From contig NZ_CP063849.1 of assembly GCF_015277775.1 (NCBI RefSeq), positions 8,695,501-8,759,500 of the forward strand: a DNA stretch of 64,000 bases. The letters are read 5' to 3'. The position numbers were made by a program, and so were the translations under genes. The notes beneath the pieces were generated by a model that saw only the letters and a program-made list of their open reading frames with translations, ran no database searches and was not told where the DNA came from. Position 1 is the stretch's first letter. Each line of letters opens with the position of its first letter. Shown piece after piece: positions 1-64,000 of the stretch. This stretch comes from Paludibaculum fermentans (GTDB lineage: Bacteria; Acidobacteriota; Terriglobia; Bryobacterales; Bryobacteraceae).

Positions 1-1089
<1,089 letters not shown>

Positions 1090-1098
<9 letters not shown>

Positions 1099-2331
1099 TT
1101 TGTCCCTGGGGCCCTTGCCGGGCAGCCCGACGGGATTCTCATGCACGCGTTCAGCGTGATCCGCAGTGAGACCCGTGGCGAGCTTGACGCTCTTTTCTCC
1201 ATACTTGTCGCGGATTCGGTCGACGGCGGCCAAGGCCTGACGGGCGCGCTGGTTCTTCTCGGAATCGAGGAGGCCCAATTGGCCCTCGTGCGCCTCGAAG
1301 CCGGAGACGCCGGTGCCGATGAGGCGGATGGGCGTCTTGCCATCCCAGGCTTGGCGGAAGAGATGGCGCGACTCGGCGATGAGCTCGTGATCGAGTTGCG
1401 TGGACTGGGGCAGGGTCTTGCTGCGCGTGAGTGTGGTGAAGTCCTTGTAGCGCAGTTTGAGGTGGACGATGTTGGCGTGGAACTCGTGCTCGCGCAGGCG
1501 GCGGGCGACCTTCTCCGCGAGGCGGGCGAGGGTGGCTTCGAGTTCCATCGGCTCCGCCGTGTCTGTGTCGAACGTGTGCTCGTGGCTGATGGACTTGGGG
1601 TCGTCGTTGTCGCCGATGTCGCCGTCGAACCAGGATCCGGCGTCCATGCCGTGCGATTTGCCGGCCAGGGCGAGGCCCCACTGTCCGAAGCGGCGGCGGA
1701 GGAAGGGCTCGTCCAGGCGGGCGAGGTCGCCTACCTTGCGGATGCCATAGTCTTTCAGCTTCTGCTCAGTCACTTTGCCGACGCCCGGTATGCGGCGAAC
1801 GTCCAGGGGGGCCAGGAAATTGGCCTCCAGCCCGGGCTGAACCCAGAGGATGCCGTTGGGCTTGGCCTGATCGGAGGAGACCTTGGCCACGAGGCGCGAG
1901 GTGGCGATGCCGACGGAGCAGTTGAGGCCGGTGACCTGTTTCATGCGCAAGTGGAGACGGTGGGCCGCCTGGAGCGGCGGGCCGAGCAGGCGCTCAGTGC
2001 CCGTAAGGTCCATGTAAGCTTCGTCGACGGAGGCCATTTCGACTTTGGGCGAGAACTCGTTGAGGACGCCATGGACCTTGTGGGAGTAGTCGCGGTAGCG
2101 GTCCGGATGGCCGTTGAGGAAGATGGCGTGGGGGCACAGTTTGGCCGCGGTGCGCAGGGGCAAGGCGGAATGGACGCCGAACTTGCGGGCTTCGTAGGAG
2201 GCTGCCGAGACTACGCCGCGGGCGTCCTTGGGGCCTCCGACGACGACCGCCTTGCCTTTCAGTGAAGGATCGAAGAGTTCTTCCACTGAGACGAAGAAGG
2301 CGTCCATGTCGACGTGGAAGATGGTTTTCAC
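1090..2331 (-). CDS. dinB: DNA polymerase IV (Y-family translesion polymerase)
   Basis: This error-prone Y-family polymerase copies past damaged bases. I chose a GTG start because the protein then begins directly with the family's first catalytic block (TIFHVDMDAFFVSVEE, metal-binding Asp). The open frame continues upstream but would run through the divergent DUF488 gene. The result is 413 residues, slightly longer than E. coli Pol IV. The second catalytic block (SVDEAYMDLTG) carries the acidic pair, followed by helix-hairpin-helix residues (RRIPGVGKVTEQKL) and a little-finger domain. A QLGLLD stretch near the C terminus looks like a beta-clamp binding motif. The ribosome site before the GTG is weak. 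No LexA-type box was identified. Confidence 0.93.
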
Positions 2332-2415
2332 TTCTGTTCCAGGATAGACCGAACGCGCGGCGGCTGGCCTTCCGGCGAGTGGGAGGTGCGTGGCACACTG
2401 GCAGGTAGAGGGCCT

Positions 2416-2802
2416 ATGTCGATCTTTATCGTGCAACTGGGTACGCCACGCAGGGCAGGGGAAGGGCCGCGGCTGGGCACGGTCAGGCGGCCGCCGCGCG
2501 GGGTGGCCAAGGCGGATTTCGCCAGGCTTGACTACTACGATGTGTGGTTTCCGAATCTGGCTCCCAGCGCCGAACTGGTGCAGGAAGCACTGCATGCGAA
2601 AGACGAGCCGGCGTGGGCGAGGTTCGTGCGGCAGTTCCGCAAGGAGATGAACGCTCCGGACCGCAGCCGGGAGCTGGATGTACTGGCGACGCTGTCGCAC
2701 CATACGAACCTGTCGCTCGGTTGCTATTGCGCGGAAGAAGCCCGCTGTCACCGGTCGGTGCTTCGAGCTTTGCTGGTGGAACGGGGCGGCAAGGTCGTCT
2801 AG
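2416..2802 (+). CDS. DUF488 family protein
   Basis: This is a 128-residue cytoplasmic protein of the DUF488 family, whose function is not established. The family hallmark near the C terminus is present (GCYCAEEARCHRSVLRALL, a CxC..CHR cluster). An N-terminal GTVRRPPRG stretch also fits. The ATG at 2416 follows a purine-rich AGGTAGAGGG, which makes it a better start than the in-frame ATG 102 bases upstream that would overlap dinB. The gene is divergent from dinB, with about 84 bp between the two starts. It ends 7 bp before the convergent prmC. Confidence 0.8.
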   Translation: MSIFIVQLGTPRRAGEGPRLGTVRRPPRGVAKADFARLDYYDVWFPNLAPSAELVQEALHAKDEPAWARFVRQFRKEMNAPDRSRELDVLATLSHHTNLSLGCYCAEEARCHRSVLRALLVERGGKVV

Positions 2803-2809
2803 CGGCACC

Positions 2810-3640
2810 CTACGGCGTGTAGCGTCCGCGCAGCACTCTTGGCAATCCGGCCAGATCGTGGATCAGGGTGATGTCCTGCCATGGGCCCTTTGCGAACGCC
2901 TCGCGGACTCCGGCTTCGCCCTGGTAGCCGATCTCAAAGATCAGCCACCCGCCGGGCTTTAGAAGCCGTTCCGCCTGCGGGACGATGCGGTGGTAGATCT
3001 CGGTGCCCAGTGCACCGCCGGCGAGGGCCAGGTGGGGTTCAAAGTCGCGCACTTCCGTCTGCAGGCCGGGTATTTCGGCATCCGGAATGTAGGGCGGATT
3101 GGAAACGATCAGGTCAAAGCGGGTCTGGATTCCGGCGGCCAAGTCGCATTGTACGAAGTCCACGCGGGCGGCCAGTTCGGCGGCATTGCCGCGGGCGACC
3201 TGGAGGGCATCGAAACTCAGATCAGTGGCCACAGCCCGGGCCTTGAGTTCCAAGGCCAGGGTGACCACCAGGGCGCCCGAGCCTGTACCGATATCCAGCA
3301 GGGTTTTCGCGCGCGGCGCCACCTGGAGTGCCTGCTCCACTGTGTGCTCGGTCTCGGGGCGGGGCACCAGCACGGCGGGCGAGACGCGGAAGGGCCGTCC
3401 GTAGAACTCCTGGAGCCGTGTGATGTACTGCGTGGGCTTGCCCTGCATCCGCTCGTGGAGGTAGCGGCCGTAATGGATCCACTCCACGGTGGAGAGCTCG
3501 TGTTCGGGATGTGAGAAGAGATAGATGCGCTCCTTGTGGAGCGCGTGCAGGAGCAGGACTTCGGCGGTCAGCCTGGGCTCGGAGATACCGGCGCCAGCAA
3601 GGAGATCACTTCCCTGCTGGACCGCGGTCTTTGCCGTCAT
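2810..3640 (-). CDS. prmC: Release factor glutamine N5-methyltransferase
   Basis: PrmC methylates the glutamine of the GGQ motif in peptide chain release factors. The 276-residue protein has the PrmC N-terminal helical domain, the SAM-binding motif (DIGTGSG, residues 116-122) and the glutamine-binding NPPY motif (residues 181-184). It follows prfA, its substrate gene, on the same strand. Its ATG lies 35 bp inside the end of prfA, and no well-spaced ribosome site is visible, so translation is probably coupled to prfA. Confidence 0.95.
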
Positions 3641-4745
3641 CCTTTTTGTTCGAGTTGAGATCGGCCTGGGAAGAATCCGCCTGCTCCTTGAGCTTCTGCG
3701 CGTTGAAGTGGTTTACGCAGGCGGTGAGCAGTTCCTCGATCTCGCCTTCCATGACGCGGTCGAGCTGGTGGAGCGTGAGGCCGATGCGGTGATCGGTGAC
3801 ACGGTTCTCCTTGAAGTTGTAGGTGCGGATCTTTTCGGAACGGTCGCCCGTGCCAACCTGGCTGCGGCGGTCGGCTCCGATGGCCTGCTGCTGCTTCTCC
3901 ATCTCGAGTTCATAAAGGCGCGAGCGGAGAACGCGTTCCGCTTTAGCGCGGTTCTTGATCTGCGACTTTTCGTCCTGGCAGCTCACAACCAACCCCGTGG
4001 GCAGGTGGGTGAGGCGGACGGCGGAGTAGGTCGTATTGACCGACTGGCCACCGGGGCCGGAGGAGCAGAACGTATCGACGCGGACGTCCTTGGGTTCCAG
4101 TTTGATCTCGACATCATCCGCTTCGGGCATGACGGCCACGGTGATGGTGGAGGTGTGGATGCGGCCCTGCTGTTCAGTGACGGGCACGCGCTGGACGCGG
4201 TGGACACCGCTTTCATACTTCAGCTTGGAGAAGACGCGGTCGCCGCCGACCATGGCGATGACTTCCTTGGAGCCGCCGGCTCCGGATTCGCTGGCGGAGA
4301 TGACTTCCACCTTCCAGCGTTTGGAATCGGCATAGCGCGAGTAGAGCCGGAAGATTTCGGCCGCGAAGAGGCTGGCTTCGTCGCCGCCGGCCCCGGCGCG
4401 GATTTCCAGCAGGACGTTCTTCTCGTCGTTGGGATCCTTGGGCAGGAGGAGGATTTCGAGCTCCGCCGCGAGCCTGGCCGTTTCGGGCTCCAGGCGGGTG
4501 ATCTCTTCCTGGGCCATGGCGCGCAGGTCAGGATCTTCATCCTCGATCATCTGGCGGGCCTGGGTGAGCTCTTCGACTGCCTTCTTGTACTCGCGATAGA
4601 CGCCGACCGTCTCTTCCAGGTCGCGGTGCATTTTGGCAGTTTTCCGGTACTTCTCCGAATCGTTGATCACGTCCGGATCGGCCATCTGCGAGGACAGTGC
4701 GTTGTAGCGCTTTTCGACGTCGTCTAGTTGCTGCGTGAGATCCAT
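3606..4745 (-). CDS. prfA: Peptide chain release factor 1
   Basis: RF1 ends translation at UAA and UAG. The 379-residue protein shows the codon-recognition PxT motif as PVT (residues 188-190, in [18 protein letters not shown]) and the peptidyl-tRNA hydrolysis motif GGQ (residues 232-234). It is about 20 residues longer than E. coli RF1. The extra part is a Lys/Asp-rich C-terminal tail whose final 35 bases double as the start of prmC. The stop of the upstream DUF1385 gene and the start of prfA share one base (4745), giving a tight DUF1385-prfA-prmC operon, an arrangement also seen in Firmicutes. Confidence 0.96.
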
Positions 4746-5716
4746 TAGGCTATTACCAACTCGCCGCCCTGCTGCTTCTCAATCTCCATCGCACCATCAA
4801 GGGCTCGAATGGCTACAGCGGTCTGGTCATCGGCGGGCGGCTGCGTTGTGATGCGCTGCAGCCACAGGCCGGGGGCGGTCATCAGGGCCAGAAGTCCGCT
4901 GCGATGCTTCGCGGCGAAGCGGATGAGTTCGTAGCTGAGCCCGGCGATGACGGGCAGCGCCACGATGCGAAGGAGCATTTTCGCCCAGAACGTATCCACC
5001 GGGATCACCGCATACACGGCAATCGAAACCATCATCACGACCAGCAGGAAACTGGTGCCGCAACGGGGGTGGAAGGTGACGAAGCGCTGGGCGTTTGCCA
5101 CGGTAACGGGCTTGCCCGACTCGAAGTTGAACACGACGCGGTGTTCGGCGCCATGGTATTCGAAGACGCGGTGGATATCTTTCCAGCGCGAGATGATCCA
5201 CAGGAAGCCGAGGAAGATCACCAAACGGATCACGCCGTCCATCAGGTTGAACAGGATGCGGTTGCCGAGGCCCAATTGCGGGTACATGCGCTGCAGTTGG
5301 GTGGTGAGCACCAGGGGTACGAATTTGTAGAGGGCGATGAAGAAAGCGAAAGAGAAGAGCAGATTCAGGGTCATGACCCAGCCGGGGATTTCCGTGGGCT
5401 TCTTCTCGCCGGCCTGAGGTTCGGCTTTGCCTTCCTTTTCCGCTTCCGCCTGCATGGCGACGTCGGCCGAGAAGCGCAGGGCCTTCACTCCGAGCGACAT
5501 TGCCTGGCCGAGGGTGCCGACACCGCGAAAGATCGGCAACTTGAAGATAGGGTACTTGTCGGAGACCTTCGCCAGCGGTTGTTCTTCCGTGACGATGATA
5601 CCGTCGGGGCGGCGCACGGCCACACAGTAGCTGTGGGGAGCGCGCATCATGACGCCCTCCATCACAGCCTGGCCGCCCACCAGGGTCTCTTCGCCGCTCT
5701 CGAGAATTGGCAGCAT
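4745..5716 (-). CDS. DUF1385 integral membrane protein
   Basis: This is a 323-residue member of DUF1385, a metal-dependent-enzyme-like membrane family without an assigned reaction. The N terminus carries the family signature ([17 protein letters not shown]), and a central block contains [14 protein letters not shown] and [11 protein letters not shown]. Several hydrophobic segments lie around residues 115-185 and 230-275. The open frame extends 123 residues upstream, but that part is Pro/Arg/Thr-rich shadow sequence. The ATG at 5716, just before the family signature, is the best start, although its ribosome site is weak. It is the first gene of the prfA-prmC operon. Confidence 0.85.
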
Positions 5717-5819
5717 TTGGGTATGTGCGGCCAAGCGAAGATAGCTCTTACAGTTCAAGGTTGTGTACGCCTCTCTTAAATACCAGTATAGCGGTAGCTG
5801 GTAAGTAGTCCATGGTCCT

Positions 5820-6659
5820 CTAACGGTGAGGGCCGGACGAGCGCAGTTGGTTGAGGACGCGGGCCGCGCTGGGGAAGAGGGTGGACGCCTCCTGGAGGGC
5901 GTGCACTGTTTCTTCGCCCTGGTTGCCCTGGCGCAGCATGGTGAGGCCGAACACGTAGTTCGCCTTTTTGTTGGCGGGGTCGAGGCGTAGAGCGGAGCGG
6001 GCGTATTGCAGTGCCTGGGCCGGCGATTGGGCTGCAAAGTGCCCGAAGGCGGCGTCGGCGAGGAAGTTCGGGTTCGATTCGTCAAGGGTCGCGGCGTGGC
6101 TCAGCAGGTTGCTCGCCAGTGCGAAGTCCTTTGCCTGCAACGCGTAGACGCCACGCAGGTGCAGGGCGTCGGCGAATTGTCCGTCGCTGGCGAGCGCTTT
6201 GTCCAACAACTCAGCGGACTCTTCGGAATGTCCAGCCTTGGCCGCTTTCACTGCTTTCTGCCAAAGCTTCAGCGCCTTCCCCGGCACCTGGTGAGAGAGC
6301 CGGTAGTAGCTGACTGGCCCCGTGCTTTTCGGGTTCACGCCGGTGAGGCTGGAGATGTCGAAGCGGACGGCGGTCATGGACGGGACGTTGACGATCTGTT
6401 TCGAGAAGACGTCGCCCTGCAGATTGGTGAGGCGCACCTCGTAGCTGCCGGCCGGCAGGGACCGGAATTCGAATGAGCCATCGCTGCTCACGAAGGTTGT
6501 GGTTTGTGAAAGAGGGGAAGTTAACTCGACCGCCGTGACCTGTAGGCGATCGGGTATTCCATTCTGTGAGATCAGGTTTCCAGTCAGTTCATACAGCATT
6601 TCCCGAGACTGAGCGTGAAGAGACACTGCCAGCAGGAGAGATAGCAAGAGTCGAGACAC
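5820..6659 (-). CDS. Secreted carboxypeptidase-regulatory-like/TPR protein
   Basis: The GTG at 6659 gives a 279-residue protein with a clear signal peptide (VSRLLLSLLLAVSLHAQ) and a GGAGG 11 bp upstream. A second GTG at 6698, with GGAGG 4 bp upstream, would add 13 residues before the signal. After the signal comes a carboxypeptidase-regulatory-like beta domain (about residues 20-100, with SDGSFEFRSLPAGSYEVRL). The C-terminal half holds TPR-like helical repeats (from about LWQKAVKAAKAGHSEESAELLDKAL). Such proteins are usually exported scaffolds in acidobacteria. No enzymatic residues are recognisable and the specific role is unknown. Confidence 0.75.
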   Translation of the reverse strand: MSRLLLSLLLAVSLHAQSREMLYELTGNLISQNGIPDRLQVTAVELTSPLSQTTTFVSSDGSFEFRSLPAGSYEVRLTNLQGDVFSKQIVNVPSMTAVRFDISSLTGVNPKSTGPVSYYRLSHQVPGKALKLWQKAVKAAKAGHSEESAELLDKALASDGQFADALHLRGVYALQAKDFALASNLLSHAATLDESNPNFLADAAFGHFAAQSPAQALQYARSALRLDPANKKANYVFGLTMLRQGNQGEETVHALQEASTLFPSAARVLNQLRSSGPHR

Positions 6660-6767
6660 TAAGAGCGAATCCTCCAGAAGATGTGTGTATTGGGACACAG
6701 CACCTCCGCGTGGTATGCGGAGGTAGCTGTTCAGCCGACTTGGCTGGGGGATTTTACGGCAGCGGGA

Positions 6768-7145
6768 TCAGGCCGCGGCGAGCGCTTTCCGGGCGCGGGC
6801 GTGGGTGTCAAGCAACCAGCGGAGTTGAGTGGGTTCAAACGGGGCGGCACAGTAGTCGGCGGCACCAGCTTCGAGTGCATCCAGCCATCCATCGACCTCT
6901 GGCAGACGGCTGACGACAACTACCGGGGTGTGCTTGAAGCGTTGCAGCACGGGCTTCAGCACTTCGGGCGAGGGCGAACAAAAGACGATGTCGGGCCGGG
7001 CGCGATCCCGGTCCAGATCCTGATTCTGGTTAAAAATCAAGCAGTTGCAGCGAGTGAGGGCGTCAGAAAGGGAGGTGGAGAGAACCTTCTCCAGTCCAAA
7101 GAATGTAGCTTTGTAGTTGTTGTGTGTGATGTTTGAGTCAAGCAT
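6768..7145 (-). CDS. Stand-alone degenerate receiver (CheY-like) domain
   Basis: This 125-residue protein has the overall pattern of a response-regulator receiver: a PDIVF strand, a TPVVVVS strand and an AGAADY..PFEP..LRWLL C-terminal part. The phospho-acceptor Asp after the PDIVF strand is replaced (CSPSP). The switch Thr is Ser, and the conserved Lys before PF is Ala (CAAPFEP). It therefore looks like a pseudo-receiver that cannot be phosphorylated in the usual way. No output domain is attached. The ATG at 7145 follows GGAGG with 6-bp spacing, which is better than the in-frame ATG at 7166. It sits upstream of the TPR gene and divergent from ispG. Confidence 0.6.
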   Translation of the reverse strand: MLDSNITHNNYKATFFGLEKVLSTSLSDALTRCNCLIFNQNQDLDRDRARPDIVFCSPSPEVLKPVLQRFKHTPVVVVSRLPEVDGWLDALEAGAADYCAAPFEPTQLRWLLDTHARARKALAAA

Positions 7146-7354
7146 TGAATCCCTCCAGCAAGACATTGTCCTCGCACAGGGAAGTACTCGACCTCAGCAG
7201 GGAGAAACGGAGCGCGTAACAACGTGAACGTTCCGTTCTGAAGCCAGGATACGCCCAATGTGGGGTGCGGGTCCAATTGAAAAAAGTTATGGTTGCGATC
7301 TCAGTCCAGTTTCCTGGGTGGGGGCTTGGTAAAATGAAATTTCCCGGAGGCAGA

Positions 7355-8593
<1,239 letters not shown>

Positions 8594-8625
8594 GCAGTCG
8601 ACCGTTGATTGCGGTATCCTGAAAG

Positions 8626-8641
8626 TTGCGTGAAAACGCAA
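8626..8641 (+). promoter_or_regulatory. Small hairpin in the rpsU leader
   Basis: TTGCG, a six-base loop TGAAAA, then CGCAA form a perfect 5-bp stem 29 bp before the rpsU start codon and just before its ribosome site. It could shape the leader RNA, but a 5-bp stem can occur by chance. No known ribosomal-protein binding structure was recognised. Confidence 0.2.
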
Positions 8642-8670
8642 AGTTCAAGCCGGAAGGAGGTGAGTAGGAA

Positions 8671-8868
8671 ATGGCGGAAGTTTACATCCAGGATGGTGAA
8701 ACTCTGGAAAGCGCGTTGCGGCGGTTCAAGCGCAAGGTGCAGCAGGAAGACATCATCAAAGAGATCAAGAAACACTCCTACTACATGAAGCCCGGCGAGA
8801 AGAAGCGCGTGAAGGCGGCATTGGCGCGCAAGCGCAACCGTAAGAAGCGCAACAAGGACATGGACTAA
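8671..8868 (+). CDS. rpsU: 30S ribosomal protein S21
   Basis: This is a 65-residue basic protein of the small ribosomal subunit. It has the typical S21 layout: a short N-terminal EVYIQDGETLESALRRFKRKVQQE and an Arg/Lys-rich tail (ARKRNRKKRNK). A strong ribosome site, GGAAGGAGG, lies about 9 bp upstream of the ATG. The gene is followed 26 bp later by an excellent rho-independent terminator and appears to be transcribed singly or with ispG. Confidence 0.97.
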   Translation: MAEVYIQDGETLESALRRFKRKVQQEDIIKEIKKHSYYMKPGEKKRVKAALARKRNRKKRNKDMD

Positions 8869-8894
8869 CGGTCCAGTCGCGGCTTTAGAAACAG

Positions 8895-8926
8895 AAAAGG
8901 GGCGTCCCACGCGGGACGCCCCTTTT
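8895..8926. terminator. Bidirectional rho-independent terminator
   Basis: A perfect 14-bp stem (AAAAGGGGCGTCCC, loop ACGC, then the complement) is flanked by A and T runs in both orientations. It lies between the convergent rpsU and the secreted-protein gene at 8943 and should end transcripts from both sides. Confidence 0.92.
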
Positions 8927-8942
8927 CGCTTGTGTGCGTGAG

Positions 8943-10052
8943 TTACTTGTTCGACTCGCGAATCATCTTCTTCATGTCGCTCTCGACTTCCTTGAAGCCG
9001 GCCGGAACGCCGAAGTTAGTCGCGTCGACGGCTCCGGCGGAGAACGAGGTCCATTCCGTCGTGATCTCCATCAGCGCCTGCGAGCCCGCGGCCTGCGGCT
9101 GCGCCGCCGGTTTGGGCTGGTCCGAGGCCGGAGGGGGATCCGCCTGCTTCTTCTTCTTGCCGAAGCCACCCAGCATGCCGCCCGCGGCGGCGCCGGCAAG
9201 GCCACCGAAGCGTCCGCCGGTGGCGCGACCCGCGGCCGCGCCGGCCGCGTCGGTCTGAGCGGATTGAGCCACTTCTCCAGCCGTGGGCGGCGGCGGGCCT
9301 TCCTGCTGAGGAGGCATTCCGCCGGGGCCCCCAATGCCCTGCATCTTCATGACCTGATAGACAGCGATGCCGTCCAGCTTGGAAGCTTCCTTCGCCAGTT
9401 GCGCCATGCCCTGGCCCATGCCGGGCTGCATCGACATCTGTGAGTACTTCATCGAATCCAGGTTATAGGCGAGTTTCTGCGCCATCAGCGTGTGGAACCG
9501 CTTCACTTCCTGGTAGCCGGGGATGTCCTTTGCCATCCACATGTCAGAGTCGAAGTTCACGTCGGCGGTTTGGCCGGACTTCTTATCTTTCGTCTGCATC
9601 GTCAGTTTCAGGAGTGTCTCCTGGGCGTTCAGCCCGCTGACGACCTTCACCTGGCCGGTCTTCTGGACATCCATCTTGAAGCTCATTTCGGCGTCAGGAG
9701 CCTGCTGGCCCCGCCCGGCCATCCGTTTCTGCATGGCCTCCATCGCCTGGCCGAACTCGGCGAATGTCATGACCGAGTATGTCTTCTTGTCCAGATTGAC
9801 ATCCGTCATGGCCTCTTTGTCCAGATCGATGATGTGGATGTTGTGGGGGGACACCGTCGCCATGCGGTTGCCCTTCAGGTAGATGGTACTCGTCGTGGGT
9901 TCCAGGGCCTTGCCTCCGCCAGGAACCATTCTCATCATCCGGGTCAAGCTTCCGCCGGTGATCTGGGTCTTCTGCTCGTAGGTGAAATCCGCCCAGAGTG
10001 GACACAGCAGCAAACTACCGGACAGAACAAGGCTTGCGCCTGCAAATCGCAT
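8943..10052 (-). CDS. Secreted protein with DUF4412-like region and Gly/Pro-rich segment
   Basis: This 369-residue exported protein has an N-terminal signal (FAGASLVLSGSLLLCPLWAD) and a GAGGAGG ribosome site. Residues 25-240 look like a beta-rich LolA/DUF4412-type fold, with pieces such as STIYLKGNRMATVSPHNIHIIDLDKEAMTDVNLDKKTYSVMTFAE. A low-complexity stretch follows (about residues 245-320), rich in Pro, Gly and Ala. It includes a glycine-zipper-like part (GGRFGGLAGAAAGGMLGGFG) directly followed by KKKK, which might contact membrane. The C terminus returns to ordered sequence. The function is unknown and the DUF4412 link is my impression of the pattern, not a search result. Confidence 0.7.
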   Translation of the reverse strand: MRFAGASLVLSGSLLLCPLWADFTYEQKTQITGGSLTRMMRMVPGGGKALEPTTSTIYLKGNRMATVSPHNIHIIDLDKEAMTDVNLDKKTYSVMTFAEFGQAMEAMQKRMAGRGQQAPDAEMSFKMDVQKTGQVKVVSGLNAQETLLKLTMQTKDKKSGQTADVNFDSDMWMAKDIPGYQEVKRFHTLMAQKLAYNLDSMKYSQMSMQPGMGQGMAQLAKEASKLDGIAVYQVMKMQGIGGPGGMPPQQEGPPPPTAGEVAQSAQTDAAGAAAGRATGGRFGGLAGAAAGGMLGGFGKKKKQADPPPASDQPKPAAQPQAAGSQALMEITTEWTSFSAGAVDATNFGVPAGFKEVESDMKKMIRESNK

Positions 10053-10121
10053 TCAATTCCTCCTCTGCACAGCGTAGAAGAATCCCCGCTGCTATACAAT
10101 AGCGTTCACTGGAGCTTCACT

Positions 10122-10577
10122 TTGCCATCCGAACTAGTTGTCCGGCCCACCCTCAAGCGAGCTAAGTTCTCAGCCGCCGTTTGCGTTCTGTTCCTCATCC
10201 TCGTGATCTGGTTTTGGCGAAAGATGGTGCCCGATGCCGCACCCTGGATAGTGATAGTAGGCGTGCTTCCGTTTCTTGCGCCACTGTTCAGTTGGCTGGA
10301 CTCCACGCGCACTGAACTGACCCTGGAAGGCGGTGTAGTGCGATACCGTCATGGGCTGATGAACCAGACGACCCGGGCGCTGGATTTGAAGAAGCTGCAG
10401 GATGTCCGCGTGGAACGCTCGCTGACGCAGCGTTTGTGGGGCGTGGGCACGCTCGTGCTGGAAACGGCCAACGAGTCGGGCCGCATCACTGTGAATGATA
10501 TTGACGACGCGCAGCGCGTGGCCGATCGCATCATGACTGCCTGCCGAACAGAAGGAAACACGACACAGAATGTCTGA
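10122..10577 (+). CDS. Bacterial PH-domain (DUF304-like) membrane protein
   Basis: This 151-residue protein has two adjacent hydrophobic segments (AAVCVLFLILVIWFW and PWIVIVGVLPFLAPLF). A bacterial PH domain follows, of the type ELTLEGGVVRYRHGLMNQTTRALDLKKLQDVRVERSLTQRLWGVGTLVLET, characteristic of YdbS/YdbT-like proteins. No ATG fits the frame after the divergent neighbour, so I chose the TTG at 10122, which has GGAG 7 bp upstream. Its 3' end overlaps the following SDR gene by 8 bp, suggesting coupled translation. The function of the family is not known. Confidence 0.75.
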   Translation: MPSELVVRPTLKRAKFSAAVCVLFLILVIWFWRKMVPDAAPWIVIVGVLPFLAPLFSWLDSTRTELTLEGGVVRYRHGLMNQTTRALDLKKLQDVRVERSLTQRLWGVGTLVLETANESGRITVNDIDDAQRVADRIMTACRTEGNTTQNV

Positions 10578-11316
10578 AAGTCTGAAGGGTAAGATCGCCC
10601 TGGTAACGGGCGCCTCCCGCGGCCTGGGCCGCGCCATGGCTATCGCGCTGGCGGGTGCGGGTGTCCGCGTCGCGCTGGTAGGCCGCGATGCGGCCAAGCT
10701 GGAAGAGACAGCGGCGGCCTGCGGTGAGGGTGCCTTGATTTTCCCGTGCGACGTCACGAAAGAGGACGAGATCGCGCAATTGGAGAAGGGCGTCTCCGAA
10801 TCGTTGGGCAAGGTGCAGATCCTGATCAACAACGCCGGCGTGAATCTACGCAAGCCGGTGACGGAGTTCACCCTGCAGGAATGGAACTGGGTGATGGATA
10901 CGAACCTCACCAGCGCCTTCCTGTGTGCGCGCGCCTTCGTGCCGCACATGAAGGGCACCGGCTACGGGCGCATCATCAACATGACTTCCATCATGAGTCA
11001 TGTCTCGCTGCCGGGACGCTGCGCCTATTCCGCTTCGAAGACAGGACTGCTGGGCCTGACGCGGGCGCTGGCGATGGAGTTGGCCGGTGAAGGCGTCACG
11101 GTGAACGGCATCAGTCCGGGGCCGTTCGCGACGGAGATGAACACGCCACTGATGAGCAATCCCGAGGCGAACGCGCAGTTCCTGTCGAAGATTCCGGTGG
11201 GCCAATGGGGCGAGCCGGCCGATATCGGAACCCTGGCGGTCTATCTGTGCTCTCCGGAAGCGCGGTTCATCACCGGGACGGACATCGTTATCGATGGAGG
11301 CTGGCTGGCGCAATGA
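10570..11316 (+). CDS. Short-chain dehydrogenase/reductase
   Basis: This is a classical SDR oxidoreductase of 248 residues. It has the NAD(P)-binding TGASRGLG motif (residues 13-20), a structural NNAG and a catalytic Ser..YSASK set. The C-terminal ARFITGTDIVIDGGW is typical of FabG/gluconate 5-dehydrogenase-like enzymes. The substrate cannot be assigned. A downstream sugar-binding lipoprotein, joined by an ATGA overlap (11313-11316), hints at a sugar or polyol substrate. That is inference from context only. Confidence 0.88.
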   Translation: MSESLKGKIALVTGASRGLGRAMAIALAGAGVRVALVGRDAAKLEETAAACGEGALIFPCDVTKEDEIAQLEKGVSESLGKVQILINNAGVNLRKPVTEFTLQEWNWVMDTNLTSAFLCARAFVPHMKGTGYGRIINMTSIMSHVSLPGRCAYSASKTGLLGLTRALAMELAGEGVTVNGISPGPFATEMNTPLMSNPEANAQFLSKIPVGQWGEPADIGTLAVYLCSPEARFITGTDIVIDGGWLAQ

Positions 11317-12266
11317 AGCGGCGCGTATTCCTGGCGGCCGGCGCGGCTGGACTGGCCGCCGCATGCAGGCGCAGCGGGAAACGCCGGATTGCCGTGATCC
11401 CCAAAGGGACGTCCCATCTTTTCTGGGTTTCAGTCCAGGCGGGGGCACTGGCCGCAGGGAAGCAGTTCAACGTCGAGATCCTGTGGAACGGGCCGGCGAC
11501 CGAGACCGATTTCAATCGCCAGATCCAGATCATCGATGCGATGATCGCCCAGCGAGTGGACGGCATCGCCGTGGCGGTGAGCGAGCGGCAAGCGCTGGCG
11601 GGACCGATCGACCGCGCCGTGGCCGCGGGCATCCCGGTGACCGTCTTCGATTCCGGCGTCGACACGCAGAGCTACATGTCCTATGTCGGAACGGACAATG
11701 TGCTGGCTGGGCGGATGGCGGCCCGAAAACTGGCCGAGATCCTGGGCGGCAAGGGCAAAGTAGCCGTGGTTCTGCACATGCCGGGCAGCTTGTCCACGAT
11801 GGATCGTGAGACGGGCTTCAAGGATGAAGTCGAGAGGAAGTTTCCGGGGCTCAAGATTGTGGCCGAGCAGTTCGGCATGTCGGACCGGGCCAAGTCACGG
11901 GCGGCGGCCGAGAACATCCTGGCGGCCCACCCGGATCTAGACGCCTTCTTCACGTCGACGGAGCCCAGCGCGACTGGTACGATTCTGGCGTTGAAGAGCC
12001 GGGATCTGCAGAAGAAGGTGAAACTGGTGACGGTGGATTCCAGTGATAACCTCGTGGAGGAGATGCGGGCCGGGGTATTGAGCGCCATGATTGCGCAGGA
12101 TCCCTTCGGGATGGCATTTCAAACGGTGAAGACCCTGGTGGATAAGCTGGACGGCAAACAACCGCCCAAGCGCATCGACCTGGAACCGATTGTGATCACA
12201 GCGCCGGATCTGGATAAGCCGGAAGTGCAACAATTGCTGAAACCGGACATCCGGAAATACCTGTAG
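11313..12266 (+). CDS. Sugar ABC transporter substrate-binding lipoprotein
   Basis: This 317-residue periplasmic binding protein is of the ribose/xylose type (Peripla_BP_4). The N terminus has a twin-basic start and a lipobox ending in Cys (GLAAAC), so it is predicted to be a lipoprotein. The binding-protein fold is shown by GTSHLFWVSVQAGALAAG, IIDAMIAQRVDGIAVAV and the C-terminal VTVDSSDNLVEEMRAGVLSAMIAQDPFGMAF. The ATG overlaps the SDR stop by 4 bp. No permease or ATPase gene follows, so the partner transporter must be elsewhere, or the protein acts as a receptor. Confidence 0.85.
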   Translation: MKRRVFLAAGAAGLAAACRRSGKRRIAVIPKGTSHLFWVSVQAGALAAGKQFNVEILWNGPATETDFNRQIQIIDAMIAQRVDGIAVAVSERQALAGPIDRAVAAGIPVTVFDSGVDTQSYMSYVGTDNVLAGRMAARKLAEILGGKGKVAVVLHMPGSLSTMDRETGFKDEVERKFPGLKIVAEQFGMSDRAKSRAAAENILAAHPDLDAFFTSTEPSATGTILALKSRDLQKKVKLVTVDSSDNLVEEMRAGVLSAMIAQDPFGMAFQTVKTLVDKLDGKQPPKRIDLEPIVITAPDLDKPEVQQLLKPDIRKYL

Positions 12267-12275
12267 AGAAGGCGC

Positions 12276-13745
12276 ATGAATCAGGACACCCGCTTCTTTG
12301 GCCACCCGGCCGGCTTGTCGACGCTGTTTTTCACTGAGCTATGGGAGCGGTTTGGCTACTATGGCATGCGTGCGCTGCTGGTCTTGTTCATGACCGCAGC
12401 CGCCTCGGCCGGCGGCATGGGCATGAGCACGACAACGGCGTTCGCCATCTACGGTCTATACACTGCAAGCGTGTACGGATTCAGCCTGCCTGGAGGCTGG
12501 CTGGCCGACCGCATTCTGGGCCAGCGCCGCGCCGTGATGTACGGCGGGCTGATTATCTCGGCCGGGTATTTCATGCTTGCAGTGCCGAATGAGTCCGTCT
12601 TCTTCCTGGGCCTGCCCTTGATCGTGCTTGGTACCGGCCTGCTGAAACCGAATATCTCGACGATTGTCGGACAGATCTACCGGCCGGGCGACCCACGCAC
12701 GGACGCCGGATTTTCGATCTTCTACATGGGGATCAATATCGGCGCTACGGTGTCGCCATTGATCTGCGGATATGTGGGTGAACGGATCAACTGGCATTAC
12801 GGCTTCGGCCTGGCCGGTGTCGGCATGCTCTGCGGAGTACTGACTTTCTGGATGGGCCGGCACCGTCTGGGTGAGGCAGGCATACATCCCGTGGCTCCGC
12901 CGACGCCGGAGATCGGACAGCAGTGGCGCCGGCAATTTCAGTATTCCGTGGCCGGGCTGGTGGTCGCGGCCGCCGTGCTCGCATTTCTGCACTTGAGCGG
13001 CACGATGCCCCTGGATGCGGAACGGCTGGTGAATGCGGCCGGAGTTCTACTGGCCATCATCACGCTTGGGCTGTTCGGTTGGATGTTCTTCGGCGGAGAC
13101 TGGACCCCTGCGGAGCGCAAGCGGCTGATGGTGATCATCGTCTTGTTCTGCGGCTCGTCACTCTATTGGGCGGCCTTTGAACAGGCGGGTTCGTCGTTCA
13201 ATGTCTTCGCGAAGCAGAATACGGAAAGAGTGCTCTTCGGGTTTGACTTCCCGGCGAGTTGGTTTCAGTCGTTGAACGCGGGTTTCATCATCTGTTTTGC
13301 GGCGGCGTTCGCGTGGCTCTGGCTGAAGATGGGTGACCGGCAGCCCTCCTCTGTCATGAAGTTCGCACTTTCGCTATTCTTCGCCACAGGCACTTTTGTC
13401 GTGATGATGCTGGCCGCCCAGCGGGCCGGCGCCGGCGGACGGGTCAGCCCCATGTGGTTGGTGGTGACCTATTTGCTGCAGACCCTGGGCGAGCTTCTGC
13501 TCAGTCCGGTGGGCCTGGGTGCGATGACCCGGTTGGCGCCCAAACGGGTAGCCGGCCTGATGATGGGTGTCTGGTTTCTCTCGATCTCGATGGGCAACTA
13601 TCTGGCCGGCAAGACGGCCTCAATTTACGGCAGCCTGCCGCCCTTCGACCTGTTCCGTACCCTCGGCATCATCATGCTGGTGGCGGCCGTGATCCTCGCA
13701 TTCATCGCCCGCCCTGTTTCGAAGCTGATCGACGACGTAAAATAA
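12276..13745 (+). CDS. POT-family proton-dependent peptide transporter
   Basis: This 489-residue inner-membrane symporter is of the POT/PTR family (DtpA-like), which imports di- and tripeptides with protons. TM1 carries the family's proton-coupling ExxER motif (FTELWERFGYYGMRA). The second family signature is visible in the NISTIVGQIY..DAGFSIFYMGINIGA region. Length and about 12-14 hydrophobic segments fit. It starts 9 bp after the binding-protein gene and ends 4 bp before xseB, so it lies within the forward gene run. Confidence 0.9.
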   Translation: MNQDTRFFGHPAGLSTLFFTELWERFGYYGMRALLVLFMTAAASAGGMGMSTTTAFAIYGLYTASVYGFSLPGGWLADRILGQRRAVMYGGLIISAGYFMLAVPNESVFFLGLPLIVLGTGLLKPNISTIVGQIYRPGDPRTDAGFSIFYMGINIGATVSPLICGYVGERINWHYGFGLAGVGMLCGVLTFWMGRHRLGEAGIHPVAPPTPEIGQQWRRQFQYSVAGLVVAAAVLAFLHLSGTMPLDAERLVNAAGVLLAIITLGLFGWMFFGGDWTPAERKRLMVIIVLFCGSSLYWAAFEQAGSSFNVFAKQNTERVLFGFDFPASWFQSLNAGFIICFAAAFAWLWLKMGDRQPSSVMKFALSLFFATGTFVVMMLAAQRAGAGGRVSPMWLVVTYLLQTLGELLLSPVGLGAMTRLAPKRVAGLMMGVWFLSISMGNYLAGKTASIYGSLPPFDLFRTLGIIMLVAAVILAFIARPVSKLIDDVK

Positions 13746-13749
13746 AACG

Positions 13750-14019
13750 ATGGCCGACAAAAAGCCGAAGGCGGCGGAGAAGCTGCCGTCCGCCGACGCG
13801 CAACCGTTCGAACAATCCATCAGTGAACTCGAAGCGGTGGTGCGCCAACTGGAGAGCGCGGAACTGCCTTTGGAGCAGGCCCTGGAACTCTTTGAAAAGG
13901 GGATGCTTCTCAGTGATTCCTGCCGTAAGCAACTGACGGCGGCCGAGACGCGGGTAGAGATCCTCATGAAGAAGGGCGAGGACTTTGAGGCCGTGCCTTT
14001 CGATCCGGAAGAAGAATGA
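13750..14019 (+). CDS. xseB: Exodeoxyribonuclease VII small subunit
   Basis: This is the 89-residue small subunit of the nuclease that degrades single-stranded DNA. The family core is clear: FEQSISELEAVVRQLESAELPLEQALELFEKGMLLSDSCRKQL. The N terminus adds a Lys/Ala-rich tail. It overlaps ispA by 4 bp (ATGA at 14016-14019). The xseB-ispA neighbourhood is widespread in bacteria. The large subunit gene xseA is not in this window. Confidence 0.93.
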   Translation: MADKKPKAAEKLPSADAQPFEQSISELEAVVRQLESAELPLEQALELFEKGMLLSDSCRKQLTAAETRVEILMKKGEDFEAVPFDPEEE

Positions 14020-14900
14020 CGCTTGCTGAACTGAGTCTGAAGGAATATCTGGTCGAGCAGACGAAGCTGATCGACCAGGAGTTGGACCGGCTGGTGCCGG
14101 CCGAAGATGTGGCCCCCTCGACCATCCACAAGGCGATGCGATACTCGCTGTTCGCCGGCGGGAAGAGGATCCGGCCGATCCTGTGCCTGGAAGCCGCGAG
14201 GAGCATCGCGGGCCACGATGTGGAGGGGGCGGTGACCGTGGCGTGTCCCCTGGAACTGATCCACACCTATTCACTGATCCACGACGACCTGCCAGCCCTG
14301 GACAATGACGACTTACGCCGCGGCCGGCCCACTTCCCACAAGGTATTTGGGGAGGCGATGGCGATTCTGGCCGGGGATTCGCTGCTGACGTTTGCGTTTG
14401 AGGTCCTGGGGCGGCTTGGCAATGCGCGCCTGGTGGCCGAACTGGCTTCGGCTTCCGGTACCGTGCGGGGCATGATCGCCGGCCAGGTGCACGACATTGA
14501 AGGCGAGAATCAGGCACCCACGGCGGAACTGCTGGACCAGATTCATCGGGCGAAGACCGGGGCGCTGCTGCGCTGCTCGCTGCGGCTGGGCGCCATCCAT
14601 GCGGGCGCGACGGAGGATCAACTGGCGTCGATCTCGGCTTATGGAGAGCATATCGGACTCGCCTTCCAGATCGTCGACGACATACTGGACGTGACCCAGA
14701 CGAGCGAGGAACTGGGGAAGACGGCCGGCAAGGATGCCGAGCAGCACAAGATCACCTTTCCAGCCGTATACGGCCTGGACGCTTCCCAGCACATGGCGGA
14801 GGAGCAGCGGGGCTTGGCGCACGCCGCGCTGGAGCAGTTCGGCGGCAGCGCCCGGCGGCTGCACGAACTGGCCGATCTCATCGTCGACCGCAACTCATGA
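14016..14900 (+). CDS. ispA: Short-chain polyprenyl diphosphate synthase
   Basis: This trans-isoprenyl diphosphate synthase (farnesyl/geranyl type, 294 residues) joins IPP with allylic diphosphates. The first aspartate-rich motif (HDDLPALDNDDLRRGRPTSH) and the second (DDILD) bind magnesium-diphosphate. GGKRIRPILCLEAA is the substrate-binding block. The residues before the first Asp motif suggest a farnesyl or geranylgeranyl product, but chain length cannot be fixed by reading. It overlaps xseB and tlyA by 4 bp each. Confidence 0.93.
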   Translation: MTLAELSLKEYLVEQTKLIDQELDRLVPAEDVAPSTIHKAMRYSLFAGGKRIRPILCLEAARSIAGHDVEGAVTVACPLELIHTYSLIHDDLPALDNDDLRRGRPTSHKVFGEAMAILAGDSLLTFAFEVLGRLGNARLVAELASASGTVRGMIAGQVHDIEGENQAPTAELLDQIHRAKTGALLRCSLRLGAIHAGATEDQLASISAYGEHIGLAFQIVDDILDVTQTSEELGKTAGKDAEQHKITFPAVYGLDASQHMAEEQRGLAHAALEQFGGSARRLHELADLIVDRNS

Positions 14901-15655
14901 AGCAGCCCAGGCAGCGCATCGACCAGTTGTTATGCGATCGCGGCCTGGTCGAATCCAAGGACAGGGCGCACGCCATGCTGCTGGCCGGCGCAGTGATGGT
15001 GAACGGGCAGCGCGTGGACAAGGCCGGAGCGCTGGTCTCCACCGGCGCAGTGATCGAGCTGATTGCGCGGATGCCCTGGGTAAGCCGAGGCGCCTACAAA
15101 CTGCTGGGTGCATTGGATCACTGGAAGATCGATGTGACGGGCCGTGTGTGCCTGGATGTCGGGTCCTCCACCGGCGGATTCACCGACGTATTGCTGAATC
15201 GAGGCGCGGCCCGGGTACACTGCATCGACGTCGGGACCGGCCAGTTGGATTGGAAGCTGCGCAACGACCCGCGGGTGGTGGTCCACGAGGGAGTGAACGC
15301 CCGGTTCCTGGAGCCCTCGGTCACAGGCGAACTCGCGGAATTGGCGGTCTGCGACGTCAGCTTCATATCGGTTACACTCATCCTTCCGGCCCTGAAGCCG
15401 ATGCTCACCGCGCCGCGTGAGTTCGTTATCCTAGTCAAACCACAGTTCGAGGTGGGCCGTGACCAGGTAGGACGGGGTGGGATCGTGCGCGATCCGGCCC
15501 TGCACCAGGCCTCAGTGGAGCGGGTCCGTTCCGCTGCCGCGATGCTGGACTTTGAGACGGAAGTAATTGAAAGTCCCGTACTGGGCGCTGAGGGAAATAA
15601 GGAGTTCCTGCTGCATGGAACCGATTCGCACGGTCGGCATCATCTCGAAGCCTGA
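14897..15655 (+). CDS. tlyA: TlyA-family rRNA 2'-O-methyltransferase
   Basis: This 252-residue protein has an N-terminal S4 RNA-binding domain (RIDQLLCDRGLVESKDRAHAMLLAGAVMVNGQ) and a C-terminal FtsJ/RrmJ-type methyltransferase domain with the SAM motif (LDVGSSTGGFTDVLL). TlyA enzymes methylate ribose in 16S/23S rRNA, and older annotations call them hemolysin A. The ATG overlaps ispA's stop by 4 bp, and the last 41 bp overlap nadK. The ispA-tlyA-nadK order is common in bacteria. Confidence 0.93.
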   Translation: MKQPRQRIDQLLCDRGLVESKDRAHAMLLAGAVMVNGQRVDKAGALVSTGAVIELIARMPWVSRGAYKLLGALDHWKIDVTGRVCLDVGSSTGGFTDVLLNRGAARVHCIDVGTGQLDWKLRNDPRVVVHEGVNARFLEPSVTGELAELAVCDVSFISVTLILPALKPMLTAPREFVILVKPQFEVGRDQVGRGGIVRDPALHQASVERVRSAAAMLDFETEVIESPVLGAEGNKEFLLHGTDSHGRHHLEA

Positions 15656-16481
15656 GGTCAAACAGGCCGAGCAGCTTGTGCCCGCCCTGCTGGCGTGGCT
15701 CGACTCGCACGGCGTTGGCTATCGGGTGGATCTGGCGACCCAGCAGTATTCCTCGAAAGATCTGCCGACAGTTTCGCGTGAAGAGGTTCCGGATGGCTGC
15801 CAACTGGTGATCGTCCTGGGCGGCGACGGCACGCTGCTTTCGGCGGCGCGGGCGATCGCAGGACGGGAAATCCCCCTCTTTGCCGTGAACCTGGGCGGGC
15901 TCGGTTTCCTCACTGCCATCTCGACCGAGGAGCTTTTCCCCGAACTGGAGCGCGCGCTCCGCAATGAACACCGGATTGCCAAGCGCCGCATGCTGTCCTG
16001 CGAAGTGCAGCGCCACGGCGACGTGGTCGCGCATTACGAAGCCCTGAACGACGTCGTGATCACCAAGGTGAACATCGCCCGCATGATCGACCTGGTGTGC
16101 AATGTGGATGCCCACTTTGTCTGCCGCTACAAGGCCGACGGGCTGATTCTGTCGACCCCCACCGGTTCCACCGCCTACTCGCTCAGCGCCGGCGGTCCCA
16201 TCGTTTTCCCCTCAGTGGGCGCGTTGTGCATTACGCCCATCTGCCCTCACACGCTGACCAACCGGCCCGTCCTGGTGTCGGATGCGAGCGTAATCCAGAT
16301 ATTGAACCTGGCTTCCGACGACGTGGCTTACCTCACGATCGACGGCCAAGTAGGAGAGCCGCTTAAAGAACAGGACCGAGTGATCTGCCGTAGCAGCCAA
16401 CATGCCCTGTCGCTGATCAGGCCGCCGCGGATGCTATTTTTTGATGTACTGCGACAGAAACTCAAGTGGGGTGAACGTTGA
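15615..16481 (+). CDS. nadK: NAD kinase
   Basis: This enzyme phosphorylates NAD to NADP. The 288-residue protein has the nucleotide-binding GGDGT motif (VIVLGGDGTLLSAAR), the second motif ALNDVVITK and the GSTAYSLSAGGPI block. I chose the ATG at 15615, where family similarity starts (EPIRTVGIISKPE). It lies 41 bp inside tlyA in another frame. An in-frame ATG at 15567 would add 16 unrelated residues. Confidence 0.95.
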   Translation: MEPIRTVGIISKPEVKQAEQLVPALLAWLDSHGVGYRVDLATQQYSSKDLPTVSREEVPDGCQLVIVLGGDGTLLSAARAIAGREIPLFAVNLGGLGFLTAISTEELFPELERALRNEHRIAKRRMLSCEVQRHGDVVAHYEALNDVVITKVNIARMIDLVCNVDAHFVCRYKADGLILSTPTGSTAYSLSAGGPIVFPSVGALCITPICPHTLTNRPVLVSDASVIQILNLASDDVAYLTIDGQVGEPLKEQDRVICRSSQHALSLIRPPRMLFFDVLRQKLKWGER

Positions 16482-17710
16482 AAAAGCTCTCTCTGACCAG
16501 CTGGATCTTTATCGCCATGGCGCTGGGCATCGCCGTGGGACACTTCTTTCCGGATGTCGGGAAACAGCTCACGCCTGTTTCCAACATCTTCATCCGCATG
16601 ATCAAGTCGATCATTGCGCCGCTGCTGTTCGCCACCCTAGTGGTGGGCATTGCCGGGTCTGGTTCCGCCAAGGCGATGGGCCGCATCGGAGCCAAGGCGA
16701 TTATCTACTTCGAGATTGTGACCACCATGGCGCTGGTGGTGGGGCTGATGTTCGTGAACCTGCTGAAGCCGGGTGTGGGCGTGGCGCTGCAGGCCGGCGC
16801 GCCGGATCCGAATCTGCCCACGACGCACCTGACGTTCGCCTCGATTCTGGAGCACACCTTCCCGAACTCCATCTTCGATTCGATGGCCAAGGGGGAAGTG
16901 CTGCAGATGGTGGTGTTCTGCTTCCTGTTCGGCACCGCATGCACGGCCCTGGGGGCACGGGCGGAGCCGGTTGTGAAGTTCCTGCAGTCGCTGGCCGAGA
17001 TCATGTTCGAGTACACGAAGTACGTGATGTACCTGGCGCCCTTCGGCGTGGGCGCGGCCATGGCGGCGACCATCGGCAACAAGGGCATCAATGTCCTGGG
17101 CAACCTGGGCAAGCTGGTGCTGACGCTCTACGGGGCGCTGGCCTTCTTCGTGATCGTTGTCCTGGGCCTGGTGATCGTGATCACACGCATCCCGGCGCGG
17201 CGGTTCTGGCATTGGGTGAAGGAGCCGTACATCCTGGCTTTCTCGACGGCATCGAGCGAAGCTGCCCTGCCCATGGCTCTGGAGAACATGCAGCGCTTCG
17301 GAGTGCCGAAGCACATCGTGGCGTTTGTGCTGCCCACAGGGTATAGCTTCAACCTGGATGGCTCGACACTTTACCTGTCGCTGGCCTCTGTGTTTGTGGC
17401 CCAGGCGGCGGGTGTCGACATGCCTCTGTCGCAGCAGATCATGATGATGCTGACGCTGATGCTGACTTCGAAGGGTGTGGCTGCCGTGCCGCGCGCCTCC
17501 CTGATTGTGCTGGCCGGCACGCTGGCCACGTTCAAGCTGCCGGTGGAGGGCATCGCGATCATCCTCGGCGTCGATACGCTGATGGACATGGCACGCACCT
17601 CGGTAAACCTGCTGGGCAATTGCCTGGCGAGCGCCGTGGTGGCGCGCTGGGAAGGCTACGACCTGTCGCAGCCGCCCGCTGAACTGGAAGTGGAACCGGC
17701 TGTTCACTAG
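16478..17710 (+). CDS. Dicarboxylate/glutamate:cation symporter (DAACS family)
   Basis: This 410-residue inner-membrane symporter is of the GltP/DctA type. The re-entrant serine-rich loop (STASSEAALPMALE), the cation-binding NLDGS in PTGYSFNLDGSTLYL, and the TM8 block MARTSVNLLGNCLASAVVARWEG are all present. The likely substrates are glutamate, aspartate or C4-dicarboxylates. The start is a TTG that overlaps nadK's stop (TTGA), with a purine-rich stretch 5-12 bp upstream. It closes the xseB-ispA-tlyA-nadK run. Confidence 0.92.
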   Translation: MKKLSLTSWIFIAMALGIAVGHFFPDVGKQLTPVSNIFIRMIKSIIAPLLFATLVVGIAGSGSAKAMGRIGAKAIIYFEIVTTMALVVGLMFVNLLKPGVGVALQAGAPDPNLPTTHLTFASILEHTFPNSIFDSMAKGEVLQMVVFCFLFGTACTALGARAEPVVKFLQSLAEIMFEYTKYVMYLAPFGVGAAMAATIGNKGINVLGNLGKLVLTLYGALAFFVIVVLGLVIVITRIPARRFWHWVKEPYILAFSTASSEAALPMALENMQRFGVPKHIVAFVLPTGYSFNLDGSTLYLSLASVFVAQAAGVDMPLSQQIMMMLTLMLTSKGVAAVPRASLIVLAGTLATFKLPVEGIAIILGVDTLMDMARTSVNLLGNCLASAVVARWEGYDLSQPPAELEVEPAVH

Positions 17711-17731
17711 GCCGGTAGGGAGGCTGGAGCC

Positions 17732-18493
17732 ATGATGCTCGGAGCGGTGACGTACAACGTCCTGAAGGATTGGGATCTCGAAACCGTCATTACGCGGTTG
17801 GAGGAGGCCGGCTTCGAAGCTGTCGAACTCCGCACCACGCACAAGCATGGTGTGGAGCCCACCCTGACAGTGGATGAGCGGGCCAAGGTGCGGGCCCGCT
17901 TCGAGCGCAGCAAGGTGAGGCTGCTGAGCTTCGGCACGACCTGCGAATTCCACTCCGCCGACGAGGCGGTCCGCCGAAAGAATGTAGCGGACGGCAAGGC
18001 CTTCGTCGACCTGGCCCACGACACCGGAGCCTGGGGCGTGAAGGTGCGGCCCAACGGCTTTCCCAAGGAAGTGACCCGCGAGCAGACCATCCAGAACATC
18101 GGCGGCTGCCTGCGCGAGTTGGGCGAGTATGGGGCAGGAAAGGGCGTGGAGATCTGGCTGGAAGTGCATGGGTCCCAAACGCAGGTTCCGCCGGTGTGCG
18201 CGGCGATCATGCGCGCCACGAAGCACGACAGCGTGGGGCTGTGTTGGAACTCGAATCCAACGGATGTGATCGACGGCAGCGTGAAGCAGTCCTTTGAGCT
18301 GCTGAAACCCTGGATCAAGAGCTGCCACATCAATGACCTGGTCAACGAGCAGTACCCCTGGCGCGAGTTGTTCACGCTGCTGCGGCAGGCTAAGTTCGAG
18401 CGCTACACCCTGATGGAAGTAGCCGAAAGTAAAGAGCCCGAGCGGTTCCTCCGCTATTACCGGGCGTTGTGGAAGGAGTTGAATCGCGGATGA
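17732..18493 (+). CDS. Sugar phosphate isomerase/epimerase (TIM barrel)
   Basis: This 253-residue protein belongs to the xylose-isomerase-like/AP-endonuclease-2 superfamily. Strand patterns include LEEAGFEAVELRTTHKHG, LWLEVHGSQT-like (IWLEVHG), VGLCWNSNPTD and IKSCHINDL, with the metal-binding Glu/His/Asp positions expected of the fold. A GGGAGG stretch precedes the ATG. It overlaps the following peptidase gene by 4 bp. The substrate is unknown, as for most members. Confidence 0.8.
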   Translation: MMLGAVTYNVLKDWDLETVITRLEEAGFEAVELRTTHKHGVEPTLTVDERAKVRARFERSKVRLLSFGTTCEFHSADEAVRRKNVADGKAFVDLAHDTGAWGVKVRPNGFPKEVTREQTIQNIGGCLRELGEYGAGKGVEIWLEVHGSQTQVPPVCAAIMRATKHDSVGLCWNSNPTDVIDGSVKQSFELLKPWIKSCHINDLVNEQYPWRELFTLLRQAKFERYTLMEVAESKEPERFLRYYRALWKELNRG

Positions 18494-20877
18494 GGATTTG
18501 GGCGCGTTTGTGGTGGGTGACAGTTCTACTGGCTTCCACCCTGCTGGCTGAGCCGCCTTCGCCGGAGACCTTCTTCGGGCACAAGATGGGCGCGGACCGT
18601 ACCGTTCTCGACTGGTCGAAGGTGGTGGATTACTTCCAGGCCCTGGAAAAGGGCAGCGACCGCGTCAGGTTCCGGGAGTACGGGCGAAGCACGGAAGGCC
18701 GCCCCATGGTGATGGCCGTTATCAGCGCTCCTGAGACCCTGAAACGCCTCGACCGCTACCGGGAAATCCAGAACAAGCTGTCGGATCCCCGCGCTACTTC
18801 GGCTGAGGAAATGCGCAAGCTCGCGGGCGAAGGTAAGGTGGTGGTGCTCATCACCTGCAGCGTCCATGCCACTGAGATCGCCTCCACTCACGCCGCTGTC
18901 GAGTTCGCCCACCGGATGGCCACCTCCGACGACGCCAGGATCCAGGGAATCCTGAATAACGTCATCCTGTTGCTGGCGCCCTCGATCAACCCGGACGGCC
19001 TGGACATCGTCACCAACTGGTACCGGAAGACGCTGAATACGCCGTTCGAAGGCACGAGCCCGCCGGAGCTCTACCAGAAGTATGTCGGCCATGACAACAA
19101 CCGCGACTGGTACATCTTTTCGCAGTCCGAGACGCGCGCGGTGGTGAGCCAGCTTCACAACGTCTGGCATCCGCAGATTGTTTACGACGTGCACCAGATG
19201 GGACCCACCGGGGCCAGGATGTTCGTTCCGCCGTGGCTGGATCCAATTGAGCCCAATATCGATCCGCTCATCGCACAGCAGTGCAACATGGTGGGGATGG
19301 TCATGGCGGCCGACCTGACCGCCGCGGGGCGCAAAGGTGTGGCTGTGAACGCGGTCTACGATTTCTGGACTCCGGCACGGCACTACCAGAGCTACCACGG
19401 CGGGCTGCGGATCCTGAGCGAATCGGCGAGTGTGAGAATCGCATCGCCCGTCAACATCAAGGCGGAGCAGATCTCCAATCTAGCCCTGGGGTTCAATCCG
19501 CGGGAGAAGTCGTGGAACTACCTGGAGCCCTGGATGGGCGGGGACTGGAAGCTGCGCGACATCATCGACGACCAGTTGATCGCCATGGAGAGCCTGCTGA
19601 ATACAGCCGCGCTCAGGCGCGAGGATTTCCTGAAGAACTTCTACGCGATCAACCAGCGGGCGGCGCAGCGGCGGGCTCCGTATTCGTTTGTGCTGCCGCC
19701 TACACAGGCGGATCCGGGTGCGGCCAGGAAGCTGCTTGAGACCTTGGAGTTCGGCGGAGTGGAGATAGAGAAGGCGGCCGAGGCGTTCCAGGTGGGTTCG
19801 AAGTCCTATCCGGCGGGGACGTTTGTGGTGAAGATGCAGCAGCCTTGGTCTGGGTTTGCGAAGGCGCTGCTGGAGCGCCAGAAGTATCCGGATCTGCGGG
19901 TATACCCGGGAGGCCCTCCACGGCGTCCCTACGACGTCACGGCGCAGACTTTGCCGCTGTTGATGGGTGTGCAGGTGGACACCATAGACGATCAGTTCCA
20001 GGCCAACCTGGCGGCTGTGAAGGATTTCCGATTCCCTGCGCAGGGGCTGAGCGGAAGCGATAGCGATTCCTGGAAGAAAGTGAACCAGGCGTGGAAGGCG
20101 GGTACTCCGGTGTGGCGCAATATGCAGACCGGGGAGTTCTCCCTGGGTGCCCGGCGCGCCGGGTTTACTCCCCTGAAGCGGCCAAAGGTCGGGCTCTACA
20201 AGTCGTATGTGCCGTCCATGGACGAAGGCTGGACGCGCTGGCTGGTGGAGCAATTCGGCTGGGAGTACTCGAGTGTCAGCAATTCAGAGATAAAGGGCGG
20301 CAAGCTGAACGACAGGTACGACGTCATCCTGTTTGCCGACCAGTCGCCGGGCTCGATCCAGAGCGGCTACCGGCAGGGCTCGATGCCGGAAGAGTACACC
20401 GGCGGGCTGGGTGCCGAAGGCGCCGAGTCATTGAAGCAGTTCGTGGAGGCGGGCGGCCGGCTGGTGTTCCTGAACGACTCCACAGAGTACGCCGTGGAGC
20501 AGTTGGGCGTCAAAGCGAAGAATGCCTTGAAGGGCGTCTCGAACCGCGATTTCTATTGTCCCGGTTCGTTGCTGAATGTGAAGCTGGAGCCCGGTTCGCC
20601 GCTGGGTTTGGGCCTCCCCCCGGAGTTCACGATTTGGAACGAGCAGAGCCCGGTGTGGGAGCCAGAGGAGGCTTCCGCAAAGGCTGTTGTGAAGTATGCT
20701 TCCGCTCCGGTGTTGGCCTCGGGCTGGCTGCTGGGGGAGAAGTATCTGGCCGGGAAGCCCGCGTTGCTGGACGTGGCGCAGGGCAAGGGCCACATCTTCC
20801 TGTTTGGCATGCGGCCTCAATACCGGGCGCAGAGCTGGCTCACCCTGAAGCTGCTGTTCAACGCGATGGCTTACTGA
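18490..20877 (+). CDS. Secreted M14-family zinc metallopeptidase
   Basis: This 795-residue exported peptidase has an N-terminal signal (about residues 1-20, LWWVTVLLASTLLA). The zinc ligands of M14 carboxypeptidases are visible: HxxE in CSVHATEIAS and the later His in YDVHQMGP. The NPDG motif and a DNNRDWY arginine block also fit the family. The C-terminal half resembles a glutamine-amidotransferase-like domain (YDVILFADQ, LKQFVEAGGRLVFLNDS), as in other long acidobacterial M14 proteins. The start at 18490 overlaps the isomerase stop by 4 bp. The last 20 bp overlap the opposite-strand HDAC-like gene. Confidence 0.88.
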   Translation: MRIWARLWWVTVLLASTLLAEPPSPETFFGHKMGADRTVLDWSKVVDYFQALEKGSDRVRFREYGRSTEGRPMVMAVISAPETLKRLDRYREIQNKLSDPRATSAEEMRKLAGEGKVVVLITCSVHATEIASTHAAVEFAHRMATSDDARIQGILNNVILLLAPSINPDGLDIVTNWYRKTLNTPFEGTSPPELYQKYVGHDNNRDWYIFSQSETRAVVSQLHNVWHPQIVYDVHQMGPTGARMFVPPWLDPIEPNIDPLIAQQCNMVGMVMAADLTAAGRKGVAVNAVYDFWTPARHYQSYHGGLRILSESASVRIASPVNIKAEQISNLALGFNPREKSWNYLEPWMGGDWKLRDIIDDQLIAMESLLNTAALRREDFLKNFYAINQRAAQRRAPYSFVLPPTQADPGAARKLLETLEFGGVEIEKAAEAFQVGSKSYPAGTFVVKMQQPWSGFAKALLERQKYPDLRVYPGGPPRRPYDVTAQTLPLLMGVQVDTIDDQFQANLAAVKDFRFPAQGLSGSDSDSWKKVNQAWKAGTPVWRNMQTGEFSLGARRAGFTPLKRPKVGLYKSYVPSMDEGWTRWLVEQFGWEYSSVSNSEIKGGKLNDRYDVILFADQSPGSIQSGYRQGSMPEEYTGGLGAEGAESLKQFVEAGGRLVFLNDSTEYAVEQLGVKAKNALKGVSNRDFYCPGSLLNVKLEPGSPLGLGLPPEFTIWNEQSPVWEPEEASAKAVVKYASAPVLASGWLLGEKYLAGKPALLDVAQGKGHIFLFGMRPQYRAQSWLTLKLLFNAMAY

Positions 20878-21760
20878 AGACGGAGAACGCGTTGAGGAAC
20901 GTATTGGCGTGGGCTTCGGCCGTGCGCTCCAAGGGGTTCGAGTAGCCACCGCCCAGGGTGATCACGAAGGGGATGCCGGCCGCGTGGACGGCCCGCATCA
21001 CTATCCCGTCGCGTGCCGAGAGGCCGGCGAGGGAGAGGTTCAGACGGCCCAGCGTGTCGGTGTCCAGGGCGTCGACACCCGACTGGTAGAAAATGATCTC
21101 CGGACGGAATTCCAGCACCCTCGGCAGGACCTCATCAAGGGTTCTGAGGTACTCTTCATCTCCGGTGCCATCCGGCAGTGCAAGGTCGATCCGGCTGCGC
21201 TGCTTGCGGAACGGGAAGTTCTTTTCGCCGTGAATCGAGAGCGTGAACACATCCTCGTCGCCTTCGAAGATGAGGGCGGTGCCGTCTCCTTGATGGACGT
21301 CGAGATCGACGATGGCGGCGCGGCGGAGGCGGCCTTCCTTGCGCAGAGACTGGATCGCCACGGCCATGTCGTTGAAGACGCAGTAGCCCGAGCCCTCTGC
21401 GCGGAACGCATGGTGGGTGCCCCCGGCCAGGTTGCCGCCCCAGCCGCGTTCCAGGGCGTCGTTGGATGCACTAAGCGTGCCTCCAACGCTGGCGAGGGAG
21501 CGCAGAACGAGGGCAGGGGACCAGGGGAAACCGATACGCCGGATGGCGGCAGGGGGCAGGGAACCGTCGACGATCTGCTGAACGTAGGCTGCATCGTGGG
21601 CGAGCGCCACGACTTCGGCCGTGGCCGGCTCAGCGCACTGGAAGGTGAAGACCCCGGTACGCTCGAGCCGGTCCCGGACCATACGGTACTTGGGCATCGG
21701 GAACTTGTGTCCCCGCGGCAGTTCAATGGCGTAATGATCGCAATAGAAGAGCCGAGGCAA
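20858..21760 (-). CDS. Histone-deacetylase-family amidohydrolase
   Basis: This 300-residue zinc-dependent deacetylase belongs to the arginase/HDAC superfamily, like bacterial acetoin-utilisation or acetylpolyamine amidohydrolases. The catalytic His pair (GGTHHAF), the zinc-binding DLDVHQGDGTA and the third ligand region (QSGVDALDTDTLGRL) are in order. Bacterial members deacetylate small molecules or proteins and the substrate is not deducible. Acetylpolyamines are one option, since a polyamine importer lies 5 kb away. It starts 4 bp after the DUF1080 gene ends. Confidence 0.9.
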   Translation of the reverse strand: MPRLFYCDHYAIELPRGHKFPMPKYRMVRDRLERTGVFTFQCAEPATAEVVALAHDAAYVQQIVDGSLPPAAIRRIGFPWSPALVLRSLASVGGTLSASNDALERGWGGNLAGGTHHAFRAEGSGYCVFNDMAVAIQSLRKEGRLRRAAIVDLDVHQGDGTALIFEGDEDVFTLSIHGEKNFPFRKQRSRIDLALPDGTGDEEYLRTLDEVLPRVLEFRPEIIFYQSGVDALDTDTLGRLNLSLAGLSARDGIVMRAVHAAGIPFVITLGGGYSNPLERTAEAHANTFLNAFSVFSKPSR

Positions 21761-21764
21761 GCAG

Positions 21765-22400
21765 CTATTTCTTCGTCAAGTCTCGAACCCAGATGTCCTT
21801 GAACTGCATGTGGCCATCGCCGCCGGAGTGCAACTGGAGAGCAATGGTGCCCTGGATAAACGGGGCGCGCGGATCAGTGAAGTCGACCATCTGGACGCCG
21901 TTCAAACGCGACGTGTAGTGGTTGCCTTCCACTGTGACCAGCATTTCATTCCAGTCGGTCTGGCGAACGACGGTTTCGTTCTGGGGGGAGGGCCAAACGA
22001 TCCAGGCGCGGCCAAAGCCGTACACGCCGGCTGTGTGTTGACCGATGCGGCAGTCGATCTCAAACTGGGCGCCCTGGCTGACATCGGCGGTGCCAGGTTT
22101 GAACTTGGTGTGGAAATAGACGCCGGAATTGCCGGAGCCCACGCACTTGAAGCGCAGGGAAAGCTGGAAGTCCTTGTAGTCGCGGAGCGTCTCGAGGTAG
22201 CCGTAGCTCTTGTTCACGGCTTTACCGGTCAGGATGCCGTCCTCCGAGGTCCACTGCTGCCCGCCTACACTATTCCAGTTGGCGACATCTTTGCCGTTGT
22301 AAAGCTGAATCCAGTCCTCGCCAGGGGGCTTTGTACCGGCGGGTAGCTGCGCGAACACAGTGGTCGCGGAGAAGGCTAACAGGAGAAGCGCACTCTTCAT
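21765..22400 (-). CDS. Secreted DUF1080 (3-keto-disaccharide hydrolase-like) protein
   Basis: This 211-residue protein has a signal peptide (ALLLLAFSATTVFAQ) and a concanavalin-like jelly-roll typical of DUF1080. Supporting blocks are WIQLYNGKDVANWNS, SGNSGVYFHTKF, WNEMLVTVEGNHYTSRLNG and the C-terminal IALQLHSGGDGHMQFKDIWVRDL. The family is linked to hydrolysis of 3-keto-glucosides and to glycan binding. The ATG at 22400, directly before the signal sequence, was chosen over an in-frame ATG 75 bases upstream that would overlap glmM. It is expanded in acidobacteria and planctomycetes. Confidence 0.85.
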   Translation of the reverse strand: MKSALLLLAFSATTVFAQLPAGTKPPGEDWIQLYNGKDVANWNSVGGQQWTSEDGILTGKAVNKSYGYLETLRDYKDFQLSLRFKCVGSGNSGVYFHTKFKPGTADVSQGAQFEIDCRIGQHTAGVYGFGRAWIVWPSPQNETVVRQTDWNEMLVTVEGNHYTSRLNGVQMVDFTDPRAPFIQGTIALQLHSGGDGHMQFKDIWVRDLTKK

Positions 22401-22443
22401 AGAAGACAGGATAGCGTTGATGCCACCGTGCCGGGAATCGGTT

Positions 22444-23760
22444 TTATGAAAGTGCTGCCTCAATCGCGTTGGCAATGGTGTGGGCGCGGTGCGAGACGCG
22501 CTCCAGCGTGGGGCCTTCGACCATTACGCGGGCCAGGGGCTCAGTTCCGGAAAAGCGAACGAGCACCCGGCCGGCATCGCCGAACTCCGCCTCGGTGGAT
22601 TGGATCTCGGCCTGTACGGAAGGTAGCTCCTCCAGCGGGCGCTTGTGCTTGAAGCGCACATTGACGAGCTTCTGCGGGTAAACCGTGAAGCCTTCGGCGA
22701 GTTCGTCGAGCCCGCGCTGTTGCTGGGCCGCAATCTCGAAGATGCGCAGCGCTGTGAGCAAACCGTCTCCCGTAGTGGCGTAGTCGCGGAAGATCACGTG
22801 GCCGCTCTGTTCTCCACCCAGGTTGAGGCCGCTGCGCAGCATCTCTTCGATCACATAACGGTCGCCGACCGCGGTACGCACCAGTTTTAGGCCATCTTTC
22901 TCGAGAGCGCGTTCCAGGCCCAGGTTGGACATGACCGTAGCCACTACGGCCGCCGGACGCATCTGCCGGGCGGCGATGAGCAGGGCATGGTCGCCATCAA
23001 TGACCCGGCCGGTGCCGGAGACCAGCATGCAGCGGTCCGCATCGCCGTCGAAGGCTGCTCCGAAGTGTGCGCCTTCCGACAGAACGCGATCGCGCAGGGC
23101 ATCTACATGCAGCGCGCCGCAGTCCTTGTTGATGTTTTTCCCGTCGGGTGTGCAGCCGGTGGCGACCACGTCGGCGCCCAACATCCGGAACAATTCGGGA
23201 CCGATGTAGCTCGCCGCTCCATTGGCGCAGTCGAGCACGATCCTGTAGCCCTTCAGGGACGCGTGGAAGGTGGAGGCGAGGTAATCGAGATAGTGCCGGT
23301 CGTAAGCGGGGTCGACGGTCTGGACCAGTCGCTTTGGTTCAGGATTCTGGGCGAGGATCGCGAAGATGCGCTCTTCCATCTGGCGCTCTTCCTGGTCGGG
23401 CAGCTTGAAGCCGGAGTGATCGAAGGCCTTCAGCCCGTTGTCCTCATATGGGTTGTGCGAGGCGGAGATCATGACACCGGCCACGAAATCCTCGGTCCGG
23501 GTGAGGTAGGCAACGCCGGGGGTCGTAGTCAGGCCTGCGAAGCAGACCTGGGCTCCGGCATGGGCCAGGCCGCCGGCCAATGTTTCGGCCAGCCACGGAC
23601 CCGATTCTCTTGTATCCATACCGATGACCACGCGAGGAGTCGCGTGGTGGGCCACCCACTCGCCCAAGGCGGCTCCGAATGCGAACACGGTGGGTTCATC
23701 AAGCGGCGGTTTGCCGGCTACGCCGCGGATTCCGTCCGTGCCAAACAGTTTTCTGGACAT
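22444..23760 (-). CDS. glmM: Phosphoglucosamine mutase
   Basis: GlmM converts glucosamine-6-phosphate to glucosamine-1-phosphate for peptidoglycan and LPS. The 438-residue protein has the N-terminal FGTDGIRG, the phosphoserine loop (ISASHNPYEDNG, Ser101), a metal-binding DGDADRC and the C-terminal VRFSGTEPLARVMVEG phosphate-binding loop. It closes the cdaA-cdaR-glmM operon, a conserved order in which c-di-AMP synthesis is physically and functionally tied to GlmM. Confidence 0.96.
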   Translation of the reverse strand: MSRKLFGTDGIRGVAGKPPLDEPTVFAFGAALGEWVAHHATPRVVIGMDTRESGPWLAETLAGGLAHAGAQVCFAGLTTTPGVAYLTRTEDFVAGVMISASHNPYEDNGLKAFDHSGFKLPDQEERQMEERIFAILAQNPEPKRLVQTVDPAYDRHYLDYLASTFHASLKGYRIVLDCANGAASYIGPELFRMLGADVVATGCTPDGKNINKDCGALHVDALRDRVLSEGAHFGAAFDGDADRCMLVSGTGRVIDGDHALLIAARQMRPAAVVATVMSNLGLERALEKDGLKLVRTAVGDRYVIEEMLRSGLNLGGEQSGHVIFRDYATTGDGLLTALRIFEIAAQQQRGLDELAEGFTVYPQKLVNVRFKHKRPLEELPSVQAEIQSTEAEFGDAGRVLVRFSGTEPLARVMVEGPTLERVSHRAHTIANAIEAALS

Positions 23761-23779
23761 TTCTTATCCCTTGCTCCGA

Positions 23780-24424
23780 TTATTTTGGTGCCAGCGTGAC
23801 GTGGATGGTGACGGCGGGCGAGGTGGTGAAGTTCACCTGTGCGTCGCCGGAGTATGCGGTGCTGGCGGCGTTGCCCTTGGCGTCCAGCATGCGCAGATCC
23901 ACCGCGTCTGTGAGTACTTCCTGGATGTGCCGGACCCTGCTTTGGGGGCCGATCACGGTTAGTTTCGCCGGACTCACCTCGGCGGATTTCACCTGCATCC
24001 CCTCGGGGATGTTCTCAAATTGAGGTTTGACGGGGACGTCGCGCGAACTGCGCGTCTCCATTCGGATTTGCAGTTGTGCCGGCACCGCCCGCTCCAGGGT
24101 CACGCCCGCCGGAAGGTTGACGTTGCGGCGGTCGAGCGTAAACGTCCGCTGGCCCGGAGTGCGCACCTCGCTCAGGTCCACGATCAAAGGCATTGCAGAC
24201 GGCGAGAGCCGCGAGAGCAGGGGGGACGGGCCACGCAGGACCAGATGGACCTGCTCCATGATGTCGGAGCTGATTTCCAGATTCTTCGGAATGTTCCGGT
24301 ACTGGACAGGCACGGTGATCGACGTAGTGAGCTCCCGTGCGCCTGTGACTACGAGCCAAATCACAAATGCAGCACCCAGTGACGCGAGCTTCCAGCCCAG
24401 GTTTCTCGTAATCGGCTTCATCAA
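23780..24424 (-). CDS. cdaR: YbbR-domain protein, diadenylate cyclase regulator
   Basis: This 214-residue protein has one N-terminal membrane anchor (LGWKLASLGAAFVIWLVVTGA) followed by YbbR-type beta domains (TTSITVPVQYRNIPKNLEI, then repeats). CdaR in Firmicutes binds and modulates the membrane diadenylate cyclase. Here it overlaps cdaA by 4 bp (ATGA) and is 19 bp from glmM. It is shorter than Bacillus CdaR, with two rather than four YbbR-like units by eye. Confidence 0.85.
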   Translation of the reverse strand: MMKPITRNLGWKLASLGAAFVIWLVVTGARELTTSITVPVQYRNIPKNLEISSDIMEQVHLVLRGPSPLLSRLSPSAMPLIVDLSEVRTPGQRTFTLDRRNVNLPAGVTLERAVPAQLQIRMETRSSRDVPVKPQFENIPEGMQVKSAEVSPAKLTVIGPQSRVRHIQEVLTDAVDLRMLDAKGNAASTAYSGDAQVNFTTSPAVTIHVTLAPK

Positions 24425-25251
24425 TGTCTGGTGACCTCGCGGGAGGAGCCTGCTGCCGTGGTCGCCACGAAACGCGGGGAGGCGCCCGTGGCCCGGCCCA
24501 GGCGCTGGGCCACGCGTTCAATGGGGATGTCCATCTCGAGGTCGCCGAGGGCGGCAATGGAAACCGTGCCGCGCTCCTCGCTGACGACGATGGCCAGGCA
24601 GTCGGCCTCTTCGGTCACGCCGATAGCCGCGCGATGGCGAGTGCCCAGCTTGCGTGAAAGTTCAGGGTTCATCGTGAGCGGCAGGAAGCAGGCTCCAGCC
24701 GCCAGGCGGCCACCCTGCACGATCACAGCACCGTCGTGCATCGCCCCGCCGGGCTGGAAGATGGCGAGAAGCAAGTCCCTCGTGACGCGGGCGTCGACAG
24801 GCACACCGCTTTCAATAAACGTCCGCAGGCCGATGTCGCGTTCGACCACGATGAGTGCCCCGATTTTGTGGGCCGCGAGGTGCGCAATGGCCAGCAGGAT
24901 CTCATCCGTGACCTCGCGAGTCTCCAGCCTCGACCCGAAGCCGACCCAACGGCGCTCACCGATGCGGGCGAGCAGCCGGCGAATCTCACTCTGAAACATG
25001 ACGATCACCGCGAAGGCGGTATAGGGGGCAAGGGTTTCAAGAATTGAGCGGAGAACCGTCAAACCCGCAAAAACTGAAACGACGTAGATGAGGAGGACGA
25101 CGCCTATCCCCGATAGGATGTGCGCGGCGCGGCGGCCGCGAATCAGCATCACGGCCTGGTATAGCAGCAACGCAACCAGCAGGATGTCCAACGCAGCCGC
25201 CGGCGTGAGCCGTGGCATCGTGTCCATGAACTGGTCGAGCATGGCCCGCAA
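24421..25251 (-). CDS. cdaA: Membrane diadenylate cyclase (c-di-AMP synthase)
   Basis: CdaA makes the second messenger c-di-AMP from two ATP. The 276-residue protein has about three N-terminal membrane helices (residues 20-90), then a DisA_N/DAC catalytic domain. The active-site motifs are intact: DGA (residues 173-175) and RHR (205-207). The start could also be the nearby in-frame ATG codons within the first 12 residues. It leads cdaA-cdaR-glmM, which points to cell-wall or osmotic control. Confidence 0.94.
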   Translation of the reverse strand: MRAMLDQFMDTMPRLTPAAALDILLVALLLYQAVMLIRGRRAAHILSGIGVVLLIYVVSVFAGLTVLRSILETLAPYTAFAVIVMFQSEIRRLLARIGERRWVGFGSRLETREVTDEILLAIAHLAAHKIGALIVVERDIGLRTFIESGVPVDARVTRDLLLAIFQPGGAMHDGAVIVQGGRLAAGACFLPLTMNPELSRKLGTRHRAAIGVTEEADCLAIVVSEERGTVSIAALGDLEMDIPIERVAQRLGRATGASPRFVATTAAGSSREVTRH

Positions 25252-25369
25252 AATAGTGGTCCTCCGTGAAACCGCGCCTGCAGTCAGCGCTTACTCTTCA
25301 GTCTACCTGATCGCTTTCCAGATCGATTTTACAAACCTCGGCTCGATCTCGGCCGTCCTATCGTCAAGA

Positions 25370-26197
25370 ATGGTCCACGGACTGGCAACTGTAGTGATCT
25401 TTATGTTCGCCGTTGCTTGCCTGCGGGCGCAGCAGGATCCATCCCCTCGTCCGTTGATCCGGTCCGTCGTGGAGCAGTATGCGCGCAATACCGGCAGCCT
25501 GCAGGACTTCCGGTTTGTGCGCCGCGTGGCGCGAGCAGAACTGGACCCCAGCGGCAACCAGAAAGCCTGGACGGCCTCCACCAGCAAGGCCGATTTTGAG
25601 GAAGGTGTCCGCGCCACCTGGTTGATTGCCCGCGACGACCGTCCCCTGACGGCGAATGAACAGCGGAAGGAGGAGTGGGAGGCACGCCGCGCGGCCCGCG
25701 AATGGCGTGGGAAAACTCTTGCTCAGCGCAAGGAGATCGAAGAGAAACGCAGCCGGAAGGCGCGCACCGAGCGCGAGTTTCTGCTGGAGCTGCCGGAAGC
25801 CCTGGAGTTCCGCAGCCGGCCGGTGGAGATTCGCAACGGCAGGGCAACTCTCGTCTTTGATTTCGAGCCGCGGCCCGGCTACGCACCCAAGTCGCGAGAG
25901 GCGCACGTTTTCGAAGGTACCCGCGGCACCATGTGGGTAGACCGGGAAGACAGGCAGTTGGTAAGCCTGCACGCGGAGACGTTTCGCGAAGTGACCATGG
26001 GCCTGTTTCTGGCCAGCGTGGACCGGGGGTCCCGGATCGACCTGAATCAGGTCCGGCTCGAGTCCGGCGCCTGGGTGCCGCTGAACCAGACGGTCCGTTA
26101 CGCGGCCCGGATTCTCTTCAGGAATCTGAAACGCCAGGTGGAGACCCAGTATCGCGACTTCGAACCTTACTCCGGTCCGGTCTGGCGCGGCGACTAG
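25370..26197 (+). CDS. Secreted protein of unknown function
   Basis: This is a 275-residue protein with a signal peptide (ATVVIFMFAVACLRAQ). The mature part starts with helices, followed by a highly charged region (about residues 95-145, rich in Arg, Glu, Lys). A beta-rich C-terminal half follows (EFRSRPVEIRNGRATLVFDFEPRPGYAPKS, GTMWVDREDRQLVSLHAET, ETQYRDFEPYSG). It resembles exported acidobacterial proteins related to outer-membrane lipoprotein-sorting-like folds, but I do not recognise a named family. The ATG at 25370 lies directly before the signal. The gene is divergent from cdaA and convergent with potD (6-bp gap). Confidence 0.65.
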   Translation: MVHGLATVVIFMFAVACLRAQQDPSPRPLIRSVVEQYARNTGSLQDFRFVRRVARAELDPSGNQKAWTASTSKADFEEGVRATWLIARDDRPLTANEQRKEEWEARRAAREWRGKTLAQRKEIEEKRSRKARTEREFLLELPEALEFRSRPVEIRNGRATLVFDFEPRPGYAPKSREAHVFEGTRGTMWVDREDRQLVSLHAETFREVTMGLFLASVDRGSRIDLNQVRLESGAWVPLNQTVRYAARILFRNLKRQVETQYRDFEPYSGPVWRGD

Positions 26198-26203
26198 CCG
26201 GTT

Positions 26204-27235
26204 TTAGGCGGACTTCAACTCCGTCCAGAGGCGATCTCTCATCCGCTGGGCCTGCGAGGCCAAAGGCGCAAACCATTCGCCCCTGGCCAGCGTTTCCGCA
26301 TCGGGATAGAGAGTATTCAGGCCGCTGATCGCACTGGGAATCCGCGCCCTCGCCGCGGCGTTGGCTGTCGCCGTCCGGGAGTAGGTCACAATGCCGGCCG
26401 CGACGTCCGCGCGCAGCAGATAGTCCAGAAACTGGTGTGCGAGGTCGGCGCGGCTGGACTCACGCAGAAGGGCAGCGCAGTCGGCGTACAAAGCATAGCC
26501 CTCGGCGGGGTAGACATACCGGAGGTGCGGCGCCGCATCGATGGCCTGCTGAGCCGTGGTGGCCCAAATCTGGCAAGCCGCGACGTCACCTGCCACGATC
26601 TGGTCCCGCACCTCGGCGTTCAGATAGGCGCGGAGCAATGGTTTCTGGTGGAGCGCTTCCTGCAGGGCGGAACGCAGGTCCTCGTCCGAGCTGGAGTTCA
26701 ACGATCGTCCCAGCTTCTTCAGGGCCGCCCCGAAGACCTCAGCCGGATCGTCGAGCATCGTCATTCGCCCCTGAAACCGGGTAGTCCAGAGCTCCGCCCA
26801 CTTCTGCGGAGCCGGCCCTGAGTGCGTGTTGAAGAGGATGCCGCTGGAGCCCCACATGTACGGCATGCTCCAGCGTAGGTCCGGGTCCCATTCCGGTTTT
26901 TGAAAGATCTTGTCCAGGTTTTCCAGATGCTTGAGCCGGGAATGATCCAGCGGAGCCAGCAGCGCCATCTCCCGCATGGGGCCGATGAAGTAGTTGGAGG
27001 GAAAGACTAGATCCCAGCCGGAGTTGCCGGTCATGACCCGTGCCAGCATCTCCTCGTTGCTCTCGTAAATGGCGTAGCGGACCTGGATGCCCGTCTCGGC
27101 TTCAAACGCAGGAAGTGTCTTCTCGCCGACGTAGTTCGACCAGTTGAAGACGTTGAGCCGCAGTCGGTTGCCGCGGCTGCAGCCCGCCGCTCCCGCCAGG
27201 CCAAGGAAGAACAGGGTCCTGCGGCGGGAAATCAT
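26204..27235 (-). CDS. potD: Polyamine ABC transporter, substrate-binding lipoprotein
   Basis: This 343-residue periplasmic spermidine/putrescine-binding protein has a lipobox at the N terminus (GLAGAAGC). It carries the PotD hallmarks LNVFNWSNYVGEKTLPAFEAETGIQVRY, GWDLVFPSNYFI and PYMWGSSGILFN. Its start overlaps the potC stop by 4 bp (ATGA, 27232-27235), so it is the last gene of potABCD. The open frame continues 85 residues upstream inside potC, but that part is shadow sequence. Confidence 0.93.
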   Translation of the reverse strand: MISRRRTLFFLGLAGAAGCSRGNRLRLNVFNWSNYVGEKTLPAFEAETGIQVRYAIYESNEEMLARVMTGNSGWDLVFPSNYFIGPMREMALLAPLDHSRLKHLENLDKIFQKPEWDPDLRWSMPYMWGSSGILFNTHSGPAPQKWAELWTTRFQGRMTMLDDPAEVFGAALKKLGRSLNSSSDEDLRSALQEALHQKPLLRAYLNAEVRDQIVAGDVAACQIWATTAQQAIDAAPHLRYVYPAEGYALYADCAALLRESSRADLAHQFLDYLLRADVAAGIVTYSRTATANAAARARIPSAISGLNTLYPDAETLARGEWFAPLASQAQRMRDRLWTELKSA

Positions 27236-27990
27236 GACTCTTTCAGCCGCTCCGAGGCGAGAATCATCGCGCCCAGCGCCAGTACGATGATGGTGGAGAT
27301 TGCGTTCACAACCGGGTTGGCTCCGCGCCGCGCGATGGCGTAAAGGACCATGGGCAGCGTCTCGGAATCCACTCCGGCCACCATCGATGTGATGACGTAG
27401 TCGTCGAAGGAAATCGTGAAGGCCAGCAGCGCCGCGGAGACTATGGCCGGCATCAGATTGGGTAGGGTGACATGGCAGAACGCCTGCCACTCTGTCGCGC
27501 CCAGGTCAACGGCCGCTTCTTCCAGTGAGTTGTCGAAGGTGCGCAGCCGTGCCAGGACGACAATCACCACGAAGGAGATACAGAACGAAACGTGGGCCAG
27601 GATCACCGTATGTAGCCCCAGGTGGATGTTGAGGAAACGGAAGATCCATTGAAAGAGGGCCAGCAGCGAGATGCCCGCCACGATCTCGGGCGTCACCAGG
27701 GACAGCGACAGGCTCATCGTGATGATGGGGGCGTCCTTCTTCCACAAGGCATGCGCGCAGAGGGTTCCGATGACAGCCGCCGCCGCCGTTGCTACCGCGG
27801 CGATGAGCAGGCTGTTGGCTGTCGCTTCGATGAGTTGCTGGTCCTCAAACGCTGCGCGGTACCAGCGGAGAGAGAAGCCCTCCCACAGGGTGAACCGCGA
27901 GCTGTTGACGCTGAACACCGCCAGCACCAGTAGAGGCAAATGCAGGAACGCGTAGATCGCCGTAGCCGCCAAGGGGAGCATTCGTTTCAA
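27232..27990 (-). CDS. potC: Polyamine ABC transporter permease
   Basis: This 252-residue inner-membrane permease has about six helices. The cytoplasmic EAA loop that docks on PotA is visible (EEAAVDLGATEWQAFCHVTLPNLMP). The start is uncertain. A TTG at 27990 overlaps the potB stop (TTGA), has GGGAG at suitable spacing, and gives an MKRMLPL-type N terminus. An ATG three codons later (27981) is also possible. The open frame extends much further upstream, but there it overlaps potB. Confidence 0.9.
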   Translation of the reverse strand: MKRMLPLAATAIYAFLHLPLLVLAVFSVNSSRFTLWEGFSLRWYRAAFEDQQLIEATANSLLIAAVATAAAAVIGTLCAHALWKKDAPIITMSLSLSLVTPEIVAGISLLALFQWIFRFLNIHLGLHTVILAHVSFCISFVVIVVLARLRTFDNSLEEAAVDLGATEWQAFCHVTLPNLMPAIVSAALLAFTISFDDYVITSMVAGVDSETLPMVLYAIARRGANPVVNAISTIIVLALGAMILASERLKES

Positions 27991-28817
27991 AGCAGGGGCT
28001 CTCCCTTTCGCCGCACCTGAATCCACAGCAGCAGCATCACCAGCGCCATCAGGGCCAGCGAAATGGCGGAGCCGAAAGGCCAATCCCGCGAGTTGGAAAA
28101 CTGGTTCTGGATCAGCGTGCCAATCAGGATGGTGCGGCCGCCGCCCAGCAGGTCCGGCGTGAGGTAGGCCCCCAGGCAGGGGATGAAAACCAGGATCGCA
28201 CCGGCGCGAATGCCTGGTGCCGAAAGCGGCAGCATCACGCGGAGCATCCCCTGAGATGGACGGGCTCCCAGGTCGGCCGCGGCTTCGAGCAGCGATGGGT
28301 CCAGTCTCTCCAGGGTCGAGAACAAAGGCAGGACCATGAACGGCAGGTATCCATAAACCAGCCCCAGAATCACCGCCCACCAGTTGTACAGCAGGGGCAA
28401 TGGTTCATGGATCACGCCCATCGCCTGCAGTGTTGTGTTGATGAGGCCGGTGTCGCGAAGCAGGAACATCCAGGCGTATGTGCGGACCAGGAAACTCGTC
28501 CAGAAGGGCAGCATCACCAGCGAGAGATACAGGTTCTTCCGCGTACCGGATCTCGAAATGAACAGGGCCAGGGGGAAGCCTAGAATGACGCAGATCAAGG
28601 TGGAGACTCCGGCCACCAGGAAAGAGCGCCCCACAATCCCCAGGTAGAGCGGGTCCAGCACTCGCAGCCAGTTTTCGCCGGTAAAGGGTGGCATGGTGCC
28701 GCCGTAAGCGCCTCGCGTCATGCAGGCATAGACCAGCAGGATGCAGAGGGGCACCGCGAACAGCAGCAGCAGGATGCCGGCTGTCGGAAGCAGGAACAGC
28801 AGCCGCAGGCGTTTCAT
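27987..28817 (-). CDS. potB: Polyamine ABC transporter permease
   Basis: This 276-residue permease is the partner of PotC. It has a first helix near the N terminus (LRLLFLLPTAGILLLLFAVPLCILL), further helices, and the EAA loop (LEAAADLGARPSQGMLRVMLPLSAPG). The ATG at 28817 overlaps the potA stop by 4 bp. Together with PotC it forms the membrane channel for imported spermidine or putrescine. Confidence 0.92.
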   Translation of the reverse strand: MKRLRLLFLLPTAGILLLLFAVPLCILLVYACMTRGAYGGTMPPFTGENWLRVLDPLYLGIVGRSFLVAGVSTLICVILGFPLALFISRSGTRKNLYLSLVMLPFWTSFLVRTYAWMFLLRDTGLINTTLQAMGVIHEPLPLLYNWWAVILGLVYGYLPFMVLPLFSTLERLDPSLLEAAADLGARPSQGMLRVMLPLSAPGIRAGAILVFIPCLGAYLTPDLLGGGRTILIGTLIQNQFSNSRDWPFGSAISLALMALVMLLLWIQVRRKGEPLL

Positions 28818-29782
28818 GACGGCTCGCAGCGAATCTCGTCGTGCCTGCCCCAGAAGACATGCACCGCCTGCCCACGCTCGTACGGGCAGTCTTCCCGCGA
28901 AACCTCGGCTACGATGGTCTGTCCCTCGTTGGTCCTGGTTTCGATGTGCAGGCAATTGCCGAGGAACATGAGTTCCTGCACCGTGGCACTGACACTGCGG
29001 ATGCCTTCCTCCCGAGGCTGCTCGGTGGCCAACCGTGTGGATTCGGGCCGGACTCCAACTCCATTCACCCAGTTCACAGCGCCCAGGAAGCCAGCCGCGA
29101 ACCGCGTGCGCGGCGTGAGATACAGCTCCCGCGGCGTGCCCAACTGCTCCAGCTTTCCTTTGTACAGCAGGGCGATGCGGTCAGAGACGGAAAGGGCCTC
29201 CTCCTGGTCATGTGTAATGAAGATGAACGTGATGCCCACCCGGCGCTGGAGTGCCTTCAGCTCGGTCCTTACCTGCTTGCGGAGATTGGGGTCCAGGGCG
29301 GAAAGCGGTTCGTCCAGCAACAGGACATCCGGCCTGAGCACCAGGGATCGGGCCAGGGCGACGCGCTGTTTCTCCCCACCGCTCAACTGAGCCGGCTTGC
29401 GGTCCTGCTTTCCGTCCAACTGCATCATCTCGATGCATTCGCGGACACTCTCCCTGGCATCGGCACGCGGGTTGTAGCGCAGCCCGAACTCGATGTTCTG
29501 CCGGACCGTGAGATGTGGGAACAGGGCGTAGTTCTGGAAGACCGTGGAGACCTTCCGCGCATGCGGAGGCAGTGCGGCCTGGGGCTCACCGCGCAGCAGG
29601 ATTTCTCCGCGGCTCGGAGCCTCGAAGCCTGCAATCAGGCGCAAGGTCGTCGTCTTGCCGCAGCCTGACGGGCCAAGCAGGGAAAAGAACTCACCCTCAT
29701 CGATCGCAAGAGACAAATCGTCCAGTGCGACGTGGTTTGGAAAGTGCTTTGAGAGTCCGTGCAGCTCCAGAACATGGCCCAT
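28814..29782 (-). CDS. potA: Polyamine ABC transporter ATP-binding protein
   Basis: This 322-residue ATPase has Walker A GPSGCGKTTT, the ABC signature LSGGEKQR, Walker B LLLDEPLSALDP and a switch His (ITHDQEEAL). A C-terminal TOBE-type domain (about residues 230-322) is typical of the PotA/CysA/MalK class. I preferred the ATG at 29782 (GHVLELHGLSKHF) over one 12 codons upstream. It is the first gene of a complete potABCD operon in which every junction overlaps by 3-4 bp, so all parts of the importer are made together. Confidence 0.94.
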   Translation of the reverse strand: MGHVLELHGLSKHFPNHVALDDLSLAIDEGEFFSLLGPSGCGKTTTLRLIAGFEAPSRGEILLRGEPQAALPPHARKVSTVFQNYALFPHLTVRQNIEFGLRYNPRADARESVRECIEMMQLDGKQDRKPAQLSGGEKQRVALARSLVLRPDVLLLDEPLSALDPNLRKQVRTELKALQRRVGITFIFITHDQEEALSVSDRIALLYKGKLEQLGTPRELYLTPRTRFAAGFLGAVNWVNGVGVRPESTRLATEQPREEGIRSVSATVQELMFLGNCLHIETRTNEGQTIVAEVSREDCPYERGQAVHVFWGRHDEIRCEPS

Positions 29783-29834
29783 GGCTTTCACAGCATGGTA
29801 GCGCGAATGCCGCGGCACGCGACGAGGGCCGGTG

Positions 29835-30170
29835 TCAGGCGATGATGACGGCTGTGCCCGCGGCGGTAACCATCAACATGCCGCCGCCGTGGCTGGTCGA
29901 GATCGTCTCGTAGTCGAGATCCACCCCAATCACGGCGTTGCCGCCCATCTGGCGCGCCTGCTGGCACATCTCCTCAATGGCGATGTCCTTCGCCTTCCGG
30001 AGCTCCGCCTCATAGGACGCCGAGCGTCCGCCCACGATGTCACGGATACCGGCAAAGAAGTCTTTGAAGATGTTGGCGCCCAGGATTGCCTCGCCGCTGA
30101 CGATTCCCAGATACTGGCGAATCTCCTTACCCTGGAGCGTGGAGGTGGTGACCACAAGCATATTGGACAT
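29835..30170 (-). CDS. YbjQ/DUF74 family protein
   Basis: This is a 111-residue member of the YbjQ family, also called heavy-metal-binding domain, a pentameric dodecin-like fold. The family blocks are present: [43 protein letters not shown], then [17 protein letters not shown]. The metal-binding label comes from database naming, and no Cys/His site is obvious here. It lies directly after the deaminase gene (stop and start adjacent) and upstream of potA. Confidence 0.9.
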
Positions 30171-30638
30171 TCAGTAAGGTATTTTGTTCACACTCGATCG
30201 CCAAATGGCAAACGGACGGTCGCCTTCGTCCGGCAGCAACCGCTGCGTCGGCAGGGACCGGTCCTTTTCATCAAGTGGGATCTGGACGTACAGGAAAGAA
30301 TCATCGAACCCGGCTGCGGAGGCGTCGTCCTTGGACGCTGCGTAGTAGAGCGCATCGACCCTGGCCCAATAGATCGCGGAGAGGCACATGGGGCACGGTT
30401 CGCAGGACGCGAAGATGGTGCAGCCCCGCAGTTCAAAGGTGTTCAGCTTGCGGCAGGCTTCCCGGATCGCAACCACTTCCGCATGGGCCGTGGGGTCGTT
30501 GAGCGTGGTGACATGATTGGCGCCTTCGGCGAGAATCGTGCCGTCTTTGACAATCAGGGCCCCAAAGGGGCCGCCGCGCCCCAACTCGACGTTTTCAACG
30601 GCGAGCTGAATGGCGCGGCGGAGGAACTCTTCGTGCAT
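30171..30638 (-). CDS. Nucleoside/guanine deaminase (CMP/dCMP deaminase fold)
   Basis: This is a 155-residue zinc hydrolase. The catalytic HAE motif (PTAHAEVVAIREA) and the zinc-binding PCxxC (CEPCPMCLSAIYWARVDALYY) are intact. The C-terminal FDDSFLYVQIPLDEKDRS.. and the GGPFGALIVKDG start fit guanine deaminases of the Bacillus GuaD type better than tRNA adenosine deaminase TadA. The in vivo substrate remains a family inference. It is next to ybjQ. Confidence 0.88.
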   Translation of the reverse strand: MHEEFLRRAIQLAVENVELGRGGPFGALIVKDGTILAEGANHVTTLNDPTAHAEVVAIREACRKLNTFELRGCTIFASCEPCPMCLSAIYWARVDALYYAASKDDASAAGFDDSFLYVQIPLDEKDRSLPTQRLLPDEGDRPFAIWRSSVNKIPY

Positions 30639-30669
30639 AAGATTCGCGAGCGCGACGGCGCTCTCTGTG

Positions 30670-31275
30670 TTACTTGGTGAAGTGCTCTTCAGCCTTTTCC
30701 CAGTTCACCACACCCCACCAGTTGGTGATGTACTCCGGCCGGCGGTTCTGATACTTGAGGTAGTAGGCGTGCTCCCAGACATCGAGACCCAGCACGGCCG
30801 TCTTGCCTTCCATCAGCGGATTGTCCTGGTTCGGAGTCGAAACGATCTCGACGCCATCGCCGGACTTGATCAGCCAGGCCCAACCGGAGCCGAAACGCCC
30901 GACGGCCGCGGCCGCGAACTTCTCCTTGAAGGCATCAAACGTGCCGAACTTCGCGTCGATCGCGGCGGCGAGCTTGCCCACCGGGGCGCCGCCCTTGGCC
31001 GGCCCCATCACTTCCCAGAAGAAAGTGTGATTCCAGTGGCCGCCACCGTTGTTGCGCACGGCGGTGCGGATGGCTTCCGGCACGCCGGAAACACCGCTCG
31101 CCAACAGCTCTTCCAAGCTCTTCCCGGCCAGATCCGGAGCGGATTCCAGTGCCTTGTTCAGGTTGGTCACGTAAGCCTGATGATGCTTTCCGTGGTGGAT
31201 CTCCATCGTCAGCTTGTCGATGTACGGCTCCAGCGCGTCGTGGGCATACGGAAGCGTCGGCAAAGTAAACGCCAT
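30670..31275 (-). CDS. sodA: Superoxide dismutase (Fe/Mn)
   Basis: This is a 201-residue dismutase that removes superoxide. The metal ligands are visible in [25 protein letters not shown] and [20 protein letters not shown]. Iron versus manganese preference cannot be decided by reading, so the symbol is generic. No signal peptide is present, indicating a cytoplasmic enzyme. AAGGAG lies 10 bp before the ATG. Confidence 0.95.
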
Positions 31276-31294
31276 TGTTTGTGAATCTCCTTCA

Positions 31295-31322
31295 ACTATC
31301 CCAGATGATTGAAATGACTCAA
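31295..31322 (-). promoter_or_regulatory. Possible sodA promoter
   Basis: On the reverse strand TTGAGT (31317-31322) and GATAGT (31295-31300) are separated by 16 bp, about 20-25 bp before the sodA start codon. The boxes are only moderately close to the sigma-70 consensus. Confidence 0.3.
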
Positions 31323-31362
31323 AGGATGCGGCCCGATTCCAGGGAACCGGGCCGCATCCTTT
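31321..31362 (-). terminator. Strong hairpin terminator after gatA
   Basis: A perfect 15-bp inverted repeat (AAAGGATGCGGCCCG and its complement) with a 12-base loop lies 30 bp after the gatA stop. The reverse-strand 3' arm ends in CCTTT, giving a short U run. It should end the dciA-gatC-gatA transcript before sodA. Confidence 0.8.
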
Positions 31363-31392
31363 GACTTCTGAATTTTAGAACGAATTGGCGGA

Positions 31393-32835
31393 CTAGACGG
31401 CGAACCCGCCAGCCTGCTCGAAGGCCGAGGCCAGCCGAAACATGCCGGATTCGTCAAAGTGGCGCGTCAGAATCTGCATGCCCACCGGCAGCCCTTCGGC
31501 CGTGTTGCCGCAAGGCACGCTCATGCAAGGAATGCCCGCCAGGTCGCCGGTGATCGTGTAGATGTCGGACAGATACATCTGGATGGGATCGTCCAGTTTT
31601 TCGCCCAATTTGAAAGCCGGGAAGGGCGAAACCGGCGTCACCAGTGCATCCACCTGGGTGAAGGCCTGTTGAAAGTCGCGGGCGATGAGGGAGCGAACCT
31701 TCTGCGCCTTCAGGTAGTACGCGTCGTAATACCCCGAGCTGAGCACGTAGGTGCCGAGCATGATGCGCCGCTTGCACTCCGCCCCGAAGCCCTCACCCCG
31801 CGTCATTCGATACATGTCCTGCAATGTCTTCGCCTGGGCGGAGCGTCTGGTATAGCGGACGCCGTCATACCGCGCCAGGTTGGCGCTGGCCTCAGCAGTA
31901 CAGATGATGTAGTAGCAGGCCACCGCGTAATCGGTGTGGGGCAGGCTGACGTCGACAATCTCGCAGCCCTGCTGTTTCAGCAGCTCAATGCCCTTGTGGA
32001 TCTGGTCGCCGCTCTCGCTGTCGAGGTGGGCAAAATACTCTTTCGGCAGGCCGACACGCAGTCCGCGAACATCCTTGCCCAGGCTTTCGCGATAGTCGGG
32101 CACCGGTGCGAAGGCGCTGGTCGCATCCTTCGGATCCCGGCCGGCGATGGTTTGCAGCAGGATGGCCGCATCTTCCACATTCCGGGCGAACGGACCGATG
32201 TGATCCAGGGAACTGGCGAAGGCCACCAGGCCGTAGCGGGAGACCCGTCCGTAGGTGGGCGTCACTCCAACAACACCGCAGAAACTGGCCGGCTGCCGGA
32301 TGCTGCCGCCGGTGTCGGATCCCAGCGAGACTGCCGCCGTCCCTTGAGCGACCACAGCCGCCGAGCCGCCGGAACTTCCGCCAGGCACCCTGTCGAGCGC
32401 AACTGGATTCCGTACTGGTCCGTACGCGGAATTCTCGTTCGACGACCCCATCGCGAACTCGTCACAATTCGCTTTGCCGATAATCACTCCGCCCGCCGCT
32501 TCGAGCCGTTGTACCGCCGTGGCATCGTAAGGAGGGATGAAGTGCTCCAGCATTTTGGAGCCGCAGGTGGTGCGCAGCCCCTTGGTGACGATGACATCCT
32601 TCACCGCGATCGGTACGCCCGCCAGCGCCCCTGGCGCCTCTCCGCGCGACAGCTTCTCGTCCACGGCTGAGGCCGTCTGCAGCGCCCGCTCTTCGCTGAA
32701 CGTGAGGTAGGCGTTTGTCTTCGAATTCTCGCCCCGAGCGAAGGCCAGGGCTTCCTGAGTCAGCTCGGTGGCGCTGAATTGACGGTTCCGCAGGCCTTCC
32801 TGTATCCCGGAGATGGTGAGTTTGGCGATGTCCAT
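31393..32835 (-). CDS. gatA: Asp-tRNA(Asn)/Glu-tRNA(Gln) amidotransferase subunit A
   Basis: GatA is the glutaminase/amidase subunit that supplies ammonia for converting Glu-tRNA(Gln) or Asp-tRNA(Asn). The 480-residue protein has the amidase signature Ser-cisSer-Lys set: Lys in GVPIAVKDVI and the two Ser in GGSSGGSAAVVA and SLGSDTGGSIRQPASFCG. It lies 42 bp downstream of gatC. gatB, the third subunit, is not in the window. Confidence 0.96.
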   Translation of the reverse strand: MDIAKLTISGIQEGLRNRQFSATELTQEALAFARGENSKTNAYLTFSEERALQTASAVDEKLSRGEAPGALAGVPIAVKDVIVTKGLRTTCGSKMLEHFIPPYDATAVQRLEAAGGVIIGKANCDEFAMGSSNENSAYGPVRNPVALDRVPGGSSGGSAAVVAQGTAAVSLGSDTGGSIRQPASFCGVVGVTPTYGRVSRYGLVAFASSLDHIGPFARNVEDAAILLQTIAGRDPKDATSAFAPVPDYRESLGKDVRGLRVGLPKEYFAHLDSESGDQIHKGIELLKQQGCEIVDVSLPHTDYAVACYYIICTAEASANLARYDGVRYTRRSAQAKTLQDMYRMTRGEGFGAECKRRIMLGTYVLSSGYYDAYYLKAQKVRSLIARDFQQAFTQVDALVTPVSPFPAFKLGEKLDDPIQMYLSDIYTITGDLAGIPCMSVPCGNTAEGLPVGMQILTRHFDESGMFRLASAFEQAGGFAV

Positions 32836-32877
32836 TTCGATTGCACTTCCAACTTCTCGGTCGGTCTTCCGCGGCCG

Positions 32878-33177
32878 CTATCTCTCGATGATCTTCGGCA
32901 CTTTGAACTGGCCCGCGCCGGACAACGGGGCGTTCGCCAGGGCGGCCTGATTGTCCAGGGACGGCTCAATCACGTCTTCGCGCAAGGTGTCCGTCTCTCC
33001 GGAATCATAGAGGACCTGAGCCATCGGCTCGACGCCGGTCACATCCAGTTCATTCAACTTATCGATGTGAGACAGAATGCCGTCCAGGTCATGAGCCATG
33101 CGGGCCGTCTCTTCCGCGCTGAGCTGCAGATTCGCCAGGTCGGCGACATACTTGACCTCTTGTTCCGTGATCTTCAA
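32878..33177 (-). CDS. gatC: Amidotransferase subunit C
   Basis: GatC is a small linker that clamps GatA to GatB. The 99-residue protein shows the family pattern ITEQEVKYVADLANLQLSAEETARMAHDLDGILSHIDKLNELDVTGVEPMA and the C-terminal LREDVIEPSLDNQAALANAP. It overlaps dciA by 4 bp and precedes gatA. Confidence 0.95.
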   Translation of the reverse strand: MKITEQEVKYVADLANLQLSAEETARMAHDLDGILSHIDKLNELDVTGVEPMAQVLYDSGETDTLREDVIEPSLDNQAALANAPLSGAGQFKVPKIIER

Positions 33178-33599
33178 GACGCTTGTGCCTTTCTGCGGGA
33201 GTTCACATAAATGCGGCGCAGGACCGGATCGGCAATTCCATCGGCGTCATCCTTCGGCCGCAGCGCAGGCGCTGTCAGCGCGAAATTGGAGGGCGCTTCT
33301 TCCCGCTGTGGCGGACGCCGGGCCACCCCAATCCGAAACTCAATCCCTTTCGGCGCCGCGCCCTCCAGCAAATCGCTAAGATTCCTGAGGATCTGCTGCC
33401 GCAAGCCGTACAGATTGCGCTTCCACTGGTCGTCTTCCACCAGCACCACCAGATTGTTGCCCTGGATGGCCACGGCGCGCGTGCGTCCGGCCAGCCGCTT
33501 GCCGATGGCCGCGGGCCAGGCAGCCAGGGTCAACTCCTCTTGTGTGAAGTGTTTCTGGGCCGTTCTGATTCTGGCGATGATCCGCCCGGCTCGTTCCAT
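33174..33599 (-). CDS. dciA: DciA-like (DUF721) protein, probable helicase loader
   Basis: This 141-residue protein has a DUF721 core (WPAAIGKRLAGRTRAVAIQGNNLVVLVEDDQWKRNLYGLRQQILRNLSDLL). DciA is the ancestral loader of the replicative helicase DnaB in bacteria without DnaC. The C-terminal 60 residues are probably disordered. It leads the gatC-gatA operon and is divergent from maf, with 72 bp between the starts. Confidence 0.8.
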   Translation of the reverse strand: MERAGRIIARIRTAQKHFTQEELTLAAWPAAIGKRLAGRTRAVAIQGNNLVVLVEDDQWKRNLYGLRQQILRNLSDLLEGAAPKGIEFRIGVARRPPQREEAPSNFALTAPALRPKDDADGIADPVLRRIYVNSRRKAQAS

Positions 33600-33671
33600 T
33601 GCGGTGCTTTCCTGGAACGGTCATTTTAACATGCGATGAGGCTCCGGCCCCCATGCTAGTCTGGACTTCCC

Positions 33672-34238
33672 ATGATCGTATTGGCTTCGCAATCGCCGCG
33701 TCGCAAGGAGATTCTGCGGATGGCCGGACTCCCTTTCACCGTGCGTGTCCCCGGCGTGGAAGAGGTGCGGCAAGCCGGCGAAACGGCGCACCAATATGTT
33801 GAGCGCCTGGCTCGCGAAAAGGCACTGGCTGTCGATGCCTTGCCCCAGGAGTTCGTGGTTGCCGCTGACACTACGGTTGTCGTCGATGAGCATGTTCTCG
33901 AGAAGCCCGCATCCGAGGCGGAAGCCATAGGCATGCTTACCCGTTTGAGGGGCCGCCAGCACGTCGTCCTCACCGGAGTCTGTGTCCGGCACAATCATCA
34001 AGTCTGGAGCGGGGTGGAGTCGACGGCCGTCACCTTTGCGCCCCTCACGGACGCGGATATCCAGGCCTACGCTGCCAGCGGCGAGCCCTTCGACAAGGCG
34101 GGCGGCTACGCGATCCAGGGCTTGGCCTCCAAGTACATTACGCGCGTCGAAGGCTGCTTTTTCAATGTGGTAGGGCTGCCGGTCGCCCGGCTGTACGAGA
34201 TGTTGAAAGCCGCCGGCTACAGTTTGGCTTTGGGGTAA
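33672..34238 (+). CDS. maf: Maf-family nucleotide pyrophosphatase
   Basis: This 188-residue house-cleaning enzyme hydrolyses non-canonical nucleoside triphosphates such as dTTP/UTP analogues. The family signature SQSPRRKEILRMAG is at the N terminus and the catalytic AADTTVVVDEHVLEKP block follows. The C-terminal GGYAIQGLASKYITRVEGCFFNVVGLPVARLY is standard. The tail overlaps the opposite-strand EVE gene by 22 bp. Confidence 0.95.
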   Translation: MIVLASQSPRRKEILRMAGLPFTVRVPGVEEVRQAGETAHQYVERLAREKALAVDALPQEFVVAADTTVVVDEHVLEKPASEAEAIGMLTRLRGRQHVVLTGVCVRHNHQVWSGVESTAVTFAPLTDADIQAYAASGEPFDKAGGYAIQGLASKYITRVEGCFFNVVGLPVARLYEMLKAAGYSLALG

Positions 34239-34630
34239 CGCTTCTTCATCCAGTCCACAAAAGCCTGTGGGACAGCCATCGTGGAGAGCCGCCCCTGCCG
34301 GATCAGCGCCCAATCGTCAAACAGCCCGGTAGCCTTGATCTCAGGCAGGGTGACAGGCGGATCGATCTCGCCGGTAAACTCCAGGTCGACAACCGCCGAC
34401 TTCGGGTTTGCCGGGTCAGGCCGCGGTGCAGAGGTGATTTTCGCAAGCCCCAGGATCTTCGACTGTCCACCGCTGTGATAGATGAACACCCGGTCGCCAG
34501 GCTTCATGCAGCGGATCACCGCCACCGCCTGGGCATTCGTCACTCCATCCCAGGTCGTGGCTCCATCCCGTTTGAGTTCGTCGATGGAGTAGGTGTCAGG
34601 ATCAGTTTTGGCGAGGAAGTAGGCCATCAT
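34217..34630 (-). CDS. EVE-domain protein
   Basis: This is a 137-residue member of the EVE (PUA-like) family, which binds modified bases in RNA or DNA. Family blocks include YFLAKTDPDTYSIDELKRDGATTWDGVTNAQAVAVIRCMKPGDRVFIYHSG and GLFDDWALIRQGRLSTMAVPQAFVDWM. The start could be either of two consecutive ATG codons. Nothing nearby indicates a restriction or modification partner. Confidence 0.92.
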   Translation of the reverse strand: MMAYFLAKTDPDTYSIDELKRDGATTWDGVTNAQAVAVIRCMKPGDRVFIYHSGGQSKILGLAKITSAPRPDPANPKSAVVDLEFTGEIDPPVTLPEIKATGLFDDWALIRQGRLSTMAVPQAFVDWMKKRYPKAKL

Positions 34631-34781
34631 TTGCCGCCTTTGTGCAGGGAATACCGGATTGTTGCACGGGCCAGTAGTCCCATGACTTTCGCCCCCGGAA
34701 ATTCGGACAGGATCGTATGCTTCATCATATCAGTGAGTTGCCCGATCTAGCCGGCCTCCCCAGGGACCCGGCGGACTCACA

Positions 34782-34810
34782 TTGCTGTTGTACAATAGAT
34801 TGAACAATAA
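34782..34810 (+). promoter_or_regulatory. AT-rich promoter candidate for the polysaccharide operon
   Basis: An AT-rich island in the 269-bp gap before the export gene contains TTGCTG, the 8-bp palindrome TTGTACAA and AACAATAAA. It is the most likely promoter or regulator site for the operon, but the -35/-10 boxes cannot be assigned cleanly. Confidence 0.25.
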
Positions 34811-34899
34811 ACTGGGGCGCGTCAACGATCCCGGATTGCTGGCAGTGTCAAGTGTGGCCCCGGTGAGTGAGAGTTTCGTGGTCAAGCGGAGGGTGACGA

Positions 34900-35550
34900 A
34901 TGAGGTCGAACTGGAAGCTGTCCCTGGGACGGCTCCTGTCTTTGTTCCTGATGTTGGCGGCTGGAGGGGTTCTCGTCGCTCAACAGGAGAATGCCAAAGG
35001 CGCGGGCGGTCAAAAGCCGGCCGAACAAGGTAAGCCAGTTGCTGGCGGCGAAGATCTCAATGTTGCCGCGCCGGTAGACCCCAAGAGCTACAAGATCGGT
35101 GCGGAAGACGTACTCAATATTCGTGTCTGGCGCGAGAACGACCTCAGCGGGAATGTTGTCGTCCGGCCTGACGGCAAGATCACTGTGCCCCTGGCGGGCG
35201 AGATGGAAGCCGCCGGTCTGACGCCGGAACAGCTGACAACGAGGGTCGGCGAGGCGCTTTCCAAGTTCCTGACGAAACCCGAAGTGATCATTTCCGTCGT
35301 GTCGGTGATGAGCAAGCGGTACTATCTCTCGGGCAATGTCAACCGCTCGGGGCCAACCCCGCTCGTCACCCCCACCACCATCCTGCAGGCGCTGAGCGCC
35401 GCTGGTTTGGGGCAGTGGGCGAAGAAGGGCAAAATCGTCGTCATGCGTGGGACTGAGCGCATCAAGTTCAACTACAACGACGTGATCAAAGGCAAGCACC
35501 TGGAGCAGAACATCTACCTCCAGGATGGTGACCACATTTTTGTGCCGTAG
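34900..35550 (+). CDS. Wza-like polysaccharide export protein
   Basis: This 216-residue outer-membrane/periplasmic export protein has a signal peptide (LSLFLMLAAGGVLVAQ), a Poly_export domain (YKIGAEDVLNIRVWRENDLSGNVVVRPDGKITVPLAGEMEAAGL) and one SLBB-type domain. It is shorter than E. coli Wza and lacks an obvious lipobox. GGAGGGTGA precedes the ATG. It leads an operon with a Wzz-like protein and a tyrosine kinase. Confidence 0.9.
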   Translation: MRSNWKLSLGRLLSLFLMLAAGGVLVAQQENAKGAGGQKPAEQGKPVAGGEDLNVAAPVDPKSYKIGAEDVLNIRVWRENDLSGNVVVRPDGKITVPLAGEMEAAGLTPEQLTTRVGEALSKFLTKPEVIISVVSVMSKRYYLSGNVNRSGPTPLVTPTTILQALSAAGLGQWAKKGKIVVMRGTERIKFNYNDVIKGKHLEQNIYLQDGDHIFVP

Positions 35551-35574
35551 GCTGTCACCCCGGAGGAATTAACC

Positions 35575-37275
35575 ATGACGACAGCATCAATGCAGCCGAC
35601 TCAGGGTCTGCAGGACCAACCCATTTCAGTGCCCCGGCGCGCGCTTGATATCGAAGACTACATCGATATCCTTCGCCGCCACCGTTCCTGGATCCTCGGA
35701 CCATCTTTCATCGGCTTGGTGGCCGGCGTGGTGACCGCATTCCTCTGGCCCAACTCCTACATGGCCCAGGGCATGATTCGAGTGGTGCCTCCTCAGGTCT
35801 CCTCCCGCCTGGTTCGGACCAACATCACGGAAGAAATGTCGAGCAAGATTGCGTCGACATATCAGAACATTGTCAGCCGCCCGAATCTGCTGAACCTGAT
35901 CCAGACCTACAACCTGTACCCCGACGACCGCAAGCGGCTGCCAACCGAAGATGTCATTGAGAACATGCGCAAGGACATCCAACTCGGGCAGATGCAATCG
36001 GTTTCCCGCGGTATGGGCGGCCGCGCCAATAGCGTCAGTGCTTTTAATGTCAGTTTTTCGTATTCCGACCGACGGCTGGCCCAGAAGGTCACCATCGATT
36101 TGATGTCCAGGTTCATCGACGAGAGCATCAAGTCGCGTTCCAATCAGAACCTGATGACGACTGAGTTCTTCAAGGACCAGTTCGACACCGCCAAGCGGGA
36201 GTTGGAAGAGATCGACAGTAAGATCTCCGCCTTCCGCGGCAGCAACATGGGCACGCTGCCGGAGCAGGAACAGGCGGCGCTCGGCCGCATCACCGCCCTC
36301 GAGGCGTCTGCTCAATCCATCAACAGCGAGATCAGCCGTGCGCATCAGGACAAGTTACAGTTGGAATCGCAGCTCCGCGACCTGAGAGATCAGGCCCAGG
36401 CGCTGTCCCAACCGGTAGCCGAAAGTTCAGTGCCCGGCACCGCGAAGAACGAGCGCCTGGCCGAAGTGAACCGCGAGATCGAACGCACCGAAGCCACCAT
36501 CGCCGCCCTCCGGGAAGCTTACAAAGACTCCCATCCGGACGTGCAGCGGGCCCTCGCCTACCTGCAGAGCAAAACCAAGATTCGCGAGCAGATTCTTCGC
36601 GAGAGTGAAGGGGCGAGGATTGACACCTCAGCGCCCAAGACCAGAATGGTGATTCCTCCCGCGAATGCCAGCAAGTTGCGTGAAGTGAACAGCCTCATTT
36701 CCCGCGTGCAGACCAGCCTCCAGTCCAAGGACATGGAACTCGAAGATCAGAACCGCCAGTTAGCGGATTTGCGCGGGAAGATCCGGAATGCCCAGGCACG
36801 GCTCGAATCCAGCCCGTCAGCCAACCAGGAATACCTCCAACTCATGCGTGATAGGAGCCTCGTCGCCACGCGCTACGACAACCTGAGCAAGAGCATGCAG
36901 GAGTCCGCGATGGCGACTGATATCGAAACGCGCAAGCAGGGTGAACTTCTGGAAGTGCTGGAGCAGCCGGCCATTCCCGAAGAACCCTATGCTCCGAAAC
37001 GGCCATTGATTGTCGGTGTTGGAGTATTGCTCGGAGTTGGTCTCGGTTTCTCGCTCGCCGCTGGGCGGGAGCTGAAAGATACCTCTTTGAAGAATCTCAA
37101 GGATGTCAGGGCCTATACGCGCCTCACTGTCCTTGGTAGCATCCCTCTGTTGGAAAACGACTTTGTAGTGCGCCGCCGCCGCCGTATCGGTTGGCTCGCC
37201 TGGACCGCCGCGTTTCTTGTCGGGGTTCTTTTGATGGCTGGCTCCGTGGCGTATTACTACACCTCGAAAGCGTAG
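35575..37275 (+). CDS. Wzz/GNVR-type polysaccharide chain-length protein
   Basis: This is a 566-residue inner-membrane co-polymerase. A first membrane segment lies near residues 40-60 (ILGPSFIGLVAGVVTAFLW) and others near the C terminus (PLIVGVGVLLGVGLGFSLA and GWLAWTAAFLVGVLLMAGSVAYYY). The periplasmic middle is long and coiled-coil (about residues 180-460). The C-terminal LLEVLEQPAIPEEPYAPKRPLI matches the proline-rich GNVR tail of the family. No kinase domain is fused; the kinase is the next gene. Confidence 0.9.
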   Translation: MTTASMQPTQGLQDQPISVPRRALDIEDYIDILRRHRSWILGPSFIGLVAGVVTAFLWPNSYMAQGMIRVVPPQVSSRLVRTNITEEMSSKIASTYQNIVSRPNLLNLIQTYNLYPDDRKRLPTEDVIENMRKDIQLGQMQSVSRGMGGRANSVSAFNVSFSYSDRRLAQKVTIDLMSRFIDESIKSRSNQNLMTTEFFKDQFDTAKRELEEIDSKISAFRGSNMGTLPEQEQAALGRITALEASAQSINSEISRAHQDKLQLESQLRDLRDQAQALSQPVAESSVPGTAKNERLAEVNREIERTEATIAALREAYKDSHPDVQRALAYLQSKTKIREQILRESEGARIDTSAPKTRMVIPPANASKLREVNSLISRVQTSLQSKDMELEDQNRQLADLRGKIRNAQARLESSPSANQEYLQLMRDRSLVATRYDNLSKSMQESAMATDIETRKQGELLEVLEQPAIPEEPYAPKRPLIVGVGVLLGVGLGFSLAAGRELKDTSLKNLKDVRAYTRLTVLGSIPLLENDFVVRRRRRIGWLAWTAAFLVGVLLMAGSVAYYYTSKA

Positions 37276-37327
37276 TGCGTTCGCGGCAATTTCTGTAGAG
37301 AATGACTGGAAGAAATCGGAGAGACCT

Positions 37328-38173
37328 ATGAGCCGAGTGCACGATGCCTTGAGGCGTGTCGAATCCACCGTGATGGGAACACCGGTTCCACCGGAATCGG
37401 TTTCGGGCGGACGGATAATCAGTCCCGAACCTGCCAATGCACTGCGTGGATTGCTGGAACGCATTCAGACGATCCCGTTCACTCCTTCTCCAGACGCTTC
37501 TCTTCTGGATTCCAGCCGCCCCAGCGAATCGCCGGCCGAGGAGTTCCGCAGTCTTCGGACCCGCTTGAACCATCTGCAGAGCCTGCAGCCGATTCATAAC
37601 GTCGTGCTGACCTCCGCCTCACCTGCGGAGGGTAAGTCCTTCTCGGCCACCAATCTGGCGCTGGCTCAGGCGCAGTTGGAGGGCAATATGACCCTCCTGG
37701 CTGACTTCGATTTCCGCCGCCCCGTCATCCACACCTTCTTCCAGGTCCCTCGCAGCCCGGGGATCACCGACTATCTTCAGGGCAAGGCCACCCTGGAAGA
37801 GGTCATCAAGCGGATCGAAGGCACCAATCTTTGTATCATGCCCGCGGGTGAAGCCGTGCTGAATCCGCTGGAACTCCTGAACCTGCCGGAGGTCAAGAAT
37901 ATGCTCGACCTCCTGCCCTCCATCTTCAACTGGGTGATCCTCGACACTCCACCCCTGCTCTTCGCCGCCGATGCCAACCTGCTGGCCACTCTCTGCCACG
38001 GGTTGGTGATGGTTGTGCGCATCGGCAACACGACCATCGACGCCGTGACTCGCGCCATGGGTTCGCTCTGCCAGAACAACATTCTCGGCATCATCGTGAA
38101 CGGCGCGCATCGCGGAGAGCTGTACAGCAAGTACACCTACTACCACTCGTATTACTACTCGAAGCCGGACTAA
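37328..38173 (+). CDS. BY-family tyrosine kinase with C-terminal tyrosine cluster
   Basis: This 281-residue CpsD/CapB-type kinase works with the neighbouring Wzz-like activator. It has Walker A (AEGKS, residues 100-104), Walker A' (LLADFDFRRP, 123-132) and Walker B (WVILDTPP, 202-209). The last 16 residues hold seven tyrosines (266, 269, 271, 272, 275, 276, 277), the usual autophosphorylation tail. An N-terminal region of about 65 residues is variable. Cycling of its phosphorylation would control polysaccharide assembly. No phosphatase gene is nearby. Confidence 0.92.
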   Translation: MSRVHDALRRVESTVMGTPVPPESVSGGRIISPEPANALRGLLERIQTIPFTPSPDASLLDSSRPSESPAEEFRSLRTRLNHLQSLQPIHNVVLTSASPAEGKSFSATNLALAQAQLEGNMTLLADFDFRRPVIHTFFQVPRSPGITDYLQGKATLEEVIKRIEGTNLCIMPAGEAVLNPLELLNLPEVKNMLDLLPSIFNWVILDTPPLLFAADANLLATLCHGLVMVVRIGNTTIDAVTRAMGSLCQNNILGIIVNGAHRGELYSKYTYYHSYYYSKPD

Positions 38174-38194
38174 CCACCACCCGGTCTTTGTCTG

Positions 38195-39040
38195 ATGACG
38201 CAAGAACCAGCCGGTTCCTATCCGCCGAAAGGCCTCAGTGAGCGCTCTTGCCGGCTGCTCGCCGGCCTCGATACGGGGCTCGCGGGGGCGATTGTCCTCG
38301 TTGGCTGGTTCCTGTTCCACTCCTGGCTCACCGGTGAGTTCTGGTGGGCGAAGCTAAACGTAGCTGGGGCTCTGTTTTACGGCAGCTCTGTCTACACCAT
38401 GGGCTTCAGCCGCGCTTCCCTGGCAGGGGCTTCTCTCCTGCTTGTCCTTTACACCGCGTTAGGCGGGCTTTTCGGTCTCATCGCGCGCCCGAGCGGCTTC
38501 ACTCGCAACCTTTTGCTGGGCATGCTGCTTGCCATGACTTGGCACCTCCTGTCTCAGCGTTATTTCTGGCGCCGTCTCGACTCCTTCGGACCGGCATACT
38601 TTCCAGTGCTCTCCACTTTGCCGGCTCACCTTATCTTTGGTTTGAGCCTCTCAAGATTTTCCAGCCGCTTCCAGCGTCTCGCCTTGGCTTTTGGGGATTC
38701 TGAATGGGTGGAGGATTTGTTGAGGAACCTCCATCAGGAAGAGGCGCAGCCACCGGCGGAACCGTCGCCCGTGTTCGGCCCTGCCGGCTCATCAGAGGTC
38801 ACTGACGTGGCGGGTCCCGTGGAATATACCCATGAGACTCCTGAAGTCTCAACAATAGGCCCGCCAGAGCCCGTGGATGCAGCGCTGCGGGCTTCGACGG
38901 CCCCCGTCGCAGGCGAGCCCGCAGCCGACCCTGGAACCCCGCTGGAAGCCTCCCAGCAGACAGCTTCTGAAGCTCCTCCGGATCAAACCAAGCCGCCGGC
39001 CGGCGAGGAATCTTCGCCTTCGGTGAAGTCGGATTGTTGA
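38195..39040 (+). CDS. Membrane protein with Pro/Glu-rich tail, unknown
   Basis: This 281-residue protein has about four to five membrane helices in residues 25-165 (for example TGLAGAIVLVGWFLFHSWL, ASLLLVLYTALGGLFGLIA and FPVLSTLPAHLIFGLSL). A disordered C-terminal tail of about 100 residues follows, rich in Pro, Glu, Ala and Ser, and ends in a lone Cys. I recognise no family. It lies 21 bp after the kinase gene, so it probably belongs to the polysaccharide operon. Confidence 0.7.
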   Translation: MTQEPAGSYPPKGLSERSCRLLAGLDTGLAGAIVLVGWFLFHSWLTGEFWWAKLNVAGALFYGSSVYTMGFSRASLAGASLLLVLYTALGGLFGLIARPSGFTRNLLLGMLLAMTWHLLSQRYFWRRLDSFGPAYFPVLSTLPAHLIFGLSLSRFSSRFQRLALAFGDSEWVEDLLRNLHQEEAQPPAEPSPVFGPAGSSEVTDVAGPVEYTHETPEVSTIGPPEPVDAALRASTAPVAGEPAADPGTPLEASQQTASEAPPDQTKPPAGEESSPSVKSDC

Positions 39041-39063
39041 TCGATTCAAGATTCCGCTAGAAT
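39034..39063 (+). promoter_or_regulatory. Possible bamA promoter
   Basis: TTGTTG (39034-39039) and TAGAAT (39058-39063) are spaced by 18 bp. They overlap the end of the preceding gene and would leave a leader of about 100 bases before bamA. Confidence 0.35.
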
Positions 39064-39167
39064 GGAGGCTTGTGCCTGCGTGCAGCGATGTTTCTTCCAT
39101 GTAACGGCGCCGGACTCCGGTGCGTCTGAGGCGAAGGCGCAGAAAGAAAGGATCTTGACTGTTCACG

Positions 39168-42167
39168 ATGACCCGCAGGCGTAGAAGCCTGAAAGCCGTA
39201 CCGCTTTGCCTCGTTGTCCTTTCGATGATCATCGCGGGCGCGGCGGGAACTGTGCAGGCAGAACCCCAAGCCGCGCCTCCACAGGCGCAGGCCCCAAAAC
39301 CGGCTGAGCCCAAGAAGGCAAGTCCTTTCGAGAACGTATCCCCAGCGCCGGAGGCTCAACCCCCGAAGCCAGCTGAAACCAAACCGGCCCCTCCCTTCGA
39401 GACGGTACCGGCTCCCAAAGAGGAGCAGGTCAAGCCGCCCGCCGGTACACCGCCCGTGGCGGAGCCCGCCAAGGCTCCCCAAGCGCTGCCCGACGTCATT
39501 GAAGCCATTGAGTTCCGCGGTGCGCGACGCGTTCCGCAGGACACCCTCAAGGCGTTGATCATGACGAAGAAGGGCGACTACTATGACGCCGACGGCCTCC
39601 ACCGCGACTTCATGCGGTTGTGGAACACGGGCCGCTTCGACGACATCACGATCGAACGCGAAGCCGGCAAGGTCGGTTGGATTGTCCGTTTCCTGGTCAC
39701 TGAGCGGCGCGTCGTTCGTTCCATCAAGTACGAAGGCAACAAGTCGATCACCGTGTCCGAAATCCTGGATCGCTTTAAGGAACGGCGCGTTGGTCTGTCC
39801 GTGGAACAGCAGTACGAGCAGGGCCGCGTCCAGCGGGCTACCAACGTGCTGAAAGAGTTCCTCTCCGAGCGCGGCCGCCAGTTCGCCTCCGTGACTCCGG
39901 AAATCCGCCAGATTCCCCCATCTTCCGTCGAAGTGACCTTCAAAATTCAGGAAGGCGCCAAGGTCAAGGTGGGTAAGATCGACATCGAAGGCAACAAGGT
40001 ATACGCCGACCGTGCTGTCATTCGGGCGATGAAGAATCTGCGGCCGATTGGTGTCCCGCATTCCGTCTTCCTCGAGAGCCTTTTTGCCAAGACCTTCGAC
40101 TCCACCAAGCTGGAAGAGGACAAGGAACGCATCCGCCAGTTCTATGCGTCGAACGGCTACTTCCTCGCCCGCGTCACCGATCATAAAGTGACGATGCGCG
40201 ATAAGGCCGGTGCCTCGATGCCTTTCACTCGTGCCAAGGCCGGCAAGGTGGCTGACGTCACGATGAACATGGACGAAGGCGTGCTCTATCGCCTCAACAA
40301 CATCAACTTCGTCGGTGTCAAGTTGTTCCGTACGCCGGAAACCCTCATGCGTCCCCTGTTCGGAATGGACAAGGGCGACGTCTTCTCTACTGAGAAACTG
40401 CAGAAGGGCTTCAAGAATCTCACCAAGCTGTACGGTGAATTCGGCTACATCGACGCAGTGCCCGAGCCGGATTTTAACCCGCTCCCCGAAGGCAAGATCG
40501 ACCTGACGCTCAATGTTGACGAAGGCAAGCAGTTCTTCGTCCGCCGCATCGATTTCCAGGGCAACACCACCACTCGCGACAAAGTCATCCGCCGCGAATT
40601 GCTGGTCGATGAAGGCGACATGTACAACACGCGTTTGTGGGACCTCAGCATCCTCCGCCTGAACCAGCTCGGCTATTTCGAGGCGCTGAAGGAGAACGAG
40701 TCCACGAACGTTACTCGCGACACGAAGAACAACACAGTTGATCTCACGGTCAAGGTGAAGGAACGCGGCAAGAACTCGATCAGCCTCAATGGCGGTGTTT
40801 CGGGTATCTCCGGCAGCTTCATCGGCTTCGGCTACTCCACCAACAACTTCCTGGGTCTTGGTGAAACACTGAGCCTCAACGCCGAAATCGGCGACCGCAT
40901 GAAGAACGTGACATTCGGCTTCACTGAGCCCTATCTGTTCGACAAGCCCATGCAAGCCGGCTTTACGATCTACACGCAGCATTTCAACTACGATCAGGCG
41001 CGTGAAGTGTCACTGTTCTCCGGCCGCAACCTGATCCCGCTCTACAACGCACTGGGTGCCGACAACCTGCTGAAATATACCTCCAACGGTTACGGCGCAA
41101 CTTTCTTCGTCAGCTATCCGCTGAAGCGTTCCTTTGCGCGCCTCAGCATGACCTACGGTATTGATCGCTCGAACATCGTTCCGAACAACACAGGATCGAA
41201 GAGCTACTTCGATTACTCGAACTTCCTCAACTTCGACGGTCCGAACTCCCTGAACGGCATCGTGACCAGCCGCGTGATCCCGGCCTACACCTACAACACG
41301 GTAGACCACCCGATCACGCCGAGCCGCGGCCGCAGTCTCTACGCCTCGTTCTCGTTCGCCGGCGGCCCCCTCGGCGGCAACGTGAACCTGATCGAACCGA
41401 CAGTGTCCGCCACCTATTTCCGGAAGGGCTTCTCACCCAAGCACGTGATCGGTATGCGCGCCATGGGGCGCTACATTTCGGGCTATGGCGATCGTGTCGC
41501 ACCTCCTTTCAATCGCGTCTTCATGGGCGGCGAACAGGACGTCCGCGGTTTCGAAATCTGGGGGATTGGGCCCTTTGCCTACATTCCCAGTTCCGCCGCC
41601 GTCAATGTGCGCAACAACGACGGCTCCGCACGCACCCAACAGGTCATCGTCAACGGAGTCCTCCAGTCGCAGAACGTCACTCAGAACATCCCCATCTATC
41701 AGTTGGTGTTCCCTGGCGGCGACACCCAGGGTGTCGGCAACTTTGAATACCGTATCCCGATTGTTGGACCGCTTGTCCTTGCGGCCTTCTTCGATGCCGG
41801 TGTCAACCGCATCAGCAGGGATAGCCAGTTGCGGTTGAATGCCAGCCGTGTGGATACGCTGAACGGCGCGTTTCCGCAGGCCGGTTTCGACAACAAGGCT
41901 TTCATTGTTGGAGAGAGCCAGAAACTTCGCACCTCCACCGGTCTCGAACTGCAGATCATGATGCCGGTGGTCAATGCACCATTCCGTCTCTACTGGGCCT
42001 ACAACCCGACGGTTGTCAGGCAGTACTTCGTTCCTCCCATCGCTGTAACGCCCGCTATGTTCCCGAACTACGCGACGTATGCCTACGCCTCGCAGACCTT
42101 CGCGAACCCGGCGCCCTACTACGAAAAGAGGACGATGTTCCGGTTCACCATCAGCCGTACCTTCTGA
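39168..42167 (+). CDS. bamA: Outer membrane protein assembly factor BamA
   Basis: BamA inserts beta-barrel proteins into the outer membrane. The 999-residue protein starts with a signal peptide (to about residue 31). A Pro/Ala/Lys/Glu-rich linker (about 32-105) contains a 20-residue near-duplicate (43-62 and 66-85). POTRA domains follow from about residue 107 (IEAIEFRGARRVPQDTL and further repeats), then the C-terminal barrel (from about residue 545). The barrel has a VRGF motif (EQDVRGFEIW) and ends in Phe. The linker is unusual; BamA is otherwise about 800 residues. ompH follows as a partner chaperone. Confidence 0.95.
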   Translation: MTRRRRSLKAVPLCLVVLSMIIAGAAGTVQAEPQAAPPQAQAPKPAEPKKASPFENVSPAPEAQPPKPAETKPAPPFETVPAPKEEQVKPPAGTPPVAEPAKAPQALPDVIEAIEFRGARRVPQDTLKALIMTKKGDYYDADGLHRDFMRLWNTGRFDDITIEREAGKVGWIVRFLVTERRVVRSIKYEGNKSITVSEILDRFKERRVGLSVEQQYEQGRVQRATNVLKEFLSERGRQFASVTPEIRQIPPSSVEVTFKIQEGAKVKVGKIDIEGNKVYADRAVIRAMKNLRPIGVPHSVFLESLFAKTFDSTKLEEDKERIRQFYASNGYFLARVTDHKVTMRDKAGASMPFTRAKAGKVADVTMNMDEGVLYRLNNINFVGVKLFRTPETLMRPLFGMDKGDVFSTEKLQKGFKNLTKLYGEFGYIDAVPEPDFNPLPEGKIDLTLNVDEGKQFFVRRIDFQGNTTTRDKVIRRELLVDEGDMYNTRLWDLSILRLNQLGYFEALKENESTNVTRDTKNNTVDLTVKVKERGKNSISLNGGVSGISGSFIGFGYSTNNFLGLGETLSLNAEIGDRMKNVTFGFTEPYLFDKPMQAGFTIYTQHFNYDQAREVSLFSGRNLIPLYNALGADNLLKYTSNGYGATFFVSYPLKRSFARLSMTYGIDRSNIVPNNTGSKSYFDYSNFLNFDGPNSLNGIVTSRVIPAYTYNTVDHPITPSRGRSLYASFSFAGGPLGGNVNLIEPTVSATYFRKGFSPKHVIGMRAMGRYISGYGDRVAPPFNRVFMGGEQDVRGFEIWGIGPFAYIPSSAAVNVRNNDGSARTQQVIVNGVLQSQNVTQNIPIYQLVFPGGDTQGVGNFEYRIPIVGPLVLAAFFDAGVNRISRDSQLRLNASRVDTLNGAFPQAGFDNKAFIVGESQKLRTSTGLELQIMMPVVNAPFRLYWAYNPTVVRQYFVPPIAVTPAMFPNYATYAYASQTFANPAPYYEKRTMFRFTISRTF

Positions 42168-42227
42168 GCCTCAGCCTGACGCTGCAGCGGCATGTTAGGA
42201 TCATATAGTTTGAGGAGTTTGACACAA

Positions 42228-42851
42228 GTGAGATTCGACGCGAAGCAGATGGGCCTCTCTGTCCTGGCCCTCATCCTGACGGCCCCGGCCCTCCCGGCGC
42301 AAGCGCCCACCAAGGTGGCCATTATCAACATCCAGAGTGCCATCTTGGCCACGAAGGACGGCGAAAAGGCCCGCACCGCACTGACGGCAAAGTTCGAGCC
42401 CCGCGCAAAAGACCTCGAAAGCCGCGGTGGTGAGCTGCAGAAGAAGCGGGAAACCCTCAACAAGGGCGCCAACATGATGTCCGCCGAGGCTCGCGAGAAG
42501 CTCACTCGCGAGATCGACGACTTCCAGAAGAAGCTGCAATGGGATAGCGAAGATATGCAGCAGGAAGTGCAACAGGAGCAGGGCAAGCTCGTCAACGACA
42601 TCGGTCAACGCATGATCCAGGTCCTCGACGAGTACTCCAAGGCTCAGGGCTTCACCATCGTTCTCGATGTCAGCACCCAGCAGAGCCCGGTGCTCTGGGC
42701 TGCCAATGGCATCGACGTCACCCAGCAGATCATTGATCTCTACGACAAAAAGTACGCCTCTGGCGCTCCGGCCGCCACTCCGGCTGCCCCGGCAGCCAAG
42801 CCTGCCGCTCCGCCCGCTGCCGCGCCCAAGAAGCCGGCTGGCGCAAAGTAA
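42228..42851 (+). CDS. OmpH/Skp-family periplasmic chaperone
   Basis: This 207-residue Skp-like protein has a signal peptide (LSVLALILTAPALPAQA), then the OmpH body (TKVAIINIQSAILATKDGEKA, a coiled-coil pair, GFTIVLDVS). The tail has about 35 residues of Ala/Pro repeats. I chose the GTG at 42228, which has GAGGAG 10 bp upstream, over an ATG 36 bp earlier. Its place after bamA is a widely conserved order. Such chaperones carry unfolded outer-membrane proteins to the Bam machinery. Confidence 0.9.
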   Translation: MRFDAKQMGLSVLALILTAPALPAQAPTKVAIINIQSAILATKDGEKARTALTAKFEPRAKDLESRGGELQKKRETLNKGANMMSAEAREKLTREIDDFQKKLQWDSEDMQQEVQQEQGKLVNDIGQRMIQVLDEYSKAQGFTIVLDVSTQQSPVLWAANGIDVTQQIIDLYDKKYASGAPAATPAAPAAKPAAPPAAAPKKPAGAK

Positions 42852-42873
42852 GGCAATCTTCGGATAGATAGAG

Positions 42874-42901
42874 AAAGAGCCCGGCGCAAGCCGGGCTCTT
42901 T
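42874..42901. terminator. Rho-independent terminator after ompH
   Basis: A perfect 12-bp stem (AAAGAGCCCGGC, loop GCAA, complement) is followed by TCGTTTT on the forward strand. It lies 22 bp after ompH, before the convergent epimerase gene. Confidence 0.92.
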
Positions 42902-42964
42902 CGTTTTGGCGAGTCCCAAACTCTCGGGATCGCCGCTTTCCCTACTCACCGCAGCCCGCTACGC

Positions 42965-44017
42965 CTAGTAGCCACTGGGTACAATCCGGAAACTCTCTTT
43001 CCACTGTCCGCCCGCCGCCACGCTCTGCAGCCCTTTGTACCAGCCGTCATGTGCGGCATTGAATGCGTTGGTGGGGCCAGTCATGGGCTCAAAGCAGACA
43101 AATCCGCGGCCGGGGGGCGCGTACACCACCGCGACCTCAAAATGCGGACCGTACTCCACCGTGATCTTCTGCTTCTGCCCCTCCACCCAGAATCGCGCCT
43201 TGCCATCCGCATCCCGCACGAGTCCATCGAACACATCATCGAGAGTGATGCCTTGCAACGGTTGCGGATCCTTGTATGGATTGATTGCACGCTCACCGGT
43301 CGGGATCAGCCGGTTCGAAAGCGCCAGTCGGTCCTTGGCGGGCAGGTGGACTTTCCACGCGTCGCGCGGTGCATCCGTCACCTGAAAATAAGGGTGATAG
43401 CCAAGCGAGACGGGCATCGGTTCCGCACTCAAATTCTCGATCGCGGTCTCTACTTCCAGGGCGCCGTCCGCCAGGCGGTATGTCATCTCAATGTTGTGCG
43501 CGAACGGGAACTGCGCCATCAACTCCGGATGCCTCCAGAACTCCAGCCGGGACGTGATCACCGCGGCGTGCCCGTCGGCCTTTGCACTCTTTACCCGCCA
43601 GAGATCCGTATACACCAGCAGGCCGTGAATCGGCGTGTTGTTCGGCCCCGGCTTCACATTGCCCACCTCCAGGTCGAGCGAGTACTTCCGGCCCGACGCA
43701 TAGTAAGTCGTGCCATCAATCCTGTTTGCCCAGGGCCAAAGCAGCGGATTCCCGAGATGGGCGGGCTTCGCCGCAAATTCGCCCACGCTGGTGTAAGGCG
43801 ACCAGAATACCTTCTGTCCCTTCACCGTCATCTCGTAGGAGTTGTTACCCAACCCCGGAGCGATACGGACCTCGGCCGCATGCGCCTGGTCACGCAGGAT
43901 GTAAACTTCGACGGAATCGACCGTCGTCTTTTCAATGGAGTAGTTGGCAGCTTGTGTCATGGAAGTGGCGCCGAACAGGCATAGTCCGGCTGCAAGTGGA
44001 ACGAGCGCGTTGCGCAT
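42965..44017 (-). CDS. Secreted aldose 1-epimerase family protein
   Basis: This is a 350-residue mutarotase-like protein with a signal peptide (LAAGLCLFGATSMTQA). Catalytic His and Glu regions of galactose mutarotases are visible: PIHGLLVYTDLW, SLGYHPYFQV and a late Glu in GFVCFEPMTGPTNA. Export suggests that it acts on sugars outside the cytoplasm. It ends the reverse-strand run that begins with the ATPase gene, but it is probably independent in function. Confidence 0.87.
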   Translation of the reverse strand: MRNALVPLAAGLCLFGATSMTQAANYSIEKTTVDSVEVYILRDQAHAAEVRIAPGLGNNSYEMTVKGQKVFWSPYTSVGEFAAKPAHLGNPLLWPWANRIDGTTYYASGRKYSLDLEVGNVKPGPNNTPIHGLLVYTDLWRVKSAKADGHAAVITSRLEFWRHPELMAQFPFAHNIEMTYRLADGALEVETAIENLSAEPMPVSLGYHPYFQVTDAPRDAWKVHLPAKDRLALSNRLIPTGERAINPYKDPQPLQGITLDDVFDGLVRDADGKARFWVEGQKQKITVEYGPHFEVAVVYAPPGRGFVCFEPMTGPTNAFNAAHDGWYKGLQSVAAGGQWKESFRIVPSGY

Positions 44018-44027
44018 GTTCCTGAGT

Positions 44028-44462
44028 TTAGTTCGTTGGGTCGGTATCTTCCAACGCCGGATCCCGCAAATCCAGTTTCATGGGACGCTGGCAGCACTGG
44101 CAGTTACCCGGAGTCCAGGCGCGGATCGAGCAGATCTCGCACCAGTAGGTGACCATCATGCGTTTGCCGCCGCTCCAGGCAAACAGTGCCTTCTTGTAGA
44201 TCGGATCGGCTTCAAACTGGGTTGGCCCCGTAAAGTGGCCCATGGCCTCGAAATCCGCATCCTTCAGCCTTTGGTCGCGCAGGACGCCCACCGTGGCCGC
44301 ATCACCACTTAAGTCAATGACCTTCCCGTCCTTAGTGAAGATGCCTGGCTTCGTTCCGTCAGCCTGCCGCAACCGGCCTCTCACGGACGTACGCTCTTCG
44401 GCCGCCGTCATCCGGAATGGCAACACAGCGGTCGCGAGAAGCAATACACGGCGCGTCATCAA
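44028..44462 (-). CDS. Secreted Cys-rich protein with CxxC..CxCC cluster
   Basis: This 144-residue protein has a basic N terminus and a signal-like hydrophobic stretch (RRVLLLATAVLPFRMTAAE). A beta domain follows (SVRGRLRQADGTKPGIFTKDGKVIDLSGDAA). The C-terminal cluster is WCEICSIRAWTPGNCQCCQRPM, five cysteines that look like a zinc- or copper-binding knuckle. Its start overlaps the P-type-ATPase stop by 4 bp (ATGA), so the two are coupled. I recall similar acidobacterial proteins without assigned function. Confidence 0.7.
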   Translation of the reverse strand: MMTRRVLLLATAVLPFRMTAAEERTSVRGRLRQADGTKPGIFTKDGKVIDLSGDAATVGVLRDQRLKDADFEAMGHFTGPTQFEADPIYKKALFAWSGGKRMMVTYWCEICSIRAWTPGNCQCCQRPMKLDLRDPALEDTDPTN

Positions 44463-46471
44463 TCAGTTGGATGCGTTTTGGTCCGCAAGAGTCGCAGCCC
44501 GTTCAGCGTAACGGCAAAGGTCGCGCCCATATCGGCCGCCACCGCCATCCACAGCGTTGCCATGCCCGCCATGGCCGCCGCCAGGAACAGGACCTTCGCT
44601 CCCAGGGCAAAGAGAATGTTGCCTTTGATCACACGCAGCGTCCGCCGCGAGTGATCGACCAGAAACACCATCCGCCCCAGGTCATTGGTCATGAGTACGC
44701 CGTCCGCCGTTTCCCTTGCCATATCCGCACCTTGGCTGCCCATGGTGATACCCAGACTGGCTTCCGCCAGCGCTTCCGCATCCGTGAGGCCATCCGCCAC
44801 CATGCCGACATGGCCGTAGAGCCGCCTCAACTCCCGTACGCGCGCGGCCTTCTCAAGAGGGTAAAGATCCGCCTCCACTTCGCTTACCCCAGCCGCCGCG
44901 GCTGCGGTCCGCCCGGCTTGGCAAGGGTCGCCGGTCAAGACCAGAACCCGCTCCACCCCCCGCTGCTTCAACTGCCGCAGAACCTCGCCGGCGCCCTGCC
45001 TGGGTGCGTCGCAATAGGCCTCCAGCACCAGATGCCCCGACTCCTCCCAAACCGCCGCTGTCCAACCCTTCCCCGCAAGCTGCTCGACGGCCTGGAGGAC
45101 GCTGCCCTGTGCGCCTGACTCGCTCAAGGTCCGGGGTGTCAGCGGCCAGTCGACGCCCTGCTCGCCCTTCCATGCCTGCCAGTTCCGAATCTCCTGGCTC
45201 TCGGCTTCGTTCAGAGCCCTCTGGTCCGCCGCCTCCGGCAGGCCGCTTGTCAGCACCCCAGCCCGTCCCAAGACCAGCACCCGCATCCGTGCTGCTTCTT
45301 CGAGGAATGTCCCGCCTTTCAGCAGTACACCTTGCCTCGCCGCACTCGTCAGCGCCGCAACAATTGAGACCGGCGTCGAAATCACCAGGGCGCACGGGCA
45401 GGCGATCAGCAATACCACCATTCCCTGGTAGAACCATTCGCTCCAGCCGCCGCCCTTCCAGATTGGCGGGAGCGTGCTCACGAATAATGCCAGCAGCAGC
45501 ACCGCCGGCGTGTAGTACCGCGTGAACCGTTCGACGATCTGCTCGCTGGGTGCTCTTCGCGAATGAGACTCTTCCACCATGCGAATCATCCGGGCGAGCG
45601 TGCTGTCTGAAGCTTCCCTGCTGGTCTCCACCTCCAGCGTGCCGCTTTCGTTGATGGTTCCCGCGAAAACCTCTTCGCCAGCGCGCTTCTCCACCGCGAC
45701 AGACTCACCCGTGATCAGCGCCTGATTGACGAAGGAGACACCCTCCACCACCCTGCCGTCCGCCGGGATCCGTTCACCCGGACGGACGCGCACCCGGGCG
45801 CCCACCCGAATCGTCTCCACCGCCACTCTATGCTCATGACTCCCGTGGATGACGGACGCTTCCGGTGGAGCCACGGCCAGCAGGCGCGCAATCGCGTCCC
45901 GCGCCCGAACCATGCTCCAATGCTCCATCCGGCCCGCCAGCGCGAACAAGAACGAAAGCGTGGCGGCCTCGGTCCATTCGCCCAGGATGCTGGCGCCTAC
46001 AACGGAAAGCAGGACCAGCAGGTTCATATCCGCCCGCAGGCCGCGCAGTGCGGCCCACGCCTTCGGCAACGCAGGTATCGCGCCAGCGCAGATGGCCGCC
46101 CAGAAACATAGCTGCACCGCCAGCGGCAGATGATGGCCCGAATGCTCGTGAACCAGCACCGCGTGCACCAGATCGCCCGACTGCCACGCCTCCACGGCCA
46201 TGCCGCCGGCAAGTGCCAGCCCACTGGCCCAGGTGAAGGCAACCGCACTATCGATGCGGACAGCCTGTCCCGCCTTTGCGCTGCCTCTCAACCACTTTTC
46301 ACACCGCATCCCAATCGAGGCAACGGCGGATTCGATCTCTTCCGGCGAGGTCTTCTCGGCCGAGTACTCCACGTCCATCCGCGCCTGAACTACGTCGAAG
46401 CGCAGGTCCCTCACTCCGTTCACCCGGCTGAGCCGTGAACGCAGCAGTGATACCTCCTGGGCGCAGTCCAT
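44459..46471 (-). CDS. P1B-type heavy-metal ATPase homologue lacking the catalytic Asp motif
   Basis: This 670-residue protein has the full P1B layout: an N-terminal HMA-like domain (MDCAQEV, one Cys only), membrane helices, the actuator TGES (residues 254-257), the metal-site CPC (358-360) in helix 6, and the C-terminal TLWMAVAADMGA..NGLRLL block. The phosphorylation motif FDKTGTLT is read as LGRAGVLT (401-408), so the phospho-Asp is Gly402 (GGA). The hinge GDGxND is ADGLTD (559-564), and the N-domain HP motif is not seen. TGD (513-515) and PxxK (538-541) remain. The frame is intact, so it is either a pseudoenzyme or an early-stage decayed gene. No in-frame ATG lies further upstream. It is divergent from a His-rich protein gene. 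Confidence 0.88.
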   Translation of the reverse strand: MDCAQEVSLLRSRLSRVNGVRDLRFDVVQARMDVEYSAEKTSPEEIESAVASIGMRCEKWLRGSAKAGQAVRIDSAVAFTWASGLALAGGMAVEAWQSGDLVHAVLVHEHSGHHLPLAVQLCFWAAICAGAIPALPKAWAALRGLRADMNLLVLLSVVGASILGEWTEAATLSFLFALAGRMEHWSMVRARDAIARLLAVAPPEASVIHGSHEHRVAVETIRVGARVRVRPGERIPADGRVVEGVSFVNQALITGESVAVEKRAGEEVFAGTINESGTLEVETSREASDSTLARMIRMVEESHSRRAPSEQIVERFTRYYTPAVLLLALFVSTLPPIWKGGGWSEWFYQGMVVLLIACPCALVISTPVSIVAALTSAARQGVLLKGGTFLEEAARMRVLVLGRAGVLTSGLPEAADQRALNEAESQEIRNWQAWKGEQGVDWPLTPRTLSESGAQGSVLQAVEQLAGKGWTAAVWEESGHLVLEAYCDAPRQGAGEVLRQLKQRGVERVLVLTGDPCQAGRTAAAAAGVSEVEADLYPLEKAARVRELRRLYGHVGMVADGLTDAEALAEASLGITMGSQGADMARETADGVLMTNDLGRMVFLVDHSRRTLRVIKGNILFALGAKVLFLAAAMAGMATLWMAVAADMGATFAVTLNGLRLLRTKTHPTD

Positions 46472-46503
46472 CCCATGAACACGATACTGGGCTACTTTGT
46501 TAA

Positions 46504-46519
46504 TGAGAATCTATCCTCA
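46504..46519. promoter_or_regulatory. Candidate operator between divergent metal genes
   Basis: TGAGAATCTATCCTCA is an imperfect palindrome in which 6 of 8 base pairs match. It lies 33 bp before the ATPase start and 57 bp before the His-rich gene. The AT-rich, TGAG-AT..AT-CTCA pattern would suit a Fur-, Zur- or MntR-like dimer. No regulator was identified as its binder, and the Crp/Fnr gene next door is another option. Confidence 0.35.
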
Positions 46520-46576
46520 ATAACATTGTAGCCGAATTGGCCCTCACCTGGGTAACAATGGAGGAAGAGGGCCACG

Positions 46577-46924
46577 ATGGCAGCGCACAAGATCCACGGC
46601 AACCATTCCCACGTGCACGGCGAGGATTGCGGGCACACCGCCATCCTGCACGCGGGGCATGTAGACTACTTGCACGACGGTTGCCTGCACACTGCGCATG
46701 GCGACCATTTCGACGAATGCAGGATTCCGGTTTCCAGCGCCAATCCCGATGCGTGTACCCCCGCGCACACCTGCGCCGGGCACGAGGCAGGCCATCGTCA
46801 TGGCGTGGGCTGCGGACACGAACCGGTGCCGCATGGGGACCACGTCGACTACCTGGTGGACGGGCACCTGCACCATCCGCACGAGTCGCACTGCGACGAT
46901 CACGGAGCGGTAGAGCTGACCTGA
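46577..46924 (+). CDS. Histidine-rich duplicated metal-binding protein
   Basis: This 115-residue protein has 25 His and 7 Cys. Two similar units are seen: CGHTAILHAGHVDYLHDGCL.. (about residues 18-48) and CGHEPVPHGDHVDYLVDGHL.. (about 79-109). A CTPAHTC linker lies between them. No signal peptide or membrane segment is seen, so it is probably a cytoplasmic metal buffer or sensor. Similar proteins exist widely without assigned function, often near metal transport genes. Here it is divergent from the P1B-ATPase homologue and convergent with a Crp/Fnr gene (6-bp gap). Confidence 0.8.
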   Translation: MAAHKIHGNHSHVHGEDCGHTAILHAGHVDYLHDGCLHTAHGDHFDECRIPVSSANPDACTPAHTCAGHEAGHRHGVGCGHEPVPHGDHVDYLVDGHLHHPHESHCDDHGAVELT

Positions 46925-46930
46925 TGCGCC

Positions 46931-47596
46931 CTAGTCGTCGCCGTTTCTCGAAAGCAGTTCGCGCAGCCGGCTCAGGTCGGGAATGCTCACCCGGTTCTTG
47001 CCCAGGCGCACCAGTTCCAACTTCTCCAGGCGGTTGAGCTGGGTCGAAACCGTTTCTCGAGTCGATCCCGCCAAGCCTGCGATCTGGATCTGGGAGATGC
47101 CGATATGCGCCTGCATGGAGTCTCCTGCTGGAGCCGGAAACACCGTCGCCAGTTCGAGCAGGGCGGCGAGCAACCGCTGCTCCACACCCATCTGTGAGTG
47201 CTGGCTCATGCGAAGCAGCAGCGACCGGCGCTGCAACGCGAAGCGTTCGGCCAGCCAAAGCCCGACGTTCGGGTCTTCGGTCTTTGCCTTCAACAGGTTT
47301 GACCGCCGGATGCGCCATACCAGCGAAGGATCCATCAGCGCCGCGCTGGTTTCCCGCTTCCGCTTTCCATAGATCGCCTCGTCGCCCAATACTTCACCGG
47401 GGTGGACCAGCGTCAAGACGTACTCAAGGCTACCGCGCCGTTGTTGAAACAGGCGCGCTGCTCCACTCTCTACGAAATAGAAGCTGTCCGCCGCGTCGCC
47501 TGCCTGGTAGAGGGCAGAGGGGTATTTCCAGGACGCGAGACGCTCTCCATCCATCGCCTGCACAAATTGCAAACCTGCGTGAACACTGGGTTTCAT
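46931..47596 (-). CDS. Crp/Fnr-family transcription regulator
   Basis: This 221-residue protein has an N-terminal cNMP-binding beta-barrel (AGDAADSFYFVESGAARLFQQ, HPGEVLGDEAIYG) and a C-terminal winged helix (ISQIQIAGLAGSTRETVSTQLNRLEKLELVR). It contains no cysteine at all, so it cannot carry an FNR-type iron-sulphur cluster. Its ligand, if any, is unknown. Position beside the metal cluster suggests it may control the His-rich and ATPase genes, but no binding site was confirmed. Confidence 0.9.
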   Translation of the reverse strand: MKPSVHAGLQFVQAMDGERLASWKYPSALYQAGDAADSFYFVESGAARLFQQRRGSLEYVLTLVHPGEVLGDEAIYGKRKRETSAALMDPSLVWRIRRSNLLKAKTEDPNVGLWLAERFALQRRSLLLRMSQHSQMGVEQRLLAALLELATVFPAPAGDSMQAHIGISQIQIAGLAGSTRETVSTQLNRLEKLELVRLGKNRVSIPDLSRLRELLSRNGDD

Positions 47597-47663
47597 GGAT
47601 CAGAACTGCGAAGCTGAGCGAGAATGGCCGCTTCGACAGGCGGCTGGATAAAATCTAAGAGCC

Positions 47664-47692
47664 ATTATAGTCGAAATACTGCGGCGTGCTTA
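47664..47692 (-). promoter_or_regulatory. Promoter of the Crp/Fnr gene
   Basis: On the reverse strand a perfect -10 box TATAAT (47664-47669) and a weak -35 box TAAGCA (47687-47692) are separated by 17 bp. They lie about 68 bp before the Crp/Fnr start codon. Confidence 0.45.
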
Positions 47693-47732
47693 TAGCGGCC
47701 CGTTTATTTTGCCGCCTGTTCGCTTTAGGCGG

Positions 47733-48575
47733 TCAGCGCGATTTGCGCAGGCGTAGGGCAAATTCTTTCCCCTGCGCGAAGTCCGCTTCCAATTCGGCTG
47801 TGGCGTAGCGGGCCCGCAGGGCTTGGGCTTCAGCGATAAACAAGTCGAGAGCCTCCAATATTGACGGCCGGTTGGTCTCGAGAATATCGCGCCATATATC
47901 CCACCCGCTCAAGGCGAGCCGCGTGGAATCGACAAGTCCTGGTCCCGCAGCAGCGGCAATTTGTTCTGAATCAGGATTACGGCCAAGAGATCCTGATAGC
48001 GTTGTGGACAACAACTGTGGCAAATGCGAAGAATGAGCCACGATCCGGTCATGCTGGGCTGGCGATAGCACTCTTGGCACGGCTCCAATCTTCCGGACCC
48101 AGTTGACGAACGCCCGCGACGCTGGCGTCTCCAAGTCGGCCTCGGCCTTGGGGGTCAGCAGATAGGGCCGGCCTGCGAACAATTGGCCCTCAGCGGCCTG
48201 CACGCCGCGCGACTCCTTGCCTGCCATCGGGTGGCCGCCCAGAAACTGAGCCCGTCGCAATTGGGCGCCGCAATCCGCGATTCTTTGCTTCGTGCTGCCG
48301 GCGTCCGTCACCAGGGCGCCTTCTTTGACGAACGCGTCCAGTTGCGGGATGGTCTCGAGAATCGAGTGAATCGGACCGGCCAGATAGACCAGGTCGGCTT
48401 GCGCGCACGCCCGGTCCAGGGACAGACCCTCGTCGATTACCCGGTAACGCAGCGCTTCGGCAATGGTCCGCTCCGAGCTGACCCCGATAATGCGGCCGCC
48501 GAATCCGGCCTCCCTCAGCGCGAGAGCGAACGAGCCGCCGATCAACCCCACCCCAACAATGGCCACCGTCTCCAT
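47733..48575 (-). CDS. tyrA: Prephenate dehydrogenase
   Basis: TyrA oxidises prephenate (or arogenate) to give the tyrosine precursor. The 280-residue protein has an N-terminal NAD-binding motif (VAIVGVGLIGGSFA). The PDH blocks are present (ADLVYLAGPIHSILETIP, VTDAGSTKQRI, FLGGHPMAGKESRGVQAA, AHSSHLPQLL), including the HPMAG substrate His. No ACT domain or chorismate mutase is fused; the latter is a separate gene upstream. It is the last gene of the aromatic operon, 7 bp after the DAHP synthase gene. Confidence 0.93.
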   Translation of the reverse strand: METVAIVGVGLIGGSFALALREAGFGGRIIGVSSERTIAEALRYRVIDEGLSLDRACAQADLVYLAGPIHSILETIPQLDAFVKEGALVTDAGSTKQRIADCGAQLRRAQFLGGHPMAGKESRGVQAAEGQLFAGRPYLLTPKAEADLETPASRAFVNWVRKIGAVPRVLSPAQHDRIVAHSSHLPQLLSTTLSGSLGRNPDSEQIAAAAGPGLVDSTRLALSGWDIWRDILETNRPSILEALDLFIAEAQALRARYATAELEADFAQGKEFALRLRKSR

Positions 48576-48582
48576 GGCTTGC

Positions 48583-49611
48583 CTAGATCGTCCTGCCGAC
48601 GGCTGGCGCGATGTTGTGGAGTTGTCCCATCAATTCCGCAAACTGCTCGGGACTCAACGACTGGGCTCCGTCCACCAGAGCCGCATCGGGATCGGGGTGG
48701 ACGTCGATCAGCAAGCCGTCCGCACCGGCGGCCACGGAGGCCCGCGCCATCGGTGTCACCTTGTCGCGTCGCCCGGTGGCGTGCGACGGGTCGGCCATGA
48801 TCGGCAAATGCGACAATTTGTGCGCCACCGGAATGGCCGAAATGTCCATCGTGCTGCGGGTGTCCGCCTCAAAGGTGCGGATACCCCGCTCGCAAAGCAC
48901 AACCTCATAGTTGCCGCCCAGCAGGATGTACTCCGCCGACAGCAGCAGCTCTTCCATCGTCGAGGCCACACCGCGCTTCAGCAGGACGGGCTTGCGCACC
49001 TCGCCCAAACCGCGCAGCAGGACGTAGTTCTGCATGTGGCGCGACCCCACCATGAACATGTCGGAATACGCGTCCACCAAGCCAAGTTGGGAGAGGTCGA
49101 TCACCTCGGAGCAGACGAATAGCCCGAACTCGTCCGCCGCCTGGCGCACGAGCTGGAGCCCGGCTTCACCCAGGCCTTGGAACTGGTAGGGGGAGTTTCT
49201 CGGCCGGAACGCACCCGCCCTCAGGAAACGAGCTCCCGCCTTTGCTACGGCCTCAGCGGTGCGCCGCACCTGGTCTTCGCTTTCGACGCTGGGTGGCCCG
49301 GCCATCACGACGACTCTTTGGCCGCCGATCTCCACCGTGCCCGCACCTGCCCGCTCCAGCTTCACCACCGTGCCTTCCGGCCGGAAGCGCCGGCTGGCCA
49401 GCTTGTACGGCGACATCACGCGCAAACACTCTTTGACTCCGTCCATCACCCGGAACTCTTCCGGATCCACCACTTCGGCCGGGCCCACTCCGCCCAATAC
49501 CGTGTGCACTACGCCCGTCGAGCGGTGCACGGAGAATTCGAGGTTCACCAGCTTTGTGATGACGTTTTGAATCTGCTCCTCGGTCGCGCCTTGCTCCATC
49601 ACGACGATCAT
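48583..49611 (-). CDS. aroF: 3-deoxy-7-phosphoheptulonate (DAHP) synthase
   Basis: DAHP synthase catalyses the first step of the shikimate pathway. The 342-residue protein is of the type I-beta kind, with an N-terminal regulatory ferredoxin/ACT-like domain (about residues 1-70, MIVVMEQGATEEQIQNVITKL). The TIM barrel carries KPVLLKRG, EVVLCERGIRTFE and DPSHATGRRDKV. The N-terminal domain gives allosteric feedback in relatives such as the Thermotoga enzyme. It overlaps the chorismate mutase gene by 4 bp. Confidence 0.94.
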   Translation of the reverse strand: MIVVMEQGATEEQIQNVITKLVNLEFSVHRSTGVVHTVLGGVGPAEVVDPEEFRVMDGVKECLRVMSPYKLASRRFRPEGTVVKLERAGAGTVEIGGQRVVVMAGPPSVESEDQVRRTAEAVAKAGARFLRAGAFRPRNSPYQFQGLGEAGLQLVRQAADEFGLFVCSEVIDLSQLGLVDAYSDMFMVGSRHMQNYVLLRGLGEVRKPVLLKRGVASTMEELLLSAEYILLGGNYEVVLCERGIRTFEADTRSTMDISAIPVAHKLSHLPIMADPSHATGRRDKVTPMARASVAAGADGLLIDVHPDPDAALVDGAQSLSPEQFAELMGQLHNIAPAVGRTI

Positions 49612-49910
49612 TTGGTTTTATCCCTTTCCATGCGCTCGCGTTGCAGGGTACGCATCTCGTCAATGATGCGTTCGAACAACCGCCGTACCGCGCCCTCGGA
49701 TAGGGGGCCGCGGTTGCCCTGCAGCACGTTGCGGAATACTTCATCTTCCCGCTTTGGCTCGTAGATTGGCATGGTCATCGTCTTCTTGATGTCGCCAATG
49801 CGGGAAACCACGTCTGCCCGCTCGTTGAAGAGCGCCAGAATTCTCAGGTCGACGTCGTCGATCAGGGTACGCAGGTCGGCTAACGCTGCCTGTGCTTCTT
49901 CATTCGTCAT
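49608..49910 (-). CDS. AroQ-type chorismate mutase
   Basis: This is a 100-residue all-helical chorismate mutase that turns chorismate into prephenate. The family pattern is LRTLIDDVDLRILALFNERADVVSRIGDIKK..IYEPKREDEVFRNVLQGNRGPLSEGAVRRLFERIIDEM, with the active-site Arg, Lys and Glu positions. It overlaps aroF (4 bp) and trpA (4 bp), so it is coupled to both the tyrosine and tryptophan arms. Confidence 0.93.
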   Translation of the reverse strand: MTNEEAQAALADLRTLIDDVDLRILALFNERADVVSRIGDIKKTMTMPIYEPKREDEVFRNVLQGNRGPLSEGAVRRLFERIIDEMRTLQRERMERDKTK

Positions 49911-50707
49911 GGCCGCCCGCTCAACCCCCGAGTGAATGATTCCAACTGCGCCGCCAGGTCGGCCGAGGCTCCGTGCTCCTCCACCACCCGCATGAACGCA
50001 CTGCCCACCACCACGCCATCGGCGTAGCCGCCAATCGCTTCCACATGCTCGCGCCGGGAGATGCCAAAGCCCACTGCCACCGGCAGCGGGGTCAGGGCCT
50101 TGAGCTGCGAGACCAGTTCGTGAACGCCGCCCGCGACCGTAGCCTGCTCACCGGTCACACCCGTCCGCGACACCACATAAACGAAGCCTGTCGAATACTC
50201 GGCCACCAGCTTCAGGCGCCGCTCCGTGCTCGTCGGCGCGGCCAGGAACACTGTGTCGAGCCCGTGCTTCTTCATCGCCGCAACGGTCGAATCAGCTTCC
50301 TCTACACTCAAATCGGTGAACAGGCACCCATCCACCCCGGCTGCCCGCGCCTCCGTGCACAGCCTGTCGAAGCCGTAGCGCAGCAACGGGTTCATGTAGC
50401 TGAACAGGATGATCGGCATCGCACTGCGCGCCCTGATCTCTTTGGCTATCTCCAGGACCCGGGCTACGGTCGTCCCGGCGTGCAGCGCCCGGTCCGATGC
50501 GTGCTGAATCACCGGGCCGTCCGCGATGGGATCGGAGAAGGGAACACCCAGTTCCAGCACATCCGCTCCGCCGCGCTCCAGCGCCAGCGCCAGTTCCACC
50601 GTGCGGTCCGGGTGCGGATCCCCGGCGGTCAGATAGGCGACCAGGGCCGGCCGGCCGGCTTGCTTGCACGCCTCGAAACAGCGCGCGATCCGTTCACTAC
50701 TCGGCAT
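49907..50707 (-). CDS. trpA: Tryptophan synthase alpha subunit
   Basis: TrpA splits indole-3-glycerol phosphate to indole, which passes to TrpB. The 266-residue barrel has the catalytic Glu and Asp in [21 protein letters not shown]. The C-terminal [17 protein letters not shown] block carries the phosphate site. Its start overlaps the trpB stop by 11 bp. Confidence 0.95.
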
Positions 50708-51911
50708 CGTCTTTGTCCAGTTCTGGGAAGTTCTCGCGGTAGATGTCAGTATCCTTGTCTCCGCGGCCCGAGAGATTGATCAGGTAGACTTCGTCCTTCG
50801 CCCCGGGCGCCCGCCGTAGCGCTTCCGCCACGGCATGCGCCGACTCCAGCGCCGGGATAATGCCTTCGGTCCGCGCCAGGGTTTTGGCTGCAGCCAAAGC
50901 AGCTGTGTCAGTCGCAGAGACATACTCCGCCCGGCCCTGATCGTGCAGCCAGGCATGCTCCGGGCCCACCAGCGCATAATCCAGGCCGGCCGAGACCGAG
51001 TGCGTCAGCGACACTTGCCCGTCTTCATTCTGCAGGAGATAACTGTACGCGCCCTGCAGCACGCCGGGGGAGCCGCCCGAGAACCGTGCCGCATGCTCGC
51101 CCAACTGCCCGCTGCGTCCGCCCGCTTCCACTCCAACCAGCTTCACGCCGGCATCCCCGATAAAGGCCGTGAATACGCCAATCGCGTTCGAGCCGCCGCC
51201 CACACACGCAAAAATCGTATCCGGCAGCCGGCCGATCCGCTCCAGGAACTGGGCGCGCGCTTCGTCACCTGTGCAGCGGTGGAACTCCCGCACCATCATC
51301 GGGTAAGGATGCGACCCCAGCGCCGAGCCCAGCAGGTAGTGCGTGCTCGATACGTTGGTCACCCAGTCGCGCATCGCCTCGCTCACGGCGTCCTTCAAGG
51401 TCCGGCTGCCGCTGGTCACGCTCACGACGCGGGCGCCCAGCATGCGCATGCGGAACACATTCAGCCGCTGCCGGCGCATATCCTCCTCACCCATGTAGAC
51501 GACGCATTCCAGCCCGAATAAGGCGCAAACCGTAGCCGTGGCCACGCCGTGCTGTCCGGCGCCGGTCTCGGCGATGATCCGCTGCTTGCCCATGCGCCGC
51601 GCCAGCAGGATCTGCCCCAGGCAGTTGTTGATCTTGTGGGCGCCTGTATGCAGCAGGTCTTCCCGCTTGATGAAGATCCGCGCCCCGCCCAGCGTCTGGC
51701 TCAGCCGCTTCGCTTCGTACAGCGGCGTCGGACGTCCGGCAAAGTTGGCCAGCAGGTCCTTCAGCTCCGCCCGGAAGCCTTCGTCCTGCTGCGCTTCGTG
51801 GAATGCCCGCTCCAACTCCTCCAGCGGAGCCATCAGCGTCTCCGGGACATAACGCCCGCCATACGGCCCGAAGTGGCCGCCGGCGTCCGGTGTTTGTGTA
51901 GTTGTGCTCAT
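50697..51911 (-). CDS. trpB: Tryptophan synthase beta subunit
   Basis: TrpB is the PLP enzyme that joins indole with serine. The 404-residue protein starts [26 protein letters not shown] and has the PLP lysine in HTGAHKINN, plus the GGGSNAIG phosphate loop. I chose the ATG at 51911, which overlaps the trpF stop by 4 bp. The frame extends 33 residues upstream into trpF without family similarity. Confidence 0.95.
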
Positions 51912-52510
51912 AATCTTGTTTGCCGTACGGCCCTCAGGAACTCCGAGACCTTGCCGTGGTCTTTCCGCCCCGGTGCCCGCTCCAGTCGCGAACAGGCGTC
52001 CACGCCCCACGGCCGCACCTGCTCAATCGCCTCGGCCACATTCTCCGGCCCCAGGCCGCCCGCCAGCACGATCCGGCCCGGCAGATCCATGGCTAGGGAC
52101 CAGTCGAATGTACGGCCCGTGCCCCCGCGCAACGCTCCGCTTGGCGTATCAATCAGATACGCCTCCGCGCCGCCTGCTTCTATTCTCTCCCTCAGGCCTT
52201 CGCTGGTGGCGGACCATGCCAGCCACAGCCGCAGCCCGTCCAGTTCCGCCGGCTGGCCGTGCAACTGGGCGACATCCAGCCCGGCGGTCTCCATCACCTC
52301 GCGCACGTGGGCGGCCTCGGCGTCGACGAATACCCCGACCCGCAGCACCCGCCCGGCGAGCGCATCCGTAATCGGCCGCGCCGCCTCAGGCGCGATATAA
52401 CGCGGACTGCGGGGCCAGAAGTTGAAACCCAACCCATCAGCCCCGGCTTCCACTGCCTGGACGGCATCCTCCATGCTCGTAATGCCGCAGATCTTGACGA
52501 AGGTGCTCAT
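51908..52510 (-). CDS. trpF: Phosphoribosylanthranilate isomerase
   Basis: TrpF is the 200-residue barrel that isomerises phosphoribosylanthranilate. It has the N-terminal [12 protein letters not shown] (catalytic Cys), a VGVFVDAE block, and near the C terminus [30 protein letters not shown], where the catalytic Asp lies. The usual VDVSSGVE is read here as VDACSRLE. It overlaps both neighbours by 4 bp. Confidence 0.93.
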
Positions 52511-53292
52511 CCGATCAGCGCCTTCAGCGCCGCCGTCGGATCGTTCGATTTCATGAGGTGCTCGCCCACCAGGAAGGCGTGGAAACCCGAGGCGGTCAGC
52601 CGCTCGACATCGGCCCGCGAGTGGATCCCGCTCTCCGCCACCTTCAGCATCGAGGCCGGCATACGTGCCGCCAGCCGTTCGCTGGTTTCCAGGCTCACCT
52701 CAAAGGTCCGCAGGTTGCGATTGTTCACGCCGATGATCTCGGCGCCGCTCTCCAGTGCCTTGTCCAGATCTTCCTCGTCGTGTACTTCCACCAGGCTCGA
52801 CAGCTCAAACCGCGAGGCCAGCTCCCGGAGATGCTGCAGCTCCTCCCGAGAGAGGATCGCCGCAATCAGTAGGATGGCGTCCGCACCGCTGGCCGCCGCC
52901 TCCAGCACGTCGATCTCATCAATGGTGAAGTCCTTGCGCAGCACCGGCAGGAACACCGTGGCTCGCGCCGTCTTCAGATCGCTGAGACTGCCCTGGAAGA
53001 ACTGCTTGTCCGTCAGGACCGAGAGGGCCGCCGCACCGCCCTCAGAGTATTGCTTGGCCTGCAGGCCCGGATTGAAATCGTGGCTCAGGACGCCCTTGCT
53101 GGGCGAGGCCTTCTTGATCTCGGAGATGATGGCCGGCTGCTTCTTCAGCAGCGCCTGCCGGAAATCGCGCCTCTGCCCTTTCTGGAAGTTAGCGCTCTGC
53201 TCGATACTCCGCCGGAGCTTGCTCTTCTCAGCGACTTCTTGGCGCTTGACCTCGACAATGCGGGCGAGGATGTCAGGAATAGATGCGGACAT
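52507..53292 (-). CDS. trpC: Indole-3-glycerol phosphate synthase
   Basis: TrpC closes the indole ring from CdRP. The 261-residue barrel has ISEIKKASPSKGVL (catalytic Lys), VLRKDF and GVNNRNLRTFEV. It is the first biosynthetic gene of the operon. trpE, trpG and trpD are absent from this window and must be elsewhere. It starts 43 bp after a TonB receptor gene on the same strand. Confidence 0.95.
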   Translation of the reverse strand: MSASIPDILARIVEVKRQEVAEKSKLRRSIEQSANFQKGQRRDFRQALLKKQPAIISEIKKASPSKGVLSHDFNPGLQAKQYSEGGAAALSVLTDKQFFQGSLSDLKTARATVFLPVLRKDFTIDEIDVLEAAASGADAILLIAAILSREELQHLRELASRFELSSLVEVHDEEDLDKALESGAEIIGVNNRNLRTFEVSLETSERLAARMPASMLKVAESGIHSRADVERLTASGFHAFLVGEHLMKSNDPTAALKALIG

Positions 53293-53335
53293 CAGGGGAA
53301 TCTCCTACGATATCAAATGCTTGGAGACGGGGCGG

Positions 53336-55273
53336 CTAGCGGAGGTTCCAGCGCAGCCCCAATCGCCAAAGCCGGGGCGCCCCCGTCAGCACCGTCGGGC
53401 TGAAGCCCACCGCATATTCACGGTCCAGGGCATTCTCCAGGGCGAATGTCGCCATCACGTTGTGGGTCAACTGCTGCCGCGCGGCCAGGTGGAGCACCGC
53501 GAAACCCGGCAGCAGGAACGAGTTCCTGTCGTCCTCAAACTGCAGGCCCGCCGCGCGCAGCCCGCCGCTGACCAGGGTCCGGCCGCGCGACCAGGTCAGC
53601 AGCGCCGACCCCTGATGCTTCGGGATCTGCGGCACCCGCTCACCGGTCGCATAGCGTGAGTCGGCCAGTAGATAAGATGCCTCACCCCGCCAGGCGCCCC
53701 AGCGGTGGGAAGCCGTCGCTTCCACTCCGCGCGACGTCGTGGCGGCGGCATTGAACCGCTGCCTCGTGATCAGGGTGGGCGTCACCGACAGCGTCACGTT
53801 CGTCACCAGGCCGTCCAGCCGGTTGTCGAAGCCCGTCAACGAGATCCGCGTTGTGCCGGCGCTAAAGTCCACCCCCGCTTCCACACCCCGCAGCGACTCA
53901 GGCTGCAGCGCCGGATTCGCCAGTGTCAGCGCGTTGCCCACCCGGAACTGGCGGTACAGTTCGTTCAGGGTCGGCGCGCGGAATGCCCGGTAGGCCGACG
54001 TGCGGAATCGCCACCGCTCCAGCCCCACCGTGACGCCTCCGCTGGGACTCCAGAACGCCGTCCCGTTGCCCGCGTCGCTACCGCGCAAGCCGCCGTAGAG
54101 CCGCACAATCCCAATGGCCAGGTCCCCCTGGCTGAACAGCCCGTACTGCATCTGGGTGCCGCCGCCCACGCGCGAGCCCGCCGGATAGACCCGCTCCAGC
54201 GAATACCCCTCAGAGCGGTTGAAGTCGCCGCCCGACAACAGGTGCCACTTCACGCCCGACTTGCGCCACAGCCCGGCGCCGCCGGTCGACTCCGCCGGCA
54301 CACTCTGCCGCAGGGTCAGCGACTCAGTCAGGCGCCCGGCTCCGATGGACGAGAACGTCGCGTGGAACTCCTCGCGGTTGTGATAGCCCAGCAAGGTGAA
54401 GGTGGAAGAGCCCTGTTCCCGCGTGTAGTTGGCGGCCACCGTGCCCAGGATGGTCGAATTCTGGGTGAGCGTCGAGCCGTTGTCCCGCTCTTCGCTGAGC
54501 GCATCCAGCCTCAGGAACAGCTTGTCATGCTGGGTGAAGTAGTCGGCGCGGACCGTGCCGGTGGCAAACTTGATGTTGGCTTTCGTATCGATGGGTCCGC
54601 GCGCATAGGCCGGTACGATGTAATACCCGTCCGTGGTGAACCCGCGGCCGTTGCCGGAGACCGCCCAGCTCTGCCCCAGGTAGATCGAGCCCGCGCCCTC
54701 CACCATATGGCTCTGCTGGTTGCCGCCCTCATAGCCGAGCCAGGCCCGGCTCTTCTGCGGCTCCTTCGAGAAGAGTGTCACCGCACCGCCCATGGCCTTG
54801 TCGCCAAAGACACTGGTGGAGGCTCCGCGCGAGACTTCCACGCGGTCTAACTCCTCTGGATTCACACGAGTCCAGTAGATCCAGCCCCCAAAGGGGCTGT
54901 TCAGCGGAACACCGTCCCACAGCACCACGCTCCGGCTGGCGCCGCTCGAGCCGATCCCTCGCAGGCTCACGCCTTGCGTGGTCGGATTGGCCACCAGCGA
55001 GGACGATCGCCGGAACAGCGAAAAACCCGGGACCAGCCGCAGCCGGTCATCCATATTGACGCCCGGAGCCTGTTGCACCTGCTGCGCATTCAACACGGTC
55101 AAGGCAGCCGGAGCCTCGGTGCTCACGTGCTCCGTCACCGTGATTGTCGTCTTAACTGGTTCCGGCTCAGTCTTTTGCTGTGAATGCCCAATGGTCGGGA
55201 GCCAGAATGCGAGCGTTGTTCCAATCGCAATCTTCCAGCCGGCGCGGCGATGAGGTAAAGACGATGGCAACAC
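53336..55273 (-). CDS. TonB-dependent outer-membrane receptor
   Basis: This is a 645-residue receptor. A signal peptide (IAIGTTLAFWLPTIGHS) is followed by a TonB-box-like TITVTE (about residues 43-48). The plug has LRLVPGFSLF, NPTTQGVSLRGIG and PEELDRVEVSRGASTSVFGDKAMGGAVTLFS, and the barrel ends in WRLGLRWNLR. The GTG at 55273 is the likely start, since no in-frame start lies between it and the signal sequence, except the TTG one codon later. It therefore overlaps the DUF58 gene by 107 bp. The ligand is unknown, and no cobalamin riboswitch or siderophore gene was seen. Confidence 0.88.
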   Translation of the reverse strand: MLPSSLPHRRAGWKIAIGTTLAFWLPTIGHSQQKTEPEPVKTTITVTEHVSTEAPAALTVLNAQQVQQAPGVNMDDRLRLVPGFSLFRRSSSLVANPTTQGVSLRGIGSSGASRSVVLWDGVPLNSPFGGWIYWTRVNPEELDRVEVSRGASTSVFGDKAMGGAVTLFSKEPQKSRAWLGYEGGNQQSHMVEGAGSIYLGQSWAVSGNGRGFTTDGYYIVPAYARGPIDTKANIKFATGTVRADYFTQHDKLFLRLDALSEERDNGSTLTQNSTILGTVAANYTREQGSSTFTLLGYHNREEFHATFSSIGAGRLTESLTLRQSVPAESTGGAGLWRKSGVKWHLLSGGDFNRSEGYSLERVYPAGSRVGGGTQMQYGLFSQGDLAIGIVRLYGGLRGSDAGNGTAFWSPSGGVTVGLERWRFRTSAYRAFRAPTLNELYRQFRVGNALTLANPALQPESLRGVEAGVDFSAGTTRISLTGFDNRLDGLVTNVTLSVTPTLITRQRFNAAATTSRGVEATASHRWGAWRGEASYLLADSRYATGERVPQIPKHQGSALLTWSRGRTLVSGGLRAAGLQFEDDRNSFLLPGFAVLHLAARQQLTHNVMATFALENALDREYAVGFSPTVLTGAPRLWRLGLRWNLR

Positions 55274-56258
55274 TCTCTTCTTCCAGGTTCCTGAGGGGCG
55301 CGGCCCTGTGTCTGCATTCCACCAGAGCCAGATACTTCAGGATAACGTACACATCGCCTTCCACCGGAGTCAGTACTTCAAAGTCCTGGGTTCGGAACCG
55401 GACTCGCGACCCGCCCTGGATGCATCGCCAGGCCAGGAACGCACAGCATTCCACTGCCTGCTCGAACCACTCCTCCTGCTCCCGTGGCACTTCCAGGTCC
55501 AGGAACAGCGTGATCAGGTGCTCCTGCTCGCGCGCGAACTCCCTCACCTGCAACTCGCCGGTATGCGCCGTGGCCCGCCAGTCCACGTGCCGGGCGCTTT
55601 CCATCATTTCGTAGGGACGGATCCGGTAGAAGTCGTGGCCGCGCCCGCGGAAGCGCGTCTCGGCTTCTCCGTTGACGTCGGCCAGGATCTGCTCAAACCC
55701 GGGCTGGGGTTCCAGGGCGGGATAAACCAGTACGTCCCGCTTCATCGTCACCCGCGCCCGGCGCTCGGCGAAGCCGAACGGGAATCTCGACGAGAACAGG
55801 AAGCTGTCTTCCGTGCGCAGGCCCCGCCGTCCGAAGCGGACCTCCACCGTCGTCTCAATCGACCCGCCGCCCGGGATCACGGGGAAGTAGAGATCCGTTG
55901 TGAAGACACTGTCCTCGACGCCGACCAGCCGGATGGAAAACGAGGGCATCCAGTGCTTTTCGTTCCGCAGCACGACCTTTGCCGCCACGGGCCTTTTGGC
56001 CGCGATATGGTCGGGCAGTTGGATGTCGAGCTCCAGGCCGGCGATCCCGATGCGGCTGACGAAACTGCTCACCAGCAGGGTGGCGAGCATCGCTGCCAGC
56101 ATCAGGAAGAGGAGATTGTTGGCCGAGGCGAACGCCGCGAATCCGGTCAGCGCCAAGGCGAGCAGGAATACCAGGCCGGTGGAGGTCACGCGCTCGCGAA
56201 CCCGAGCCTCCAGCCAGTGCTTGAGCTCTAACCGCTTCCTGCGTATCGAAGATCGCAT
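55167..56258 (-). CDS. DUF58-family membrane-anchored protein
   Basis: This 363-residue protein has two N-terminal helices (TGLVFLLALALTGFAAFA, NNLLFLMLAAMLATLLVSSF) and a long beta-rich part, followed by the DUF58 block (FRGRGHDFYRIRPYEMMESARHVDWRATAHTGELQVREFAREQEHLITLFLD). DUF58 proteins usually accompany MoxR ATPases and VWA proteins, which are absent here. The ATG at 56258 was preferred to one 13 codons upstream, which lies only 18 bp from the divergent permease start. Confidence 0.85.
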   Translation of the reverse strand: MRSSIRRKRLELKHWLEARVRERVTSTGLVFLLALALTGFAAFASANNLLFLMLAAMLATLLVSSFVSRIGIAGLELDIQLPDHIAAKRPVAAKVVLRNEKHWMPSFSIRLVGVEDSVFTTDLYFPVIPGGGSIETTVEVRFGRRGLRTEDSFLFSSRFPFGFAERRARVTMKRDVLVYPALEPQPGFEQILADVNGEAETRFRGRGHDFYRIRPYEMMESARHVDWRATAHTGELQVREFAREQEHLITLFLDLEVPREQEEWFEQAVECCAFLAWRCIQGGSRVRFRTQDFEVLTPVEGDVYVILKYLALVECRHRAAPLRNLEEESVAIVFTSSPRRLEDCDWNNARILAPDHWAFTAKD

Positions 56259-56315
56259 CGCTGGTCTTGTCCGGCCGGGCGCGTTCGATCCCAACATGGC
56301 ACAATCAAAGTTCTC

Positions 56316-57662
56316 ATGTCGAGCAAACCCGCCGAACCCGTCCGCCTCAGCCGTACCCTGGGCCTGTTCCAGTTGCTCATCATGGGCGTCATCATGGTGC
56401 AGCCCACCGCGCCCATGCCGCCCTTCGGGGCTATCAGCGCGGGCGCCAACGGGCATGTCGTCACCACGGTTCTGATCGCCATGTTCGCCATGCTGCTCAC
56501 GGCGTTGAGCTACGGCCGCATGGCCCGGGCATACCCCAGCGCCGGCAGCGCCTACACTTACGTGGCGCGCGAAATCCATCCAGCGCTCGGCTACCTTACC
56601 GGCTGGAGCATGCTGCTCGACTACGTGGTCAACCCCCTCATCTGCACGATCTGGTGCGCCCGGGCCACCATGGGCCTTTTCCCCGGCACGCCGTACTGGT
56701 TCTGGGCGCTCGCCTTTGTCATCCTCTTTACGGGCATGAACCTGCGCGGCATCCAGGCCACGGCCCGCACCAACGAACTGCTCACCCTTGCCATGGGCGT
56801 CGTGATCCTCTGGATGCTCGGCGTCTCGGCCCGCTACATCTTCGCCCTCCCGCAGCTCTCGGGCTCCGACTTCATCCGTCCCTTCTACGACCCGGCCCGC
56901 TTCACCTGGGGCTCGATCTCCAACGGAGCCTCCATCGCCGTCCTCACCTACATCGGCTTCGACGGCATATCGACGCTATCTGAAGAGGTGCACGACCCGC
57001 GCCGCAACATTCTACGGGCCATGGTCGGGACCTGCCTAATCATTGGGGTCCTCTCCGCCATCGAGGTCTATGCCGCCCAAATGGTCTGGCCCGCCTCGCA
57101 GCCCTATCCCGACAGCGACACCGCCTACATCCACATTGCCGGGCGCGCCGGCGGCCGCATCCTCTTTCAGGTCATGTCCTGGACCCTGGTCGTCGCGACG
57201 ATCGGTTCCGCTTCCGGAGCCATGCTGGCCGGCGCCCGCCTCCTCTATGGAATGGGCCGCGACAACGCGATCCCCAAGGCCTTCTTCGGCTACCTCCACC
57301 CGGTCCGCCGCATCCCCAGCCGTAACGTCCTGCTGATCGGCGTGCTCTGCGCCGTGGGCGCCTTCGCCATGAGCTACCAGACCGGAGCGGAGTTGCTGAA
57401 CTTCGGCGCCCTCATCGGCTTCACTGGGGTCAACGTATCCAGCCTGGTTCATTACTATATGCGGGGCCGTGACCGTCACTGGTCGCACCTCGTCCTGCCG
57501 GCCGTCGGCGGACTGGTCTGCCTCTATCTGTGGCTCAGCCTCAGCGTCCTGGCCAAAACCGCGGGCGCCATCTGGCTCATCGCCGGGGTTGCCTACGGAG
57601 CCTGGAAGACTTCGGGCTTCAAGAAGAACATGATCGACTTCGACGCCCCGTTGGGTGAGTAG
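56316..57662 (+). CDS. APC-family amino acid/polyamine permease
   Basis: This is a 448-residue inner-membrane transporter with about 12 helices. The N-terminal substrate loop is APC-like (GLFQLLIMGVIMVQPTAPMPPFGAIS). The consensus blocks SYGRMARAYPSAGSAYTYV and FDGISTLSEEVHDPRRNILRA are clear. The pattern is close to PuuP-like putrescine or other amino acid importers, but the substrate is uncertain. The gene stands alone and is divergent from the DUF58 gene. Confidence 0.9.
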   Translation: MSSKPAEPVRLSRTLGLFQLLIMGVIMVQPTAPMPPFGAISAGANGHVVTTVLIAMFAMLLTALSYGRMARAYPSAGSAYTYVAREIHPALGYLTGWSMLLDYVVNPLICTIWCARATMGLFPGTPYWFWALAFVILFTGMNLRGIQATARTNELLTLAMGVVILWMLGVSARYIFALPQLSGSDFIRPFYDPARFTWGSISNGASIAVLTYIGFDGISTLSEEVHDPRRNILRAMVGTCLIIGVLSAIEVYAAQMVWPASQPYPDSDTAYIHIAGRAGGRILFQVMSWTLVVATIGSASGAMLAGARLLYGMGRDNAIPKAFFGYLHPVRRIPSRNVLLIGVLCAVGAFAMSYQTGAELLNFGALIGFTGVNVSSLVHYYMRGRDRHWSHLVLPAVGGLVCLYLWLSLSVLAKTAGAIWLIAGVAYGAWKTSGFKKNMIDFDAPLGE

Positions 57663-57713
57663 TCCTGACGCAGTCCGCTCCGAGACGCTATGCTCTCAGT
57701 CGAGAGGTGTCCC

Positions 57714-58094
57714 ATGTTGTACGAAAAGCTCTCGGATAAGACCATTGACGAAATCGACCTGGCCCTGCGGGATTCCGCGGGCCGCCACCAGTTCGGAGTC
57801 CTGCACGTTCACGATCTCCGGCAGGCCATGAAGAACAAGGGCGTCGAGTACCACCGCCAATGCTCGGTCTTCGAACTCTGCAATCCGCGCCACGCCAAGC
57901 GCGTCCTTGAAGCAGACCCGGCCGTCTCTTCGATGCTCCCCTGCCGCATCTCCGTCTACGAGACCTCTGACGGGCTGATGCTCTCCGCCATCCTGCCTTC
58001 GGCCATGATGTCGATGTTCTCCGATCCCAACATTAAAGAGGTGGCCGAAGAGGTCGAGGTTGTCCTGAAGGCCATGATCGACGAGTCAGCGTGA
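57714..58094 (+). CDS. DUF302 family protein
   Basis: This is a 126-residue DUF302 protein, a small alpha-beta fold of unknown function. The family pieces are VLHVHDLRQAMKNKGVEYHRQCSVFELCNPRHAKRVLEADPAVSSMLPCRISVYETSDGLMLSAILPS. The ATG at 57714 has GAGAGG about 8 bp upstream and begins at the family boundary. An in-frame ATG at 57690 adds eight residues without support. Confidence 0.87.
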   Translation: MLYEKLSDKTIDEIDLALRDSAGRHQFGVLHVHDLRQAMKNKGVEYHRQCSVFELCNPRHAKRVLEADPAVSSMLPCRISVYETSDGLMLSAILPSAMMSMFSDPNIKEVAEEVEVVLKAMIDESA

Positions 58095-58134
58095 GCGCTT
58101 CATCGCCAGTTTCCACAGCTATGAACTGAACAGA

Positions 58135-58162
58135 CCGGCCCCGCTCAGCGGAGGGGGGCCGG
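58135..58162. terminator. GC-rich hairpin between convergent genes
   Basis: CCGGCCCC and GGGGCCGG form an 8-bp stem with a 12-base loop, followed by CCTGCTTCTTGTGCTTC on the forward strand. It lies between the DUF302 gene and the convergent Oar-like receptor, and probably ends the DUF302 transcript. Confidence 0.6.
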
Positions 58163-58201
58163 CCTGCTTCTTGTGCTTCGATTCGTGCGAACGGCTGCGG
58201 G

Positions 58202-61200
58202 CTAGAAGTAGTACTTGAATCCAAGCTGCACGTTGCGGTTGCCCACCTTCGTGCCGGTGATCTGGCCGAAGCTGGTGGAGCCGAAGCTGCCGTTGGGGTC
58301 GCCGAAGACCGGGTGGTTGAAGGCGTTCTGCGCCTCCAGCCGGAATTCGAACCGTTGCCGCTCCGTCACGAGGAAGCTCTTCAGCAGGGCGGCGTCGAAC
58401 ATCTTCATGCCCGGGCCGCGATAGCTGAGCGTACGCGGAGCGGAACCAGGCACGTCAATGTCGGGTTTGGTGAAGGCGGCCGGGTTGAACCAGCCATTGG
58501 TACGGCTCTGGATCGAGCCTGGCGTGGATGGGTCGCCCACCAGGTTCGGCCGCTGTGTGCCGTCCCAGATGTTGCCACCCGATTGCGTCACCTGCAGCGG
58601 CATGCCGGCCGAGAGCGTGGCCAGTCCGCTTACGTTCCACCCGCCGGCCAAGAGTTGCCAGGCCCGGTTCATGTTCGCGCCCCAGCGGCGGCCCTTGCCG
58701 AACGGCATCTCATAGGCGCCGGTGATGACGGCGCGATGGGAGATGTCGTGGGACGAAAGCGAGCGTTCGCTGCGCAGGTCCCAGATGTTCTGCAGCGACG
58801 AGTTCCCGCCCAGCCAGCCGTAGTTGCCCGAGCCGTAGGAGGCGTCGTCGATCATCTTGGACCACGTGTAGTGAACCAGCATGGTGAGCCCGCTGGAATA
58901 CCGTTTTTCCCACTTCAACTGCAGGGCATGGTAGTTGGAATCGGCGCGGGGCGGTTCCGCCGTCCCGACGCTGGTGCCGTCAAATTGAGGCATGGGGCGC
59001 AGCAACCGGTACATCTGGATGGTTGGGTTCTTGAGGTTGGTGGCCCGGGGGTCAGTGATCTGGCCGTAAAACGGATTCGTCACGGCCGAAGTGAGGGTAT
59101 TCCGGCCCAGCGACCAGTACTGCGGCGCCAATGGGGACAGCGTGGTCACGGGCAGGAACAGATGCGTGCCCCGGCTGCCGGTGTAGTTCATCTCGAATAC
59201 CGATTGCCAGCCCACTTCGCGCTGGATGGAGAAGTTCCAGGAGTGGTACTCCGGGTTGCGGCTGTTGGAGCCGAGAATCGTTCCGGCGCCAAGACCGATG
59301 AAGGTGTTGTCGCCGAGGGAGCGGCCGGGCGGCAGCAGCATGCCATCCGGATACGGGTTGTTCAGCTTGGCATAGAGGGTCGCATTCGAGTCCAGCGAGG
59401 AGTTCGAGGTGGAGTTGACGTTGAACCCCGCGCCGGTGTGGCCGAAGACCGTGGCCCGGCTCAACTGGTAGAACAGCCCGTAGCCCGTGCGGATCGACGT
59501 CCTATTGTTGAGGGCGTAGGCCAGCCCAATGCGCGGCTGCCAGTTGTTCATGTCTGAATTGAAGGGGGAGCGTTTGTTGTCGTCGTTGAAGCGGAAGACT
59601 CCGCGGGTGTTGTAGCCGGGCGCCTGCACGGGGGACTGGGCATCCAGATCCCAATAGCTCTGGCGGTTTGTGGTTTCCCAGCGCGGCACATCGAAGTCGT
59701 AGCGCAGGCCAAGGTTCACGGTGAGTTTGCGCGTCAGCTTCCAGTCGTCCTGGATGAAGAAGCCCCAGTAAGCGGACCGGGTATAGGCCTTGGGATCAAT
59801 GTGGAACTGGTTCGAGGTCCACCAGCCGGTCAACATGGTGGCCAGGCCGTTGCCCTCATCACCGGGGCACGAGAAACGGTCCTTGCAGGTGATGCCGCGA
59901 GCGAAGGAATACTGCCCGGACGGGTAGCCGGGCTGCGCGTAGTCCAGGAAGTTCTTGCGATACTCGCCGCCGAACTTGATGCTGTGGCCCCCGATGAACT
60001 TATTGGCCGAGGCGGAGTAGTGATGCACGCCTTCCTGGCGGTCCATCACGACCCACCCTTCCGTGCCGATGTCCTGGTAGCCCTCGGGCCCGATCGTGGG
60101 GAAGACCAGCAGCGTGGCGTTGTCCTTCATGTACTTGGGGAAGCCCAGAGAGGTGAGGTCGAAGTTGGGCACCATCGGGTTCCGGAAGTAGGTAGAGTAG
60201 GTCAGGCCGTAGCGTGCGGACCACAGGAACGTGGGGCTCTGCGCGCGGGTGAACTCCGCGACCATGGCGTGCGTCGTGCCCATATTCGGGCCGTCATTGA
60301 AGGTGAACGCGGGATTCCCGTCGCCGAACAGGTTGGCCGGATTCCCGGTGCCGCGGTTGTAGCTGTAGCGGCCCGTAATCCTGCTCTTGTCGCTGAAGTT
60401 GTGGTCGCCCTTCAGGTTGGTCTGGTGACCACTGCTGAGATTGATGCCCTGCTCATACCAGTTGTTGGTCTCAGTGAAGGGCGCGCCAGGCTGATTGGGC
60501 TTGGGGAAGTACTCCAGGGCCTTCAAGGCGATGGGATCCATCATCGATTTGGGGACGATGTTGCCCGCGAACGGCCTGCGCTCGATATTGCCGGCGGCAT
60601 TGGTGAAGGTGTCGAAGGGGTTGTGGATCGTCATCAACTGGCCGGACGAATTGAACGTCTGCGAGAAGTTGCCATCGCGCTGGAGCAGGGTGGGCCACGT
60701 TGCAGTCTGATCCGTCGGGCTCTTGGACTTGGTGTATTCGTACGAGGCGAAGAAGAAGGTCTTGTTCCGGACCACGGGTCCGCCCAGGACGCCGCCCAGT
60801 TGGTCGCGGCGATAGAATGGCCGGTCGCGGCCGGATCTGTTGGAGAACCAGTTGTTCGAGTTGAGGTCGGAGTGGCGCAGGAAGTAATAACCGGTGCCGT
60901 GGTACTCGTTGGTGCCGGACTTGGTGACCATGTTCACGACCGCGCCGCCGGTCTGCCCGTACTCCGCGCTGAAGAAGCTCGTCTGCATCTTGAACTCCTG
61001 CACGGCGTCGACCGAGGGGCTGAACTTCAGGTCGGTAATGCCGGAGTTCTGCTCGACTGTCACGACGGTTACTCCATCCAGCAGCACGTCCGAGGTGGAA
61101 TTGCGCGACCCATTGGCGACGAAATTCGTATTGGAGTCGGAGTTCGCCCGTCCGCCAGAGCCAACGACACCGGGCGTCATGTAGGTCAATCCCATGGCGT

Positions 61201-61654
61201 TTCTGCCGATATTGGGCAGGGATAGGATGTACTTGTTCTCGATTACCTGGCCCAGGTTGGAAATAGTGGTGTTGAGCAGCGCGGCGCTGGAGGTCACCTC
61301 GACGGCCGTGGAGATGTCCCCCACCTGAAGCTGGATGTCGAGGGTAGCCTGTTGCTGTACGGCTAGGGTGAGGGCCGTCTGCACATACTTGCGGAAGCCC
61401 TTCGCCTCGACGTTCACGTTATACAAGCCCGGCGGCAGGGCCGTCAGTTGGAAGCGGCCGGAATCGTCCGCGACCGCCGAATGTGGAACGTTTCGCTCCG
61501 ATTCGGTCAGCACAATCCGAGCCGCGGGGATGGCCGCCCCGCTTGCGTCGGTAACAGTGCCGCGCACGGCGGCGGTAAATGACTGGGCAGACAGGGTGGC
61601 GGCAAACAGAGCGCAGGCAAGGCTCAACCGCGCACACGTGGAGCGTTGGAACAT
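58202..61654 (-). CDS. Oar-like TonB-dependent receptor with carboxypeptidase-regulatory domain
   Basis: This is a 1150-residue outer-membrane receptor. After a signal peptide (LSLACALFAATLSAQ) comes a carboxypeptidase-regulatory-like domain (about residues 25-105, VRGTVTDASGAAIPAARIVL..GRFQLTALPPGLYNV). A plug with DVLLDGVTV and FFSAEYGQTGGAVVNMVTKSGTN follows, then a large barrel ending LGFKYYF. This architecture is greatly expanded in acidobacteria and often linked to polymer or glycan uptake. The ATG at 61654 has GAGGGGGG 6-9 bp upstream. The ligand is unknown, and no SusD-like partner is present. Confidence 0.93.
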   Translation of the reverse strand: MFQRSTCARLSLACALFAATLSAQSFTAAVRGTVTDASGAAIPAARIVLTESERNVPHSAVADDSGRFQLTALPPGLYNVNVEAKGFRKYVQTALTLAVQQQATLDIQLQVGDISTAVEVTSSAALLNTTISNLGQVIENKYILSLPNIGRNAMGLTYMTPGVVGSGGRANSDSNTNFVANGSRNSTSDVLLDGVTVVTVEQNSGITDLKFSPSVDAVQEFKMQTSFFSAEYGQTGGAVVNMVTKSGTNEYHGTGYYFLRHSDLNSNNWFSNRSGRDRPFYRRDQLGGVLGGPVVRNKTFFFASYEYTKSKSPTDQTATWPTLLQRDGNFSQTFNSSGQLMTIHNPFDTFTNAAGNIERRPFAGNIVPKSMMDPIALKALEYFPKPNQPGAPFTETNNWYEQGINLSSGHQTNLKGDHNFSDKSRITGRYSYNRGTGNPANLFGDGNPAFTFNDGPNMGTTHAMVAEFTRAQSPTFLWSARYGLTYSTYFRNPMVPNFDLTSLGFPKYMKDNATLLVFPTIGPEGYQDIGTEGWVVMDRQEGVHHYSASANKFIGGHSIKFGGEYRKNFLDYAQPGYPSGQYSFARGITCKDRFSCPGDEGNGLATMLTGWWTSNQFHIDPKAYTRSAYWGFFIQDDWKLTRKLTVNLGLRYDFDVPRWETTNRQSYWDLDAQSPVQAPGYNTRGVFRFNDDNKRSPFNSDMNNWQPRIGLAYALNNRTSIRTGYGLFYQLSRATVFGHTGAGFNVNSTSNSSLDSNATLYAKLNNPYPDGMLLPPGRSLGDNTFIGLGAGTILGSNSRNPEYHSWNFSIQREVGWQSVFEMNYTGSRGTHLFLPVTTLSPLAPQYWSLGRNTLTSAVTNPFYGQITDPRATNLKNPTIQMYRLLRPMPQFDGTSVGTAEPPRADSNYHALQLKWEKRYSSGLTMLVHYTWSKMIDDASYGSGNYGWLGGNSSLQNIWDLRSERSLSSHDISHRAVITGAYEMPFGKGRRWGANMNRAWQLLAGGWNVSGLATLSAGMPLQVTQSGGNIWDGTQRPNLVGDPSTPGSIQSRTNGWFNPAAFTKPDIDVPGSAPRTLSYRGPGMKMFDAALLKSFLVTERQRFEFRLEAQNAFNHPVFGDPNGSFGSTSFGQITGTKVGNRNVQLGFKYYF

Positions 61655-61721
61655 CGCATCCCCCCTCGGAATGTCGCGGCTGCTATGCGCCAAACGATAG
61701 GCGTTCGGCCGCGTTCATTAC

Positions 61722-61750
61722 CTTATGTCATTGCGTTACAAAAATGTCAA
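61722..61750 (-). promoter_or_regulatory. Possible promoter of the Oar-like receptor
   Basis: A perfect consensus -35 box TTGACA lies on the reverse strand (61745-61750). A weak -10 box is either CATAAG (17-bp spacing) or TAAGGT (19-bp spacing), about 65-70 bp before the receptor start. The surrounding bases are unusually AT-rich. Confidence 0.4.
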
Positions 61751-61848
61751 GGATAAACGATCTAATGTCTTTCTAATAGACCGACAGGCAATCCTCAACT
61801 GAACGCGAAAATAAGGCGAATTATGCAAATGTATGACAGCCTGCACAC

Positions 61849-61884
61849 GGTACGGAGGAGGCCGGGCCGAGCCGCCTCCGTACC
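61849..61884. repeat. 10-bp inverted repeat
   Basis: GGTACGGAGG (61849-61858) pairs perfectly with CCTCCGTACC (61875-61884) around a 16-base GC-rich loop. It could be a terminator remnant, a protein site or an RNA hairpin. The absence of a T run argues against a standard terminator. Confidence 0.5.
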
Positions 61885-62125
61885 CCTCCAGGGCATGTAA
61901 GCGATTCCCGTGTGGCTTGCGGGAATGCCGTCCACCTCAAAACACCCAGTGAAGGGCCTGGTATCGAGGCGCGGCGAACAGCCAGTGGCCGAAGTCGCGC
62001 GGCTCGCGGGACCTCTGCCACAGGCTGGGAAGGCAAGGTGCGGTTTTCAAAGAGCGTGTCCGGGCTGGCATTCACCGTGTCCGGGCGGCATTCCGGGGGA
62101 ACTGGGTTTGTTTCGTCGAAACCGG

Positions 62126-62791
62126 CTAAACCGCTGCTTCGGCCGCCAGTCGCTCTTTGCCGGCGACCTTGAGCCAGGCGTCGGTCCAGGATTTGCTGAA
62201 CTTGATGGCGGTTTTCGGTCCGGAGGTAAAGCGGGTTTGCGCCAGCACCTGCTCGGCGTGGTGTCCGACGAAGCATTCGCTGAGCCGCGGCTGCAGTTTC
62301 GAGACTTCGGCCATGGGGGCGGCTTCGGTGAGGGAGTGGATGGCAAAGGGGCTCTGGAGTTGGAGCAGGGCACGATCTGTCTGGAGTTTGCGGAGTTCGT
62401 TCATGGCCCGGTAGAGGGAGCGTTCGAGGTCGCGGCGGTAGCGGGCGAAGTGGTTCAGGCGGGCGGCGTCGGTCTCGGAGAAGTCGATTGGGTCCGTTTC
62501 GGCGAGGATGGCGGACTCGAAGGATTCGATGCGGCGAAGGTTCCAGGTATGCGCGAGGATGCGATGGAAGACTTCTTCCTCCAGGCAGGACTTGGGGTGA
62601 GTCTCGCGGAGGAGGCGCGCTTCCAGGGCGGCGAACTCGGCGCGGTCCTCTTCCGAGATGTGGGGAGTGCGAGCGGTGAGGCCGTGGCGGCGGGCGTTCT
62701 GAGCGGTGCGGGCTTTGCCCTGGGCGGTGACAGGCCCGGTGGACAGTTGAGCGTTAGCCTGGTTGGCGGTGATTTGAGCAGCGGAAGCCAT
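62126..62791 (-). CDS. STGP-motif protein of unknown function
   Basis: This is a 221-residue protein with a distinctive N-terminal motif, NANxQLSTGPVTAQGKARTAQNARRHGLTA (about residues 10-37; key residues STGP, GKA, NA and HGL). A helical region rich in Arg, Glu and Leu follows. I recall many acidobacterial proteins with the same motif and no function. Their dispersal suggests mobility or lineage-specific expansion, which is inference. The ATG at 62791 has AAGGAG 10 bp upstream. The frame extends far upstream without motif support. Confidence 0.72.
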   Translation of the reverse strand: MASAAQITANQANAQLSTGPVTAQGKARTAQNARRHGLTARTPHISEEDRAEFAALEARLLRETHPKSCLEEEVFHRILAHTWNLRRIESFESAILAETDPIDFSETDAARLNHFARYRRDLERSLYRAMNELRKLQTDRALLQLQSPFAIHSLTEAAPMAEVSKLQPRLSECFVGHHAEQVLAQTRFTSGPKTAIKFSKSWTDAWLKVAGKERLAAEAAV

Positions 62792-62814
62792 GATGACGAA
62801 TCTCCTTAGAAATA

Positions 62815-62838
62815 GAAAAAGCCGGCGTGGGAGCCGGC
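62815..62838 (-). terminator. Terminator-like hairpin in the leader of the STGP-motif gene
   Basis: On the reverse strand, GCCGGC, loop TCCCAC, GCCGGC is followed directly by a T-rich run (TTTTTCTATTTC). This is the layout of an intrinsic terminator. It sits only 24-47 bp before the start codon of the gene at 62791, so it is either an attenuator or the end of an upstream reverse-strand transcript. No upstream reverse-strand gene is seen within 600 bp. Confidence 0.55.
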
Positions 62839-63410
62839 GCGATTCCAGGGTAAGGGGTGCGTCAAGGGGAAAAGGGCAGTTTGGGAGAGGGTCGTGTTGA
62901 AAACAAAGAGAAAAAAGAGTTTGCGATCTGGTGATGAAGAAAGCGCAATGGTGGAAATGGAGAGAGAAGTGGGGGTGAGAAGTAGAGGAGGGCGTCGGTG
63001 GGTGGCTGCATCCGTGATATCGGCGAAGGGTTCCCGGATGGGGATTTCGGGGGATTGGTAGGGGCTGAACAGGATCGGCGCAGTGTTGAGAATTGCCGGG
63101 GATCTGGTAGGAGAGCGGGTGGGGCAGTCGCACCAGTCCCTCCGAGGTCTCCTGCCGGCGATTGCGCCCTCTTCGTGCTCTTTGTGCAGTGTTGCGCAGA
63201 ATTTAGCCTGTCTTGGCGGGTCGGACCGGATTCACTCCGACTGGTGGGTGAGGACGCGCTGGAAAAGGGAAGTGGGCACGCCCAATTTGGCTACGCTGCT
63301 GGGTGATTATCCCCTGTCGGAGAACTGCTCCTGGCGATTCGTGGTGTGACGGAACGTCTCCTTTCCCCGGTCGTTTGCGCCCGTAAGGCATGAGGAAGTC
63401 ATTCGTTGTA

Positions 63411-63422
63411 TATTGGCCAATA
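63411..63422. promoter_or_regulatory. Perfect 12-bp palindrome before the AlbA_2 gene
   Basis: TATTGGCCAATA is a perfect palindrome ending 16 bp before the ATG of the AlbA_2 gene. The position suits an autoregulatory operator. A TATATT overlapping its left side could be a -10 element. Confidence 0.4.
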
Positions 63423-63438
63423 CGGTCGGTGAATCGCA

Positions 63439-64000
63439 ATGATGAACACCCTCACGATTGACAACCTCATCGAGTTGGTTACCAAAGCGCCCGAGCAAGC
63501 CGTCTTCGACTGGAAGACGGATTTCGTCTTGCCGAACGACGATGAGAAACGGGGTGAGATCATCAAGGATCTGGACGCCCTCGCGAATGCCATCACGTCT
63601 TCGTATGGCTTCGTTATCTATGGAGTCGATCCAAGGCGACCCGATCCCGTTGTCGGTATCACTGCGTCCTACGACGATGCCAAGCTCCAGCAGCTTGCCA
63701 AAGGAAAGATTGATCCTCTGCCCGAATTCCTCTATTACGAATTACTGTACGGCGCCAAGACCGTTGGCGTTCTCCAGGTCAAGGCGACTCGCCAGCGCCC
63801 CCATATCATCAAGGTTGATCTTGGCAAGGTCCGCAAGGGGCAGATTCTCATTCGCCGTGGATCATCAACCGAAGGCGTGACGCCTGCCGATCTGTGGGAG
63901 ATGTACTACGGACAGAGCAGTGGCCACTTCCCCAAGGTGCTTCAGTACATGGAGGCTCACGCCAAAGCGAGGCAGGCAGATGCGGACTACCTCGGGCGGT
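63439..64000 (+). CDS. AlbA_2 (Schlafen-type) domain protein, 3' end cut off
   Basis: The open frame starts at 63439 (or the adjacent ATG at 63442) and runs off the right edge with 187 complete codons. The N-terminal domain matches the AlbA_2/Schlafen DNA-binding pattern: EQAVFDWKTDF (FxWK-type), RGEIIKDLDALANAITSSYGFVIYGVD, then KGQILIRRGSSTEGVTPADLWEMYYG. Such proteins are often ATP-binding regulators or parts of phage-defence and mobile regions. Lower GC than its neighbours suggests possible transfer. What follows the domain cannot be seen. Confidence 0.78.
   Translation, partial: MMNTLTIDNLIELVTKAPEQAVFDWKTDFVLPNDDEKRGEIIKDLDALANAITSSYGFVIYGVDPRRPDPVVGITASYDDAKLQQLAKGKIDPLPEFLYYELLYGAKTVGVLQVKATRQRPHIIKVDLGKVRKGQILIRRGSSTEGVTPADLWEMYYGQSSGHFPKVLQYMEAHAKARQADADYLGR

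Follow-up and report, generated by a model that had tools for sequence, protein, structure and literature searches.

A P1B-2 ATPase homologue of Paludibaculum fermentans with lost catalytic motifs and a conserved putative zinc path

The window analyzed here, a 64,000-nucleotide stretch of the Paludibaculum fermentans genome, encodes a homologue of the P1B-2 zinc/cadmium ATPases in which the motifs that drive the pump are replaced or deleted, and which is found in this degenerate form, with its membrane metal-site residues unchanged, in 14 genomes. It is, in our assessment, highly probable that the protein is functional and unable to run the normal catalytic cycle, and the pattern of loss and conservation suggests that an energy-driven pump has been turned into an energy-free zinc protein. 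Our leading reading, put forward tentatively, is that the protein descends from a P1B-2 efflux ATPase, has been stably kept after losing its engine, and would pass or exchange zinc or cadmium without ATP.

Frame, family assignment and distribution

The gene occupies positions 44459..46501 of the minus strand when counted from a probable AUU start (46499-46501); the frame that begins with the ATG at 46471 ends in the stop codon at 44459 and encodes 670 amino acids. As an earlier note on this DNA had described, this frame is intact, and the TGES, CPC and TGD motifs, the PxxK lysine and the C-terminal membrane block can all be located in it. The assembly totals 9,532,094 bases, of which 9,476,802 belong to its first contig, and the genome of strain P105T is reported to have been obtained from 454 and Nanopore reads with Pilon correction (PMC8407742). 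Pfam recognizes the E1-E2_ATPase (E value of 3.2e-52), HAD hydrolase (2.6e-10) and HMA (3.7e-06) domains, and the NCBIfam models TIGR01512 (the cadmium-family model) and TIGR01525 score 414 bits (cut-off 313.5) and 439 bits (cut-off 346), respectively. The profile scores place the protein above the cadmium-family cut-off, and caution is in order, because a family profile alone would label such genes zinc/cadmium exporters. The membrane signatures of P1B-2 ATPases, namely, CPC, N(x)7K and DxG(x)7N (PMC6305203), are present as C358-P-C360, N618/K626 and D647/G649/N657. Judged by its sequence, the window protein is a P1B-2 (zinc/cadmium) ATPase homologue by descent.

Orthologue searches covered 101 relatives and 237 family genomes and recovered the degenerate form in 14 genomes, nine from the genus of the window and five from a second genus, with an open frame in every case. 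Among 83 aligned relatives, these 14 were degenerate, 66 carried DKTG together with GDGxND, one (L019, from genome G013) had DKTAA and GDSVHD, and two (L165 and L168) were unreadable, with no letters or an off-frame reading at the motif. A further 24 loci were left out as duplicates; of the eight that were checked, seven were true duplicates and one, L169, was an intact DKTGT/GDGIND pump missing from the alignment, which leaves the result unchanged. No qualifying frame was obtained for L171 and L172. In L168 (Elusimicrobiota, CP096137), the gene is split over two frames, one containing CPC and the other DKTGT/GDGVND, which represents a frameshift or a broken gene. The G013 relative (L019/L048/L116), which occupies the same locus, combines DKTAA and GDSVHD with a complete N domain and is a possible intermediate of engine loss. 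By BLASTP identity, the closest relatives with intact motifs are G226/L135 (52%), G023/L018 (52%) and G020/L023 (47%). A range of motif states is still present, including DKTGI, DKTAA, MDRAG, LDRQG, LGRAG, and LHGEG with the N domain deleted.

Loss of the phosphorylation motif, hinge and nucleotide-binding segments

P-type ATPases are defined by an aspartate that becomes phosphorylated during every catalytic cycle. In the window protein, the DKT of the DKTGT motif is replaced by GRA at residues 402-404 (45260..45268, minus strand; codons GGA, CGG for Arg and GCT for Ala), yielding GRAGV. Rereading the sequence confirmed the earlier observation that codon 402, at 45266-45268, is GGA and specifies Gly, and no acidic residue is present at positions 402-404. 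The GDGxND hinge likewise reads ADGLTD (Ala-Asp-Gly-Leu-Thr-Asp) at residues 559-564 (44780..44797, minus strand), as noted before, with codon 563 being ACG (Thr). In addition, the N domain is shortened and devoid of the HP motif. Thus, the protein has neither the phosphorylatable Asp, nor the GDGxND hinge, nor a P1B nucleotide-binding N domain with HP and GxG; the TGE actuator loop is present. A sequencing error at GRAGV is very unlikely, because the separately assembled G002 (90% identical) and G006 (79% identical) also read LGRAGV, which at the same time demonstrates that the Asp-to-Gly change is shared by orthologues.

Compared with 19 pumps, K403, T404 and N563 are altered in all 14 pseudo members, and the N-domain columns conserved in the pumps (ESHP and GG) are deleted in all 14. 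Position 402 is Gly in three members, His in two and Asp in nine, so that D402 is lost in five of the 14, the window protein included. The motif as a whole reads LGRAG in three members, LDRQG in four, MDR[AHS]G in five and LHGEG in two. In the LHGEG pair (G001 and G003), the frame is reduced to 571 aa: the N domain and part of the P domain are missing, and the membrane part is retained. A Pfam scan of the G001 protein detected no hydrolase domain, even with the threshold relaxed to E<=10. D560 and D564 are kept in 14 of 14 members and K541 in the 12 that have this stretch, and together with the nine aspartates at position 402, these residues may sustain residual HAD chemistry in the relatives.

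Conservation of the putative zinc path

The HMA-type metal-binding domain (GMDCxxE, PF00403; residues 1-60, 46292..46471, minus strand) has a mean pairwise identity of 0.70 among full-length pseudo members (66 pairs) vs 0.52 among pumps (171 pairs). The single HMA cysteine pointed out in the earlier note is indeed present; rather than indicating decay, it is normal for the subfamily, because all 19 pumps in the comparison retain C3 and E6. The actuator TGE (residues 254-256, 45704..45712), the CPC membrane metal site (residues 358-360, 45392..45400), K626 of the N(x)7K signature (44594..44596) and D647 of the DxG(x)7N signature (44531..44533), all on the minus strand, are likewise kept in 14 of 14 members, the latter two being equivalent to ZntA K693 and D714, whose roles are described in PMC6305203. 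Overall, C3, N150, V153, E168, T254/G255/E256, E314, C358, P359, C360, K626 and D647 are unchanged in all 14, and the F176 position is occupied by Phe or Tyr. When mapped by hand through the alignment with 4umv, the conserved positions match the funnel, cap, membrane-site, exit and salt-bridge residues of the path described for ZntA/HMA4 (PMC6305203). The exception is ZntA E214 of the funnel, which corresponds to G180 in the window protein, at a position that is also variable in pumps. In total, 113 alignment columns show one and the same residue throughout the pseudo members and in every one of the 19 pumps, with the columns around the G001/G003 deletion judged on 12 members. Since the exit residue E168 and K626 would matter for release, their strict retention appears to fit passage of the metal better than mere binding.

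The AlphaFold2 model built from 42 sequences reached a pLDDT of 86.1 and a pTM of 0.80 (an earlier eight-sequence model had a pLDDT of 72.1), and the best Foldseek E-value was obtained with the zinc ATPase 4umw. The TMq values were 0.65 and 0.62 for the E1-titled entries 8q74 and 8q73, and 0.48, 0.47 and 0.43 for the E2P/E2.Pi-titled entries 4umw, 4umv and 8q75. The highest values were obtained with 7xuk (0.75) and 7r0g (0.70-0.71), both of which we take to be in the E1 state; 7xuk is the mutant D1027A, with D1027 presumably being the phospho-Asp of ATP7B. Although pumps make up most of the 42 aligned rows and AlphaFold2 reports no conformational state, the predicted shape resembles the E1 entries more closely than the E2P/E2.Pi entries, and because the model is E1-like, a cytoplasm-facing binding site fits it better than an open conduit.

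Selection on the coding sequence and its upstream region

The whole-gene dN/dS (Nei-Gojobori) ranges from 0.060 to 0.187 in nine pseudo pairs vs 0.081 to 0.215 in six pump pairs, values that are rough because several dS exceed 1 and three domain-level values (two pseudo pairs and one pump pair) are infinite. For the window gene, the ratio is 0.060 against G002 (at a dS of 1.08) and 0.105 against G006. When the protein is divided into seven regions, dN is highest in P1/N in seven of the nine pseudo pairs. The suggestion that the gene might be a recently decayed pump is ruled out by the altered motifs common to relatives in 14 genomes and by these dN/dS values.

The conserved upstream region (46499..46530, minus strand) consists of a -10-like TACAAT followed by TTGAGGANNNNTTCTCATTAAC, which includes an RBS-like TGAGGA, an imperfect dyad and the AUU start. 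In 13 members of the clade, an in-frame ATT lies nine bases beyond TGAGGA or TGAGGG; the one remaining member, L112 from G214, carries ATG at precisely this position, and the codon is also ATT in G013 and G226. Because ATT is conserved at the place where G214 has ATG, translation probably starts at this AUU, 10 codons upstream of the ATG. The dyad, which is even-spaced, lies between the divergent His-rich and ATPase genes (46499-46520, minus strand), is perfect in L023 (TTGAGAATAGATTCTCAA) and could be the operator of a repressor. A search of the window genome with the dyad pattern returned one exact match, at the ATPase locus, and one match with two mismatches, with equally many in the reversed control. 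The canonical Fur box has a 7-1-7 arrangement. A Fur/Zur operator was considered and rejected, and no regulator was assigned, because the dyad, which reads TTGAGAAT-AG-ATTCTCAA in G020, is even-spaced, unlike the Fur box.

Genomic neighborhood and evolutionary history

Immediately downstream of the pseudo-ATPase gene, in 14 of 14 loci and with a spacing of 0-24 bases, is a gene for a Cys-rich protein with a conserved WCxxC...CxCCQ motif (44028..44462, minus strand), which has a signal-like N terminus as judged by eye and whose start overlaps the ATPase stop in the window (TGATG). It is followed by another conserved neighbor, an aldose 1-epimerase-like gene (42965..44017, minus strand). The Cys-rich gene is widespread, being present in 133 of 237 family genomes. 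Among the best 30 Cys-rich loci examined, the ATPase adjoins in the 14 pseudo genomes only, not in the remaining 16, and 33 of the 45 other subfamily genomes have the gene, on the ATPase contig only in G013 and G226, a count from which fragmented assemblies may hide some cases. On the other side, a gene for a 115-aa His-rich protein (46577..46924, plus strand) diverges from the ATPase gene; it also adjoins intact pumps, and in the regions compared, none was found beside the G007 and G008 loci. The earlier note had taken these two neighbors as evidence of a retained role. The arrangement itself holds; however, given that the His-rich gene flanks intact pumps and was not found at the G007 and G008 loci, and that the Cys-rich gene is so common in the family, the neighbors alone are no proof that the protein has taken on a new role. 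A Crp/Fnr-type regulator gene (46931-47596) also adjoins the locus and was matched only in L038 (G002) and L039 (G006) of 17 regions, so that a sensor serving this regulator was rejected as a general rule.

In the whole-protein tree, from which six of the 83 rows were omitted as partial or outlying, the 14 members form one clade (SH-aLRT 99) beside L019, followed by the pumps L018, L092 and L023. When the P/N region was omitted, the branch uniting the 14 with L019 remained strong (99/97), with L019 placed weakly inside it (87/57, then 86/74); of 200 bootstrap trees, 0% recovered the 14 by themselves as one group. Because the 14 never grouped alone in this analysis, the engine may have been lost repeatedly. 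At the same locus, G226 encodes a DKTGI/GDGVND pump in the gene order pdh, His-rich, ATPase, Cys-rich, epimerase, skp and the next large gene; from their sequences, we presume these neighbors to be prephenate dehydrogenase (pdh), Skp-like and BamA-like. In G019 and G225, pdh directly adjoins the Cys-rich gene with no ATPase between them, and the ATPase was therefore probably inserted at a site beside the existing Cys-rich gene. Since G226 retains an intact pump at this locus, the engine was probably lost subsequently, in place.

Zinc transport genes

No ZIP or ZnuA match was found in the window genome, which contains three cation-efflux (CDF) and three Fur-family matches and two P1B ATPases besides the pseudo-pump; judging by their membrane motifs, we take the latter two to be copper-type. 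A ZIP match is present in two of the 14 clade genomes vs 127 of the remaining 223 family genomes (Fisher p 0.002, kinship ignored), and in six of 45 other subfamily genomes vs 123 of 192 (kinship again ignored). More broadly, genomes with the P1B-2 subfamily seldom have a ZIP match (8/59 vs 121/178 of the rest, without regard to kinship). Because the other subfamily genomes also do without ZIP, its absence probably predates engine loss. ZnuA was matched in 0 of the 14 clade genomes, which is not unusual because it is rare across the whole family (27/237; p 0.38). The missing importers are only a weak lead toward zinc import.

Possible functions

The single mechanism that appears most likely is ATP-independent zinc conduction. 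In this reading, a P1B-2 efflux ATPase has had the ATP-binding segment of its N domain deleted and its phosphorylation motif altered, and has kept its membrane path; its product would be unable to run the phospho-aspartate cycle, zinc (or cadmium) would be bound by the HMA domain and the membrane site, and the metal would pass or be exchanged across the inner membrane without ATP, down its gradient. A more specific proposal, in which a zinc exporter powered by ATP was converted at its locus into a conduit that works without ATP, possibly for uptake, we consider rather unlikely. If true, a passive transporter would have evolved from a P-type ATPase through loss of the engine with the metal path kept.

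Pseudoenzymes often turn into regulators, and the main rival, possible although on balance unlikely, is a zinc receptor or sensor in which the HMA domain and the CPC/D/K site would bind cytosolic zinc and a conformational change of the A domain would signal to a partner, with no transport. The higher conservation of the HMA domain in the pseudo clade and the E1-like model are in its favor, but no regulator gene adjoins the locus consistently, the Crp/Fnr gene being confined to two of 17 regions, and a receptor would not need the strict conservation of E168 and K626. An improbable alternative is a metal scaffold or chaperone, which would hand zinc to the Cys-rich protein or take it from it; the tight linkage of the two genes, the overlap of their start and stop in the window and the conserved cysteine motif point in this direction, whereas the breadth of the distribution of the Cys-rich gene, its presence in 33 of the 45 other subfamily genomes with the ATPase on the same contig in G013 and G226 only, and the pdh-Cys-rich arrangement of G019 and G225 argue against it.

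Dead paralogues commonly regulate live ones, and G002, G008 and G212 hold further matches, so that the protein could in principle dimerize with and regulate an intact P1B-2 pump; yet 11 of the 14 clade genomes have no other match at E<=1e-60 among the best five candidates per genome, and the two other P1B ATPases of the window genome are presumably copper-type, which makes a partner subunit very improbable. Even less credence is due to a protein that still pumps with another phospho-acceptor or energy source: D560, D564 and TGE in all members, K541 in 12 and Asp in nine would be compatible with it, but the N-domain segments conserved in pumps are deleted throughout, and positions 402-404 of the window protein are without an acidic residue. 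Least credible of all is a decaying pseudogene with a frame intact by chance, for which the lost engine motifs and the high dN of the P1/N region could be cited, against open frames in all 14 genomes, a dN/dS of 0.060 between the window gene and G002, and a conserved promoter and start region. The earlier description of a pseudo-pump with a retained role is supported by the 14 genomes, purifying selection and the kept zinc path, with its argument from the neighboring genes weaker than stated.

The protein resembles the P1B-2 pumps ZntA/CadA (ZntA crystal structures 4umv and 4umw) in the A-domain TGE, CPC, N(x)7K, DxG(x)7N, the exit Glu and the cap positions, at 31-32% identity (Foldseek), and differs from them in the absence of DKTGT and GDGxND and in its shortened N domain without HP. 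Its nearest relatives with intact motifs, the pumps G226/L135, G023/L018 and G020/L023, of which G226 shares both locus and neighbors, differ by their complete engine. Among other enzyme classes, iRhom pseudoproteases and pseudokinases similarly combine a conserved fold with lost catalytic residues. An open-access literature search found neither a P-type pseudo-ATPase nor a paper on ZntA D436N, and the available portion of the review PMC10654040 describes no P-type pseudo-ATPase; ATP13A1-4 are reported to autophosphorylate (PMC5837089). A lineage that sheds the engine but keeps the membrane path would make it possible to explore what the membrane half of such a pump is capable of alone and, because the gene is carried by a type strain that is in culture and has a finished genome, this is testable.
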